Part shown: piece after piece, positions 1-52,067 of the stretch
Layout: every line of letters begins with the position of its first letter
Numbering within the stretch: position 1 is the first letter of the stretch
DNA from: Gemmatimonadaceae bacterium
Lineage (GTDB): Bacteria > Gemmatimonadota > Gemmatimonadetes > Gemmatimonadales > Gemmatimonadaceae
DNA length: 52,067 nucleotides
Direction of reading: 5' to 3'
Assembly: GCA_022843265.1 (NCBI GenBank)
Contig: JALHNZ010000023.1
Coordinates: 1 to 52,067, forward strand
Made by a program: the position numbers and the translations under genes
Notes under the pieces: generated by a model
Seen by the model: the letters and a program-made list of their open reading frames with translations, nothing else
The model's database searches: none
What the model was told of the DNA's origin: nothing

Positions 1-1034
1 AGGTCTTCCAGATGCCACACCAGCTCCGGCAAGATACGTTCCATATCGCCGGCTTTGAGCACCACCTGGTAGTGCTCGGTTTTGTACGCGTTAGAGAGCA
101 TTTCGGCCTTCGCGCGCTCGTCAAAACCAAGCTCGAGACCTGATGCGGACGACAAATCAAAACCGGCTGTAAAGCTCTTGACGTTCGGGAACCGGCGTGC
201 GGTGACACAGGTGATTGCACCCGAATCAATACCGCCGCTCAAATACGTGCCAACTTCGACGTCGGCTTCCATCTGTCGATTAACGGCGGCCTGAAACAGG
301 CGATCGAGCTCTTCCACGTACTCCGCTTCGCTCACCCCCTGCTCCTGCCGGAACTCATAGTCCCACCACCGACGCACGGAGAAGGTGTCGGGGCGTCCCA
401 TGGTCAGCGTGATCGCGTGCGCACGAGGGAGCAGCTTCACTCCGGCAAACAGTGTTTGGTCGGAGAAGACGTTCTGAAACGTGAAATACTCGCCGAGTGC
501 CGCAGCGTTCACGCGTACCGACATGGACGGATGCTGGAGTAACGACTTGACTTCAGATCCGAACAGCAGCGTGTCGCCGTCCCACGTGTAGTAGAGCGGC
601 TTCACACCAAACCGGTCGCGCGCGAGTAACACGCGCGACTCGCGGGAGTCCCAGAGCGCAAAGGCGAACATACCGTTGAACTTCTCGAGACATTTCACGC
701 CCCACGCGCGATAGGCCTCGATCAGTACCTCGGTGTCGCTGTGCGTTCGAAAAGTTGACCCCAACTTTTCAAGTTGCCGCCGGAGCTCCCGCCAGTTGTA
801 AATCTCGCCGTTGAACGTGACCACGATCGTACCGTCTGCCGACCGCATCGGCTGATGACCGGCCGGCGACAGGTCAACGATCGCCAGACGCCGATGCCCA
901 AATCCCACGCCGCCGTTCGTCCACTGGCCCTCGCCGTCCGGTCCGCGGTGGCTCACGATGTCGGTCATGGCACGGAGCACGCCTGGATGAACCGGTGCAC
1001 CGTGCGCGTGCACGACTCCGGCTATTCCGCACAT
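1..1034 (-). CDS. asnB: Asparagine synthetase (glutamine-hydrolysing), 3' end cut by window
   Basis: Transfers ammonia from glutamine to an AMP-activated carboxylate, normally aspartate. About 344 residues are present; the C-terminus lies beyond the window start. The reverse-strand reading begins MCGIAG, so Cys2 would be the N-terminal nucleophile of the class II glutaminase domain, which fixes the start at 1034. Further family signatures are SHRGPDGEG, FNGEIYN, ARDRFGVKPLYY and the ATP pyrophosphatase loop YLSGGIDSG (around 200-230). It is divergent from the glycosyltransferase operon that starts at 1438, and a second AsnB is encoded at 4494. In polysaccharide loci such enzymes often amidate sugar carboxylates instead of making free asparagine; that role here is inference. 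Family assignment is firm. Confidence 0.93.
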   Translation of the reverse strand, partial: MCGIAGVVHAHGAPVHPGVLRAMTDIVSHRGPDGEGQWTNGGVGFGHRRLAIVDLSPAGHQPMRSADGTIVVTFNGEIYNWRELRRQLEKLGSTFRTHSDTEVLIEAYRAWGVKCLEKFNGMFAFALWDSRESRVLLARDRFGVKPLYYTWDGDTLLFGSEVKSLLQHPSMSVRVNAAALGEYFTFQNVFSDQTLFAGVKLLPRAHAITLTMGRPDTFSVRRWWDYEFRQEQGVSEAEYVEELDRLFQAAVNRQMEADVEVGTYLSGGIDSGAITCVTARRFPNVKSFTAGFDLSSASGLELGFDERAKAEMLSNAYKTEHYQVVLKAGDMERILPELVWHLED

Positions 1035-1437
1035 TGGCGCGCTGTGTTGTGGCGAACGGACATTAGGCTGGAGAAAAGTGGAAACGCGGCGCAGCTATGC
1101 TAGTTCCTTCGTCAGAGATGTTTGCACAAAGTGTGCCGAATCGTAAATCATTGTTTTACAACGGTTTAGAGTTTTCTTTGTCGCGGCTTGATCGGCAAGA
1201 ACTGCCGCTCGACTCCCCTTGGGGTGTAACAAGGCGACCCGCCGTGAAACGGTCCGACATGCTGCTGCGGCATCAGGCAATTATTGCCGCTGTAGTTGGG
1301 AAAGTCGGCAAGAGCGTCACACAGCAGACTTCAGGCACTTGAGTTAACCTGTTGATTTACAGAAGGATACGAGTTGGCACGAAATGTGTATTTATGAAAC
1401 GTGATCGAGTCACGCACTCACAGCTTCGCACTCTGCC
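1035..1437. other. Divergent intergenic region with AT-rich block and hairpins
   Basis: This 403-bp gap lies between the divergent asnB and glycosyltransferase genes and has no convincing gene. Positions about 1121-1185 are clearly AT-richer than the surroundings and include the palindrome GCACA-AAG-TGTGC (1124-1136). Further right, GGCAA (1276-1280) can pair with TTGCC (1284-1288), while TTGCCG (1284-1289) can also pair with CGGCAA (1306-1311), giving two mutually exclusive stems. The region presumably holds promoters for both transcripts; no clear -35/-10 pair could be assigned. The short ORFs seen here have no Shine-Dalgarno sequence and no recognisable similarity. Confidence 0.5.
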
Positions 1438-3333
1438 ATGACCAGTTCTTCCGCCTCGACCTCCGCTCCCAATCAGATCGACAGCGTCCAACTCACGTCG
1501 GACGGCACGCCCCGCTTTGTGGTACCGGGCCGTACTGAGCACCCTGACTGGGCGCTCGCCGCTGCGCTTGAGGCCGCAGGGGGGGTGGCGGCCGAGGTGA
1601 GAGTCTTTCTCGACGAGCAGCTCAACACCGGCGACGTGTTGATCGACCTCGCACCAGGACTCGGCTTTGTTGCCCTCAGCGCCGCGACCGCGCCGAACGG
1701 TGTCGCCACGGTGTTCGTCGCCGGGCTCGACGCCGCTGATCTGACCGCCCTGCAGGACGCCGCGGCCGACGCCGGCGCATGGGTGGAGGGCATGTCGAAC
1801 GAGCCGTGGGCGGAGATCGCTGACGCGCTCGACTCGCGACTTGAACATGACGGCGGCGTATTTGTGCACGTCGCCGCGTCGGATGTCGCACTCGTGTGCG
1901 AGCGCCTCCGCGAGCTTTGCGCATCCGGTCGCTTGCTCGCGCTGTGCGTGAGCGATGCGATCGATAGCGCGCAGTGGCCGACTATCCACGCGGCGCTTGA
2001 GCAGGCAGACCTCTCGGCGTGCGAACTGGCTGAACAGGATGGTGCAGTAGTGCTGGTGCCGGTGCACCAGGCTCCGACCTCTGCGTTGATCGCTGTGCCG
2101 GCCAGCCTCTTTGCGCCCGAACCGCGCCGTGACAACGCCGCTGAAGCGCGCGACGCGTTGGTCACGCGCGACGGTTATGAAGACGCAATTTTTTCAGCGT
2201 TGCCGGCAGACGAAGCAAGCGTGTTTACGCCGAAGCCACCATGGGATGCCATGCGAGACGGGCTTCATCTGAGCGCACCGCATACCCGAACCGGGTACGG
2301 TGTGACCGGCGCGCATTTGCTGCGCGCACTGCAGTCGCAGGGTATTCCAGTGTCGTTTACGCCAATTGGCGGTGTGGACCGTTCCATCACACACAACGCC
2401 TCGCTTGATCAGGCGTTGCACGTGTCGGCCGCGTTTTCTGCAGAGGCGCCGAGTGTGCGCCTGGCGCAGGCATTCGACCTCGCGCAACACGCAGGCCGCG
2501 GACTACGCATTGGCTTCACAATCTTTGAGACCGACGCGTTCAGCGCGGTTGAGCTTCAGCATCTGCGCTTTCAGGACGCGGTGCTCGTGTGCACACCGTG
2601 GGCTCGCGAGGTGTGCTACGCCAACGGACTCTCGGATCGCCCAGTTCACATAGTGCCATTGGGCGTTGACCGCGACATCTATCATGAGCACGTGCAACCT
2701 GTTCGCACGTGGACGGAGACGGTCTTTCTTCAAGTCGGCAAGCTGGAAGCGAGAAAGGGTCAGCGCGAACTGCTGCGCGCGTTTGAAGCGGCATTCACGC
2801 CCAAGGATGATGTACGGCTCGTACTGGCGTGCCACAATCCCTTTATTGGTGAGGACGCGTTCAACGCTGCGCTCGCGCCCTTTCGCCGATCGCCGATGGC
2901 TGAACGCATCACGATTCTTGGTCAGGAGCTCGCAACGTCGCGCGATGTGGCCGCTTTGATGGCGGCGGCCGATTGCGGCGTGTTTCCCGCGCGCGCCGAA
3001 GGATGGAATCTCGAAGCGCTCGAAATGCTGAGCATGGGGAAAGCCGTAATCGCAACGGCTGCGACGGCCCACACTGCCTTCTTGAATCAGGACAATGCTC
3101 GACTCGTTGCAACTGACGCACTCGAGCCAGCGCTGGGCGGAACCATCGCCGGACATTGGCCGGCGTGGGGCGCATCGCAACACGACCAGTTGGTTGAACA
3201 CCTGCGCACGATTCACGCGAAGCGTGCACAGGGTGCACTGGCGCAGAACGCTGCAGGATTAGCGACCGCACGTGCGCACAGTTGGAATGCGAGCGCGGTG
3301 GCACTGTTAAATGCGCTGTCGCACATCGCGTGA
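1438..3333 (+). CDS. Glycosyltransferase family 4 with degenerate methyltransferase-like N-terminus
   Basis: A 631-residue protein. Residues about 265-620 form a GT-B fold glycosyltransferase of the GT4 type: an acceptor-side half beginning near HTRTGYGVTGAHLL, a donor-binding half from VFLQVGKLEARKG, the EX7E element EGWNLEALE, and a nearby GKAVIAT. The N-terminal 215 residues resemble a SAM methyltransferase of the FkbM type (VLIDLAPGLGFVALSAA), but the glycine-rich SAM motif is degraded, so that half may be non-catalytic. It is the first gene of a rightward operon followed by a second GT4, AsnB and GT2. Proximity to flagellin suggests flagellin or surface glycan synthesis (inference). No good Shine-Dalgarno precedes the ATG. 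Confidence 0.8.
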   Translation: MTSSSASTSAPNQIDSVQLTSDGTPRFVVPGRTEHPDWALAAALEAAGGVAAEVRVFLDEQLNTGDVLIDLAPGLGFVALSAATAPNGVATVFVAGLDAADLTALQDAAADAGAWVEGMSNEPWAEIADALDSRLEHDGGVFVHVAASDVALVCERLRELCASGRLLALCVSDAIDSAQWPTIHAALEQADLSACELAEQDGAVVLVPVHQAPTSALIAVPASLFAPEPRRDNAAEARDALVTRDGYEDAIFSALPADEASVFTPKPPWDAMRDGLHLSAPHTRTGYGVTGAHLLRALQSQGIPVSFTPIGGVDRSITHNASLDQALHVSAAFSAEAPSVRLAQAFDLAQHAGRGLRIGFTIFETDAFSAVELQHLRFQDAVLVCTPWAREVCYANGLSDRPVHIVPLGVDRDIYHEHVQPVRTWTETVFLQVGKLEARKGQRELLRAFEAAFTPKDDVRLVLACHNPFIGEDAFNAALAPFRRSPMAERITILGQELATSRDVAALMAAADCGVFPARAEGWNLEALEMLSMGKAVIATAATAHTAFLNQDNARLVATDALEPALGGTIAGHWPAWGASQHDQLVEHLRTIHAKRAQGALAQNAAGLATARAHSWNASAVALLNALSHIA

Positions 3334-3343
3334 CGTGCAGGCA

Positions 3344-4486
3344 ATGAATGTGAACCGCATGCGACTGCTGACGATTGCCTTTGCCGGAACGGACCAGGGA
3401 GGCGTGCACCGAAAGCTCGGCGAGCAGGTGCGCGCGATTCGGTGTATGGTGCCGGATACCAAATCGTTGGTGTTTGTTGATACACGCATTGCACCAGCGC
3501 CAGCAAACATGCCGTACGACATTATCGATCTCGTGGGCGGCGGTTTCGATCCGGTCAGTCGAGCGCGCGCGTTTCAGCTATGTCGAGAGGCAGTGTCCGT
3601 GTACCAGCCGGATGTTGTGTACCTGCGGTATCCGCTCTACGACGCATACGTCGAAGAGTTCGTCCGCACATCACCGCCGGTCGTGTTTGAGATTCAAACG
3701 AAATTCGATCTGGAAATGCCACCCGAGGCGGGCGCTCTCGAACGCGCCTGGGCTAAACGGATTTTGCCGTTGACCGCTGGGGTTGTGGCAGTCACGCCGG
3801 AGATTCTCGCGTACGAGACGGATCGCGCTGGCTGGAACATTCCAGGTCACGTGATGTCCAACGGCGCCGATCCCATCGCGATTCCATTCGCCATGCCATC
3901 GCTCGCCACGGATCGCGTGGATGTGTTGTGCGTGGCGTCGTTCTACGTGTGGCACGGCATTGATCGAGTGATTTGTGGAATGGCCGCCGAGCCCGATGTT
4001 CACGATTTGCACCTACATCTCGTAGGTGACGGACCCGCGCTGGCACCACTACTGACACTGGCCCGCGACCTTGGCGTTGCCGATCGTGTGCACGCGGCCG
4101 GTCTCCAGTCTTTTCATGAACTGACGCCATTCTTCGCGCGAGCACACCTGGCCCTTGGTGTGCTCGCTCCGCAGCGCAAAGGCTTGACCGAGCTCTCGGC
4201 GCTCAAACATCGTGAGTATGCATTGCGCGGGGTTCCGTTTGTTGCGGCGGGCCATGACATTGACTTTGCGCCCAACCTGCCGTGGCTGCGCACTGTATCG
4301 TCAGATGACTCACCCATATCGCCGCGTATGTTGCGCGCGTTTGCGATGTCGTGGACCCATGAAAAGCGTCGTCGACAGATTCGCGCGTGGGGTGAAGCGA
4401 ACGTAAGCTGGGCCGCCAAGATACCGCCGTTGCTGGAGTTTCTTGCAGCGCGGCAGCGGTCTGTACCACTCGTTGGCGCGGCGTGA
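3344..4486 (+). CDS. Glycosyltransferase family 4
   Basis: A 380-residue GT-B glycosyltransferase. Its N-terminal half carries short alpha/beta segments (LLTIAFAGTDQGGVHRKLGE); the C-terminal half is typical of donor binding: VLCVASFYVWHGIDRVI, LHLVGDGPALAPLL, VHAAGLQSFHELTPFF and KHREYALRGVPFVAAG. The start at 3344 (MNVNRM) lies 10 bases after the previous stop; an ATG at 3359 is also possible, and an upstream GTG at 3311 would overlap the previous gene. The next gene starts 7 bases after its stop, so the genes are very probably co-transcribed. Donor and acceptor cannot be told from sequence. Confidence 0.8.
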   Translation: MNVNRMRLLTIAFAGTDQGGVHRKLGEQVRAIRCMVPDTKSLVFVDTRIAPAPANMPYDIIDLVGGGFDPVSRARAFQLCREAVSVYQPDVVYLRYPLYDAYVEEFVRTSPPVVFEIQTKFDLEMPPEAGALERAWAKRILPLTAGVVAVTPEILAYETDRAGWNIPGHVMSNGADPIAIPFAMPSLATDRVDVLCVASFYVWHGIDRVICGMAAEPDVHDLHLHLVGDGPALAPLLTLARDLGVADRVHAAGLQSFHELTPFFARAHLALGVLAPQRKGLTELSALKHREYALRGVPFVAAGHDIDFAPNLPWLRTVSSDDSPISPRMLRAFAMSWTHEKRRRQIRAWGEANVSWAAKIPPLLEFLAARQRSVPLVGAA

Positions 4487-4493
4487 TCAGCTC

Positions 4494-6236
4494 ATGTGTG
4501 GAATAACCGGACTTCTTGACTTCACCCAAGGCGCAAACGCCGGAGCGATCGATGCGTTCACCGATGCGCTCGCGCATCGTGGACCGGATGGGCGTGGCAC
4601 GTGGTGCGCCGGCCCAGTCGCGCTTGGCCATCGACGGCTCGCAATTCTTGACCCATCGCCCGCTGGCGCATGCCCTATGGAGTATTGCGCGCCGGATGGG
4701 CAGCTGCTGCGCATCACGTTCAACGGCGAAGTTTACAACTTCCTCGAACTTCGTGCCGAACTCCAGCGTGATGGGTACGCGTTTCGCACCGATACGGACA
4801 CCGAAGTTGTAGTCGCGGCATGGCATCGTTGGGGTGCTGCGTGCCAGATGCGCTTCAATGGAATGTGGGCGTTCGCCATCTGGAACGACGTCACGCAAAC
4901 ACTCGTGTTATCACGCGATCGTTTTGGCGTGAAGCCGCTGTACGTGTACGGCTACGGCACAATGATCGCGTTCGCCTCCGAGATCAAAGCGTTTTTGGCG
5001 CTGCCTGGTCTCTCTCGACGATTAAACGCAGAAGCTGCGTCGGCGTTCTTCACGAATCCGAGTGCCTACGATGGCGTCAGCACCGGCACCGCGCTCGATG
5101 GTGTCATGCGCATGGCACCGGGCCACTCGCTCACCATCACCCCGCAAGGCACCACAGGATTCGAACGCTGGTGGGATACTTTAGCGCACATGCCTGCGGT
5201 TCCATCGCGCTACGAGGAGCAGGTCGCGCAGTTTCGCGCGCTGTTTCTCGATGCCGTGCGACTGCGCATGCGAAGCGATGTGGCGATTGGCACGTCATTA
5301 TCTGGTGGACTGGATTCGAGCGCCGTAGCATCGGCCATGGCGGAAGTTGCGCGCGCCAGTAGCAGCGCCGAACGCACGCGATGCGCAAGCGACTGGCAGC
5401 GCACATTCATTGCCACGTTCCCAGGTCATCAGGTCGACGAGCGTGCATTCGCCGATATGGTAGTGCAACACACAGGTGCATCGCCCCACTACTGGAGTTT
5501 TCACCCTGGCGCCGCGCTTCGCGATTTGCCGGCCAGCGTGCTCGCGCTTGACGACTTGAGCGCCGCCCCCGCAGTTCCGATTCTGAATATCTACCGGCTC
5601 ATGCGTGCGCATGGTGTGGTGGTGACCCTCGACGGGCACGGCGGCGATGAACTGCTCGCCGGCTACCCGTGGTACCGCGAGCTCGCGGCACACGATGTGA
5701 ACGCAGCGCTCAATCGCGACTTTCACATTACGCATCTGCCGTCGATTCTGCGCAACTACGATGGTTGTTCCATGGCGAATGGTGTGGAAGTGCGCTCGCC
5801 GTTTATGGACTGGCGTCTGGTGACGTACGCCTCGGCGCTTCCGGTCGCGGCGAAACTCTCACCCACGTATACCAAGCAGATTCTTCGAGATGCTCTGGTC
5901 GGTATTTTGCCAGATGGGATTCGTACGCGTGTCAGCAAGCTCGGCTTTGAGTCGCCATTAGTCGCCTGGGCGAACGGCGCACTTGGCCCCGTGTTGCTCG
6001 CCGCGAGCAAAACTGATGCGTGGCGGGAAGCGCCGGCCGCTGCACAGTCCGCTGCGGTGGCCTCGATTGTGGCTGAGCGATCACGCAGCCGCAGCTACAC
6101 CGAAGCGGATCGTGTCGCCGTCGCGTTTGCGTACCGCCTGCTCAACTTTGTGTTGTGGAGCGAGCACTACCTCGGTGCGGGCGATCGCATCACGCGCATG
6201 CTTGGTGGTGCGGCTCCACTGGCGCGCGCCGGATAA
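4494..6236 (+). CDS. asnB: Asparagine synthetase B-type amidotransferase (second copy)
   Basis: A 580-residue glutamine-dependent amidotransferase. The start is set at 4494 because it gives MCGITG with the catalytic Cys2; an in-frame ATG 51 bases upstream would bury the nucleophile and overlap the previous gene. The glutaminase domain (1 to about 190) has AHRGPDGRG, FNGEVYNF and SRDRFGVKPLYVYG. The synthetase domain has the pyrophosphate loop SLSGGLDSSAVAS and DGHGGDELLAGYPWY, and all visible catalytic motifs look intact. It sits between a GT4 and a GT2 in one operon, which makes amidation of a sugar acid or a glycan-linked carboxylate more plausible than bulk asparagine synthesis (inference). 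Confidence 0.92.
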   Translation: MCGITGLLDFTQGANAGAIDAFTDALAHRGPDGRGTWCAGPVALGHRRLAILDPSPAGACPMEYCAPDGQLLRITFNGEVYNFLELRAELQRDGYAFRTDTDTEVVVAAWHRWGAACQMRFNGMWAFAIWNDVTQTLVLSRDRFGVKPLYVYGYGTMIAFASEIKAFLALPGLSRRLNAEAASAFFTNPSAYDGVSTGTALDGVMRMAPGHSLTITPQGTTGFERWWDTLAHMPAVPSRYEEQVAQFRALFLDAVRLRMRSDVAIGTSLSGGLDSSAVASAMAEVARASSSAERTRCASDWQRTFIATFPGHQVDERAFADMVVQHTGASPHYWSFHPGAALRDLPASVLALDDLSAAPAVPILNIYRLMRAHGVVVTLDGHGGDELLAGYPWYRELAAHDVNAALNRDFHITHLPSILRNYDGCSMANGVEVRSPFMDWRLVTYASALPVAAKLSPTYTKQILRDALVGILPDGIRTRVSKLGFESPLVAWANGALGPVLLAASKTDAWREAPAAAQSAAVASIVAERSRSRSYTEADRVAVAFAYRLLNFVLWSEHYLGAGDRITRMLGGAAPLARAG

Positions 6237-6242
6237 CGCGCG

Positions 6243-8012
6243 GTGCACGAACGCAGCTATGGCGCCGATACTGCCTCGCGTTTGTTCGTGGGGATTCTTA
6301 CCTACAACGGGTTGCATCACACCGTACGCTGCCTCGATTCCCTGCGGGCGCACACGCAGGCACCGTGGCAGGCACTCGTGCTCGACAACGCTTCACGCGA
6401 CGGAACACCTGCGTATCTGCAGCAGCTCAATGACGAGCGACTTTCGGTGTATTGCAGTGATCAGAACCTCGGCGTGAGCGGCGGCCGCAACTGGCTGATT
6501 ACGCAACTTCTGCCGCAAATGCAAGACACCGACTGTCTCGTGCTGCTCGACAATGACATTGAGGTATTCGAAGGCTGGGACAGGCCATTTACGGAAGCTT
6601 TCGCCACGAATCCCGCACTTGGCGTCGCCGGCCGCTGGGCGTTCTCCATGCGCGTGCATAACACGTGGCGCGACATTCTCAGCGAGGATAGCGCGACATC
6701 CGGGCCGGTAGACACGGTGCAGGGATGTTGTTTCTGGATTCGCGGCGCGACAGCGCGAGAGGTTGGCCTGTTTGACGAAGCGCTCGGCGGATTCTGGCAC
6801 GAAGACGATGACTACTGTATACGCGCGCTCGTTGCGGGCTGGGATGTCCGCCGCGTCGGAACCGATGCGATCCTGCACCATGAGCACGGATCGGGGATGG
6901 CGGTACGTCCCGACAAGTTGGTGGGTTCCTGGCGCAACCAGTCGTATCTCGCGAACAAATGGCGTTCGATGAACGCGGTTGGCTTGCTGGGCGTACCGAC
7001 GAGGCCGATCGTCGACGAGTTGCAGCCCGTGTGTGATGCGATGTCGCAGCGTGTCAAACGACCTGTCCTTCGTACCGAACTGAACTCGGCGATCAACAGC
7101 GCGGCGCTCCTGATGCATGGCACGCTTGAGCGAGACCAGGCTGCCGCGCTCGCGACGCCGCTCGCCCGATTGATACTCGCCGACGCCACCTCGCGTGAAA
7201 GCGAATCGGCGAAGAAGGCCAAAGCCGTGTTGGATTGTATATCGGACACGGTGGCGACACGCCGAGCCAGCGCGCCCGTTGGTGCACCGTCTCGCGCCTT
7301 CAGCGGCGTGTGCACGCCCGACAGCTGGGACGATGCACGCTGGTCTGATGCATTTGCGCAAGGATTCAAGAACGGCAGCGGCATCGACTACACGTCGCGA
7401 ACCGAATCGATGTGGCGCGACGGGCAGCTATGGCATGCGCTACGAGCGACGGGCGCATTAAAGCGCGACGCACGCGTACTCTTTGTGGGGCAACCGTTCG
7501 AACCGCTCATCGCCGCGCTGTCATATCACGTGCGAGAGCTCGTGATCTGTGATCGCGAGCCGTTGAACGACGAACAGGTGCTCGGTCGAGCGCAACAAAT
7601 GCTCGGCAATGCTCAACGCACATTTGCCAGCTGGCCGCTGGCGCACACCACCCTGTACGATCTTGTCGTGTGCGCGAATGTCTCACGGTACGCACGTGCG
7701 GCTGACGTACCAGGCTTTCTCCGCACGCTTGCGGCCAACGCCGGAGAAGGTTCGATCGTTGCGGTGGGCGTGTCTGTCCGTGTGTCTGGACCTGTGGACG
7801 GAACGTGGGTCGAGCTCGAGACGCTGGCACATGATCACGTGCTACAGTCGTCCAACCTTCGACGAGTGGGCGGATTCAACGCAGCGGTGAGCGACGAGGT
7901 ACTGCGCGCGGCTGTGCCCGAGCGACTGCGCGCATCACTGCGTCCTGGGCTCGCTCGAGCGATTGCCTCGCACTGCGTGACGATGGCCACACTGGTCGCG
8001 AAGCGCGTCTGA
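6243..8012 (+). CDS. Glycosyltransferase family 2 fused to methyltransferase-like domain
   Basis: A 589-residue protein with a GTG start 6 bases after the AsnB stop. Residues about 15-260 are a GT-A fold GT2: VGILTYNGLHHTVRCLDSL, VLDNASRDGT, a DXD-type metal site in LLDNDIEVF, and the acceptor-side GGFWHEDDDYCIRAL. Residues about 365-580 look like a class I SAM-dependent methyltransferase core (RVLFVGQPFEPLIAALSYHV, ELVICDRE, DLVVCANVSRYAR), but the canonical GxGxG loop is altered. The helical stretch between them has no recognised family. Its stop abuts the stop of the converging TPR-GT9 gene with no intervening base. A role in building a methylated glycan next to flagellin is inferred. Confidence 0.8.
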   Translation: MHERSYGADTASRLFVGILTYNGLHHTVRCLDSLRAHTQAPWQALVLDNASRDGTPAYLQQLNDERLSVYCSDQNLGVSGGRNWLITQLLPQMQDTDCLVLLDNDIEVFEGWDRPFTEAFATNPALGVAGRWAFSMRVHNTWRDILSEDSATSGPVDTVQGCCFWIRGATAREVGLFDEALGGFWHEDDDYCIRALVAGWDVRRVGTDAILHHEHGSGMAVRPDKLVGSWRNQSYLANKWRSMNAVGLLGVPTRPIVDELQPVCDAMSQRVKRPVLRTELNSAINSAALLMHGTLERDQAAALATPLARLILADATSRESESAKKAKAVLDCISDTVATRRASAPVGAPSRAFSGVCTPDSWDDARWSDAFAQGFKNGSGIDYTSRTESMWRDGQLWHALRATGALKRDARVLFVGQPFEPLIAALSYHVRELVICDREPLNDEQVLGRAQQMLGNAQRTFASWPLAHTTLYDLVVCANVSRYARAADVPGFLRTLAANAGEGSIVAVGVSVRVSGPVDGTWVELETLAHDHVLQSSNLRRVGGFNAAVSDEVLRAAVPERLRASLRPGLARAIASHCVTMATLVAKRV

Positions 8013-9422
8013 TTACCCGGTGGTGAGCAACCGCAGTCGCACGTGCTCCACGACGGAGCGCCAATCGGCACTCGCGCGCTGACGCATCAATTCCACGGTC
8101 GGATACCACGCGGATCGCGTGCCGCGCAGTCCCCAGCGCCAGTCTGGTACGTATTGCAACATCACCAGCGTTCGCACACCCATGGCACCGGCCAGATGCG
8201 CGATCCCTGTGTCTGTGGTGATCAATAGATCAAGCGCATCGAGTTGCGAGGCGGTGTCGAGCCAGTCCGACAATGGACCAACGGTGCCGACGTGTTCGGG
8301 CAAAGTGGATACATCAACGCCTTGCTGCAACGCGACAATCGAGATGTTGGGCACGGCCGCGAGCTGTTCCAGCAAAAGCGCGAACGCCGTTGGGCTCAGA
8401 TCACGCGTGTAGCGACCCGGGAATGCGGCGTTGCCCGACCAGACGAGCCCTACGCGACGAGCCGCGGACGTGACGTGGCCGGATGACACGGGTGCACGCA
8501 GGTACGGTACACGAGCCGCCTGCACATCACCGTCAAGCCCAAGTCGATGCGGCAGCGAGAGCAGCGGAACGTGAAAGTCCGTCTCGACAACCGTACCGCG
8601 CGCGACGGCATCAATCCCGTTTGCCACAAGGAGTGCGACTGCCTGGGCATGACACTCGACGATTACGCGTGCGGCGCCACGCTCGGCCAGCAGCGGCACA
8701 AAGCGCAGAAACTGAAACTGATCGCCCACGCCTTGTTCAGCCGTCACAAGTATTGACGTGTGCTGCAGCGCTTCGCCATGCCATGGTCGCGCACCGGTTG
8801 TCGGCACTGGAAGTGGTCGATGTTCGAAGAGCGCCCAGCCATGCGCCGATGGGCGTTCAATCAGCGAGGTGTAGGCCGCCTGCACGCGCGTGGGCCCGTG
8901 ATTTGGTCGCACTTGCTCGGCCTGCTTGAGCCATCGTCGAGCGCCGATCAAATCGCCAAGATCATGGCGAACCTGCGCCGCCGTGAGAAGAAAGGCGGCC
9001 TGCCTGGGCGCCAGTTGCGCTGCACGTTGGGCGAGCGGCCACGCGTCTGCTACGCGACCTTGTGTGCGGAGCGCGCCAGCGAGCGCTGAAAGCGCGGCTG
9101 GATCCTTGGCGTGAGACTCCACGACTCGTTCAAGGCAGACGGTCGCTTCAAGCGGCGCGCCGGACTCAAGCAGTGCGGTACCCAGAGCGTATCCGGCCGT
9201 GCTCTCCTGCCAGTCGCCGACCGCAAACGCATCGAGCAGTACGGCACGTCGGCTCACGCCATCGTCTCGCAGTGCGTGCACGTTCGCCAACGCAATCGCG
9301 ATCGAAACATCGGTTGGCGCTTCGGCGCGCGCTTGCGCAAAGGCTGAGGCGGCAGCGGAAAGATCCCCGGCCGTGAGCGCCGCCTCGCCAGCGAGCAAAG
9401 CACGCACCAATGCCGCGCTCAC
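8013..9422 (-). CDS. TPR protein with GT9-like glycosyltransferase domain (FlmG-like)
   Basis: A 469-residue protein. The N-terminal ~170 residues are TPR-like helix pairs (GDLSAAASAFAQARAEAP, AALSALAGALRTQGRVADAWPL). The C-terminal half is a GT-B domain of the heptosyltransferase/GT9 type: LVTAEQGVGDQFQFLRF, VGLVWSGNAAFPGR and LLITTDTGIAHLAGAMG. The GTG start at 9422 has an AAGGA Shine-Dalgarno 7-8 bases upstream. The TPR-plus-GT architecture matches FlmG of Caulobacter, which binds and glycosylates flagellin, and this gene is divergent from flagellin. That assignment is inference; TPR-GT9 proteins also act on other substrates. No nonulosonic acid biosynthesis genes are in the window, so the donor sugar is unknown. 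Confidence 0.8.
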   Translation of the reverse strand: MSAALVRALLAGEAALTAGDLSAAASAFAQARAEAPTDVSIAIALANVHALRDDGVSRRAVLLDAFAVGDWQESTAGYALGTALLESGAPLEATVCLERVVESHAKDPAALSALAGALRTQGRVADAWPLAQRAAQLAPRQAAFLLTAAQVRHDLGDLIGARRWLKQAEQVRPNHGPTRVQAAYTSLIERPSAHGWALFEHRPLPVPTTGARPWHGEALQHTSILVTAEQGVGDQFQFLRFVPLLAERGAARVIVECHAQAVALLVANGIDAVARGTVVETDFHVPLLSLPHRLGLDGDVQAARVPYLRAPVSSGHVTSAARRVGLVWSGNAAFPGRYTRDLSPTAFALLLEQLAAVPNISIVALQQGVDVSTLPEHVGTVGPLSDWLDTASQLDALDLLITTDTGIAHLAGAMGVRTLVMLQYVPDWRWGLRGTRSAWYPTVELMRQRASADWRSVVEHVRLRLLTTG

Positions 9423-9561
9423 AACCGCCGTCCTTCTATATGAGCGGGATCAACGCGAGGGGCGAGCATGGCAAAATGCACGATGCACGCACGTTCGGAC
9501 GCGCCACGTAACGGTCGGTTCCAGCACTGTGAGAGCGCAAAAACTCGGTGAATCAAAACGC

Positions 9562-9588
9562 TCAAGTTCCTCGCCGATGTGTCGATAA
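9562..9588 (+). promoter_or_regulatory. Sigma-28 (FliA) promoter of flagellin
   Basis: TCAAGTTC (9562-9569), an 11-base spacer, then GTCGATAA (9581-9588). Against the sigma-28 consensus TAAAGTTT-N11-GCCGATAA this is 6/8 and 7/8 with exact spacing. Transcription would start near 9595, leaving a leader of about 70 bases before the flagellin ATG. Position and match make this the best supported promoter in the window. Confidence 0.8.
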
Positions 9589-9667
9589 AACACTCTGACC
9601 GCGATCCACTTCCCGGATCCGGACGAGGCACGGATGCCTCAATCGACCATCACGGAGGATAGTCACC

Positions 9668-10423
9668 ATGAAGATCAATACGAATGTCGGCGCGCTCGGC
9701 GCCTCCCGCAACCTGTTCATGAATACGCTGGCCGCCGAAAGCAGCATGCGTAAGCTGAGCTCGGGCCTTCGCATCAGCCGCGCGGCAGACGACGCCGCCG
9801 GTCTCTCGATCGCGAACCGGTTGCGTACGCAGAGCCGCTCGCTCGTGCAGGCGTCGAACAACGCCCAGCAGGGCAACGCGATGCTGCAGATCGCGGAAGG
9901 TGCAGCGCAGGTTGTGCAGAACATCATCGAGCGTCAGAAGGAACTGCTGGTGCAGGCTGCGTCGACGGGTAACAACGGTTCCGTGTCGGCCACGCTCATG
10001 ACGGAAGTTTCGACGCTCGGCGCAGAAGCCACGCGTATCATCGGCGCGACGAACTTCCAGGGTACCAACGTGTTCGCGTCGCTGTCTTTCCAGGTGACGG
10101 ACTCGTCGGGCGGTACGATTTCGGTTGGTGCGGCCCTGACCTACGCGTCGCCGACCGACCTCGCTGGTGCAGATACGGCGCTCGCAAACGTGAACTCCAC
10201 GTTGGCCTCGATCGGTGCCGGACAGAACGTGCTTGACTACACGGTGACGAACCTCAAGAACGCCGTCGTGAATCTCCGCGCAGCGGAATCCTCAATCCGT
10301 GACGTCGACATGGCCGACGAAATGGCGAACTACACGAAGAACAGCGTGCTCCAGCAGGCCGCGACGGCCATGCTTGGACAGGCGAACCAGTCGAGCCAGG
10401 GCATTCTGTCGATCCTGCGCTAA
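9668..10423 (+). CDS. fliC: Flagellin
   Basis: The filament subunit, 251 residues, exported by the flagellar type III system and polymerised outside the cell. The N-terminal D0/D1 region is typical (INTNVGALGASRNLF, LSSGLRISRAADDAAGLSIANRLR), as is the C-terminal D1/D0 region (SSIRDVDMADEMANYTKNSVLQQAATAMLGQANQ). The central surface domain is only about 60 residues, so this is a short flagellin without large D2/D3 insertions. A GGAGG Shine-Dalgarno lies at 9654-9658, 9 bases before the ATG. It is preceded by a sigma-28 promoter and followed by a stable hairpin and then fliD. Several Ser/Thr residues in the middle could be glycan sites for the enzymes encoded upstream (inference). Confidence 0.97.
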   Translation: MKINTNVGALGASRNLFMNTLAAESSMRKLSSGLRISRAADDAAGLSIANRLRTQSRSLVQASNNAQQGNAMLQIAEGAAQVVQNIIERQKELLVQAASTGNNGSVSATLMTEVSTLGAEATRIIGATNFQGTNVFASLSFQVTDSSGGTISVGAALTYASPTDLAGADTALANVNSTLASIGAGQNVLDYTVTNLKNAVVNLRAAESSIRDVDMADEMANYTKNSVLQQAATAMLGQANQSSQGILSILR

Positions 10424-10448
10424 GTCGCGTAGTTCGATCGTAACGCTC

Positions 10449-10480
10449 ACCCCGGGGCCAGCATCTGCTGGTCCCGGGGT
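10449..10480 (+). terminator. Strong hairpin between fliC and fliD
   Basis: ACCCCGGGGCCAGCA (10449-10463) pairs with TGCTGGTCCCGGGGT (10466-10480), a stem of about 14-15 bp with one G:T wobble and a tight loop. No T-run follows, so it may act as a partial terminator or as a 3' stabiliser of the abundant flagellin mRNA. The fliD Shine-Dalgarno follows directly. Confidence 0.6.
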
Positions 10481-10505
10481 TAAGGCCTAAAGGGAGGAAA
10501 GGACG

Positions 10506-12569
10506 ATGACTACACCGATTGCGAATTTCAGCGGGCTGCAAAGCGGCATTCAGTGGAACGATGTGGTTGACTCCATTGTAAGGGCCGACGAAGTGCGCAT
10601 GGTTACACCCATCACGCAGCAGCTTGAAAAGCGAACGGCAGAGCGCGCCGCCTGGACCGAGTTTCAAAAGCTCGTTTTCAACTTGAACGAAAGTTCGCGC
10701 GCCGTGCGTATTGCCGGTTTTGGTGGCTTTCTTGCCACTGCACCCAAGAGCCCTGCGTCTGGGCAGACGTTGTTTAGCGCCACGGCATCCAACCTCGCCG
10801 AACCCGGCCGCTATCGTGTAGAAGTCGTGCAACTTGCCGAAACCGCCAAGCTTGGCGGAAAGGCGGTTGCTGATCGCGCTACGGCACTCAATCTGACCGG
10901 CGATTTTGCAATCAACGGCACGTCGATCTCTATCGATGCCGCCGATTCATTGCAGGCGATTCGTGACAAGGTCAACGCTGCGAACACTGGTCCATCGGCG
11001 ACCGGAGTGAGCGCCAGCATTTTGAACGATGGCACGACAGGCGGGCGCCTGGTGCTGACTCGTTCCACTGCCGGATCGGACGGCATTTCGCTGACCGACG
11101 GCACAGGTGGAATCGCACGCGAGCTCGGGTTTCTCGATTCTCGGACCAAGCCGATTTCATCAACGACGGATGCGATTGCTGCGGCGCTGGGCATTGCCGT
11201 CTCTCCGCCACCGGCGTCGATCCGCGTTGGTGACAAGCTGATTACGGTGGATCTCAGCACCGATTCAATTTCGTCGATCGTGGCGAAGATTCAGGCCGCC
11301 GGTGGTCAAGCAGCTACCGAGACCATGCCGTTTGGCGACGAGACGCGCTACCGACTGGTTGCTGATGGCAATGTGCAGGCGGTCAGCGGCGATGCCAACA
11401 GTGAGGCGGTGATCAGCGCCCTCGGTTTTGCGGCCGGTTCCACCAGTGCTGTACGACAGGTGAGCGTGAGCGGTGCCCTCAGTGATGCGGGTGGCACACC
11501 GGCGACGGCGTCGACTGCGTTGGCAGGACTGCGCCTGAACGGTGTTGATGCAGCCATTGCCGCCGGCGATGCGATCAACATTCGCGGCACGCGTGGCGAC
11601 GGCAGTGTGGTCAATATCGGTATTGCCATTGATCCCGGCGAAACTGTGCAGGACCTGCTCAATAAAATCAATGATGCCACAAGTGGGTTTGGCGCGGGAA
11701 CGCGCACCGCGACGGCGTCGATCGGCGCTGATGGCAAGATTCGCCTGGCGGATGCAACGGGCGGTTCATCGCGCCTGTCATTTTCGATGGACATTGTGCG
11801 AGCCGACGGAAGCACGGGGTCGCTCGGTACGTCCAGCGTAGAAACCGCGGGGCGTGCGCGCGAGTTGCAGGCCGGCCGTGACGCCATCATCGTGGTCGAT
11901 GGCACCGAGTATGTGCGCAACACGAACTCGATTACCGACGCCATTCCGAATGTTACGCTTTCGCTCTCTGCTGCCGAAGCTGGTACTACAGTGGATCTCG
12001 ACATCTCGCGCAACGTGGATGGCGCGTCGGATGCCGCCAAGAAGTTAGTGGACTCGTACAACGCCGTGCGCACGTTCTTCGATGAACAGCGTCAGGTGGA
12101 TGCGCCGCTCTATAGCAACTCGTTGTTGCGTGGCGTGGTGGAGAGTTTTACGGCGTCGTTGCGTGTTGACGTCACCGGGAACGCAACCTACAACCGGCCG
12201 ACGTTGGTTGGCATGACGCTTGACCGAAATGGCCGCCTCACCTTCGATACAGCAAAGTTCAAGGAAGCGCTCAATTCGGCGCCGAAAGAAATCGAATCAC
12301 TGTTTGGATTGATGGGACTAGGTGGTGCGTTCGTCACGTCGACGGACAAAGCCACCGGCTTCAGCGAAGGCACCATCAGTACGCAGCTGCGCAGTCTGTC
12401 GGAATCGTCAACGCGCCTGACGGCACGAGAGGCGGAAGCAAAGCGGCGGCTCGAGCTTCGTCGCGCATCCCTCGTGGCGCAGTTCACGCAAATGGAAAGC
12501 GCACTGGCCAGGCTGAACTCGCAGGGCACGGCTCTCCGCGGCTTGATGGGTGCCTCGCAGTCAAACTGA
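10506..12569 (+). CDS. fliD: Flagellar filament cap protein FliD (HAP2)
   Basis: Caps the growing filament and folds arriving flagellin. At 687 residues it is considerably longer than the common 400-500. The FliD N-terminal domain (about 1-110) has FSGLQSGIQWNDVVDSIV and VTPITQQLEKRTAERAAW. The middle has repeated beta-rich blocks of the flagellin hook-IN type (SIDAADSLQAIRDKVNAA, IAIDPGETVQDLLNKIND). The C-terminal domain (about 500-687) has YSNSLLRGVVESFTASL, GRLTFDTAKFKEALNS and a terminal coiled coil (QFTQMESALARLNSQG) typical of FliD. The ATG follows GGGAGG closely. It probably shares the flagellin transcript by read-through. Extra middle domains explain the length. Confidence 0.93.
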   Translation: MTTPIANFSGLQSGIQWNDVVDSIVRADEVRMVTPITQQLEKRTAERAAWTEFQKLVFNLNESSRAVRIAGFGGFLATAPKSPASGQTLFSATASNLAEPGRYRVEVVQLAETAKLGGKAVADRATALNLTGDFAINGTSISIDAADSLQAIRDKVNAANTGPSATGVSASILNDGTTGGRLVLTRSTAGSDGISLTDGTGGIARELGFLDSRTKPISSTTDAIAAALGIAVSPPPASIRVGDKLITVDLSTDSISSIVAKIQAAGGQAATETMPFGDETRYRLVADGNVQAVSGDANSEAVISALGFAAGSTSAVRQVSVSGALSDAGGTPATASTALAGLRLNGVDAAIAAGDAINIRGTRGDGSVVNIGIAIDPGETVQDLLNKINDATSGFGAGTRTATASIGADGKIRLADATGGSSRLSFSMDIVRADGSTGSLGTSSVETAGRARELQAGRDAIIVVDGTEYVRNTNSITDAIPNVTLSLSAAEAGTTVDLDISRNVDGASDAAKKLVDSYNAVRTFFDEQRQVDAPLYSNSLLRGVVESFTASLRVDVTGNATYNRPTLVGMTLDRNGRLTFDTAKFKEALNSAPKEIESLFGLMGLGGAFVTSTDKATGFSEGTISTQLRSLSESSTRLTAREAEAKRRLELRRASLVAQFTQMESALARLNSQGTALRGLMGASQSN

Positions 12570-12629
12570 CGTAGCATGTAACTCCGACCGTTCATATCGT
12601 CTCTCACTCAGACCCACATCAGGAAAGAC

Positions 12630-13025
12630 ATGTCGTACGCGAGTCAGGCTGCCAACTATCGTGAGCTGGAAATTTTGAGTGCGTCGCCGGAGCGTCTGGT
12701 CGTGATCATATTCGACGCGCTCGTCGTGCAGCTTGAGCGGGCGCGCATTGGCACCGAGCGCAATGATCTTGAGATGCAGGTGGTAGGGCTCACCAAGGCC
12801 CGCGCGATTCTCGGCGAACTGCTGGCCACCCTCGATTTCGAGAAGGGTGCGGAAGTCGCCACGCAGTTGGCCGATCTGTACCAGTACATGCTGGCCGAGC
12901 TGGTTGATGTCGGACAGCGAAAAGATGTGGTGATGCTGCGTCGACTGGCTGGCATCGCGTCCACGCTGCGTGACGGCTTCAGTGGGGCATGTGAGCAGTT
13001 GCAGGCCGTCAAGATGTCAGCGTGA
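12630..13025 (+). CDS. fliS: Flagellar export chaperone FliS
   Basis: A 131-residue helical cytoplasmic chaperone that binds the flagellin C-terminus and prevents early polymerisation. It shows the family pattern: an N-terminal YRELEILSASPERLVVIIFDALVVQLERA, then the four-helix bundle with ALVVQLERARIG, KARAILGELLATLDFEKG and LADLYQYMLAELVDV. An AGGA Shine-Dalgarno precedes the ATG. Placement directly after fliD is the standard fliC-fliD-fliS order. The stop overlaps a GTG of the next reading frame, but the next gene more likely starts at 13055. Confidence 0.93.
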   Translation: MSYASQAANYRELEILSASPERLVVIIFDALVVQLERARIGTERNDLEMQVVGLTKARAILGELLATLDFEKGAEVATQLADLYQYMLAELVDVGQRKDVVMLRRLAGIASTLRDGFSGACEQLQAVKMSA

Positions 13026-13054
13026 GTACGATGGATACGAGGAGGGTAATAGCC

Positions 13055-13423
13055 ATGGCCGAATCGTTCGAAGCGCTTGGGAACGATGTGTTGACCGCAT
13101 TGTCGAGGGATCCGGACACGGATGCCGACAAATCCAGCGAGTCGTCGCAGGTTGAGCTGCTGCTCGCGGAGCGCGACGCACTGCTCGCGGAGTTGACGGC
13201 GGCGCTGGCCGAGTCTGGTGCCCCGGTTCCAGCCGATGCATTCCAGCCGGTCGCGGCCGCGCTGTCTAATGCATCAACGAGTACGGCCACGTTGATCGCC
13301 AAGGTGGCGGATCGCACGGATGCGCTTCGTACCGCGCTGCGCGAGATGAGTCGCAGTGCGCAGGTAGCGGACGCGTACCAGAGCCCGAGCACGCACGCGG
13401 GGCTGATCAATGCGCGACGCTGA
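13055..13423 (+). CDS. FliT/FlgN-like flagellar chaperone candidate
   Basis: A 122-residue, mostly helical protein. The start at 13055 is chosen because AGGAGGG (13040-13046) lies 8 bases upstream; a GTG at 13022 overlapping the fliS stop is less likely. The central helix VELLLAERDALLAELTAALAE is the amphipathic helix seen in FliT and FlgN chaperones, and the C-terminus with an aromatic residue (VADAYQSP) near the end is also FlgN-like. The position after fliS is where fliT usually sits. Sequence similarity alone is weak, so the function (chaperone for FliD or hook-associated proteins) rests largely on context. Confidence 0.65.
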   Translation: MAESFEALGNDVLTALSRDPDTDADKSSESSQVELLLAERDALLAELTAALAESGAPVPADAFQPVAAALSNASTSTATLIAKVADRTDALRTALREMSRSAQVADAYQSPSTHAGLINARR

Positions 13424-13718
13424 TCACACGCGGGCTCTGGCCTCGGCCGCGATCGCGTCTATCGCGCCGCGGGCGGAAGGCGAGCCACACCTCACGTTTG
13501 AAACGCTGCTCACCGACACGCTGCACGAAATGGCGGCCGATGAAGCCAGCGGTGAGACCGAGCCCGACGCCGTCAGCATCTTGTGCGACGACGCGGTCGC
13601 CGCGATGCGAGCCGATGGTGCCGCGCCGCTCGCTCGTCCCTTTCATCATTCATATCTCACGCCGATCGGCACGCCGACGTTCCCGTCCCGCCCCTCTCGC
13701 CTCGACGTTCGATCCTGA
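13410..13718 (+). CDS. Uncharacterised small protein in the flagellar operon
   Basis: A 102-residue protein whose ATG lies inside the end of the previous gene (14-base overlap), which suggests translational coupling. The first two thirds are probably helical and acidic (TFETLLTDTLHEMAADEAS, PDAVSILCDDAVAAM); the tail is proline-rich and basic (LTPIGTPTFPSRPSR). There is no signal peptide, membrane segment or family I recognise. Its position between a chaperone candidate and flgM suggests a flagellar assembly or regulatory role, which is inference. A non-coding or recently evolved frame cannot be excluded, though the overlap and frame continuity favour a real gene. Confidence 0.5.
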   Translation: MRDADHTRALASAAIASIAPRAEGEPHLTFETLLTDTLHEMAADEASGETEPDAVSILCDDAVAAMRADGAAPLARPFHHSYLTPIGTPTFPSRPSRLDVRS

Positions 13719-13756
13719 CCCGAGCTGCGCTACAAAGAGCGGTCAGAGTGACCGAC

Positions 13757-13784
13757 TAAAGTTACAGCGCGATGGTGCCGATAG
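13757..13784 (+). promoter_or_regulatory. Sigma-28-like promoter of flgM
   Basis: TAAAGTTA (13757-13764), a 12-base spacer and GCCGATAG (13777-13784), matching TAAAGTTT-N11-GCCGATAA at 7/8 and 7/8 with one extra spacer base. It lies just upstream of the flgM Shine-Dalgarno at 13796-13800. Making FlgM from a promoter read by the sigma factor it inhibits is a known feedback arrangement. Confidence 0.65.
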
Positions 13785-13810
13785 TCAGAAAGAACGGAGG
13801 AAACCCCACT

Positions 13811-14110
13811 ATGAAAATCTTCGGAAGTTACGACCAGATTCGTCCCGACCGCCCGACCAGTCCGGTGGCGCCGACGAACACTCAGGGCCAGGCGGCAACG
13901 ACCCCCGTTGCTCCTGTGCCCAAAGCCGACTCGGTACAGTTGTCCGAGTCTGGAAAGTCCATGGCTCGCAAGCTCGATGTCGAGCACCGCGAAACGCTCG
14001 ACCCCGAGCGCACCGCGGAGCTGCGTCGGAAGGTGCTTGAAGGCGCGTACAACACTCTTGACGTGGTAGATCAGGTCGCCCGGCGCATCATGCAGCGCGG
14101 CGATCTCTGA
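13811..14110 (+). CDS. flgM: Anti-sigma-28 factor FlgM
   Basis: A 99-residue negative regulator that binds sigma-28 until it is exported through the finished hook. The start at 13811 follows GGAGG (13796-13800) at 10 bases; the ATG at 13772 is upstream of that site and is rejected. The N-terminal half is low-complexity and probably disordered (SPVAPTNTQGQAATTPVAP), as expected for FlgM. The C-terminal sigma-binding half has DSVQLSESGKSMARKLDVE, then RTAELRRKVLEGAYNTLD and VDQVARRIMQ, matching the family's core pattern. The neighbours are late flagellar genes, and a sigma-28-like promoter precedes it. Confidence 0.85.
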   Translation: MKIFGSYDQIRPDRPTSPVAPTNTQGQAATTPVAPVPKADSVQLSESGKSMARKLDVEHRETLDPERTAELRRKVLEGAYNTLDVVDQVARRIMQRGDL

Positions 14111-14157
14111 TTCACTGGCGTTATCACCGAACGATCCCTTTCCGGAGACCCCGCGCC

Positions 14158-14529
14158 ATGAAGTTCCTCGTAGTCGATGACTCCGCGACCATGCGGCGAA
14201 TCGTCGTCAACTCGCTGCAGCGCATCGGCTTTACCGACACCGTGGAAGCCGGCGACGGACAGGAAGCCCTGGCGCGATTCGATTCCTCGGTGCAGTTCGT
14301 GATCACCGACTGGAATATGCCAAACATGAGTGGCACTGATTTCACGCGTGCCCTGCGCGCCCGTCCCGATGGGGCAAACGTGCCGGTGTTGATGGTGACG
14401 GCACGTAGCGTGAAGGAAGACATCCTCACGGCGATGGAAGCTGGAGTAAACAACTACATCGTCAAGCCGTTCACGCCACAGGTGCTCAAGGAGAAGATCG
14501 ATGCACTTCTCCCGGCTGCCGCGGCCTGA
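14158..14529 (+). CDS. cheY: Chemotaxis response regulator CheY
   Basis: A 123-residue single-domain receiver. Phosphorylated CheY binds the flagellar switch and changes rotation. The acidic pair is Asp7/Asp8 (FLVVDDSATMRR), the phosphoacceptor is Asp51 (FVITDWNMPNMSG), the switch Thr is in LMVTARS and the conserved Lys is in IVKPFTP. The WNMPNM motif is characteristic of motor-binding CheY. A GGAG element lies about 10 bases upstream. It is followed by cheZ with a 17-base gap, so the signal and its phosphatase are co-expressed. A second receiver, more diverged from this motor type, is encoded at 19663. Confidence 0.94.
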   Translation: MKFLVVDDSATMRRIVVNSLQRIGFTDTVEAGDGQEALARFDSSVQFVITDWNMPNMSGTDFTRALRARPDGANVPVLMVTARSVKEDILTAMEAGVNNYIVKPFTPQVLKEKIDALLPAAAA

Positions 14530-14546
14530 GGCGAGGCCAACCAGTC

Positions 14547-15245
14547 ATGAACACGCAACGAACTGAAGAAGTGCTGTACGAGACGGAGGCGGCCCTTCGA
14601 CTGGTCGACCACGGCTTGCTCGGCCTTCGCAACGAGGCGCCGGATATCGAACCGGCTCCGCAATTTCTGATGCAGCAGGGCGGCTTGTCCGAGTTGCCCG
14701 CCATCCTTGAGCGCGCTAACGCGCAGATCCTGGGCGTGTTGTCACGGTTGCGGCAGAGCCGAGCAGCGATCGAGTCAACCGCGCTCGAGAAGCTCGCATC
14801 GACGCACGAAAAGATCAAAGAAGTCACGTCGGCAACCGAAGACGCCGCCATCAACATCATGGACGCCTGTGATCGCGCCACGCAGATGGTCGACGAACTC
14901 GATACGATCGACGCCGAGCCGACGCCGGATCGTGAGCGCGCGACTGGGGTTCGATCGAACCTTCGGGATGAACTGTTTCTGATGATGGGTGCGCTGCAGT
15001 TCCAGGACATCACCTCGCAGCAGTTGGCGCATGCCTCCGCGGTGTTGGTTGAAATGGAAGCGCGCCTGATCGACATCGCGCGACTCTTTGACGGTAAAGC
15101 AGATTTCTCTGAGCAGGCCGTGCGAGCGGAACAGTCGGCACCCAACGTTCAGACGTACGACCCGAACGCGACGACTCGTGATTCCGAATCACGTCAGGCG
15201 CTCGCGGATGACATTTTCTCGACGATTCGCGCGCCAGCCGCCTGA
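14547..15245 (+). CDS. cheZ: CheY-P phosphatase CheZ
   Basis: A 232-residue protein with the CheZ pattern: long helical hairpin segments (ERANAQILGVLSRLRQSR, SATEDAAINIMDACDRATQM), the catalytic motif ALQFQDITSQQ carrying the Gln that positions water on CheY-P, and a C-terminal amphipathic segment (ALADDIFSTIRA) like the CheY-binding tail of known CheZ, joined by a flexible linker. It is paired with cheY and followed by a perfect terminator hairpin. A CheX-family phosphatase is encoded at 20039, so two distinct CheY-P phosphatase types coexist. Confidence 0.9.
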   Translation: MNTQRTEEVLYETEAALRLVDHGLLGLRNEAPDIEPAPQFLMQQGGLSELPAILERANAQILGVLSRLRQSRAAIESTALEKLASTHEKIKEVTSATEDAAINIMDACDRATQMVDELDTIDAEPTPDRERATGVRSNLRDELFLMMGALQFQDITSQQLAHASAVLVEMEARLIDIARLFDGKADFSEQAVRAEQSAPNVQTYDPNATTRDSESRQALADDIFSTIRAPAA

Positions 15246-15282
15246 TTCGCTACGCCAGACTGACGGCAACACGCAGGTACAT

Positions 15283-15319
15283 ACACGGGGCGAACTCTAC
15301 GACAGAGTTCGCCCCGTGT
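15283..15319 (+). terminator. Perfect 16-bp hairpin after cheZ
   Basis: ACACGGGGCGAACTCT (15283-15298) and its exact complement (15304-15319) with a 5-base loop, followed by a short T-containing stretch (gcgttta). The stability and the position 37 bases after cheZ support transcription termination of the flagellar block before the cheA operon. The downstream T-run is poor. Confidence 0.75.
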
Positions 15320-15337
15320 GCGTTTACTGACCAACAC

Positions 15338-15364
15338 TCAACTAACCGTCACGTCGTCCGATAC
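15338..15364 (+). promoter_or_regulatory. Possible sigma-28-like promoter of cheA
   Basis: TCAACTAA (15338-15345), 11-base spacer, TCCGATAC (15357-15364). The match to consensus is only 4/8 and 6/8, but the spacing is exact and the TCAA-to-CGA distance equals that of the flagellin promoter. It lies between the cheZ terminator and the cheA start. Confidence 0.4.
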
Positions 15365-15431
15365 TCCCAACCGTCAGTGCGCGCTTCTCTGGCGTGTCAC
15401 TCTGCACGTTCCTCTACGCAACGTACGCCAC

Positions 15432-17642
15432 GTGTCACACCTAACGCTCGACGACGCTGCCACGCTTCTGCTTCAGATCGAGGCGGGAGACATTGACGAT
15501 CTGGGGCGCTTGCGCGACTCCCTGATGACGCTCGTATTTGAGAATCACGTGCCGATCACTGCACAGCCGCACGTCGCACGTGCGACGCGCTTGCTCGGCA
15601 CGCTGGTCGATGGTTCGGCCACGGAACCCGAGGCGGTCTTCTCTGACATCAGTCGCACGCTCGAAGCGGCAGTGGCAGCCGCAGATGCCGCGGCGATGGC
15701 GGCGCCGGCTGTCCACGCAAAAAGCAAAGCGCCGGCCAAGCGCACGCCCCGCAATACGCCAACGCGATCGGTGGTGATTGACGACATCCCGTTTGATGCG
15801 GCGCCGGTCGCCGCACCGCTTTCCGCAAGCGTTTCCGCGCCCGTCGCTGCACCCGTCGCAGTGCCCGTTGCCGCGCCCGCGGCTGCACCGGTAACACCGC
15901 CCGCCGCCGCAATGGGTGTGACGCCGATCATGTACGATCCGGCCATTGACGAACTGCCAAGCGACACAGACCTCGACCTGCTCGGCGATTTTATCACTGA
16001 GAGTGTGGAGTGTCTTGTGGGTGCCGAAGCCGCACTGCTCGCGCTCGAAGCCGATCCGTCGCACGAAGAAGCGATCAACACGGTATTCCGCGCGTTCCAC
16101 ACCGTAAAAGGCACGAGTGCATTTCTCGGTCTGCAGCGCATCGCCGCGTTCGCACATGAAGCGGAATCGCTGCTGAGCCGCGTGCGCGACAAGCAGATCA
16201 ACTACACACGGGCCTGCGCTGAGCTGTCATTGGCGTCGTCCGACATGCTGAAAGCGCTCCTCGATGCCGTGAAGGAAGCGGCGGCAGATACGGGCCGTCT
16301 CAACATTCCGGGCGGATACGCCGAGCTGCTGCACGCGCTGGCAACGTACGACCCGGCGCATGAGCCGAAGGATCTCGCTCGAGTGCTGAACGCACCACGA
16401 AACGAGGAGAACGCGCGTTCGTCTGAGTCAACGATTCGGGTGCGGACGGATCGCCTGGATCGCCTGATTGATATGGTGGGCGAACTCGTGATTGCGCAAA
16501 CGATGATTTCCGGTGACGAGGAGCTCGACCGCACGCGTCAGCACGAACTCGTCCGCAAAGTGACGCACGCGGGCAAGATTGTACGCGAGCTGCAGGATCT
16601 GTCGATGTCCATGCGCATGATCGAACTGCGCCCGACGTTCCAGAAGCTGGCCCGCGTGGTTCGCGACACGGCGGTGAAGGCCGGAAAAGAAGTCGCATTT
16701 ACGGTGACCGGCGATGACGTGGAAATTGATCGTCAGCTCGCTGATTTGCTTGGTGATCCACTGGTGCACATGGTGCGCAACGCCGTCGATCACGGCGTCG
16801 AAGGCCCGCAGGAACGTATCGCGGCGGGCAAGGCACGTACCGGCTCCGTCAAGCTGCAGGCCTACCACGCGTCCGGAAACGTGGTCGTCGAGCTGGTTGA
16901 TGACGGCCGCGGCTTGCACCGTGAAAAAATTGTCGCCAAGGCGATCGAAAAAGGACTGATCGAAAGCGACAAGGGCATGAGCGACAGCGAGGTGTTCAAT
17001 CTGATTTTCGCGCCCGGCTTCTCAACCGCCGAACGCGTCACGGATATTTCCGGGCGCGGAGTGGGCATGGATGTGGTGCGACGCAATCTGGAACTCATCC
17101 GTGGTCGTATCGACATCAGCTCGGCGCCTGGCAAGGGAACCACGTTCGCGATTCGTTTGCCGCTTACGCTCGCCGTGACTGACGGCATGCTGATCCGTGT
17201 TGGTGAGGAGCGCTTCGTGGTGCCGACTACGAACATTCACATGAGCTTCCGTCCGGAGCCGTCCATGCTCTCCACGATTGTGGGACGTGGGGAAGTGGTG
17301 CTGTTGCGTGGTGAACTGATGCCGATTGCGCGTCTGCACGACTTGTTCGATGTACCAAACGCTGTGCAGAGTCCGCTCGAAGGCTTGCTCATGATCGTAG
17401 GCGACGCCGAGAAGCGTACCGCTCTGCTTGTGGACGAGTTGCTCGGGCAGCAACAAGTCGTTGCCAAGACGCTCGGCGAGCAGCTTGGCAAGGTACCGGG
17501 TGTGAGCGGAGGCGCGATCCTCGGTGATGGTCGTGTGGGCTTGATTCTCGATGTCTCGGAGACCGTGGCGTTGGCCCAGGGACACGGCACATCTCCTGGT
17601 CGACACGCCATGGACCGTGCACGATCCGCTGCGGCCGCGTGA
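15432..17642 (+). CDS. cheA: Chemotaxis histidine kinase CheA
   Basis: A 736-residue kinase that phosphorylates CheY and CheB. The GTG start at 15432 is preferred because the only earlier in-frame start (15318) lies inside the terminator hairpin. The N-terminal ~85 residues form an extra helical segment of unknown role, followed by an Ala/Pro/Val-rich linker (about 120-160). The P1 domain carries the phosphorylated His223 in FRAFHTVKGTSAFLG. No P2 CheY-binding domain is evident: the short linker leads to P3 dimerisation (DRLDRLIDMVGELVIAQ), P4 ATPase (HMVRNAVDHG, VDDGRGL, GRGVGMDVV, GKGTTFAIRLPL) and the P5 CheW-like domain. It is followed by cheW. Confidence 0.93.
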   Translation: MSHLTLDDAATLLLQIEAGDIDDLGRLRDSLMTLVFENHVPITAQPHVARATRLLGTLVDGSATEPEAVFSDISRTLEAAVAAADAAAMAAPAVHAKSKAPAKRTPRNTPTRSVVIDDIPFDAAPVAAPLSASVSAPVAAPVAVPVAAPAAAPVTPPAAAMGVTPIMYDPAIDELPSDTDLDLLGDFITESVECLVGAEAALLALEADPSHEEAINTVFRAFHTVKGTSAFLGLQRIAAFAHEAESLLSRVRDKQINYTRACAELSLASSDMLKALLDAVKEAAADTGRLNIPGGYAELLHALATYDPAHEPKDLARVLNAPRNEENARSSESTIRVRTDRLDRLIDMVGELVIAQTMISGDEELDRTRQHELVRKVTHAGKIVRELQDLSMSMRMIELRPTFQKLARVVRDTAVKAGKEVAFTVTGDDVEIDRQLADLLGDPLVHMVRNAVDHGVEGPQERIAAGKARTGSVKLQAYHASGNVVVELVDDGRGLHREKIVAKAIEKGLIESDKGMSDSEVFNLIFAPGFSTAERVTDISGRGVGMDVVRRNLELIRGRIDISSAPGKGTTFAIRLPLTLAVTDGMLIRVGEERFVVPTTNIHMSFRPEPSMLSTIVGRGEVVLLRGELMPIARLHDLFDVPNAVQSPLEGLLMIVGDAEKRTALLVDELLGQQQVVAKTLGEQLGKVPGVSGGAILGDGRVGLILDVSETVALAQGHGTSPGRHAMDRARSAAAA

Positions 17643-17674
17643 ATCACGCCAGCGGTATTCCGCGGCTAGCCCGC

Positions 17675-17702
17675 TCAACTCCAGCAGCGAACGCGCCGAG
17701 AT
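17675..17702 (+). promoter_or_regulatory. Weak sigma-28-like site before cheW
   Basis: TCAACTCC (17675-17682), 12-base spacer, GCCGAGAT (17695-17702); 4/8 and 6/8 to the sigma-28 consensus. The 115-base cheA-cheW gap could hold an internal promoter, but this match could be chance. Confidence 0.25.
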
Positions 17703-17757
17703 TCACAACGCAGCGGTCACGAACATTTTCATTACCACGAACAGCAGAGAGCATCAC

Positions 17758-18258
17758 ATGAGCGGCACCAGCACCCCAGAGGCTCGCACCGATAGCCGCG
17801 CCGGAAAGTACCTGACGTTCTTTCTCGGCAACGAGGAGTATGGCCTGGAAATCCTGAAGGTGAGCGAAATCATTGGCATGCAGCCGATCACGCGCGTGCC
17901 GCGTGTTCCGGAGTTCGTGCGTGGCGTGATCAATCTGCGTGGCAAGGTCATTCCGATTACGGATCTGCGCACCAAGTTTGACATGCGAGTCGAAGAAGGC
18001 CGCGACGCGTGCATCATCGTGGTGCAGATGAAGGGCATGCAGACGGGCGTCATTGTGGATCGTGTGAGTGAAGTGGTTGCGATTGCCGATAGTGAAGTGG
18101 AAGACGCGCCGAGCTTTGGCGCCGGTATTCGCACCGAGTTTCTGCTCGGCATCGGCAAGACGGGCGGTCGGGTTCGTCTCCTGGTAGACATCGACAAAGT
18201 GCTCGAGACTGCAGAACTGGCCGCGATTGAAGCGATCAGCTCGAACAGCGCACTCTGA
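17758..18258 (+). CDS. cheW: Chemotaxis coupling protein CheW
   Basis: A 166-residue adaptor linking chemoreceptors to CheA in the signalling array. The start at 17758 gives a normal-length CheW; the much longer frame from 17551 runs through the cheA end and is not credible. Family features are KYLTFFLGNEEYGLEILKV, ITRVPRVPEFVRGVINLRG with the conserved NLRG turn, KVIPITDLRTKF and VRLLVDIDKVL. It is a single CheW domain. It follows cheA and precedes cheR (29-base gap). Confidence 0.95.
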   Translation: MSGTSTPEARTDSRAGKYLTFFLGNEEYGLEILKVSEIIGMQPITRVPRVPEFVRGVINLRGKVIPITDLRTKFDMRVEEGRDACIIVVQMKGMQTGVIVDRVSEVVAIADSEVEDAPSFGAGIRTEFLLGIGKTGGRVRLLVDIDKVLETAELAAIEAISSNSAL

Positions 18259-18287
18259 GCTGTTATTCACGCCTTGCCGAGTCGGGT

Positions 18288-19124
18288 ATGACCAGCACGC
18301 TGACCGCGTCCGCAGGGTTGGGGGAAGCAATTCTTTCGCCCACCCACTTCGCGCGCATTGTTGATATGCTTCACGCGCATTGCGGCATCCGCATGCGTAC
18401 CGGGAAGGAAGGACTTGTGCGTGCACGACTCGCGAAGCGTCTGCGCCTGCTCGGACTGTCAGACTACGACAGCTATCTCGATCTTGTCGAGCGTGACCCT
18501 GCGAGAGTCGAGTTTACCGAGATGGTCGATGCGCTCACCACCAACAAGACAAGCTTCTTTCGCGAAGAGGCGCATTTCGAGTTCCTGCAGGATACGGTTT
18601 TCCCAGGTTGTACGGGGCCGATTCGTCTGTGGAGTGCGGGGTGTTCCAGTGGTGAGGAACCGTACACGTTGGCCATGCTGCTGAACGAATCGCTGCCGGA
18701 GGCATCGGCGCGCAACGCGAAGATTCTGGCTACGGATATCAGTCATCGTGTGCTCGCCACAGCGAAAGCCGGCGTGTACAGCACAGATTCGCTCTCGGAA
18801 GCGCCGCGCGCGATGGTACAAAAGTACTGGACGCCCGTGGCGAGCTCCGGTGGAACGCGTGTTGAGGCGGCGCCGTCGCTCAAGCGTCTGATTCAGTTCG
18901 GACGACTGAATCTGATGGCACCATGGCCGATGCGTGGTCCTTTCGACGCCATCCTGTGTCGCAATGTGATGATCTACTTTGACAAAGCCACGCAACAGGA
19001 GCTGGTGGCGCGTTATTACGCGCTGCTGCGTCCTGGCGGCCATCTGTTTGTCGGGCATTCTGAGAGTCTGACCGGTCTGGATCATCGTTTCCGCTATGTG
19101 CAGCCGGCTGTCTATGTCCGCTAA
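18288..19124 (+). CDS. cheR: Chemoreceptor methyltransferase CheR
   Basis: A 278-residue SAM-dependent methyltransferase that methylates receptor glutamates for adaptation. The N-terminal helical domain (about 15-85) includes CGIRMRTGKEGLVRARLAKRLR and the TNKTSFFREEAHFEFL motif. The catalytic domain shows IRLWSAGCSSGEEPYTLAMLL (SAM binding), ILATDISHRVL, FDAILCRNVMIYF and LLRPGGHLFVGHSESL, all standard for CheR. The cheD start at 19114 lies inside its end, giving an 11-base overlap and likely translational coupling. Confidence 0.95.
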   Translation: MTSTLTASAGLGEAILSPTHFARIVDMLHAHCGIRMRTGKEGLVRARLAKRLRLLGLSDYDSYLDLVERDPARVEFTEMVDALTTNKTSFFREEAHFEFLQDTVFPGCTGPIRLWSAGCSSGEEPYTLAMLLNESLPEASARNAKILATDISHRVLATAKAGVYSTDSLSEAPRAMVQKYWTPVASSGGTRVEAAPSLKRLIQFGRLNLMAPWPMRGPFDAILCRNVMIYFDKATQQELVARYYALLRPGGHLFVGHSESLTGLDHRFRYVQPAVYVR

Positions 19125-19650
19125 TCACGCGGTGGAAGTGGTGCCGGCTACGCGCACACGCGCGGCTCAGGTCATCGTGGGTGTGGCCGACGTCAAAGTG
19201 TCGAACGACCCTGCCGCACGATTGATTACGTACGCGCTTGGAAGCTGCCTCGGCATTGCGGTGCACGATCCGGTCGCAGGCGTTGGTGGATTGCTGCACG
19301 TGATGCTACCCACTGGTACGATTGATCCGGCCAAGATGCAGGCCAAGCCGGCCATGTTCGTGGATTCGGGTTTGCCGTTGTTGTTCAAGGAGTGTTACCG
19401 ACTCGGCGCAAAGAAGGAGCGCATGGTTGTGAAGGTTGCAGGCGGCGCGCACGCCGGCGCGTCGGAAGAGAGTGATCGATTCCAGATCGGGAAGCGCAAC
19501 ATGATTGCGTTGCGCAAGCTGTTGTGGAAAAACGGCGTGCTGGTGCACGCGCAGGAAACCGGGGGCGTACAGACGTCCCGAACCATGTGGCTTGACGTCG
19601 GATCGGGAGCGGTGACGCTCAAGGTCAACGGCGGCGAGTCCCCGCTCTGA
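19114..19650 (+). CDS. cheD: Chemoreceptor glutamine deamidase CheD
   Basis: A 178-residue deamidase that converts receptor glutamines to glutamates. The start at 19114 (MSANHAVEV) overlaps cheR by 11 bases. Catalytic Cys45 lies in ITYALGSCLGIAVHDP and His62 in GVGGLLHVMLP; the remaining fold is also typical (MVVKVAGGAHA, IGKRNMIALRKLLWKNG). In Bacillus and Thermotoga CheD is controlled by CheC/CheX-family proteins, and a CheX-like protein is encoded two genes downstream. Confidence 0.93.
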   Translation: MSANHAVEVVPATRTRAAQVIVGVADVKVSNDPAARLITYALGSCLGIAVHDPVAGVGGLLHVMLPTGTIDPAKMQAKPAMFVDSGLPLLFKECYRLGAKKERMVVKVAGGAHAGASEESDRFQIGKRNMIALRKLLWKNGVLVHAQETGGVQTSRTMWLDVGSGAVTLKVNGGESPL

Positions 19651-19662
19651 CCCCCTACGTTC

Positions 19663-20091
19663 ATGGCATTCAATGTTCTGATCGTCGACGACAGCGCTGT
19701 CATGCGCGCCATGATTGTGCGCACGCTGAAACTCAGCGGTTTGCCGATTGCGGCGATCTATGAAGCGTCACATGGCGAAGATGGATTGCGCACCCTCAAC
19801 GATGAGTGGGTGGATCTGCTGCTGCTTGATGTCAACATGCCGGTGATGAACGGCGAAGAAATGTTGCGCCGCATTCGAGCAGAAGAGCGCACGCGCGATC
19901 TCGCCGTCATCATCGTGTCCACCGAAGGCAGCGAGACACGTCTGGCGGCGCTGCAGGCCATGGGTGCGGCCATCGTGCACAAGCCGTTCCCGCCAGAAGT
20001 TTTGCGCGATACCATCTTGCAAGTAACTGGAGTGACTGATGTCGAATATTACGGATCAGCTGCTGCGACAGGCGACAGCTTCGACTTTTGA
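19663..20091 (+). CDS. Second CheY-like response regulator
   Basis: A 142-residue receiver protein. The acidic pair is Asp9/Asp10 (LIVDDSAVMRAM), the phosphoacceptor is Asp56 (DLLLLDVNMPVMNG), a Ser takes the Thr position (IIVSTEGS) and the Lys is in VHKPFPPE. The receiver is complete near residue 122, leaving a tail of about 20 residues. That tail overlaps the start of the cheX-like gene by 53 bases. It lacks the WNMPNM signature of the motor-binding CheY at 14158, so it may be a phosphate sink, an adaptation regulator or the partner of CheX (inference). Confidence 0.88.
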   Translation: MAFNVLIVDDSAVMRAMIVRTLKLSGLPIAAIYEASHGEDGLRTLNDEWVDLLLLDVNMPVMNGEEMLRRIRAEERTRDLAVIIVSTEGSETRLAALQAMGAAIVHKPFPPEVLRDTILQVTGVTDVEYYGSAAATGDSFDF

Positions 20092-20533
20092 AGAGCTCGC
20101 GTTCCTCTTTCCTGAGGACGAGTGTTCAGAGTCGCAGCTCGCCGTCCCGCTTGATGCCACCGTGACGGTGGACTTTCATGGACCGATGCGCGGCCGACTC
20201 GTGTTGCGCGTTTCGTCCTGTCTGTTGCCGGCTATCGCGGCCAATATGCTGGGCGAAACGGAGTCGCAGAAGGTACCACTGCAGCGCGACGCGCTCGGTG
20301 AAATGACGAACGTAGTGTGCGGCAACCTGTTGCCGGCTCTCGCCGGTGCCGATGCCGTGTTCCGCCTTGATGCGCCGCAGTGGCGCACCGATGCGATTGA
20401 TGCGCGTGATGGCGATTCGCCGCTGGCAACGGCGGTCTTTGGTGTCGAAGCGGGACGGGTAGATGCACAGCTGTTCGTGTTCTCCGGACTCGAGTGGCTC
20501 GAGACGGTGCGTTCGCCGCACGCAATCGCGTGA
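20039..20533 (+). CDS. CheX-family chemotaxis phosphatase
   Basis: A 164-residue protein of the CheC/CheX/FliY phosphatase superfamily. The key evidence is DALGEMTNVVCGNLLP, carrying the Glu and Asn of the ExxN active site; only one such motif is seen, as in CheX. A GGAG element precedes the ATG by 7 bases even though the gene begins 53 bases inside the upstream receiver gene. Its stop TGA overlaps the GTG start of cheB. It probably dephosphorylates one of the two CheY proteins and may also affect CheD. It is more divergent than the other che products, so the exact subfamily is less certain. Confidence 0.78.
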   Translation: MSNITDQLLRQATASTFEELAFLFPEDECSESQLAVPLDATVTVDFHGPMRGRLVLRVSSCLLPAIAANMLGETESQKVPLQRDALGEMTNVVCGNLLPALAGADAVFRLDAPQWRTDAIDARDGDSPLATAVFGVEAGRVDAQLFVFSGLEWLETVRSPHAIA

Positions 20534-21612
20534 TTAGCGCGTCGACGGTCGAGCATACCAAGCCCGGTGCGATTCGGGTGCTGGTGGTTGATGACTCTGC
20601 ACTCGTGCGACGCATCATCACCGAAGCGCTCGATCGTCATCCGGATATTCACGTGGTGGGCACGGCCACTGACCCGTACGTGGCGCGCGAACGCATTGTC
20701 GCGCTGCGCCCTGACGTGGTGACGCTTGATGTGGAAATGCCACGCATGGACGGCCTCTCGTTTCTGGCCAAGCTTATGCGACATTTCCCGTTGCCCGTGA
20801 TTGTCGTGAGCTCGGTGACACCGCAGCACTCCGACGCTGCGTTGCGCGCGCTCTCGCTCGGCGCGGTCGATGTGATTGCCAAGCCTGGTGCCATGACAGC
20901 CAGCTCGGAAGTGACCGACGAGCTCGTGCGCGCCGTGCGTGTTGCGGCGCGTGCACGCGTGACCAAACTCGTCGAGCCGGTTGATGCAACGCCTTCCCGT
21001 GTTCCCGCGATCGCGTCGCTGAATTCCACCCACAAAGTGATCGCGATTGGCGCCAGCACTGGCGGTACACAGGCAATCGAAGCGGTACTGCGTCGTTTTC
21101 CAGTGGATGCACCGGCAACGGTGATCGTGCAGCACATGCCCGAGCACTTCACGCTGTCGTTTGCAAAACGTCTTGATTCTGTCTGTGCCATTACGGTGCG
21201 AGAAGCACGTGATGGGGATGTGCTCACGCCTGGCCTCGCGCTTGTGGCCCCTGGTGGCAAGCATCTTGTGATTCAGGCAAGTGGTGCGCGTTGGGTAGCG
21301 CGAGTGAAAGAGGGTCCGAAAGTGCATCATCAGCGTCCCGCGGTTGACGTCACGTTTCAGAGCCTCGCACGCTGCGCTGGTCGCAACGTGGTCGCGGCGC
21401 TGCTCACGGGTATGGGCGCGGATGGGGCCAAGGGCATGCTCGCATTGCGCGAAGCGGGTGCCTACACCGTTGCGCAGGACGAAGCGTCGTCGGTGGTGTG
21501 GGGCATGCCGCGCGAAGCGGTCAAACTCGAGGCGGCCGTCGACGTACTACCGCTGAGCGAGGTTGCGTCCGGCCTGTTGCAGGCGCTTGGGCGCGAGGTC
21601 GTTCTGGTCTAA
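20530..21612 (+). CDS. cheB: Chemotaxis methylesterase/glutamine deamidase CheB
   Basis: A 360-residue receptor methylesterase activated by phosphorylation. The GTG at 20530 overlaps the preceding stop (GTGA) and is preferred over an ATG at 20494 buried in cheX. The N-terminal receiver (about 15-130) has VLVVDDSALVRRI, the phosphoacceptor in VVTLDVEMPRMDG and IAKPGAM. The C-terminal esterase domain has the Ser-His-Asp triad in AIGASTGGTQA, VQHMPEHFT and LLTGMGADGAKGM. It is the last gene of the che operon and converges on a kinase gene. Confidence 0.96.
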   Translation: MISASTVEHTKPGAIRVLVVDDSALVRRIITEALDRHPDIHVVGTATDPYVARERIVALRPDVVTLDVEMPRMDGLSFLAKLMRHFPLPVIVVSSVTPQHSDAALRALSLGAVDVIAKPGAMTASSEVTDELVRAVRVAARARVTKLVEPVDATPSRVPAIASLNSTHKVIAIGASTGGTQAIEAVLRRFPVDAPATVIVQHMPEHFTLSFAKRLDSVCAITVREARDGDVLTPGLALVAPGGKHLVIQASGARWVARVKEGPKVHHQRPAVDVTFQSLARCAGRNVVAALLTGMGADGAKGMLALREAGAYTVAQDEASSVVWGMPREAVKLEAAVDVLPLSEVASGLLQALGREVVLV

Positions 21613-21653
21613 CCGATCTCCGCGTCTCGCTGCTCCGCTCGTTGCACGCGGGT

Positions 21654-22406
21654 TCAATCGCGCGGCAGCACCGGCAGATACATGCGAGATACGGTTTGTC
21701 CGTTTGCGTGCCGGATCGTGAGTTGGCCACCCGCTGCCCACGCGGCGGCGCGGGCAATCGCCAGGCCAAGCCCGGCGCCTCGCACCCCGCTTTTCGTCGT
21801 CACGAACGGGTCGAACAGATCATTCGCAACGGATTCGTGTATGCCCGCGCCGCTGTCGATCACATCGATAGTCGCCCATGCGCCGGCGCCGATAGGCACC
21901 CCCGCATCGAGGCGTTCGGCCTCTAGCGAGACGTGATCCAGTTGAACCGAGACACCGGTCGGCGACGCGTCACGCGCGTTGTCGATCAACTCGTGCAGTG
22001 CGTCGGCGAGCACCGCCGCATTCATATGGACACGTGCATGTGACGTCCCACCGAATGTGATTGGCACCGTGGCGGCCAGTTGCTCCTGTCGAACGACATC
22101 GGCAACGAGTGCATCAACTTCGAGTGGCGCCGCTTTGCTACTGGCGGCTCGTCCAAACGCCGAGCACCGCTGCATGTACGCCACCGTGGTGTCAGCGGCC
22201 TGTGCGATCTCGTCAAGATCCGCACGATTCGGATGATCCTGCGGCAAGTCCGCCAACATCAACTCGGTGTACGTGCGAATGACCGTGAGAAAGTTGCTCA
22301 GGTCATGCGCCATGCGGCGCGAGAAGTACGCCAACGCGTGTGTGCGTCGATGCGCCTCGGCCAGTTCGGCCTGAGCGGCGTGAATCTCGGTTGCCATCGA
22401 GTTCAT
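21654..22406 (-). CDS. Sensor histidine kinase without recognised sensor domain
   Basis: About 250 residues from the start chosen at 22406 (MNSMATEIH); an ATG at 22442 or 22397 is equally possible as none has a Shine-Dalgarno. The phosphoacceptor helix carries the His in MAHDLSNFLTVIRTYTEL. The ATPase domain has ELIDNARDASP, DVIDSGAGI, LFDPFVTTK and GAGLGLAIARAAA. There are no membrane segments; a short coiled-coil lead (AQAELAEAHRRTHALAYF) precedes the His box. This looks like the catalytic core of a soluble kinase. No response regulator is adjacent except the convergent che genes, so its partner is unknown. Confidence 0.82.
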   Translation of the reverse strand: MNSMATEIHAAQAELAEAHRRTHALAYFSRRMAHDLSNFLTVIRTYTELMLADLPQDHPNRADLDEIAQAADTTVAYMQRCSAFGRAASSKAAPLEVDALVADVVRQEQLAATVPITFGGTSHARVHMNAAVLADALHELIDNARDASPTGVSVQLDHVSLEAERLDAGVPIGAGAWATIDVIDSGAGIHESVANDLFDPFVTTKSGVRGAGLGLAIARAAAWAAGGQLTIRHANGQTVSRMYLPVLPRD

Positions 22407-22560
22407 GGGCAAAGCGGTGCAAAAGGGAGGGCGCCGAAGCATGCGGGGCCGCGCGGCCTAGCGCGCGCCAGACGATTGCGCTTCATATTTCCAACTAACA
22501 ATCTGGCACACGCCCCCCGGGTTCGCCTCCCCAAGCTGTTTTCTCTCTCCAGGACGTCGT

Positions 22561-23205
22561 ATGCGTGCAGGATTCCCCATGATCCGCGGGCTTGGACTTC
22601 GGCGTTGCCGGCTGCCTTTGTTGCCGCTTGCAGGCGTGATGGCATTGTGCCTTCCGGAACGCGCGATGCTGTCTCAGTCTGCGGCTGCGCCACCGGAAGC
22701 AGTACAGATTGCCGCCGCCGTTTTGCCGCTTCCGGAAAATCTGAGAGCGGGTGCGGCCGTCCTGGGGTATCGCACCAGCGGTCGACTCGAACTGCTTCGT
22801 GCGGGCTCGAACGGCATGCGTTGTCTGGCTGACAATCCGGCCGAAGAGCGGTTCCACGTGGCCTGTTATCACGAGTCCATGGAACCGTTCATGGCACGCG
22901 GCCGGTCGTTGCGCGAAGAGGGCGTCACCGGACCGCAAGTGGATACGGTGCGCTTCGCAGAAGTTACGCGCGGGGTGCTGGCAATGCCGACCTTTCCCGC
23001 GTCGTTGTATCAGCTCTCGGGGCCGCGCGATGCGTTTGACGTGAGCAGCGGTACGGCCAAGGGTACCAACGCGCTGTTCGTGATTTATATACCCGGCGCG
23101 ACAGTGGCCTCCACCGGACTTAGTGATCAGCCCTCGGCTGGCCGTCCGTGGATCATGTTTCCAGGTACGCCGAAGGCACATATCATGTTCACGCCGAACA
23201 TGTAG
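22561..23205 (+). CDS. Exported protein of unknown function
   Basis: A 214-residue protein I do not recognise. The N-terminus looks like a signal peptide: basic residues (RGLGLRRCR), a hydrophobic core (LPLLPLAGVMALCL) and small residues near position 40 (SQSAAA). The mature part has two cysteines (GMRCLAD, VACYHES), which could pair in the periplasm, a dipeptide-rich centre and a C-terminus ending GTPKAHIMFTPNM. There are no further membrane segments. It stands before a DNA glycosylase gene with only 5 bases between, so the two are probably co-transcribed, though no functional link is evident. Confidence 0.65.
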   Translation: MRAGFPMIRGLGLRRCRLPLLPLAGVMALCLPERAMLSQSAAAPPEAVQIAAAVLPLPENLRAGAAVLGYRTSGRLELLRAGSNGMRCLADNPAEERFHVACYHESMEPFMARGRSLREEGVTGPQVDTVRFAEVTRGVLAMPTFPASLYQLSGPRDAFDVSSGTAKGTNALFVIYIPGATVASTGLSDQPSAGRPWIMFPGTPKAHIMFTPNM

Positions 23206-23210
23206 CGCAC

Positions 23211-23864
23211 GTGCCGCGTCCAGTCCGTCTTACGAAAACCACGCTCGCGCAGGCCACCGCTGCGCTGAGCGCACGAGATGTGCGATTGGCGCGCGTGATC
23301 GAGGCGGTCGGTCCATGCACAATGATTGCTCGACGTGAAGGAACGCACTTTGCACACCTTGCTCGCGCCATCGTGTATCAGCAGCTGTCCGGAAAGGCAG
23401 CGGGTACCATTCACGGGCGTGTGTGCGACGCACTGGGCGGTTCGCTCGTCGCGAATGCGGTGGCGCAGGCTGACGATGTCACATTGCGCAGCGCGGGGCT
23501 CAGTCAGGGGAAACTGCGTGCGCTGCGTGATCTGAGTGAGCGGGTCCTCGACGGTCGACTTGATCTTGAGGCGATTGAATCCGAGCCTGACCACACGATC
23601 ATTGAAGGGCTCGTGCAGGTCCGCGGCATCGGGCCCTGGACCGCGCAGATGTTCCTGATGTTTCGTCTGGCGCGCCCGGATGTGCTGCCCGTGCTCGATC
23701 TGGGGGTGCGAAAGGGGGCGCAGCGCATGCATCGACTACGGTCGCTGCCTGATGAAGCGCGGCTCGAAAAACTTGCGCGTCCGTGGCAACCGTGGCGTTC
23801 GGTGGCCAGCTGGTACTGCTGGCGTGTGCTGGATCTTGAAGCCGAGGGCAAATGGCCACCTTGA
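23211..23864 (+). CDS. DNA-3-methyladenine glycosylase, HhH-GPD family
   Basis: A 217-residue base-excision repair enzyme of the AlkA-like HhH-GPD superfamily that removes alkylated bases. A GTG start at 23211 is chosen because the longer frame runs into the preceding gene. Typical features are AIVYQQLSGKAAGTIHGRV, GLSQGKLRALRDLSERVLDG, the helix-hairpin-helix LVQVRGIGPWTAQMFLMF and the catalytic Asp in VLPVLDLGVRKGAQ. The Lys of the bifunctional glycosylases and an iron-sulfur motif are absent, fitting monofunctional alkylbase removal. It is shorter than E. coli AlkA because it lacks the extra N-terminal domain. Confidence 0.9.
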   Translation: MPRPVRLTKTTLAQATAALSARDVRLARVIEAVGPCTMIARREGTHFAHLARAIVYQQLSGKAAGTIHGRVCDALGGSLVANAVAQADDVTLRSAGLSQGKLRALRDLSERVLDGRLDLEAIESEPDHTIIEGLVQVRGIGPWTAQMFLMFRLARPDVLPVLDLGVRKGAQRMHRLRSLPDEARLEKLARPWQPWRSVASWYCWRVLDLEAEGKWPP

Positions 23865-23931
23865 TCGTGGCGTGCGTCACGGGTCAGCAGACAGTTTCGG
23901 AACGTGTCCGCGCATGGCGCGTTGATCTCCT

Positions 23932-25332
23932 GTGACTACTCATTCGTTTATTCGATCCATTCGCGTTCCCGTCCCGGTCAACGAACTCTTCGCCTGGCAT
24001 GAACGCGAGGGCGCGTTTGAGCGACTGTCTCCGCCGTGGCAACAGGTGCGTGTGGTGTCGCGCAGCGGTGGAATCCGCGACGGCGCAACTGTGGAGCTCG
24101 ACGTGAAAACGCTGGGCGTCACGTCCCGATGGAATGTGGTGCACCGGGACTATCGGCAAAACGTGCAGTTCGTTGATGAAATGCGCGGTGGGCCGTTTGC
24201 GAAATGGGTCCACACGCATGGTTTTGCAAGCGACGGCGAGCACGCGAGTATTCTCACCGACAAAATCGAGTATGCGTTGCCACTCGATGGTTTAGGTGAT
24301 GTGGCCGCCGGTTGGTTTGTGCGTGACACACTCGATCGCACGTTTCGGTATCGGCACGCGGTCATGGCGCACGACCTCGCGCGCCACGCGCAGTTCGCGT
24401 CGCGTGATCGGCTCAAGATTGCGGTCACGGGTGCGTCCGGCTTTGTGGGACGTGCGCTGTGCGCGTTTCTTACCACCGGCGGACATCAGGTTCTGCGTAT
24501 TGGTCGCGGTGCGGTGCGCCCAGGAGAGACCGATGTGTCGTGGGACCCGACGCGTGGCCAGCTTGACGCGTCAGCGCTTGAAGGGGTGCACGCGGTAATT
24601 CATCTCGCGGGCGCTCCGATTGCGGAACGATGGACCGACGAGCACAGGCGGGCGATTCGTGAGAGTCGCGTGCAAGGAACGGAGCTTATTGCGCGTGCCA
24701 TCGCGTCGCTCCGCACCAAGCCGAGCGTGCTACTCTCGGGCAGTGCGATTGGAGCGTACGGGGCCAATCGCGGGGCCGAGCTCGTTGATGAATCGAGTGC
24801 CTTGGCTAACGATTTCCTTGCGGATGTGGTGCGCGAGTGGGAAGGCGCGACGAGCGCAGCGTCCGACGCGGGTGTGCGCGTGGTGCATTTGCGAACCGGG
24901 ATCGTGACTGGTGTGGCCGGTGGCGCACTCGCCAAGCAGTGGCCGCTTTTTCAACTGGGTCTCGGCGGTCCGCTTGGCGACGGGCGCCACTACATGAGTT
25001 GCATTGCACTCGATGATGAAGTCGGTGCGATTTACCATTGTCTCATGGATGAACGCGTCTCCGGCCCGGTGAATCTTGTTGCGCCTGAGGCCATCACGAA
25101 TGCGGAGTACGCGACACAGGTTGGCGCAGCGATCGGCCGGCCGGCCTTTCTTCCCGCCCCCGCTTTTGCGATGGCATTGCTGTACGGTCGCGAAATGGTC
25201 GACGCCACCGCGCTGGCCAGTCAGCGCGTGCGTCCGACCGTGCTCACACAGCACGGCTTTCGCTGGGCGTGGCCAACCGTTGAAAAAATGGTCGCCTTCG
25301 AGACGGGACGCGCGGAGTTCAGTCCGGCGTAA
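23932..25332 (+). CDS. SRPBCC domain fused to TIGR01777 NAD-dependent epimerase
   Basis: A 466-residue fusion with a GTG start. Residues about 1-155 are an SRPBCC/START-like ligand-binding fold (FIRSIRVPVPVNELFAWHEREGAF, RWNVVHRDYRQNVQFVDEM). From about 162 an SDR-type Rossmann domain begins with KIAVTGASGFVGRALCAFL, followed by AVIHLAGAPIAERW, LLSGSAIGAYGANRG and VRVVHLRTGIV, signatures of the TIGR01777 (YfcH/SDR39U1) family. The fusion is a known domain combination. Substrate is unknown; a link to the cell envelope or division has been suggested for relatives but cannot be shown here. Confidence 0.9.
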   Translation: MTTHSFIRSIRVPVPVNELFAWHEREGAFERLSPPWQQVRVVSRSGGIRDGATVELDVKTLGVTSRWNVVHRDYRQNVQFVDEMRGGPFAKWVHTHGFASDGEHASILTDKIEYALPLDGLGDVAAGWFVRDTLDRTFRYRHAVMAHDLARHAQFASRDRLKIAVTGASGFVGRALCAFLTTGGHQVLRIGRGAVRPGETDVSWDPTRGQLDASALEGVHAVIHLAGAPIAERWTDEHRRAIRESRVQGTELIARAIASLRTKPSVLLSGSAIGAYGANRGAELVDESSALANDFLADVVREWEGATSAASDAGVRVVHLRTGIVTGVAGGALAKQWPLFQLGLGGPLGDGRHYMSCIALDDEVGAIYHCLMDERVSGPVNLVAPEAITNAEYATQVGAAIGRPAFLPAPAFAMALLYGREMVDATALASQRVRPTVLTQHGFRWAWPTVEKMVAFETGRAEFSPA

Positions 25333-25365
25333 CCTGGGCCCGGCAACGCGTGCTAGCTTGCGACG

Positions 25366-26847
25366 ATGATCGAGACGCTCACTTCGGCGCACGCACTGAC
25401 ATTGGCCCTCTTCGGGCTGCTGCTACTGCTGAGTGTGGTCTCGAGTCGGGCTGCAGAGCGCACCGGTCTTCCGCTCTCGCTGTTGTTCCTGGGCGTGGGC
25501 ATGCTGGCCGGATCGGAAGGCATTGGCGGACTGGCGTTTGAAGACTACGCCTTTGCCTATCGCATGGGCTCACTGGCACTCGCGCTGATCCTGTTCGACG
25601 GCGGACTCAATACGCCGGTGTCCGCCATTCGGAGCGTGCTGGGGCCGGCCGGCGTGTTGGCGTCGGTTGGCGTGTTGGTGACGGCGGCGCTGATGGCCGG
25701 CGGTGGGTACTTGCTGGGTTTGCCGATCACGATTGCGCTGCTTGTTGGCGCCGTGGTGTCATCCACCGATGCGGCGGCCGTGTTTGCGGTGCTGCGTGGC
25801 GCCGGCATCAATCTCAAGCGACGCGTTGGTCTGACGCTCGAACTGGAATCGGGCCTCAACGACCCGCTGGCCGTCATTCTCACGTTCGCTGTTGCCGGCT
25901 GGGCAATTCAGGGCGGCCAGCCTGACGTGTTTGGTATTCTGCGCGACATTGTGTGGCAGTCGACGGTTGGCGCGGCGTCCGGGTTGGGTATTGGTTTTGT
26001 CGCCAGTCGCCTTCTGCCAAGGTTATCCTTGCGCGCCGCCGGTTTATATCCGGCCTTTACATTGGCCGTGGCCTGCCTCGCGTACGCCATCCCAACGCTG
26101 CTGGGCGCGAGCGGATTTCTCGCTGTGTATCTGGCAGGGCTCGCGATCGGGCACGGCGCAGTGCCGTATCGCGCGAGCGTCGTGCGCGTGCACGACGCGA
26201 TCGCGTGGCTGTCGCAGATCGTCATGTTTCTCGCGCTAGGTCTTCTGGTCTTCCCCAGTCGACTGCTCGTGGCGGCGCCGATTGGATTGGCGCTGGCGGC
26301 AATGCTCGTTGTTGTGGCACGCCCTATCGCCGTGGCGCTCTGCTTGCTCCCGTTTCGATTTCGCGCGCGCGAGGTGGGTTACATCGGGTGGGTTGGGCTG
26401 CGCGGTGCCGTGCCGATTATTCTGGCCGTCGTTCCCATTTTGTCTGGCGTGAGTGATGCACTCCGGGTCTTTGACGTGGTATTTTTCGTTGTCGTGATCA
26501 GCGCGCTGGTGCAAGGAGCAACGGTGCCGTGGCTCACGCGACGGCTGGAGCTGGAAACCGCGGAGCCGCCGGCGTCGGTGGCGGTGCTGAACATTGAAGC
26601 GCGCGAACCGTTCACGAGTGATTTGCACTCGTATTTCGTAGACGAGCTGCTACCGGTGGCCGGCTGTCGTCTGGCTGACCTTCCACTGCCGCAAACGTCC
26701 AGTGTCATGCTGATCGTGCGCGAGCGAGATTTGATCGCTCCTCGTGGCGACACGGTGCTCACCCCCGGGGATCACGTCTATGTCCTGTCTCGGCCAGATG
26801 ACCGGTCGATGGTGCAGATCCTCTTCGGCCACGCCGAAACTGAATAG
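25366..26847 (+). CDS. Potassium/sodium-proton antiporter, CPA1 type, with RCK-C domain
   Basis: A 493-residue inner-membrane antiporter. Residues about 1-385 are roughly a dozen hydrophobic helices. The CPA signatures are GAVVSSTDAAAVFAVLR and ELESGLNDPLAVILTFAVAGW with the Asn-Asp transport site. The C-terminal cytosolic part (about 400-490) resembles the RCK/TrkA-C ligand-binding domain (VAGCRLADLPL, DTVLTPGDHVYVLSRPDD), as in the CvrA/NhaP2 family. It probably exchanges K+ or Na+ for H+ in volume or pH control; ion choice is not readable from sequence. Confidence 0.9.
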   Translation: MIETLTSAHALTLALFGLLLLLSVVSSRAAERTGLPLSLLFLGVGMLAGSEGIGGLAFEDYAFAYRMGSLALALILFDGGLNTPVSAIRSVLGPAGVLASVGVLVTAALMAGGGYLLGLPITIALLVGAVVSSTDAAAVFAVLRGAGINLKRRVGLTLELESGLNDPLAVILTFAVAGWAIQGGQPDVFGILRDIVWQSTVGAASGLGIGFVASRLLPRLSLRAAGLYPAFTLAVACLAYAIPTLLGASGFLAVYLAGLAIGHGAVPYRASVVRVHDAIAWLSQIVMFLALGLLVFPSRLLVAAPIGLALAAMLVVVARPIAVALCLLPFRFRAREVGYIGWVGLRGAVPIILAVVPILSGVSDALRVFDVVFFVVVISALVQGATVPWLTRRLELETAEPPASVAVLNIEAREPFTSDLHSYFVDELLPVAGCRLADLPLPQTSSVMLIVRERDLIAPRGDTVLTPGDHVYVLSRPDDRSMVQILFGHAETE

Positions 26848-26892
26848 CATGCGCACACGATTCACTGCGCACCCGATTGACCGGAAACTCAA

Positions 26893-27399
26893 ATGACGAT
26901 TGTAGATTTTGCGTCACTGCCTGACGACGCCCGCGTGTGGGTGTTTGGCGCCTCCGATGTGCTCGCGCCAGACCCGGAGTCGGTGTTGCTGCGTAGCACC
27001 GATGAATTTTTGGCGGAGTGGCGTGCGCATGGGACACCACTGCGATGCGCCCGCGAATGGCGCGAAGGCCGATTCCTCTGTATCGCCGTTGACCAGCAGT
27101 CAGCGGCCGCGTCGGGCTGTTCAATTGACGGCCTCTTCCGCACGCTGCGCAGTTTGGAACCGCAGCTTGGCACGTCCCTCACCAACGCGGGCCTCGTGTT
27201 CTGGCGCGACGAGCACGGACTGGTGCAGCGATGTGCGCGCACTGAGTTTGCTGCGCTGTCTGCGAGTGGTGTCATTCAGCCAATGACCCACGTCTTCGAC
27301 CTCACGGTGAGCACGCGCGCCGCGTGGCTTCACGATTTTGAGCGCGTCGCGCGTGATGCGTGGCACGCAAAATATCTCCCGGTCGACGTCAGGCCCTAA
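26893..27399 (+). CDS. Conserved small protein of unknown function
   Basis: A 168-residue cytosolic protein without signal or membrane segments. The start region DDARVWVFGASDVLAPDPE recalls a short family in Bacteroidota with an ARVWIYQ motif, often annotated loosely as ABC transporter ATPase although it has no Walker motifs; none are seen here either. Other visible features are a basic/aromatic patch (REWREGRFLCIAVDQQS) and VSTRAAWLHDFERVARDAW. It lies between the antiporter and a hybrid kinase. No function is assigned. Confidence 0.75.
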   Translation: MTIVDFASLPDDARVWVFGASDVLAPDPESVLLRSTDEFLAEWRAHGTPLRCAREWREGRFLCIAVDQQSAAASGCSIDGLFRTLRSLEPQLGTSLTNAGLVFWRDEHGLVQRCARTEFAALSASGVIQPMTHVFDLTVSTRAAWLHDFERVARDAWHAKYLPVDVRP

Positions 27400-27459
27400 C
27401 GTGTCGGGCGGTATGCAGCAGTTCCGTCCTGATGGGGCGTTGCCCAGCACGCTGAATCA

Positions 27460-29706
27460 ATGAGCATGCAATCGGCACGGGCAACGCGAGCCGACATCAC
27501 ACGTGCTGTGCGCGATTTTCGTGCGCAGTTCTGGTCGCGTGAGTGGTTCCATCTCAACCAGCGTCGCACGCTCTGGGTGTCGATTGCACTGACGCTGAAC
27601 CTGTTCATGCTGCTGACAAACAGCGGATGGACGTCAGCGACGGTGGTGTTCGGTTATTTGAGTTGGTTGCTCGTGATCGGTTGCGGTGAGGTGCTGCGTC
27701 GTCAGCTCACCGACCGCGACGTGATTCTCACATGGAGTGCCATCGCCTGCATTCTCGATGTGCTGTTCATAACGGCGCAGATGTACAACACGGGCGGTGG
27801 GTGGTGGCTGGGCGTTCCCTTCCTCGGCATCCTCACGGCAATTGCCGCCACCTCATTGCCACGTGGATACGGCGTGTCTGTGTTCGTCGCATCACTCAGT
27901 TCGTGGACCCTGCTGCTGGGTCTGCAACTCTCTGGCGTGCTGCGACCGGTCCCCTGGTTTGGTTTGCCGGAGGTTGGCGGCAATGCGGGACTGCTCACCA
28001 CGCAGTTCCTACTCGGGAGCCTGGCACTCTCCGCGATCTGGGTGCTGCTCAGAGGGCAGGCAAAACGCGCCCGTCGCCCACTTGAGTCGTATCGCCGCAT
28101 GGTTGAGGCGTCGCCGTTTGCCACGTTTACGATGGCTCGTGACGGTCGCGTGCGCGAGGTGAATCCAGCCGCATTGCGTCTCACCGCCCTGCGTGCAGAC
28201 CAGCTCCTGGAACGCGGCGTGCTCCGATTCGTTCAGGCTGAACAGCAGCCGACGGTGCTGGCCGCGTTCGAGCGCACACTCGCCGGCGAGATGTCACGCC
28301 TTGAACATGGATTTCACTGCGGCGATGGCGTCGTGCGCTGGTTCAGCGTGACCTACTCGCCGATTGACACCGGCACTGATGATCAGCTCGTGCTGGCCAT
28401 CGCCCAGGATCTGACGGCAGAACGAAACGCGGCGATCGCCAACGAGGCGCTCCAGCGCGAGCTCGCCGAGTCTCGACGCATGCAGCTGGTGGGGCGGCTG
28501 GTGTCAGGTGTCGCGCACGAATTGAACAATCCACTCGCGGCCGTCATGTCGTTCACCGAACAGTTGCTGCAGGAGTCGCACGAAGATGACCAGCGTGCGG
28601 CGCTGAGCGTGGTGCACGAACAGGCGGGACGCGCTCGTGCCATCGTGCGCGATCTGTTGCAAGTGGTACGCGATCGAGGGGAGCGAGAGCGGCAAGCCAC
28701 GTCGCTCGAGGCGCTGCTGGCTTCATGTGTGCACACATTTCGGCGCGACTGTGAGGCGGCGCGCGTGGCCGTCGTTTCGCACACGATCAGTGCCGGACCA
28801 CTGGCGCTGGTTGACCCCACAGGCCTCGCGCAGGTCTTTGACAATATTCTCCGGAATGCACTGTTGGCATCGCCGCCAGACAGTACGATCACCACCACGC
28901 TTGCGTATCTTGCGGACGGATGGCGCATTGCGATCCGTGATCAAGGCGAAGGCGTTCCCGAGCATGCACGCACGCACTTGTTCGAACCGTTCTTCACCAC
29001 ACGTTCACCTGGCGAAGGAACGGGCCTTGGCTTGGCAGTCTCACAGGGAATCGTTGACCAGCACGGAGGCACACTCGTCCTTGAGGAAACGCCGGGCGAT
29101 GCAGGACGTGGCGCTACTTTTACCGTCTTCCTGCCGGCCTCGCTGGCGGAACGAGACGAATCGGGTCTGCCCACGGTTCGTACGGCTTCAAACGAGATAG
29201 CTACTTCTTTCCCGATGCCAGTTTCGGAGTCCGCTGTGAGTCAGAGCCCGTGTCTGTTGTTGATTGATGACGAAGCCGCTATTCGAATGGCGCTTGAGCG
29301 TTTTCTGACGCGTCGCGGATGGAGCGTCGAAACGTGTGCTTCTGGCATCGAAGGACGCGAGGCGCTCATGGCGGCAGGCGCCGAAACGCGCTACAACGCC
29401 ATAGTGTGTGATCTCAAGATGCCCGGCATGACGGGCATTGAGCTCTATCGGCATCTTGAAGCACATCGTCCAGCACTGATCGACAAACTGATTTTCGCGA
29501 CGGGTGATGTCGCTTCTCAGGATGTGGCGCTGTTTCTCGAATCGGTAACGTGCCCCGTGCTCGAAAAACCATTTTCGCTATCCAGTCTGGCTGAGCTGCT
29601 TGAGTCACGTCGCGGCTCCGCCCCTCCGCACGTGGGCACAACTGCGGCGACTTCTACGGTTGCAGCCAGCGCTCCCGGTGCTCCCGAACCCACGCGTCAT
29701 CAGTGA
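27460..29706 (+). CDS. Membrane hybrid sensor histidine kinase (PAS-HisKA-HATPase-REC)
   Basis: A 748-residue sensor. Residues about 38-200 contain about six hydrophobic segments (VSIALTLNLFMLLTN, VVFGYLSWLLVIGC, GVPFLGILTAIAATS). A PAS domain follows (ASPFATFTMARDGRVREVNPAAL), then HisKA with the phosphorylated His in VSGVAHELNNPLAAVMSF, then HATPase (VFDNILRNALLASPP, IRDQGEGVP, FFTTRSPGEGTGLGLAVSQG). The C-terminal receiver has LLLIDDEAAIRM, the Asp in IVCDLKMPGMTG and LEKPFSL. No output domain follows, so signals must pass to another protein. Its last 53 bases overlap the end of the convergent gene on the other strand. Confidence 0.93.
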   Translation: MSMQSARATRADITRAVRDFRAQFWSREWFHLNQRRTLWVSIALTLNLFMLLTNSGWTSATVVFGYLSWLLVIGCGEVLRRQLTDRDVILTWSAIACILDVLFITAQMYNTGGGWWLGVPFLGILTAIAATSLPRGYGVSVFVASLSSWTLLLGLQLSGVLRPVPWFGLPEVGGNAGLLTTQFLLGSLALSAIWVLLRGQAKRARRPLESYRRMVEASPFATFTMARDGRVREVNPAALRLTALRADQLLERGVLRFVQAEQQPTVLAAFERTLAGEMSRLEHGFHCGDGVVRWFSVTYSPIDTGTDDQLVLAIAQDLTAERNAAIANEALQRELAESRRMQLVGRLVSGVAHELNNPLAAVMSFTEQLLQESHEDDQRAALSVVHEQAGRARAIVRDLLQVVRDRGERERQATSLEALLASCVHTFRRDCEAARVAVVSHTISAGPLALVDPTGLAQVFDNILRNALLASPPDSTITTTLAYLADGWRIAIRDQGEGVPEHARTHLFEPFFTTRSPGEGTGLGLAVSQGIVDQHGGTLVLEETPGDAGRGATFTVFLPASLAERDESGLPTVRTASNEIATSFPMPVSESAVSQSPCLLLIDDEAAIRMALERFLTRRGWSVETCASGIEGREALMAAGAETRYNAIVCDLKMPGMTGIELYRHLEAHRPALIDKLIFATGDVASQDVALFLESVTCPVLEKPFSLSSLAELLESRRGSAPPHVGTTAATSTVAASAPGAPEPTRHQ

Positions 29707-30709
29707 GCTCGGGGAACTGTTGAGCCACGCGGGCGATCGCGTCTGCCTGACCTGCACTTAAGCGTTCCGACGTATCGAGCGTCCAGACGCCACGCACCAG
29801 CCCCTGGGTTCGCAGTACCTCGAGGATTCCAGGCAGGCACCCGTGAAACTGGTGCGCGGCATCAAAGATTGCCGCGTTCGCGGACGTAAGCGACGCACCA
29901 AATGCCAGAAATTGCTGCGGCACATCGCCGCCTGTCGCGCGCCACGCCTTGATCTCATCAAGCAGCTGCACGGCGCGGTGCGTCCACACTGCCCACTGAC
30001 CAAGCAGCCCGCCGGTGAACACCCGCGATTCACGAACACCGCCAACGAGGACCGGCACGTTGGTTACCAGATCACTCACGATCGCATCGTCGTTGCCGGT
30101 GTACAGCGCGATATCCGAGCGGCCGCTATCAGCAATGGCGCGAACCACATCGAGCGTTGCGTAGCGGTCGAAGGGTGCAACCTTGATCGCGACCACGCCG
30201 GCGATCTCGGCGAATTCTCGCCAGAATCGGTACGACAGTGCGCGGCCGCCAACTGCTGGTTGCAAATAAAATCCAAACAACGGAATTGCTTCAGCGATGC
30301 GCGCGCAGTGCGCGAGAATTGCCGCATCGGTCGCGTCGCGCCACGCGCCGAGCGAGAGCAGGCCGCAGTGATACCCGAGTTCTCGTGCGATCGCCGCTTC
30401 GCGTAGTGCCTGGTCTGTTGAGCCCACAATTCCCGCAACGCGGACAAACGGTCGCCCATTGTGCTGCGCAAGTTGTGCGTTGGCTGTTTCGGCCGCGAGC
30501 TGCAGCACGGGGCGGTAGAGACCAACATCGGCATCGTGAATGCGAAAGCCGGTGGTGTGTACACCCACAGCCATGCCACCAGCTCCAGCGTCAACGTAGT
30601 ACCGCGTCAGCGCGCGTTGATGCCGTTCGTCGAGCGTACGGCTGGGTGTGAGCGCCAGCGGATGCGCCGGAATCACCTGACCATCAAGCAAAAGCGTCCG
30701 GACGTTCAC
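29654..30709 (-). CDS. DapA/dihydrodipicolinate synthase family aldolase
   Basis: A 351-residue TIM-barrel aldolase or lyase that uses a Schiff base. The catalytic Lys lies in VVAIKVAPFDRY and the Tyr in FGFYLQPAVGG; other family elements are LALTPSRTLDERHQRALTRYY, AGAGGMAVGVHTTGF and IALYTGNDDAIV. The classical GTTGE motif of DapA is replaced by GVHTTGF, so the substrate is probably not aspartate semialdehyde. It starts (GTG) 2 bases after the stop of an SDR gene and is part of a plsC-SDR-dapA-like leftward operon. The 3' end overlaps the hybrid kinase gene. Confidence 0.87.
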   Translation of the reverse strand: MNVRTLLLDGQVIPAHPLALTPSRTLDERHQRALTRYYVDAGAGGMAVGVHTTGFRIHDADVGLYRPVLQLAAETANAQLAQHNGRPFVRVAGIVGSTDQALREAAIARELGYHCGLLSLGAWRDATDAAILAHCARIAEAIPLFGFYLQPAVGGRALSYRFWREFAEIAGVVAIKVAPFDRYATLDVVRAIADSGRSDIALYTGNDDAIVSDLVTNVPVLVGGVRESRVFTGGLLGQWAVWTHRAVQLLDEIKAWRATGGDVPQQFLAFGASLTSANAAIFDAAHQFHGCLPGILEVLRTQGLVRGVWTLDTSERLSAGQADAIARVAQQFPELTDDAWVREHRERWLQP

Positions 30710-30711
30710 GG

Positions 30712-31755
30712 CTAGTACGCCCCTGTTCGCACATCAAATTTGGTGGGCCTGCTCAGCAGTCGGCCGCCGCGCGCTACCCACTGCGCGCTGTGTTCGATCA
30801 GCGCATCAAGCGACATGCCAACATACGGCAGCGAACGTGCAATGGCGTCAACATTCACCAGCAACGCGTCGTCCGATTCTGTACCCTCGAATATCACGTC
30901 GCGTTGCAGATGTCGACCGAGCTGTTCGGCGATGTAACGGACCGATGCAATCGGGCCCGATGCATTGAGCGCCGGTGCGGCGCTGCTGGCCAACGTGAGC
31001 GCACGCAGGGCAAGAGCGTTCGCATCACCCTGCCAGATGACATTGGCGAAACCCGTGGCGAGAGCAATCGGTTGGCCGCTCAACACGCGCGTGGCAAGGT
31101 CAGTCACCACGCCGTATCGCAAATCACAGGCGTAACACAACCGAAACTGAAGCACGCGTGTGCCAAACGTGGACGCCGCATGTTCGAACACACGCTCGCG
31201 GCCAATGCAACTCGCGGCGTACTCGCCATCTGGTGCGAGCGCGTACGACTCTGGTGCGCCGCCCAACGCCACAGGCGTTCGCGGATACACGTTGCCGGTG
31301 GAGAACATCACGATGCGCGCGTGCTGATAGCGTTCTGCGACGTGAACGGCCGCAATCACGTTTTGCGTCCACGCGCCGACGGGATTGTTCTGCGTGCCAA
31401 ATTTCTGACCGACCAGATGCAACACATTGTCGGCGTCCGGCAAATCAGCCAACGCCGTTCGACTGGTCAGGTCCGTGCGCAGGGGGATCACTCCATGTGC
31501 CTGCAACTGCGCCGGCAGCGACGCATCGGAAAAACGCGCCACCGCGTACACGCGCCGAGATCCAGCGCCATCGCGCGGTACGCCGGCATGATCAAGCGCG
31601 CGGCGCGCCATGCGCGCCAGAGAGGGGCCCATCTTGCCACCCGCGCCCAATACCATGATGTCACCGTCCATCGACTGCAGCGCGCGCACAACCTCGTCGC
31701 TCGGCTGCGACAACGCGGTCTCGAGCGCCGCTTCGTCAGTCGGCGCGTGTTGCAT
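30712..31755 (-). CDS. NAD-dependent epimerase/dehydratase-like SDR with altered catalytic motif
   Basis: A 347-residue extended-SDR protein. NAD binding is shown by IMVLGAGGKMGPSLARMA near residue 35 and VYAVARFSD after the second strand. The region normally carrying YxxxK reads EYAASCIGRERVFEH: by alignment Cys stands at the Tyr position and Arg at the Lys position, so classical SDR catalysis looks altered. The ATG overlaps the stop of plsC by one base and the stop lies 2 bases before the dapA-like gene, so the three are co-translated. The pairing suggests a joint pathway on a sugar acid or similar, which is inference. Confidence 0.83.
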   Translation of the reverse strand: MQHAPTDEAALETALSQPSDEVVRALQSMDGDIMVLGAGGKMGPSLARMARRALDHAGVPRDGAGSRRVYAVARFSDASLPAQLQAHGVIPLRTDLTSRTALADLPDADNVLHLVGQKFGTQNNPVGAWTQNVIAAVHVAERYQHARIVMFSTGNVYPRTPVALGGAPESYALAPDGEYAASCIGRERVFEHAASTFGTRVLQFRLCYACDLRYGVVTDLATRVLSGQPIALATGFANVIWQGDANALALRALTLASSAAPALNASGPIASVRYIAEQLGRHLQRDVIFEGTESDDALLVNVDAIARSLPYVGMSLDALIEHSAQWVARGGRLLSRPTKFDVRTGAY

Positions 31756-32609
31756 CAGGGTGCGTCGGCGGTGGCCGTCGTTGCATCGATTGGTGACGCG
31801 TCGTGCTCGCCAGAGGCAGCCGCTGAAGATGGCGGAATCGTTCCATCGCCAAGCGGTGGCGGTTCGACCAGGCCGAGTTCGCGCGACAGCTCGCGTCGCG
31901 CCGCATCAATGCGACGACGCACATCTTCACGCAGTGCCGCGGTGTCTTTCAACGACAAACCCTCGGTTGGCACAGGATCGAGCACAACGGCCAACGCGCG
32001 CGCCCGCCGAAACTGAAACGTGCCTTTGGCCATCGCGTGTCGCGTACCGGCAACCGCGATCGGCAAAATCGGAACGCCTTCCTTGATCGCCAGTCGAAAC
32101 GCGCCGTCTTTGAACGGCAACATGGCGCCGTCGCGTGACCGCGTGCCTTCGGGAAAAATCATGACCGACACCTTTTTCTCAAGCCGATCACGGCACTGCA
32201 CCAGGGCTTGCACGGCGCTGTCGCGACTACCGCGCGTGAGCCTGATGTCACCCGCCATCTGCATCATCCAGCCCATGCACGGAATTTTGAACATGGTGTC
32301 TTTGCTCAGCCACTTCATTTCCCACGGAAACTTGCTGATCAAAAACACATCGGCGTACGACTCGTGATTGGCCACCACCACGTACGGCCGACGCGGATCA
32401 CGGGGCGCTGTTCCGCGCGTGCCGAAGCGCCAGAACGGATTGAGTTTGAGCGTCGTGACGGCCACGAGGCGGAACGCACGTCCCGCCGCGTAGCGTCCGG
32501 CGTCGAACGGTTTGGTGAGCGCATACACTAGCGCCACAACTGGCGTGCCGATGATAACAACGATCACCGTCATCGCCCATGTCCACCAGTTGCCGATCGT
32601 GGCCAGCAT
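31755..32609 (-). CDS. plsC: 1-acyl-sn-glycerol-3-phosphate acyltransferase (PlsC family)
   Basis: A 284-residue membrane acyltransferase that makes phosphatidic acid from lysophosphatidic acid. The N-terminal segment WAMTVIVVIIGTPVVALVYAL is a membrane anchor. The catalytic HX4D is in VVANHESYADVFLI, and the acceptor-binding motifs are MIFPEGTRSRDG and GVPILPIAVAGTRHAM. A C-terminal extension rich in Pro, Ala and Ser (about 255-284) is outside the family core. It is the first gene of the leftward operon with the SDR and DapA-like genes. The substrate could also be another lysolipid. Confidence 0.9.
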   Translation of the reverse strand: MLATIGNWWTWAMTVIVVIIGTPVVALVYALTKPFDAGRYAAGRAFRLVAVTTLKLNPFWRFGTRGTAPRDPRRPYVVVANHESYADVFLISKFPWEMKWLSKDTMFKIPCMGWMMQMAGDIRLTRGSRDSAVQALVQCRDRLEKKVSVMIFPEGTRSRDGAMLPFKDGAFRLAIKEGVPILPIAVAGTRHAMAKGTFQFRRARALAVVLDPVPTEGLSLKDTAALREDVRRRIDAARRELSRELGLVEPPPLGDGTIPPSSAAASGEHDASPIDATTATADAP

Positions 32610-32621
32610 GGCGGTACTAGC

Positions 32622-32909
32622 TCAGGTCTTGATTTCGGTAACTGGCGCGGCAACATCTACAGCCGCCGAAGGTACCACCTGCGCCGCGATTTCCTGCGCG
32701 AACTCACCAGCCAGGAAACCGATCTTCGAATGCGTGCCATCGCAAAACGGTTTGCGAGACGACGCGCCGCAGCGACAGAGCGAGAGCGGCTTGCCCTCGG
32801 GCGGCTTCGGAATCTCATTGCCTTCGTGATCGATCAGGCGCACGTTCGGCGCGTCGTCAGCGGTAATAAAGAGCGAACCAGTTTTGCGAACGGTGATTGT
32901 GATGGTCAT
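32622..32909 (-). CDS. CDGSH iron-sulfur domain protein
   Basis: A 95-residue soluble protein with one CDGSH domain. The 2Fe-2S ligands lie in CRCGASSRKPFCDGTHS (three Cys and one His), matching C-X-C-X2-S-X3-P-X-C-D-G-T-H. Before it is the short beta segment GSLFITADDAPNVRLIDHEGNEI. The start at 32909 (MTITITVRK) fits the family; an in-frame start at 32963 has no Shine-Dalgarno either and adds an atypical lead. Relatives act in redox or iron-sulfur handling. The next gene upstream encodes SufE on the same strand, so a joint iron-sulfur function is plausible. Confidence 0.92.
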   Translation of the reverse strand: MTITITVRKTGSLFITADDAPNVRLIDHEGNEIPKPPEGKPLSLCRCGASSRKPFCDGTHSKIGFLAGEFAQEIAAQVVPSAAVDVAAPVTEIKT

Positions 32910-32969
32910 GAGAATATCTGGAGAAACGCGCAACCGAGTGCCGGTCGCACTGTGCTGTATCAAGGTCGA

Positions 32970-33431
32970 TCAGGGCGCTGCTTGCTGCGTTGCTTGCTGC
33001 GCCACGGCGTCGGCCGCGTGCCGCTGAATGCGTCGCACCATGGCGGAAAGTCCCGCCTCGCGCGCACCCAGACCGATGCTTTCCATAAGTGTTCGGACAA
33101 AATCAGGTGGCAACGCTAGCGCAACTTCCGGCGGCTGATCGTTCACTGCGGAAAAGGTAATCGACAGGACCGCCGCGACCGTGGGGGACTGTCTCGCGTT
33201 CACATCAGCCCAGAAGTGCATGGTGCCGTCGGCCTGGCGCTCTGGAAACAGGTCCACCCGGGTCTGACATTCCGGGACGGTAAATGCTTCACGGTCCAGC
33301 GCCGCAAAACGTTCCGGGAGCGGCTCGAGCTTTTTGGCATGGCTCAGCAGCGCCTGCATACGCGTTTCGCGGTCCATGGCGCGGAAGCGGTCGAGCGTTC
33401 GGGCAATCGTTGGTGGCAGCGCAGTAGACAT
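32970..33431 (-). CDS. sufE: SufE-family sulfur acceptor
   Basis: A 153-residue sulfurtransferase partner of SufS cysteine desulfurase in iron-sulfur cluster assembly. The acceptor Cys lies in FTVPECQTRVDLFPE, at the usual position near residue 55; other family parts are RMQALLSHAKKLEPLPERF at the N-terminus and LALPPDFVRTLMESIGLG. The C-terminus has an Ala/Gln-rich tail. It is leftward, upstream of the CDGSH gene with about 60 bases between, and divergent from msrP. No sufS or sufBCD is in the window. Confidence 0.9.
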   Translation of the reverse strand: MSTALPPTIARTLDRFRAMDRETRMQALLSHAKKLEPLPERFAALDREAFTVPECQTRVDLFPERQADGTMHFWADVNARQSPTVAAVLSITFSAVNDQPPEVALALPPDFVRTLMESIGLGAREAGLSAMVRRIQRHAADAVAQQATQQAAP

Positions 33432-33545
33432 GCCGAATGCAAGCGGTTTGTCGGCGGAGGGTCAACTATTTCACGATGGAACCCGGGAACCTGAATCCGT
33501 CGCGCGTAGTAGGTTCGTAAGATTGTCTCACCTCAGCGCCTTCCC

Positions 33546-34466
33546 ATGCTTATTCGCCGACCCGCCGATATCCCGTCCTCGGAAATCACCTCCGAGTCTG
33601 ACTACATCAACCGTCGCAGCTTCATGGGAGCAGCGGGCGCGCTGGCGCTGGCTGGCCTCGCGGCGCCCTCAGTGCTTTCCGCGGCAGGTGCGACGGGGCG
33701 GGCGCAGGACGACAAGGTCACGTCGGAAGAAGACGCCACGAGCTACAACAACTTTTACGAATTCGGCCTCGGGAAAGACGACCCCAAGCGGTACGCTGGG
33801 TCGCTGAAGACCGTGCCGTGGACCGTGGCCGTTGACGGACTGGTGAAGGCCCCGAAGCGCTGGGATCTCAATCAGCTGCTGGCCGGACTCACGGTTGAAG
33901 ATCGCACCTATCGGCACCGCTGCGTGGAGGCCTGGTCCATGGTGATCCCGTGGCGCGGCGTGCGATTACGCGATGTTCTGGCTCGTCTCGAGCCGATGCC
34001 GAGCGCGAAGTTCGTGGAATTCACCACGCTGCTCGACCCACGTCAGATGCCGGGTCAGCGATCGAGCTCTTCTTTGACTTGGCCGTACCGTGAGGGGCTG
34101 CGCCTCGATGAGGCCATGCATCCGCTCACGCTGCTCGCCACCGGCATGTACGGCAAGCCGATGCCAAACCAGAACGGCGCGCCGCTCCGGCTGGTGGTCC
34201 CGTGGAAGTACGGTTTCAAAGGCATCAAGTCCATCGTGAGCATCAAGTTCACAGACAAGATGCCGAGCACCAGCTGGAACGACTCGATCCCGAGCGAATA
34301 CGGTTTTTATGCCAACGTGAACCCGACCGTTGATCATCCGCGGTGGACGCAAGCCAAGGAGCGGCGCATTGGTGAGTTCCTGCGCCGGAATACGCTCATG
34401 TTCAACGGGTACGCGAGCGAAGTCGCGTCGCTCTATACGGGCATGGATCTGCGCAAGTTCTACTGA
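33546..34466 (+). CDS. msrP: Periplasmic methionine sulfoxide reductase catalytic subunit MsrP
   Basis: A 306-residue molybdopterin enzyme that repairs oxidised methionine in periplasmic proteins. A Tat signal is clear: [18 protein letters not shown] with the twin Arg at 23-24. The Mo-cofactor ligand is Cys126 in [17 protein letters not shown]. Further MsrP signatures are [52 protein letters not shown] and the C-terminal [13 protein letters not shown]-like segment. Co-transcribed with msrQ (27-base gap), its quinol-linked electron donor. Divergent from sufE across a 114-base region presumed to hold both promoters. Confidence 0.96.
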
Positions 34467-34493
34467 CCGCAGTGCGATCTGGAACGGTTCTTC

Positions 34494-35120
34494 ATGACTG
34501 ATCAGCTCGCGCGCCGCGCGGTGCGTTCGCTGGTGTGGCTGGCCGTGCTCGGCCCGATTCCGTGGCTCGCCTGGTTGGCATTTTCGGGCGGGCTCGGGGC
34601 GAACCCAATCGAATACCTGCAGCACCGAACCGGGCACTACGCCATTCGGCTGCTCGCCGCCTCGCTCTTCATCACGCCCCTGCGCGTGATCACTGGCTGG
34701 GGCTGGCTTATTGGCCATCGACGCACACTTGGTCTGGCGGCGTTTTTCTGGGCGCTGACGCACCTGAGCGTGTATGTGGGCCTCGATCTCTTCTTCGATT
34801 TCGGACAGTTTCTCGACGACGTGGTGAAGCGGCGCTACATCACGGTCGGCATGCTCGCCATCGCGCTGCTCACGCCGCTCGCAGTGACCTCGTCCAAACG
34901 TTGGGTCAAGCGCCTGGGTGGGGCGCGCTGGAATAAGCTGCACCGGCTCGTGTACCTGGCGATGATCGCGGCGACCGCGCATTACCTGTGGGCGGTCAAG
35001 AAGGACATCACCACGCCCGTGATTTACTTCGTGATCGTCGCGGCGCTGCTCGGTTTTCGCCTGTACATGCGCGCGCGGCGAAAATCGGGCCGTCACGTGG
35101 CAGGCGAAGTGACGGCGTAG
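34494..35120 (+). CDS. msrQ: Heme-containing membrane subunit MsrQ
   Basis: A 208-residue inner-membrane b-type cytochrome that passes electrons from the quinone pool to MsrP. There are about six hydrophobic segments: SLVWLAVLGPIPWLAWLAF, HYAIRLLAASLFITPLRVI, TLGLAAFFWALTHLSVYV, VGMLAIALLTPLAVTS, LVYLAMIAATAHYLW and VIYFVIVAALLGFRLYM. His residues suitable for heme lie in HRTGHYAIR, WALTHLSVY, NKLHRLVYL and TAHYLWAVK, as in the ferric-reductase-like family. It follows msrP directly, in the usual order. Confidence 0.94.
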   Translation: MTDQLARRAVRSLVWLAVLGPIPWLAWLAFSGGLGANPIEYLQHRTGHYAIRLLAASLFITPLRVITGWGWLIGHRRTLGLAAFFWALTHLSVYVGLDLFFDFGQFLDDVVKRRYITVGMLAIALLTPLAVTSSKRWVKRLGGARWNKLHRLVYLAMIAATAHYLWAVKKDITTPVIYFVIVAALLGFRLYMRARRKSGRHVAGEVTA

Positions 35121-35307
35121 GGAGCCAGCGGGGGCGTCACCGCGGTTCTCCGGGCGTGACGGTGCGGGCGATCTGCGCGTCCCTGCTGCACATGAGGTTG
35201 CCAGTCGACGTTCAGCACACCGAACGCTCGCCTGAAGCGACGCTCGTTCCCCACTCCCTCGACGCTGCGTCTCACGCACCGCTACTCACCCGTTCGCCGC
35301 CGAACGA

Positions 35308-38145
35308 ATGACGTTACCCGCCGCGGAGCGTCTCACGCCCCGCCGATCCGGACCCTACCCGTCGCTGAATAGCCTGACGCCTTCGCAAGGCGTTCCGCTG
35401 ATCGAGCCCCCCGCCGAGCCGACCAGGCTCGAAACGGGGCTGCTTGCGGCGATGGTCGGCGCCTCGGCGCTGGTGTGCACTTGGCTGGCAACGAACGCCA
35501 ACCATCTGCATCCCTCGCATCCGATGGTGGTCTTCGCTCCCGTGGTTGTGCAGATCGCGGCGATGCTGTTGGGCTGCCACACGGCGATGGCGGGTTTCCT
35601 TGACCGCGGCACGCGTCGCTTCTGGGCGTTTGTGGCGGGCAGTCAGCTCACGCTGCTGGCTGGCGCGATCGTGTCGTTTGTGGCCTGGCAACACGGTGAT
35701 GCCGTCACGGCGACCCGGGCCCTGACGCTCGGCTCGCTTGCCAGTCATCCATTGCTGTTCGTGGGGCTGCTCCAGCTGTCGGCGGCGCCCAAGACTCGGC
35801 TCGACCGGTCAAAATTCGCGCTCGACATCGCCACGATCACCGGCGGCGGGTTGCTGGTGATCTGGTACGATCTCCGACGTCCTCTGGTTGCCGGCGTTGA
35901 TCTCGCCGCGTTTGATATCGTCACGGTTCACGCGGCTGCCATTGGCGATCTCATCCTGCTGTTGACGGCTTCGATTCTCTGGCGTCGCACCACAAGCCAG
36001 ACACGCGCCAACGTGATGGTGGTCTTCGCGCTTGGCTTGCTGGTGTACTTCCTGTCGGATATCGCCGCGATTGTGAAGTTGCACCAGACGGGACAGCGAC
36101 CATTGTGGCTGCTGGCAGCGGCTCCAGCGGCGGCCTGTCTCGTAGCGGGCGCGGCATGGTTGCAACGCACAACGGCCGCCATCATTGAGCCGCGATTGGT
36201 CTCGGTCGACAAAGGCACGATGGCCGGATTGAGCGTGATCCCGTTCGTCGCGGTGCTGCCGGGTTTCGGCTTGTTGCTCAAGGCGGCGAGCGAAAGTGGC
36301 GTGCAGCCACTTGCGGGCCTCGTGGTTGGCGCGGTGCTCGTCACGGCGATCACGTTTGCACGTCAGGTGACGTCAACGCGCGAAACCGTGCGCATTCTTT
36401 CCGAGGCCTCCGCGAGAGAGAACGAAGCACGCTTTCGTGCGCTTGTGCAGAACTCGAGCGACGTCATCGCGATTCTCGAGCCCGACAGCACAATTCGCTT
36501 CCTGTCGCCGTCGGCGCGCACGGTGCTTGGGCACGATCCGAAGCGACTGGTGGGCACACGCATTCTCGATCTCCTCCATCCGGACGACGAACCCGGCGCG
36601 CGACAGTTTCTCGCTGAGCTCGCATCTGGCGGACCCTCAGGCACGCGCGGGTCGCTGACGCGCGAGTGGCGTTTGGCGCACGCCAACGGCAGTTGGCTCA
36701 CCGTGGACAACGTGGGCACCAATCTGCTCGACGAAACCACGGTGCAAGGGTTGGTGCTGAACACGCGTGATGTCACCGAGCGCCGCATCATGGAAGAGCA
36801 GTACATGCATCAGGCGTTTCACGATCCGCTCACGGATCTCGCGAATCGCTCGCTGTTTCTTTACCAAGTGGGGCACGCGCTGGCCCGTGGCGTTCGCCAC
36901 AACGAAACCGTCACCGTACTCTTCCTCGATCTCGATAACTTCAAAAACGTCAACGATTCACTCGGTCATGCGGCTGGCGATCGGTTGCTTGTTGAAGCCG
37001 CACGCCGACTCTCAGCGTGCGTCCGCGACAGTGACCTGATCGCACGACTTGGCGGCGACGAGTTTGCCGTGTTGATCGAGAGCACCGACGACGCCGATGA
37101 AGTGCTCAACATGGCGGAACGTATTGTGGCCGCCCTTGGTCGCGCGTTCGTGGTGAACGGCAAGGAAGTGTTTGTCAGCGCGTCGATCGGCATCGCGCGC
37201 ACCGAAGATGGCGCCACGTCGGATGAGTTGGTGCGAAATGCCGACGTCGCCATGTACATCGCCAAAACCCGCGGCAAGGGTCGCTACGTGCTGTTCGAGC
37301 CCATCATGCACGCGGCCGCATTGGAACGACTGGATCTTGAGGCGGATCTGCGTCGCGCAACCGAGCGCGGTGAGTTCTTTCTCGAATATCAGCCGATCAT
37401 CGCCTTGAACGGCGGCGAAATCTGCGGTACGGAAGCGCTCGTACGCTGGCGTCGGTCAGGGCGTGGCACCGTTCCGCCGAGCATGTTCATTCCGGTAGCC
37501 GAAGAAACGGGACTGATTGTCGAGATCGGTCGATGGGTGCTTCGCGAGGCGTGCCGTCAGGGGCATCTGTGGGAACAGGAACGTGGGGCACCGGTGCGTG
37601 TGACGGTGAACCTGTCGGGACGCCAACTGCAGGATTCGAGTATTGTTGAGGACGTGCGCGACGCGCTGCGAGAATCCGGCTTTACGCCCGCCGACTTGGT
37701 CCTCGAGATCACCGAGAGTATTCTCATGCATCACGTCGAAGTCTCGCTGCTTCGGCTCACGCAACTCAAGGAGTTGGGTGTGTCGCTGGCGATTGACGAC
37801 TTTGGCACTGGATACTCGTCGCTCAGTTATCTGCAGCGCTATCCAATCGATATTCTCAAAATCGACAAGGCATTTGTGGACACGATCGACAAGGGCGGCG
37901 ACGGTGCGGTACTCGCGAGCGCGATCGTAGCGCTCGGCGAAACGTTGCGCCTGGATACCGTGGCCGAAGGTATTGAAACCGAAGCGCAGCGCGGCATGCT
38001 CATGGAGTTGGGCTGCGAGTTCGGTCAGGGATTCCTGTTTGCCCCACCACTCAGTGCCGACGATCTGAGCGTGCTTATGCGCGTGCGCGGAACGCGGGTG
38101 AAAGAGACGTTGCGTCGTCGCCATGGCGTCGCGGTCGGGGTCTAA
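35308..38145 (+). CDS. PAS-GGDEF-EAL cyclic di-GMP protein
   Basis: A 945-residue membrane signalling protein. Residues about 45-350 hold eight or more hydrophobic segments, an MHYT/MASE-like sensor of unassigned type. A PAS domain follows (FRALVQNSSDVIAILEPDSTIRFLS). The cyclase domain has DPLTDLANRSLFL, DLDNFKNVNDSLGHAAGD and GGDEF at 582-586, with an inhibitory RxxD site (RDSD) five residues before it. The phosphodiesterase domain has EAL at 709-711 and the catalytic NLSGRQLQ, LEITES, IDDFGTGYSS, LKIDKAFV and AEGIETEAQ. Both domains keep their catalytic residues, so it may make or break c-di-GMP. Confidence 0.94.
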   Translation: MTLPAAERLTPRRSGPYPSLNSLTPSQGVPLIEPPAEPTRLETGLLAAMVGASALVCTWLATNANHLHPSHPMVVFAPVVVQIAAMLLGCHTAMAGFLDRGTRRFWAFVAGSQLTLLAGAIVSFVAWQHGDAVTATRALTLGSLASHPLLFVGLLQLSAAPKTRLDRSKFALDIATITGGGLLVIWYDLRRPLVAGVDLAAFDIVTVHAAAIGDLILLLTASILWRRTTSQTRANVMVVFALGLLVYFLSDIAAIVKLHQTGQRPLWLLAAAPAAACLVAGAAWLQRTTAAIIEPRLVSVDKGTMAGLSVIPFVAVLPGFGLLLKAASESGVQPLAGLVVGAVLVTAITFARQVTSTRETVRILSEASARENEARFRALVQNSSDVIAILEPDSTIRFLSPSARTVLGHDPKRLVGTRILDLLHPDDEPGARQFLAELASGGPSGTRGSLTREWRLAHANGSWLTVDNVGTNLLDETTVQGLVLNTRDVTERRIMEEQYMHQAFHDPLTDLANRSLFLYQVGHALARGVRHNETVTVLFLDLDNFKNVNDSLGHAAGDRLLVEAARRLSACVRDSDLIARLGGDEFAVLIESTDDADEVLNMAERIVAALGRAFVVNGKEVFVSASIGIARTEDGATSDELVRNADVAMYIAKTRGKGRYVLFEPIMHAAALERLDLEADLRRATERGEFFLEYQPIIALNGGEICGTEALVRWRRSGRGTVPPSMFIPVAEETGLIVEIGRWVLREACRQGHLWEQERGAPVRVTVNLSGRQLQDSSIVEDVRDALRESGFTPADLVLEITESILMHHVEVSLLRLTQLKELGVSLAIDDFGTGYSSLSYLQRYPIDILKIDKAFVDTIDKGGDGAVLASAIVALGETLRLDTVAEGIETEAQRGMLMELGCEFGQGFLFAPPLSADDLSVLMRVRGTRVKETLRRRHGVAVGV

Positions 38146-39388
38146 CGCGCCGCGGAAGCGGCCGGCGCCTGTAGCATCACGCGTAGCAGCGGAGCAAACG
38201 GCCCCAGCCGAGTTGTCTCGCGTGTCCGCGTTTGCGATTGCCAGTCCAGGCTTGGCGCAACTCGTTGCCGCGGAGCTACGCACGCTCGGCATTGATGTCG
38301 CCGAGGTAGAGCCCGCTGGCGTTGCGTTCGAGGCAACGCACGAAGAGCTGTTCCGTGTGAACTGCTGGTCCCGACTTGCATCGCGTGTCATTGTGCGTCT
38401 CGATCGCTTCGAGGCGCGAGACTTTGCCACACTGGAAAAAAGATCGCAGCGCGTGCCGTGGTCGCAGGTGCTGGCGCCGGGCGAAACGGCCGAACTTTCG
38501 GTCACCTGTCGCAAATCGCGATTGTATCACTCGGATGCGGTGGCCGAACGTGTTGCGCGCGGTATCGAGCGTTCCATGGCTGGAGTGCGCACGGCCGCTG
38601 CACGCGGCGATGATGAGGATGCAGCGCCAATCGCACCCAACAGTTCATCGTCGCGCACACAACGAATTCTTGTGCGACTCGATCATGATGTGTGCACGAT
38701 CTCGGCGGATGCATCGGGAGAGCTACTGCATCGTCGTGGGTGGCGCCTCGATTCCGGCAAGGCGCCGCTGCGCGAAACGCTGGCCGCGGCACTGCTGGTT
38801 GCATCGCAGTGGCCGAGTGACGCTCCGTTGGTGGACCCAATGTGCGGCGCAGGCACCATCGCGATTGAAGCGGCACTCGTGGCACGCAACATGGCGCCTG
38901 GGCTCTCGCGCACGTATTCGTGCGAGTTCTGGCCGCGCGTCAATGCGGCGATTGCCGAACGTGTTCGTGCGGATGCACGAGGCGCTGTTCGCGAATCGCA
39001 TGCCGTAATCGTCGCGGGTGATCGTGATGCTGGCGCAATGGAAGCCACGCGCACCAATGCGGAGCGCGCGGGCGTGCTGGATGCACTCACACTGGTACAT
39101 CAGCCGCTTTCGGATATTGATCTGGCGCAACATGGTGCGCGCGGGTGGGTGGTCACCAATCCGCCGTACGGCATTCGCACTGGACGTGTGGACACCTTGC
39201 ACGCACTCTGGGGTCGACTCGGCGCGGTGCTGCGCGCCGCTGGACCGGGCTGGACGCTGGGTGTCGTGGTTCCGGATCCGTCGCTCGCGCGTGAGATTCG
39301 AGTTCCGCTGGAACGCGTTGTGAACACCAGCACGGGTGGGCGACAGGTTGCGTTCGCTCGCTCGCGCGCACCGAGATCGGAGTCATGA
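38123..39388 (+). CDS. THUMP-domain RNA methyltransferase (RlmL/TrmN-like)
   Basis: A 421-residue class I methyltransferase for guanine-N2 in rRNA or tRNA. The N-terminal THUMP/ferredoxin-like region (about 35-200) includes FAIASPGLAQLVAAELRTLG and RLASRVIVRLDRFEARDFATLEK. The catalytic domain has LVDPMCGAGTIAIEAALVARNMAPG (SAM binding) and the target-base motif VVTNPPYGIRTG. It begins 23 bases inside the preceding gene, and its stop overlaps the next start (ATGA). E. coli RlmL has an additional RlmK half, absent here. The exact target RNA is uncertain. Confidence 0.9.
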   Translation: MASRSGSNAPRKRPAPVASRVAAEQTAPAELSRVSAFAIASPGLAQLVAAELRTLGIDVAEVEPAGVAFEATHEELFRVNCWSRLASRVIVRLDRFEARDFATLEKRSQRVPWSQVLAPGETAELSVTCRKSRLYHSDAVAERVARGIERSMAGVRTAAARGDDEDAAPIAPNSSSSRTQRILVRLDHDVCTISADASGELLHRRGWRLDSGKAPLRETLAAALLVASQWPSDAPLVDPMCGAGTIAIEAALVARNMAPGLSRTYSCEFWPRVNAAIAERVRADARGAVRESHAVIVAGDRDAGAMEATRTNAERAGVLDALTLVHQPLSDIDLAQHGARGWVVTNPPYGIRTGRVDTLHALWGRLGAVLRAAGPGWTLGVVVPDPSLAREIRVPLERVVNTSTGGRQVAFARSRAPRSES

Positions 39389-40977
39389 AACGTCGTTCGC
39401 TGCTTGTGCTGTTCACCGCCGCTTTCGTCGGCACCACGTCGTTCACGACGGTGCTGGCCGCGCAGCGCGCACCCACGGCCCCGTCGGCGTCGCGCGCGGC
39501 GATCGATACGTGGCGGCGCGCGAACGAACGCCGCATTCTCGACGAGGCGTTCACACTCTTTGCCATGCCGAATCTCGCCAGTGACTCGGTCGGCATTCGT
39601 CGCGTGGCCACGCATCTCGTGACTGCGTTTGCGGCTCGCGGCTTCAGGGCCGAGTTACTCGAGGCGCCCACGGGCGGCCCACCCGCGGTGTTCGCGGAGC
39701 GGCTCGTGCCGGGTGCGACTCGCACCATCGTGTTGTACGCGCACTATGACGGTCAACCCGTGGCCGGTGCGCCGTGGGACGGTGATCCGTTCAGACCGCA
39801 GCTGCGTCGCGTACAGAATGGTGTGGCCGGCGATACGGTGTCGCTGCCGCAACCAGGCCAGACCATTGATCCGAATCTGCGCATTTATGCACGTTCGGCC
39901 AGCGATGACAAAGGACCGATCATTGCCATGTTGGCGGCGTTCGATGCGCTCGCCGCGCAGCAGCGTGCTCCTGAAGTGAATGTCAAAATCTTCCTTGAAG
40001 GCGAGGAGGAAGCTGGCTCGCGTCATCTCGGAGATTTGCTGCGCGCGCATCGCGAACGGCTCAATGCCGACGCGTGGTTTTTCATGGATGGACCGGTTCA
40101 TGTGAGTGGTGCTCCGCAGGTCGTGCTCGGGGTGCGCGGCGTGGTGGGACTGGAAATCACATTGTACGGCCCGAATCGTCCGCTGCATTCGGGACACTAC
40201 GGCAACTGGGCACCGAATCCGGCGGTCGCCGCCGCGCATCTCGTGGCGTCCATGCGCGACCGCGACGGCAGCATCACGATTGCCGGATTCCATGATGACG
40301 TGCGCGTCGCAACGATGAACGAGTTAACGGCCGCGCGGGCGCTCTCTACAACCGACGATTCTGTGCGCACTTCGCTGGGGCTCACGCGCACCGAAGCCGA
40401 TGGCGCCGCACTCGGCGAGCGTATCATGCGTCCCGCGCTGAATGTGCGCGGGCTGCGCGCTGGCGGGACAGCCGCAACCGCGACGAACAGCGTGCCCACG
40501 TCGGCCAGCATTTCGATCGACTTCCGCCTGGTGCCGGATCAGGAGCCGGCGCGTCTGCGCGAGGTGGTTGCAGCCCATGTTCGCGCGCAGGGCTACGAGA
40601 TTATCAGCGATCCTTCGGCGCTTGGTGCGCGTGTTGATCGCGAGCGCGTGGCGCTGATGCAGTGGGATGACGGGTATCGCAGCGTGCGCACGTCGTTCGA
40701 CGAACCCGTGGTTAGCGCCGTGCAACGTGTCATGCGTGAGGTGTACGGACGCGCGCCGCTGCTCGCTCCTACGCTTGGCGGCTCACTGCCGCTGTTTCAC
40801 TTTGCCGATGTGTTTGATGCGCCGCTGATCACGATCCCGACCGTGAACGCCGACAACAATCAGCACGCGCCCAATGAGAATCTGCGTGTCGGGAATCTGT
40901 GGGACGCGATTGCCCTGGTCGCAGGACTGGTCACCGAACTCCCGCGCGCGTGGGACGCGCCACGTGTTGTGCCCTGA
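39385..40977 (+). CDS. Exported M20-family metallopeptidase
   Basis: A 530-residue zinc peptidase. The N-terminal signal peptide is MKRRSLLVLFTAAFVG with a likely cleavage after TTVLAAQ. Metal-binding motifs of the M20 family are visible: LYAHYDGQPV, RSASDDKGPIIAMLA with the bridging Asp, EGEEEAGSRHL with the catalytic Glu pair, and a late His in GSLPLFHFADV. The dimerisation domain sits between about 230 and 390 (GVRGVVGLEITLYGPNRPLHSGHYGN). Probably a periplasmic dipeptidase or aminoacyl hydrolase. Its ATG overlaps the stop of the THUMP gene by four bases, suggesting coupling without an evident functional link. Confidence 0.92.
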   Translation: MKRRSLLVLFTAAFVGTTSFTTVLAAQRAPTAPSASRAAIDTWRRANERRILDEAFTLFAMPNLASDSVGIRRVATHLVTAFAARGFRAELLEAPTGGPPAVFAERLVPGATRTIVLYAHYDGQPVAGAPWDGDPFRPQLRRVQNGVAGDTVSLPQPGQTIDPNLRIYARSASDDKGPIIAMLAAFDALAAQQRAPEVNVKIFLEGEEEAGSRHLGDLLRAHRERLNADAWFFMDGPVHVSGAPQVVLGVRGVVGLEITLYGPNRPLHSGHYGNWAPNPAVAAAHLVASMRDRDGSITIAGFHDDVRVATMNELTAARALSTTDDSVRTSLGLTRTEADGAALGERIMRPALNVRGLRAGGTAATATNSVPTSASISIDFRLVPDQEPARLREVVAAHVRAQGYEIISDPSALGARVDRERVALMQWDDGYRSVRTSFDEPVVSAVQRVMREVYGRAPLLAPTLGGSLPLFHFADVFDAPLITIPTVNADNNQHAPNENLRVGNLWDAIALVAGLVTELPRAWDAPRVVP

Positions 40978-41016
40978 CCGACTGGTGCGCTTCGCGCCGC
41001 GCGCGCAACGCAGGGT

Positions 41017-41199
41017 TCAACTCGCCTGCGCGCTCTTGCCCATGCGGCACTTGTCACTGCAGTAACGCACCGTCTCCCAGTCGCGCGCCCACTTCCGCCG
41101 CCAAGTGAAGGGGCGATGGCATCGCTCGCAGGTGCGCGTGGCGCGCTCGCTGGGCGTTTGCGCTTTTCCGGGTGCATTGGCGTGAGGTCGTCTTGGCAT
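41017..41199 (-). CDS. DUF2256 small zinc-finger-like protein
   Basis: A 60-residue protein with the DUF2256 pattern: [19 protein letters not shown] followed by VRYCSDKCR. The four cysteines (CxxC ... CxxxC) probably bind zinc. The N-terminal lead is basic and proline-rich. The family is widespread and uncharacterised. It is divergent from the following kinase gene across about 150 bases and lies just after the M20 peptidase on the other strand. The ATG at 41199 gives a length normal for the family. Confidence 0.88.
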
Positions 41200-41351
41200 G
41201 CCCGTTCCTAGCGCGCAGCATCAGTTGCGGGTTCCCATTCCGCCCAAGCGCACACGAGGTGTCGTTACAGTCCTGCTCGCCGCGCATTACAGCGCTGGCC
41301 TGCGTGACGCGGAGGGATTCCCTTCGCGCCCCAAAACGCGCACACTCAAGG

Positions 41352-42782
41352 GTGACCTCTCCCGATCGCCAACCAGGATTCGAGCCCGACGACATCAGCG
41401 GCTCGTTTGAGATAGAGCTGCCCAGTGATCCGCTGGGTCTCGATCTCGACGAGGCGCCGGTTGGTTATCCGGCCGACCTGCCGTATCCACCGCGCCCACG
41501 CAGCTGGGAAACGCCGGCGCGATACGGGCACCGGCCACGTGCGATTCCGTCCGAGCGGGTGGGTGAGATTGATGCGTTCCGTCAGATCGCGCACAGTCTG
41601 GCGGCGGGGACGGATTCGTCGACGGTGCTGCAGGTGCTCTGCGAAGCGGCCATGGATCAGGGCCGTTCAAGCGGTGCGATGGTAGCCGAAGTGACGCCTG
41701 ATGGTGGGCGGTTTGTCGCGTGCACCGGCATCGTGTCTGATCTGGCGGGCACGGCATTTCCGTTGGCCGGCTCGGTCACGTCACGCGTTGTGGAGACGCG
41801 CTCCGCGATCGCCGTTGAGACGATGCGCGAGAGCTCGCCGTTTTTCGAGTCGTTACTTGGTCAGCGCGGTGTGGGGCCGGCGCTGGTGGTGCCGCTGATC
41901 GCGCACGAGGCTTTCCTCGGTGTGCTCATCGTCACGCGGCGCGTTGATACGCCCGTGTTCGATGGGGTGGACGAGACGCGACTGTCCACGGTGGCGGATC
42001 TCGCCTCGCTTGGACTTTGGAAGGCTCGCCTCCTCGAAGAGGCGCGCGCTGCGGACGCCGCAAAAACGGCCTTCCTGGCAACGCTCTCTCATGAACTGCG
42101 CACCCCCATGGCGGCCGTGGAGGGCTACAGCGAGCTGCTGGAGGACGAAATCCTCGGCCCGCTGGTGCCGGCACAGCGTGATGTGCTCACCAATCTTCGG
42201 GCGGTCAGTCGTCATCTCGGGGCGCTGATCGAAGAGATTCTTACATTCGCGTCGCTCGAAGCCGACCGAGTGGTACCTCGTCTTGCCGCCGTACGACTGG
42301 ACGAGCTCTGCGATTCGCTGCATCCCATTCTCGCGCCACTGGCGCGCGAAAAAGGGATCACGCTTCGCTTCGACGTCGCACCGGGACTGCCGCACGTGCA
42401 GACCGACGAAGACCGTGTACGCCAGATCCTGCTGAATCTGAGTGCGAACGCCATCAAGTTCACCGACGCGGGCGACGTGCTCATTCGGGTGTCGTGCGGC
42501 ACCGACGGCGCTCCGAATGGATCGGCAGCGGTGCGCGATGATGTGCCCAGCATCTACTTCGAGGTGAGGGACACGGGTATCGGTATCTCGGCGGCGGATC
42601 TGGCGCGTCTTTTCAAGCCGTTTTCGCAGGTGGATGACGGGCCCGCGCGCCGGCACAAAGGCACCGGACTGGGCCTCTACATTTCCCGCCGACTGGCGGA
42701 GCTGCTCGGTGGTCGGATTGACGTGCTCTCGCGTCCCGGCGAGGGGTCAACGTTTACGCTTGTGATTCCGGTCAGCGGCTAG
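41352..42782 (+). CDS. GAF-domain sensor histidine kinase
   Basis: A soluble sensor kinase of 476 residues if started at the GTG 41352; the frame is open back to 41172 and the true start is uncertain because no candidate has a clear Shine-Dalgarno. A GAF domain spans about 70-230 (AAGTDSSTVLQVLCEAAMDQG, GPALVVPLIAHEAFLGVLIVTRR). HisKA carries the His in LATLSHELRTPMAAVEGYSELL. HATPase shows ILLNLSANAIKFTD, EVRDTGIGIS, LFKPFSQVDDGP and GTGLGLYISRRLAELLGG. No receiver or DNA-binding partner is adjacent, and no membrane segments are seen. Confidence 0.87.
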   Translation: MTSPDRQPGFEPDDISGSFEIELPSDPLGLDLDEAPVGYPADLPYPPRPRSWETPARYGHRPRAIPSERVGEIDAFRQIAHSLAAGTDSSTVLQVLCEAAMDQGRSSGAMVAEVTPDGGRFVACTGIVSDLAGTAFPLAGSVTSRVVETRSAIAVETMRESSPFFESLLGQRGVGPALVVPLIAHEAFLGVLIVTRRVDTPVFDGVDETRLSTVADLASLGLWKARLLEEARAADAAKTAFLATLSHELRTPMAAVEGYSELLEDEILGPLVPAQRDVLTNLRAVSRHLGALIEEILTFASLEADRVVPRLAAVRLDELCDSLHPILAPLAREKGITLRFDVAPGLPHVQTDEDRVRQILLNLSANAIKFTDAGDVLIRVSCGTDGAPNGSAAVRDDVPSIYFEVRDTGIGISAADLARLFKPFSQVDDGPARRHKGTGLGLYISRRLAELLGGRIDVLSRPGEGSTFTLVIPVSG

Positions 42783-42832
42783 ACGCAGTCATCGCGCAAG
42801 TCGCGTGACGTCCCGTTAGATTCAGGCGCACT

Positions 42833-45622
42833 ATGCGTGCACAACCCACTACTACTGCGTTTAACGACGGCGTCATCGCCGAACAGTTCGAACGCTACCG
42901 TCAGGATCCCTCCAGCGTCGACGAGAGTTGGCGCCAGTATTTCCGGACCGCCGAATCGCTGTTCGGCGGCGGAGCGCCTGCCGTGCCGAATGCTTCGCCC
43001 GGTACGGCCGATGTCGCGTATTTGCGAAAGGTTGCTGCCGCATCCTCGCTGGTGCAGGCGATTCGCAACTACGGGCATCTGGCGGTACAGGTAGACCCAC
43101 TCGGTTCCCCGCCAAGTGGTGCGATCGAGCTGACGCCGGAGTTCCACGGCATTACCGAAGCGGACCTGTCGCTCATTCCTGGCACGGCGATTGATGACGA
43201 GCGGTTCGAGAACGTCACGGCGACAGAAGTTGTGGCGCGCAAGCGTGAGGTGTACCAGCAAGCGCTCGGCATCGAAGTGTGGCACATCGAAAATGACGAC
43301 GAGCGCAACTGGTTTCGTGCGCAGTTTCGTTCCGGCCACATTGTGCGCCCGCTCAGCGTGGAAGAAAAAAAGGCGGTGCACCGTCGGTTGTGTGAAGTAG
43401 ACGGTCTCGAGCGTTTTCTCGGTCGCGCGTATACCGGTTACAAGCGTTTCTCCATCGAAGGCACGGATGCGCTGGTGCCGATCCTTGATGAGATTATCGC
43501 GGAATCGGTGCAGGCTGGCGCGCGCGAAGTCGTGATCGGCATGGCGCATCGTGGACGCTTGAACGTGCTCACGAACGTGATGGGCAAGCCGTACGAAGCG
43601 CTGTTCGGCGAGTTCGAAGGCCGACACAAAACGGGCGGCGAAGCGGGTACGGGCGATGTGAAGTATCACCTTGGATTCGAAGGCCAGAAGCGTCTGCTCG
43701 GCCGCGATGTGATGTTGCGTCTTGTGCCCAATCCATCGCATCTCGAGGTGGTGAATCCGGTGCTCGAAGGCGTCGCTCGCGCGCATCAGCGCGTGCGCGG
43801 CGAAGCGCCCGGTACACGCGACGAACTGTCCGTCGTGCCCGTGTGCATTCACGGTGACGCGGCGTTTCCGGGCGAAGGCGTGGTGGCGGAAACGTTTAAT
43901 ATTTCGGCGCTCAACGCATATCGCACGGGTGGCACGATTCACGTGATCGTGAACAATCAGGTGGGATTCACGACTGATCCGAGCGACGCGCGCAGCACGT
44001 ATTACTCTTCAGATCTGGCCAAAGGTTTTGAAGTTCCGATTTTCCATGTGAACGGCGACGATGCCGAGGCGTGCATCAAAGCGGTGCGTTTGGCGTGCGC
44101 GTATCGCACGCGTTTTCGCAAGGACGTGTTGATCGACCTTGTTGGGTATCGTCGTCACGGTCACAACGAGGGTGACGAACCCACGTACACGCAGCCCGAG
44201 TTGTACCAGCGCATCAAGGCACATCCCACCGTGCCTCAGGCGTGGGCAAAGCGGTTGGCCGCCGAAGGCGTGTTGACCGCCGAAGAAGCAACGGCGGTTG
44301 AGAATCAGGTCATGAGCGCGTACGCTGAGCGACACACCGCGTTCAAGGCGTCACTCGCGGGCTCTGAGTCGCACGCGCCGTGGCCGGAAGAGCCGGCGGA
44401 GGCACCACGTCCGGTCGTGACCGAGGTGCAGGCGGAACGTTTGATCGCGATCAACGAAGCGTTGCTGCGTTGGCCCGCTGACTTCACCGCACATCCGCGT
44501 CTTGCGAAGCAGTTGGAGCGTCGCCGCGAAGCCATGGGCCCTGAAGGCGGGATCGATTGGGGACATGCCGAGGCGCTGGCGTTCGGTTCACTCATCAGCG
44601 AAGGCGTATCAATTCGATTGACGGGTCAGGACGCGGAGCGTGGCACCTTCTCGCATCGTCACAGCGTGCTCAACGATGTGGAGACGGGTCGCAAGTACGC
44701 ACCGCTCGCGCACTTGCCCGGCGCAGCCGCGGCGTTTGAGGTGTACAACTCGGCGCTGAGCGAAATGGCGATTCTCGGATTCGAGTATGGCTACAGCACA
44801 GCGGCGCCGGACACGCTCGTGTTGTGGGAAGCGCAATTCGGTGACTTCGTGAACGTGGCGCAGCCGATCATCGATCAGTTCATCATTGCCGACCGTGCAA
44901 AGTGGGGACAGGACTCTGGTGTGGTGTTGTTGCTACCGCACGGCTACGAGGGGCAGGGTCCCGAGCATTCGAGCGCGCGGCTGGAGCGTTTTCTGCAGTC
45001 GGCCGCGGAAGGCAACATGAGTGTGGCGTATCTCACCACGCCGGCGCAGTACTTCCACATGCTGCGTCGTCAGGCGTTGCGTCGCCCGCGTCGTCCGCTC
45101 GTGCTGATGCAACCGAAGTCCATGTTGCGCCTGCCGCAGGCGGCGTCAAAGCTGATGGAGTTGTCGAACGCTGGTTTTATGCCAGTGATTGACGATCCGA
45201 TCGCATCGCAGCGCCGGGACGAAGTGCGTCGCATTGTGTTCTGCAGTGGCAAGATTTATTACGACATGGCACTCAGCGAAAAGCGTCACGCGGGCGTGGC
45301 GATTGTGCGCGTGGAAGAGCTGTATCCTTGGCCGCACGCGGAGATTCAGCGTGTGATGGATCTGTACCCGGCGATCGAGGAAGTAGTGTGGGCGCAGGAA
45401 GAACCCAAGAACATGGGCGCGTGGACGTTTGTGCAGCCGCGTCTTCGTGTGTCGGCGGGTGCAACAGTCGGTGTGCGCTACATTGGCCGACCGGAGCGCG
45501 CGAGCCCTGCTGAGGGCTACACGGATGCGCACAATGCCGAGCAGGCGCGCATCGTGAATGCGGCACTGAATGTGAGTGAAGTGACAGCTGAGCCGAGAGC
45601 TCAGGCACATACCGGACAGTGA
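42833..45622 (+). CDS. sucA: 2-oxoglutarate dehydrogenase E1 component SucA
   Basis: A 929-residue thiamine-diphosphate enzyme that decarboxylates 2-oxoglutarate in the TCA cycle and passes succinyl to the E2 subunit. The N-terminal motif FEQFERYRQDPSSVDESWRQ-like lead (EQFERYRQDPSSVDESW) is characteristic. Catalytic regions include VVIGMAHRGRLNVLTNVMG, VPVCIHGDAAFPGEGVV, INVDGDDAEAC-like VNGDDAEACIKAVRLA, DLVGYRRHGHNEGDEP and LWEAQFGDFVNVAQ. Full family length. Neither sucB nor lpd follows; the next gene, for an exported PIG-L protein, overlaps its stop, an unusual neighbour for sucA. Confidence 0.96.
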   Translation: MRAQPTTTAFNDGVIAEQFERYRQDPSSVDESWRQYFRTAESLFGGGAPAVPNASPGTADVAYLRKVAAASSLVQAIRNYGHLAVQVDPLGSPPSGAIELTPEFHGITEADLSLIPGTAIDDERFENVTATEVVARKREVYQQALGIEVWHIENDDERNWFRAQFRSGHIVRPLSVEEKKAVHRRLCEVDGLERFLGRAYTGYKRFSIEGTDALVPILDEIIAESVQAGAREVVIGMAHRGRLNVLTNVMGKPYEALFGEFEGRHKTGGEAGTGDVKYHLGFEGQKRLLGRDVMLRLVPNPSHLEVVNPVLEGVARAHQRVRGEAPGTRDELSVVPVCIHGDAAFPGEGVVAETFNISALNAYRTGGTIHVIVNNQVGFTTDPSDARSTYYSSDLAKGFEVPIFHVNGDDAEACIKAVRLACAYRTRFRKDVLIDLVGYRRHGHNEGDEPTYTQPELYQRIKAHPTVPQAWAKRLAAEGVLTAEEATAVENQVMSAYAERHTAFKASLAGSESHAPWPEEPAEAPRPVVTEVQAERLIAINEALLRWPADFTAHPRLAKQLERRREAMGPEGGIDWGHAEALAFGSLISEGVSIRLTGQDAERGTFSHRHSVLNDVETGRKYAPLAHLPGAAAAFEVYNSALSEMAILGFEYGYSTAAPDTLVLWEAQFGDFVNVAQPIIDQFIIADRAKWGQDSGVVLLLPHGYEGQGPEHSSARLERFLQSAAEGNMSVAYLTTPAQYFHMLRRQALRRPRRPLVLMQPKSMLRLPQAASKLMELSNAGFMPVIDDPIASQRRDEVRRIVFCSGKIYYDMALSEKRHAGVAIVRVEELYPWPHAEIQRVMDLYPAIEEVVWAQEEPKNMGAWTFVQPRLRVSAGATVGVRYIGRPERASPAEGYTDAHNAEQARIVNAALNVSEVTAEPRAQAHTGQ

Positions 45623-48393
45623 TGATGCGTGATATGCACACAGCAGTACGAGGCGCCGCGGCTATTGCCGCGGCGCTTGTCGTGTACGGCTCAACCGTTC
45701 ACGCGCAAGCACCGCGCAGGCCAGTGCTCACGCGCGGGGTGCTTACCGCTCCGGCGGTAGGCGAGCCGGGGGACGTTGTGGTACAGCCGCGCGACCTCGG
45801 CGCCGTGGCGCTCGGGTCCGCGTTGCAGTCCCTGGGCACGACGGCGCGCGTGCTCATGATTGCGGCCCACCCTGATGATGAAGACACGCCGATTATTTCG
45901 TGGCTCGCGCGTGGACGTCAGGTTGAAACGGCGTATCTCTCGCTCACGCGCGGTGATGGCGGCCAGAATCTGATTGGCAATGAGCTTGGTGATCAGCTTG
46001 GTGTGATCCGCACTGAGGAGTTGTTGGCGGCACGAAGGATCGACGGCGGGCGTCAGTTCTTTACGCGCGCGTTCGATTTCGGGTTTTCGAAGAATGAAGT
46101 GGAGACGTTCGAAGCGTGGCCGCGCGACAGTATTCTGGGTGACGTCGTTCGCGTGGTGCGCGCGTTCAGGCCACACGTGATTGTGTCGGTCTTCAGTGGC
46201 ACACCGCGTGACGGGCACGGGCACCATCGCGTTGCGGGATTACTCGCGCGCGCGGTGTACGATCAGGCGGCCGACACCGCGGCTTTTCCCGTGCTTTCGC
46301 ACGGCCTGCCGTGGACGGTGCAAAAGTTCTATCGCAGTTCGCGATTTGCGCCAGATGAAATGACACTGCGCGTGAACGTGGGGGAGTACTCGCCGATGTT
46401 CGGGCGCAGCTACTCCGAAATTGCATCGGAAAGCCGTAGCCAGCACAAGTCGCAGGGCTTTGGCTCGTTGCAGCGCCGCGGGGCGCAGTGGGGGTATCTG
46501 CGTCGTGAAGCAACGCGCGCTCCAGCGCCTGAGGATGCACGGACAGAAGGTTCGATCTTTGACGGCATTGATACCACTTGGTCGGCGGTGACGCGCCGCA
46601 GCACGAATGTGCGCGTTCAAGCGTTCCTTGACAGCGCGGATGCAGCCTTTGTGGAGGCGCGTAACCGATATCGTGTGGATGGCCCGGATGCGATTGTCGC
46701 ACCACTCGCACGTGCTGTGCAGTACGTGCGCAGCGCACGTGATCTGCTCGGAGCGCGTCCGCCAGTGCGACATGCCGCAATGCCAGGATTCAGCGGGAGT
46801 CTCGTGAACGCCGCTGGCCTGAACATCAGCGACCTGCGGGAGCTACCGCCGCATGCTGATCCAGCGCTGTGGGACGCTGTGACGCTGACCGAGCAGCGTG
46901 CCTCGCTGGCGCTCACCCTCGCCGCCGGCGTTGCGGTTGAAGCTACTGCCGCACGCAGACTGTTGCCCATGTTTGAGCTGCGTAAAGGCGCCGCGCCGGA
47001 CACCATGGATGTGGCGATCACGGTGTACAATCGCGGGCGTCAGTCGCTGGTGCTGCACGGCACTGGCATCAACAACCCAAATACCGTCGCCGCGAGTACG
47101 CTTGTTGCGCCAGATAGCGCGGTCACCACGCGACTGTCCGCGCGCGCCAACTTGATCACCGCGCCGTGGTGGCGAACGAATGGTCGAGAAAGCGCGTACT
47201 TTCGTGCATCGATCGACGCCCGCGACGATGCTGAACGTCAACGGCAGAGTGAGTTGGCGGCCGTTGCCAGTGTGACGATCGCGGGCGTGCCGGTCTATGT
47301 GCGCGTCCCGGTTGTGAATCGTTTTGCGGATCCTGTGAAGGGCGATCAGCAGATTCCTGTGGCCGTAGTGCCGGGCATCACGATTGGCCTTGATCGCGGC
47401 GTGGAGTACGCGCGCGCGGGCGTGCCGATTGTACGTCGACTGCGCGTCAACCTGCTGTCGGCGTATCCATCGCCGCAGACCGTGTCGGTGGAGTTGAAGT
47501 TGCCGCCGGGGCTCGAAGCGGATTCCATGTCGCGCGAGCGCACATTGCTCCCCGATGTCGGACTGTCGATCACCTTCAACCTTCGCGGTACACTCCCCGA
47601 AGGCATGCATCAGTTGCAAGCCATCGCCGTGCACATGGGTCAGCCGGCGATGGCGGGCTACTACACCATCGCCTACGACCACATCACACCGCAACGAAAC
47701 TACACCGCGTCCGCGATGTACTTGTCGGCCGTGCCGGTGACGCTGCGCGCGGGGACGCGGGTGGGGTACATCGCGGGCGTGAGCGACGACGGTATCAGCG
47801 CGCTTCGGGCGCTTGATATCCCAACGGAAGAGCTTGAGCCCGCGCGCATCGCCAGCACCGATCTTTCGCAGTTCAGCGCCATCGTGATCGGACCGCGCGC
47901 CTACCAGGTAAGCGACGCACTCCGCGCGGCCAATCCGCGATTGTTTGCGTGGGCGCAGGCCGGTGGCACGCTGGTGGTGCAGTACGGACAGAATGAAATG
48001 CAGGAACCGGGTGTGATGCCGTACCCTGTGCAGCTCGCACGTCCCGCGGCGCGCGTCACCAATGAAAACGCGACCGTGCGGGTGCTCGACGCGAACGCTC
48101 CGTTGCTGCGCATTCCTAATCGCATTGGCGAAGCCGACTGGAATGCCTGGATGCAGGAACGCGCGTTGTACATGCCGAGCAGCTTTGATCCGCGCTATCG
48201 CACGTACCTTGGCATGAATGATCCCGACGAGGCGGAGAATCGGGCCGCGATTCTCAGCACACCGCTTGGTCGCGGACTGTACGTGTACACCTCGCTCGCG
48301 TTGTTCAGGCAGTTGCCGTTTGGCGTGCCGGGTGGTGCGCGGTTGCTCGTGAATCTGGTGAGTGCGAAGGGCAGTGACACGACGAGTCCGTAG
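45622..48393 (+). CDS. Exported PIG-L family deacetylase with C-terminal accessory domains
   Basis: About 923 residues. A signal peptide is evident (GAAAIAAALVVYGSTVHAQ). The PIG-L zinc domain (about 70-310) has MIAAHPDDEDTPIISWLARG with the His-Pro-Asp-Asp metal motif, LSLTRGDGGQNLIG and the metal His cluster in DGHGHHRVAG. Relatives remove N-acetyl groups from GlcNAc conjugates. The middle is beta-rich, and the C-terminal part from about 700 resembles a ThuA/glutamine-amidotransferase-like fold (GYIAGVSDDGISALRALDI, FSAIVIGPRAYQ, GGTLVVQYGQNEM). GTG-ATG-ATG lie in tandem at the start, the first overlapping the sucA stop. The substrate is unknown. Confidence 0.9.
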   Translation: MMRDMHTAVRGAAAIAAALVVYGSTVHAQAPRRPVLTRGVLTAPAVGEPGDVVVQPRDLGAVALGSALQSLGTTARVLMIAAHPDDEDTPIISWLARGRQVETAYLSLTRGDGGQNLIGNELGDQLGVIRTEELLAARRIDGGRQFFTRAFDFGFSKNEVETFEAWPRDSILGDVVRVVRAFRPHVIVSVFSGTPRDGHGHHRVAGLLARAVYDQAADTAAFPVLSHGLPWTVQKFYRSSRFAPDEMTLRVNVGEYSPMFGRSYSEIASESRSQHKSQGFGSLQRRGAQWGYLRREATRAPAPEDARTEGSIFDGIDTTWSAVTRRSTNVRVQAFLDSADAAFVEARNRYRVDGPDAIVAPLARAVQYVRSARDLLGARPPVRHAAMPGFSGSLVNAAGLNISDLRELPPHADPALWDAVTLTEQRASLALTLAAGVAVEATAARRLLPMFELRKGAAPDTMDVAITVYNRGRQSLVLHGTGINNPNTVAASTLVAPDSAVTTRLSARANLITAPWWRTNGRESAYFRASIDARDDAERQRQSELAAVASVTIAGVPVYVRVPVVNRFADPVKGDQQIPVAVVPGITIGLDRGVEYARAGVPIVRRLRVNLLSAYPSPQTVSVELKLPPGLEADSMSRERTLLPDVGLSITFNLRGTLPEGMHQLQAIAVHMGQPAMAGYYTIAYDHITPQRNYTASAMYLSAVPVTLRAGTRVGYIAGVSDDGISALRALDIPTEELEPARIASTDLSQFSAIVIGPRAYQVSDALRAANPRLFAWAQAGGTLVVQYGQNEMQEPGVMPYPVQLARPAARVTNENATVRVLDANAPLLRIPNRIGEADWNAWMQERALYMPSSFDPRYRTYLGMNDPDEAENRAAILSTPLGRGLYVYTSLALFRQLPFGVPGGARLLVNLVSAKGSDTTSP

Positions 48394-48421
48394 CGCCGTG
48401 AAGTCAACGCAGCGCGGGTTC

Positions 48422-50392
48422 ATGGTTCTAGACGCACGAGTTCCGTTGCGTGCGGAGGTGTGTGCGCTTGTGTGGCGCTGTGTTGCCGCGGTAACGACGG
48501 TGGTGGCGCCGATGTTGGTCATGAGCTGCTCGTCGCCCGCAGCGGATGTGTCGCCGTTATCGTATCGTGCGTTCGACGCGTTTTCGGCTGAGGAGATCAC
48601 ACGCGTTGTGGCCGCTGCGCGTGCGCGGTCCGAGGTCGCCCCGACTACGCGCGTCGTATCAGTCACTCTCGAGGAGCCAGATAAGACGCTGGTGCTCGCT
48701 GGCGGTGAAGTTGCGCGTGTTGCGCGCGTGCTCACGTACGATATGGCAGCCGATGTCACTGTGGAGACACGAGTGCACGTGGCCGATGGCCGCGTGCACT
48801 CGTCCGGAATCATTCCCGGGGTACAGCCGCTTCTCGGCGCGGCTGACGTGGTGCGGGCGAGTGCGATTGTCAACGCCGACGCGCGTTGGGTAGATGCGCT
48901 GCGACGCCGGGGAGTGACGGACCTTAACACGGTGTTTCCCGCCAGTTGGAGTGCGGGATATTTCGGTGACTCCACGCAGCGTGGACGATTGGTGCGTGTG
49001 ATCCCGTCGTTGCGTGAGGGCGCGCGTGACAATGTGTTCATGCGGCCAATCGAAGGCGTAGCGGCACTGGTGAACTTGACCAGTGGCCGCATTGAGTCGA
49101 TCACCGACGAAGAGATCGTGCCGATTTCGGCCGCGTCGCAATTTGGCGAGCTGGCCGAAAAGGCGTCGTCACCGCGCAACGAAGTGGTGAGCAATACCAT
49201 CGTGGTCACTGGTGGACATGTGCGCTGGCGGAACTGGCAGATGCACGTGTCGCCGGACTTGCGCGAAGGCGTGGTGCTGCACCGCGTGTCGTTCACCCAC
49301 GAGGGACGCGAGCGATCACTGCTCTATCGCGCGGCCGTTTCCGAAATGGTGGTGCCGTACGGTGATCCTGCGGCTGGCTGGTATGTGCGCAATCCCCTTG
49401 ATGCGGGCGAAATCGGACTGGGTCAGTTTACGCTCCCGCTTCGCGAAGGCGTCGATGTGCCGAATGGAGCAACGTTTCTTTCGGCGATGCTGGTCAACGG
49501 CGATGGAATACCTGTTGAGCGTCCGCGCGCAATCGCATTGTACGAGCGTGACGGTGGTTTGGCGTGGCGGTACATGGATTTGGCACGCCGTTCGCGGCAA
49601 CTCGTGATCGAATGGGTGTCCACCGTGGGCAACTACGAGTACGCGTTCGCCTGGATTTTTCACGAAGACGGTACGATGGAGCAGCGCACCACACTCACCG
49701 GCATTATGTCAGTGAAAGGCGCGACTCGCGCCACTGACAGCGCCGCTGCGCACGGACAGCGCGTGAGCGATCGGATCATCGCGCCGCATCACCAGCACTT
49801 CTTTGCGTTTCGTCTGGACGTAGATGTTGACGGTGCCGAGACGCATCGTGTACTCGAAGTGGATGCAATTCCGGCGACGGAGCATGATGTGCACAACAGT
49901 CGCGCAGAGGTGCACGCGCGCTCGCAGGTACTCAAATCCGAATTGAGCGCGCGCCGTATGACGGCGGGCGCAAGTGCCCGACGCTGGGTCGTGCAAAACA
50001 TCGGTGTGCGGAACTCGGTTGGTGAGCCCAGCGCGCTGAGCTTGCTTCCCGGGGAAAATTCGGCGCCGCTGGCCGACACCGCCGCCTGGATTCGCAAACG
50101 GGCGGGGTTCATTGACGCACAGTTGTGGGTCACGCCCTATCGCCGGAATGAGCTGTATGCGGCGGGCGACTTTCCCAATCAGAGTCGGGGTGGAGACGGC
50201 CTGCCTGCGTTTACGCGCGGGGACGCGCCGGTAGCGAATACCGATGTCGTACTCTGGTATGTGATGGGTATAACACACTTGCCGCGCACGGAAGACTGGC
50301 CGGTGATGCCGTCGCATGTGGCGGGGTTCAAGCTGGTGCCGACGGGATTCTTCTCGCAGAATCCGCTCGTGCGTGTGGACACGGCGCGTTAG
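48422..50392 (+). CDS. Copper-containing primary amine oxidase, predicted lipoprotein
   Basis: A 656-residue quinoprotein that oxidises primary amines to aldehydes, ammonia and hydrogen peroxide. The catalytic base is Asp315 (MVVPYGDPAAGW), the TPQ-forming Tyr405 lies in STVGNYEYAFAW, and the copper His residues are 457 and 459 in HHQHFF (or 456, depending on alignment) and 619 in THLPRTEDWPVMPSH. All key residues are present. The N-terminus ends a hydrophobic segment with the lipobox LVMSC, so it is probably membrane-anchored in the periplasm. The ATG at 48422 is preferred; a GTG at 48398 is possible. Bacterial relatives such as TynA use tyramine or phenylethylamine. Confidence 0.93.
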   Translation: MVLDARVPLRAEVCALVWRCVAAVTTVVAPMLVMSCSSPAADVSPLSYRAFDAFSAEEITRVVAAARARSEVAPTTRVVSVTLEEPDKTLVLAGGEVARVARVLTYDMAADVTVETRVHVADGRVHSSGIIPGVQPLLGAADVVRASAIVNADARWVDALRRRGVTDLNTVFPASWSAGYFGDSTQRGRLVRVIPSLREGARDNVFMRPIEGVAALVNLTSGRIESITDEEIVPISAASQFGELAEKASSPRNEVVSNTIVVTGGHVRWRNWQMHVSPDLREGVVLHRVSFTHEGRERSLLYRAAVSEMVVPYGDPAAGWYVRNPLDAGEIGLGQFTLPLREGVDVPNGATFLSAMLVNGDGIPVERPRAIALYERDGGLAWRYMDLARRSRQLVIEWVSTVGNYEYAFAWIFHEDGTMEQRTTLTGIMSVKGATRATDSAAAHGQRVSDRIIAPHHQHFFAFRLDVDVDGAETHRVLEVDAIPATEHDVHNSRAEVHARSQVLKSELSARRMTAGASARRWVVQNIGVRNSVGEPSALSLLPGENSAPLADTAAWIRKRAGFIDAQLWVTPYRRNELYAAGDFPNQSRGGDGLPAFTRGDAPVANTDVVLWYVMGITHLPRTEDWPVMPSHVAGFKLVPTGFFSQNPLVRVDTAR

Positions 50393-50457
50393 CTCAGCGG
50401 CAACGTTTACGCGCTCATTGGTATGCTTGAGCCCGGCACCGTCACAGTTTTCGCCTC

Positions 50458-50486
50458 TTGCACCTTCGCGCCGAAAATCGTATGGT
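50458..50486 (+). promoter_or_regulatory. Possible sigma-70 type promoter before the PEP-CTERM gene
   Basis: TTGCAC (50458-50463), a 17-base spacer and TATGGT (50481-50486), about 50 bases before the ATG. The -35 match is 3/6 and the -10 match 4/6, so it is only a candidate. The region from 50393 is the only sizeable gap in this run of exported-protein genes. Confidence 0.35.
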
Positions 50487-50534
50487 CGGTGTCCTACCTG
50501 AAGTGAACGCCTACCGATTTCCGCGAGGTCGCGT

Positions 50535-50729
50535 ATGAAAAAGTTTGCTGCTGCAGCTGTTGTGCTGGCGTTGTCGGCTGGGCCGTTGATGGCGGGTGGA
50601 GCGTCTCCATGCGAGGACTGCCCGATTAATGGGCCAGTCGCCGTCCCCGAACCCGCCACCATGGCCCTGCTCGCCGGTGGAGCCGTGCTGCTCGGCGCCA
50701 CCGCGTGGCGTCGTCGCAAGAACCGCTGA
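50535..50729 (+). CDS. Minimal PEP-CTERM sorting-domain protein
   Basis: A 64-residue precursor. Residues 1-20 are a signal peptide (MKKFAAAAVVLALSAGPLMA). A short body of about 17 residues follows with CEDC (Cys26 and Cys29). Then comes the sorting signal: VPEPATMALL with PEP at 38-40, a hydrophobic helix and the basic end WRRRKNR. A GAGG Shine-Dalgarno lies 6 bases before the ATG. Exosortase would cut near PEP, leaving almost only the CxxC peptide. No exosortase gene is in the window. It stands 14 bases before the cyclase-family gene, so the two may be one transcript. Confidence 0.85.
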   Translation: MKKFAAAAVVLALSAGPLMAGGASPCEDCPINGPVAVPEPATMALLAGGAVLLGATAWRRRKNR

Positions 50730-50743
50730 TCACACGTACCACC

Positions 50744-51667
50744 ATGAACACGCCGTCGCGCGCGCCTATTGTTCACGCGCCGCGACGGCGTGTTCTGCGT
50801 TCGCGTTATCCGCGTGCACAAGACACCGCGCGACCAACTGTTCGGAGTTCTGCGCGCCGTATGTCGCTCGTTGCAGCGTCGCTCGCCGTTCTCGCCGCCG
50901 CTTGCACCTCGCCAGAGCGTGCGCCAAGTATCGCCCCAGCGCTCGACCTCGCACGATTCTCAATGGTCGACCTTACGCACGCGTACAACGCGCAAACAAT
51001 CTTCTGGCCTACCGACACGAACCGTTTTACACTGCGCGAGCTCGCGCGTGGCAACACACCGGGCGGTTGGTTCTACTCGTCAAACGCGTTCACTTCGCCT
51101 GAGCACGGCGGCACACATCTCGACGCGCCCATTCATTTTCAGATTCAAGGGCGCACATCCGAGTCAATTCCGCTTGAACAGCTGATTGCACCGGCCGTCG
51201 TGATCGATGTGAGCGCACAAGCCGAAGCAAACGCCGACTACCTGCTCACCGCCGAAGACGTGCGCGCGTTTGAACAAGCACACGGCGCCATCACAGCCGG
51301 CACCATCGTGCTGCTCCGTACCGGCTGGAGCAAACGCTGGCCCGACCGCCGCGGCTACCTCGGCGATGACACGCCGGGCGACGCGTCAAATCTGCACTTC
51401 CCCAGCTTCGGTGCAGACGCCGCCCGGCTGCTGGTAGATGAGCGCGGCGTGGCCGCCATTGGCGCCGACGTGGCCTCCATCGACGGTGGACAGTCAAAGG
51501 ACTTCCAGGTGCACCGCATCGCCGCGCTCGCGAACGTGCCCGGGTTCGAAAACCTCACGGGACTCGAGGCATTGCCTGCCCGCGGCGCCTTTGTCATCGC
51601 GTTACCCATGAAGATCGAGGGCGGCTCAGGCGGCCCGCTGCGCGCTGTGGCGCTGGTCCCCCGGTAA
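50744..51667 (+). CDS. Cyclase-family (kynurenine formamidase-like) lipoprotein
   Basis: A 307-residue metal hydrolase of the cyclase/Arylformamidase family. The metal site motif HGGTHLDAPIHFQ (HxGTHxDxPxH) is intact; other family parts are SMVDLTHAYNAQTIFWPTD, VVIDVSAQA and VLLRTGWSKRW. The N-terminus ends with the lipobox AVLAAAC (Cys54), so it is likely a periplasmic lipoprotein, unlike the cytosolic kynurenine formamidases. From the ATG at 50744 the region before the hydrophobic core is unusually long (about 40 residues, basic); a start at 50861 would give a shorter signal. Substrate unknown. Confidence 0.87.
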   Translation: MNTPSRAPIVHAPRRRVLRSRYPRAQDTARPTVRSSARRMSLVAASLAVLAAACTSPERAPSIAPALDLARFSMVDLTHAYNAQTIFWPTDTNRFTLRELARGNTPGGWFYSSNAFTSPEHGGTHLDAPIHFQIQGRTSESIPLEQLIAPAVVIDVSAQAEANADYLLTAEDVRAFEQAHGAITAGTIVLLRTGWSKRWPDRRGYLGDDTPGDASNLHFPSFGADAARLLVDERGVAAIGADVASIDGGQSKDFQVHRIAALANVPGFENLTGLEALPARGAFVIALPMKIEGGSGGPLRAVALVPR

Positions 51668-51673
51668 CGCACC

Positions 51674-51699
51674 CAACGCCGCTGGCGCGAAGGGCGTTG
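51674..51699 (+). terminator. Possible hairpin after the cyclase gene
   Basis: CAACGCC (51674-51680) and GGCGTTG (51693-51699) can form a 7-bp stem with a 12-base loop just after the stop codon. There is no T-run, so it is a weak candidate. Confidence 0.3.
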
Positions 51700-51748
51700 A
51701 AAGGGTAGGCTCCATTGCGCCTCGCCCTCCTCTCATGACCCATCGACG

Positions 51749-52067
51749 GTGAAGTACCTCTCTCTCCGCGGCCTGTCGGTCGCCTGCCTGCTCGTCGCCG
51801 TTGGCGCGTGCACCGCGTCACGCCCCGCCGCGAGCCCTGCCGCGAGCTCTACCGCTGCAAATCCCGCGGCTCAAAGTCGTGGCTCGTCTGCCACCACCGC
51901 CTCGACTGCGGCGACAACACCCGCCGCAGCGGAACACCATCACCACATGGAAGGCATGGCGCCGGTCACCATCCCGGCGGGCGCGATGATCACCGAGGCC
52001 GACGTGCGATTCATGCAGGGCATGATCGGGCACCATGCACAGGCCGTGCACATGACCCGCATGGCCT
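51749..52067 (+). CDS. DUF305 family lipoprotein, cut by window end
   Basis: The first 106 residues are present. A GTG start gives a signal ending at the lipobox AVGAC (Cys21), then a long Ala/Ser/Thr-rich linker (about 22-65) and the cluster HHHH at residues near 68. The DUF305 signature begins at EADVRFMQGMIGHHAQAVHMTRMA, where paired His and Met residues suggest metal binding; relatives such as CopM handle copper. This is compatible with the copper amine oxidase encoded upstream, though a link is inference. The only nearby ATG (51735) is in another frame and hits a stop after five codons. Confidence 0.85.
   Translation, partial: MKYLSLRGLSVACLLVAVGACTASRPAASPAASSTAANPAAQSRGSSATTASTAATTPAAAEHHHHMEGMAPVTIPAGAMITEADVRFMQGMIGHHAQAVHMTRMA

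Follow-up and report, generated by a model that had tools for sequence, protein, structure and literature searches.

TPR-guided O-glycosylation of flagellin has FlmG as its studied example, an enzyme tied to pseudaminic acid, and in Caulobacter crescentus FlmG is a 596-aa protein encoded in the flmGH operon (PMC7591256). Polymorphic flagellin glycosylation islands have been described in Pseudomonas aeruginosa and P. syringae; glycan genes are clustered beside the flagellin gene, their content varies between relatives, some islands carry rhamnose cassettes, and no TPR-GT9 enzyme is named in the portions consulted (PMC3958885, PMC3927599). The fusion of a TPR superhelix to a GT-B glycosyltransferase half is shared by OGT and SPINDLY. 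Transfer to protein is likewise carried out by TibC, which acts on an autotransporter with ADP-heptose.

At the locus described here, the FlmG-type layout occurs together with a polymorphic island like those of Pseudomonas (PMC3958885). It lies in the window, the whole stretch of DNA that was analysed (52,067 nucleotides from a Gemmatimonadaceae bacterium), which is an entire contig whose break falls inside the glycan island. An earlier note, made from the sequence alone, had proposed a FlmG-like TPR-GT9 protein divergent from the flagellin gene. The present data indicate that this 469-aa protein is very probably a flagellin O-glycosyltransferase, soluble and cytoplasmic, of the TPR-GT9 kind, and a way of working like that of FlmG is well supported by its architecture, fold, catalytic residue, distant homology to candidate FlmG orthologues and adjacency to fliC over 14 genera. 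The features of the locus are as follows.

3 to 1034, minus strand: second AsnB-like amidotransferase gene, cut by the contig end
1438 to 3333, plus strand: GT4 glycosyltransferase, 631 aa (Pfam)
3344 to 4486, plus strand: GT4-like glycosyltransferase, 380 aa (Pfam)
4494 to 6236, plus strand: AsnB-like glutamine amidotransferase, ~580 aa, start MCGITG (Pfam)
6243 to 8012, plus strand: GT2 glycosyltransferase, 589 aa, with a C-terminal extension, convergent with the TPR-GT gene (Pfam)
8013 to 9422, minus strand: TPR-GT9 protein (TPR-GT), 469 aa, candidate flagellin O-glycosyltransferase (Pfam, AlphaFold2 model, conserved residues)
9562 to 9588, plus strand: predicted sigma-28 type promoter TCAAGTTC-N11-GTCGATAA, aimed at fliC (pattern scan and alignment)
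9625 to 9640, plus strand: leader hairpin GAGGC-ACGGAT-GCCTC of the CsrA-site type, upstream of fliC (alignment)
9668 to 10423, plus strand: fliC, a short flagellin of 251 aa and the presumed acceptor (two flagellin Pfam domains above cut-off)
10506 to 12569, plus strand: fliD, filament cap (Pfam)
12630 to 13025, plus strand: fliS, flagellin export chaperone (Pfam)
13022 to 13423, plus strand: fliT-like gene (sub-threshold Pfam match)

Architecture and fold of the TPR-GT protein

The gene starts with GTG, a call backed by a similar start in the homologue of one relative (G003), and no promoter was recognised for it, the scan for sigma-70 promoters and terminators being empty. That a TPR half and a GT-B half are joined in one protein, as the earlier note had read it, is borne out by Pfam and by an AlphaFold2 model (mean pLDDT 92.8, pTM 0.89; confident along almost the entire length): the TPR superhelix occupies residues ~1-200 and the GT-B half residues 205-469, with TPR_19 and TPR_14 above cut-off and Glyco_transf_9 (PF01075) sub-threshold at 16.7 bits against a gathering score of 22, and the model has paired helices from residue 3 to ~199 followed by a Rossmann-type alpha/beta half. 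In structure comparisons with this predicted model, the GT half aligned with WaaC (Z 16.8, rmsd 3.1, 229 residues), WaaF (Z 16.6), TibC (Z 16.6) and a Veillonella GT9 protein (Z 16.3), the GT9 rows spanning 229-242 residues of the alpha/beta half at ~3.2 A. Judged by the model, the GT half is of the GT9-type fold, a GT-B fold like that of WaaC and WaaF over 229-233 aligned residues; unrelated TPR proteins score Z 13-16 on the TPR half. TibC, a dodecameric iron-containing protein O-heptosyltransferase (PDB 4rap, 4rb4), shares the fold of the GT half but has no TPR half in the aligned part. The top whole-length Foldseek matches were TPR plus GT-B proteins including the GT41 enzymes OGT and SPINDLY; however, their whole-length superposition is poor (TM 0.2-0.4), and the best alignments of the GT half by itself are with GT9 enzymes.

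Residues 222 to 469 align to WaaC 1 to 320. From this range and the WaaC sequence, D234 presumably falls on WaaC Asp13. This catalytic aspartate is invariant in all 92 homologous GT domains, R340 and H409 are retained in 30 of 30 rows of the family and D404 in 29 of 30, and the D-T-x-x-x-H donor motif (D404-T405...H409) is conserved in flagella-linked homologues.

The flagellin gene and its probable control

The TPR-GT gene and fliC are divergent across 245 bases (9423-9667), and this gap does hold the sigma-28 promoter that had been read there, pointing to fliC. The site has no mismatches, while the pattern at 3 mismatches allowed is expected 0.22 times per window, and its -35 part is TCAAGT in seven of the eight aligned sequences (the window and relatives) and TAAAGT in the remaining one. 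The hairpin in the fliC leader has a GGA loop, and its stem is preserved by paired changes in relatives (GGAGC/GCTCC in G007 and G012). Since csrA is present in the own genome and fliW on its contig C121, translation of flagellin is likely to be under CsrA-FliW control. As a marker of glycosylation, the Ser/Thr content of the insert in FliC was considered and rejected, as it gave no clean split between genomes with and without the TPR-GT (0.17 in G002, without the enzyme; 0.16 in G108, with it).

Linkage of the TPR-GT with fliC across the family

Linkage was surveyed in 179 genomes of the family, with FliC counted at E 1e-20 or better and the TPR-GT counted only when the match included the GT half, as the whole-protein profile matched almost every genome via the TPRs alone; a separate pattern scan of named genomes yielded three distant loci only. 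The TPR-GT was found in 60 and FliC in 80 of the 179 genomes, with both in 56, the enzyme only in 4, FliC only in 24 and neither in 95 (Fisher p 2.6e-22, a descriptive value that ignores relatedness). Among the 50 genomes with both on one contig, the two genes are divergent in 32 (gap of 162-510 bp), on the same strand in 16 (1.0-4.0 kb apart) and remote in 2. The 48 close cases are spread over 14 genus codes, and the adjacency that the earlier note had put forward as a check in relatives thus held. A second arrangement is found in genomes with longer flagellins (~364-371 aa), which carry TPR, GT9-type and GT4 fusions of 1028-1245 aa by open frame.

In at least one of the genomes counted with FliC only, G001, the TPR-GT is cut by a contig end. 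G002, of the same genus as the window, keeps fliC, fliD, fliS, fliW and flgL with the TPR-GT clearly absent, and the enzyme is therefore not needed for the flagellin locus in that species. There (L077 7649-11215), fliC is followed by a dTDP-glucose dehydratase (rmlB-like) gene and fliW-flgL; G002 is a natural comparison without the TPR-GT.

Where the enzyme is present it can differ widely between genomes whose flagellins are 93-98% identical: FliC is 95% identical between G003 and G004 and the TPR-GT halves 58-59%, and for G095 and G103 the values are 93% and 47-56%. However, fast divergence is only partly special to the TPR-GT, because FliD is also more divergent than FliC (71% over 114 aa, G121 against G103).

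A variable glycan island

The four plus-strand glycan genes at 1438-8012 (GT4, GT4, AsnB-like, GT2) converge on the TPR-GT gene, just as the earlier note described, and the last of them ends at 8012, the base adjoining the TPR-GT stop. The C-terminal region of this GT2 protein appears to resemble a degenerate SAM methyltransferase. With two AsnB-like enzymes encoded, the sugar may be an amidated one. In GC content the island is unremarkable, which gives no compositional sign of recent transfer. The AsnB-like pair of the window (3-1034, 4494-6236) is 74-77% identical to homologues in G105, a genome of another genus, whereas the TPR-GT pair is ~53%, a disparity in sequence that hints at exchange of cassette genes. 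The own fliW-flgL pair is on contig C121, where it follows the end of a GT4-like gene, and this contig may adjoin base 1 of the window.

In relatives the order is flgL-fliW-island-TPR-GT-fliC-fliD-fliS, and the slot between fliW and the TPR-GT is filled differently from genome to genome. It holds rmlA, rmlC and rmlD in G003 and G004; rmlA, rmlB and rmlC in G123; PseC, PseF and PseI above cut-off in G099; a NeuB-type synthase in G102 and, beside PseB and PseC (both above cut-off), in G113; DegT, Gfo/Idh, LuxC, LuxE, AMP-binding and GNAT proteins in G026, a set that has homologues in G106; and AsnB, GT4 and GT2 homologues, as in the window, in G105. In G107 and G114 the TPR-GT, a copy that falls in a sister subclade, is the sole glycan gene called between fliC and fliW-flgL. 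Glycan genes thus stand beside the flagellin gene with a content that varies among close relatives, as in the Pseudomonas islands, the rml genes of G003, G004 and G123 recalling the rhamnose cassettes there; the difference is that the constant element here is a TPR-GT divergent from fliC, and that the island ends at fliW-flgL. Because relatives keep the TPR-GT/fliC pair yet swap the neighbouring sugar genes, the filament probably bears different sugars in different species.

In two genomes (L040 340-10396; L065 3162-12070), the flagellin glycan slot encodes LuxC (acyl-CoA reductase) and LuxE (acyl-protein synthetase) along with an aminotransferase and an AMP-binding protein. Giant glycosyltransferase frames of ~2155-2330 aa stand beside rml genes (L038 10803-17318; L039 5937-12935), the one in L038 with GT4 and GT2 domains and a weak kinase-like match.

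With regard to the donor, the earlier statement that sialic-type sugar genes are lacking holds over the whole own assembly (95% complete, with the island cut by the contig end), in which no NeuB was found. The assembly's two NeuB Pfam matches were rejected as a sign of a nonulosonate pathway, both being DAHP synthases above the NCBIfam cut-off. Maf (PF01973) gave no match in the own genome, with a model that in this Pfam release matches archaeal controls only and so has little bearing on Maf. By analogy with G003 and G004, dTDP-rhamnose was considered as the own donor and is unsupported, as RmlC was not found in the same incomplete assembly; the contig break leaves room for it. The absence of NeuB agrees in part with the earlier suggestion that the donor may be new; however, relatives indicate ordinary activated sugars (dTDP-rhamnose, dideoxy-amino sugars and, in some, pseudaminic acid), and an NDP-sugar is favoured.

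Relation to FlmG

Two candidate orthologues, L133 (573 aa by gene call) and L134 (597 aa by gene call), served as stand-ins for FlmG in place of the Caulobacter sequence itself. They come from a Caulobacterales-like group, reached through a genome located with a CtrA query sequence; the GT profile matches 143 of the 199 genomes of that genome's family, and L133 and L134 are two weak matches among them. L134 is divergent from FlbT, FlaF and flagellin genes (NCBIfam names), and has a weakly matched cytidylyltransferase-like gene and PseH (by NCBIfam) downstream, in agreement with the published FlmG and its flmGH operon (PMC7591256). L133 is also divergent from the flbT-flaF-flagellin genes, with no cytidylyltransferase-like/PseH pair downstream.

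The window protein shares with these candidates the N-terminal TPR half, the C-terminal GT-B half and the catalytic aspartate, and homology extends over both halves (profile E 4.7e-37; BLASTP E 9e-13 and 24% identity over 430 residues against L134). However, in a quick SH-aLRT tree of 92 GT domains, with two FlmG rows, a short search and long branches, the FlmG candidates fall together with Azospirillum proteins (100*) at the end of a long branch, while the flagella-linked enzymes of the window's family, the window protein among them, form one set of 38 rows (96*). In addition, R240, R340, D404 and H409 are all kept in the window protein, all changed in both FlmG candidates and mostly changed in three Azospirillum neighbours. 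The window enzyme is divergent directly from fliC and not from flbT; FlmG requires pseudaminic acid, whereas the own assembly is without NeuB; and FlmG is needed for the filament, whereas the congener G002 keeps its flagellin locus without a TPR-GT. Because of its separate GT branch and the GT9 donor-site residues that the FlmG candidates have lost, the window protein is, on sequence grounds, apparently not a FlmG orthologue; "FlmG-like" thus stands as a description of the way of working, but not as a statement of orthology.

By the same evidence, the TPR-GT would have been recruited to flagellin separately from FlmG, and a difference in donor class (CMP-nonulosonate for FlmG, NDP-sugar for the window enzyme) is plausible. 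The latter reading is weakened by G099, G102, G113 and G119, which retain the GT9-type site although they have NeuB-type genes; in these genomes a different enzyme may add the nonulosonate. No report of flagellin glycosylation by a TPR-GT other than FlmG was found in the open-access library to which the search was confined. TPR-GTs form a large family that is not tied to flagella everywhere, with 27 matches in Azospirillum agricola and 11 in a Burkholderiales MAG, and no flagellin was recognised beside the sampled copies. Some of the TPR-GT9 frames of A. agricola (L088-L097) exceed 2000 aa, and none of those sampled adjoins a flagellin recognised with the window FliC.

Alternative explanations

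The distant homology over 430 residues and the shared architecture could also mean true orthology with FlmG, the TPR-GT then transferring a CMP-nonulosonic acid whose pathway genes escaped the assembly; NeuB or PseI do occur within the islands of some relatives of genus code g23, and the incomplete assembly and the cut island leave space for such genes. The tree and the intact donor site speak against this, and the NeuB matches in the genus's other four genomes are all as low-scoring as the own ones (best E ~1e-12), so that orthology is decidedly unlikely. The presence of several other glycosyltransferases in the island raises the reading that one of them, such as a GT4 or GT2 enzyme, starts the glycan and the TPR-GT contributes a later sugar, and the genomes with pseudaminic-type cassettes, whose fliC-linked TPR-GT keeps a GT9-type donor site, indicate that some sugars there are probably added by other enzymes. 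However, the fusion of TPRs to the GT fits recognition of a protein, and G107 and G114 fit an enzyme acting first and alone, albeit with the sister-subclade copy; a later role is considered unlikely.

As to the acceptor, the locus order in relatives links the TPR-GT to several flagellar genes and does not by itself single out FliC, and FliD resembles the TPR-GT in being more divergent than FliC. The enzyme might thus act on the FliD cap, on the FlgL junction protein or on several exported proteins of the filament, with FliC not its main target, but the divergent pairing in 32 genomes is with fliC itself, FliC is the abundant subunit, and FlmG, the nearest enzyme that has been studied, has FliC as its acceptor (PMC7591256), which makes this highly unlikely. 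Finally, GT4, GT2 and AsnB genes are common in polysaccharide clusters as well, and TPR-GTs are numerous in genomes without flagellin linkage, as would be expected if the cluster served a general surface polysaccharide (LPS, capsule) and its adjacency to fliC were historical. The linkage is nevertheless held across 14 genus codes and two arrangements, the island is bounded on both sides by flagellar genes, and the scanned genes of the window include none recognised as a transport or polymerase gene; a polysaccharide role is very remote.

A proposed model of flagellin glycosylation

Taking the TPR-GT as a flagellin O-glycosyltransferase allows a model in which the TPR superhelix would hold newly made FliC while the GT-B half, with D234 serving as base and the NDP-sugar bound in a donor site of R340, D404 and H409, would transfer a first sugar onto Ser/Thr. 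The target would probably lie in the short S/T-rich insert of FliC (residues ~137-181). The GT4 and GT2 enzymes of the convergent genes could then lengthen the sugar and the AsnB-like enzymes decorate it, after which FliS would carry FliC to export. A broader proposal, offered tentatively as quite possible but short of probable, is that flagellin glycosylation in the family is modular: a fixed, fliC-linked TPR-GT9 recruited apart from FlmG would add the first sugar from an NDP-sugar, and exchangeable cassettes reaching up to fliW-flgL would decide which outer sugar follows (rhamnose, pseudaminic-type, acyl-modified amino sugar, amidated sugar or none).

That the layout and the genomic setting recur on a separate branch, together with an intact GT9 donor site, suggests that TPR-GTs were recruited to flagellin more than once and with different donors. 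Donor choice and acceptor recognition are directly testable in natural sets of relatives that differ in cassette, carry the enzyme by itself or lack it, and TPR-GTs offer protein-specific cytoplasmic glycosyltransferases for glycoengineering of laboratory strains. Further, the TPR-GT gene is repeated in tandem in some genomes: three copies are divergent from fliC in G007 and G130 (L044 10167-14430; L075 12919-17218), as also in G131, partly on another contig, and two copies occur in G012 and G030. Each tandem copy may serve a different site or sugar.
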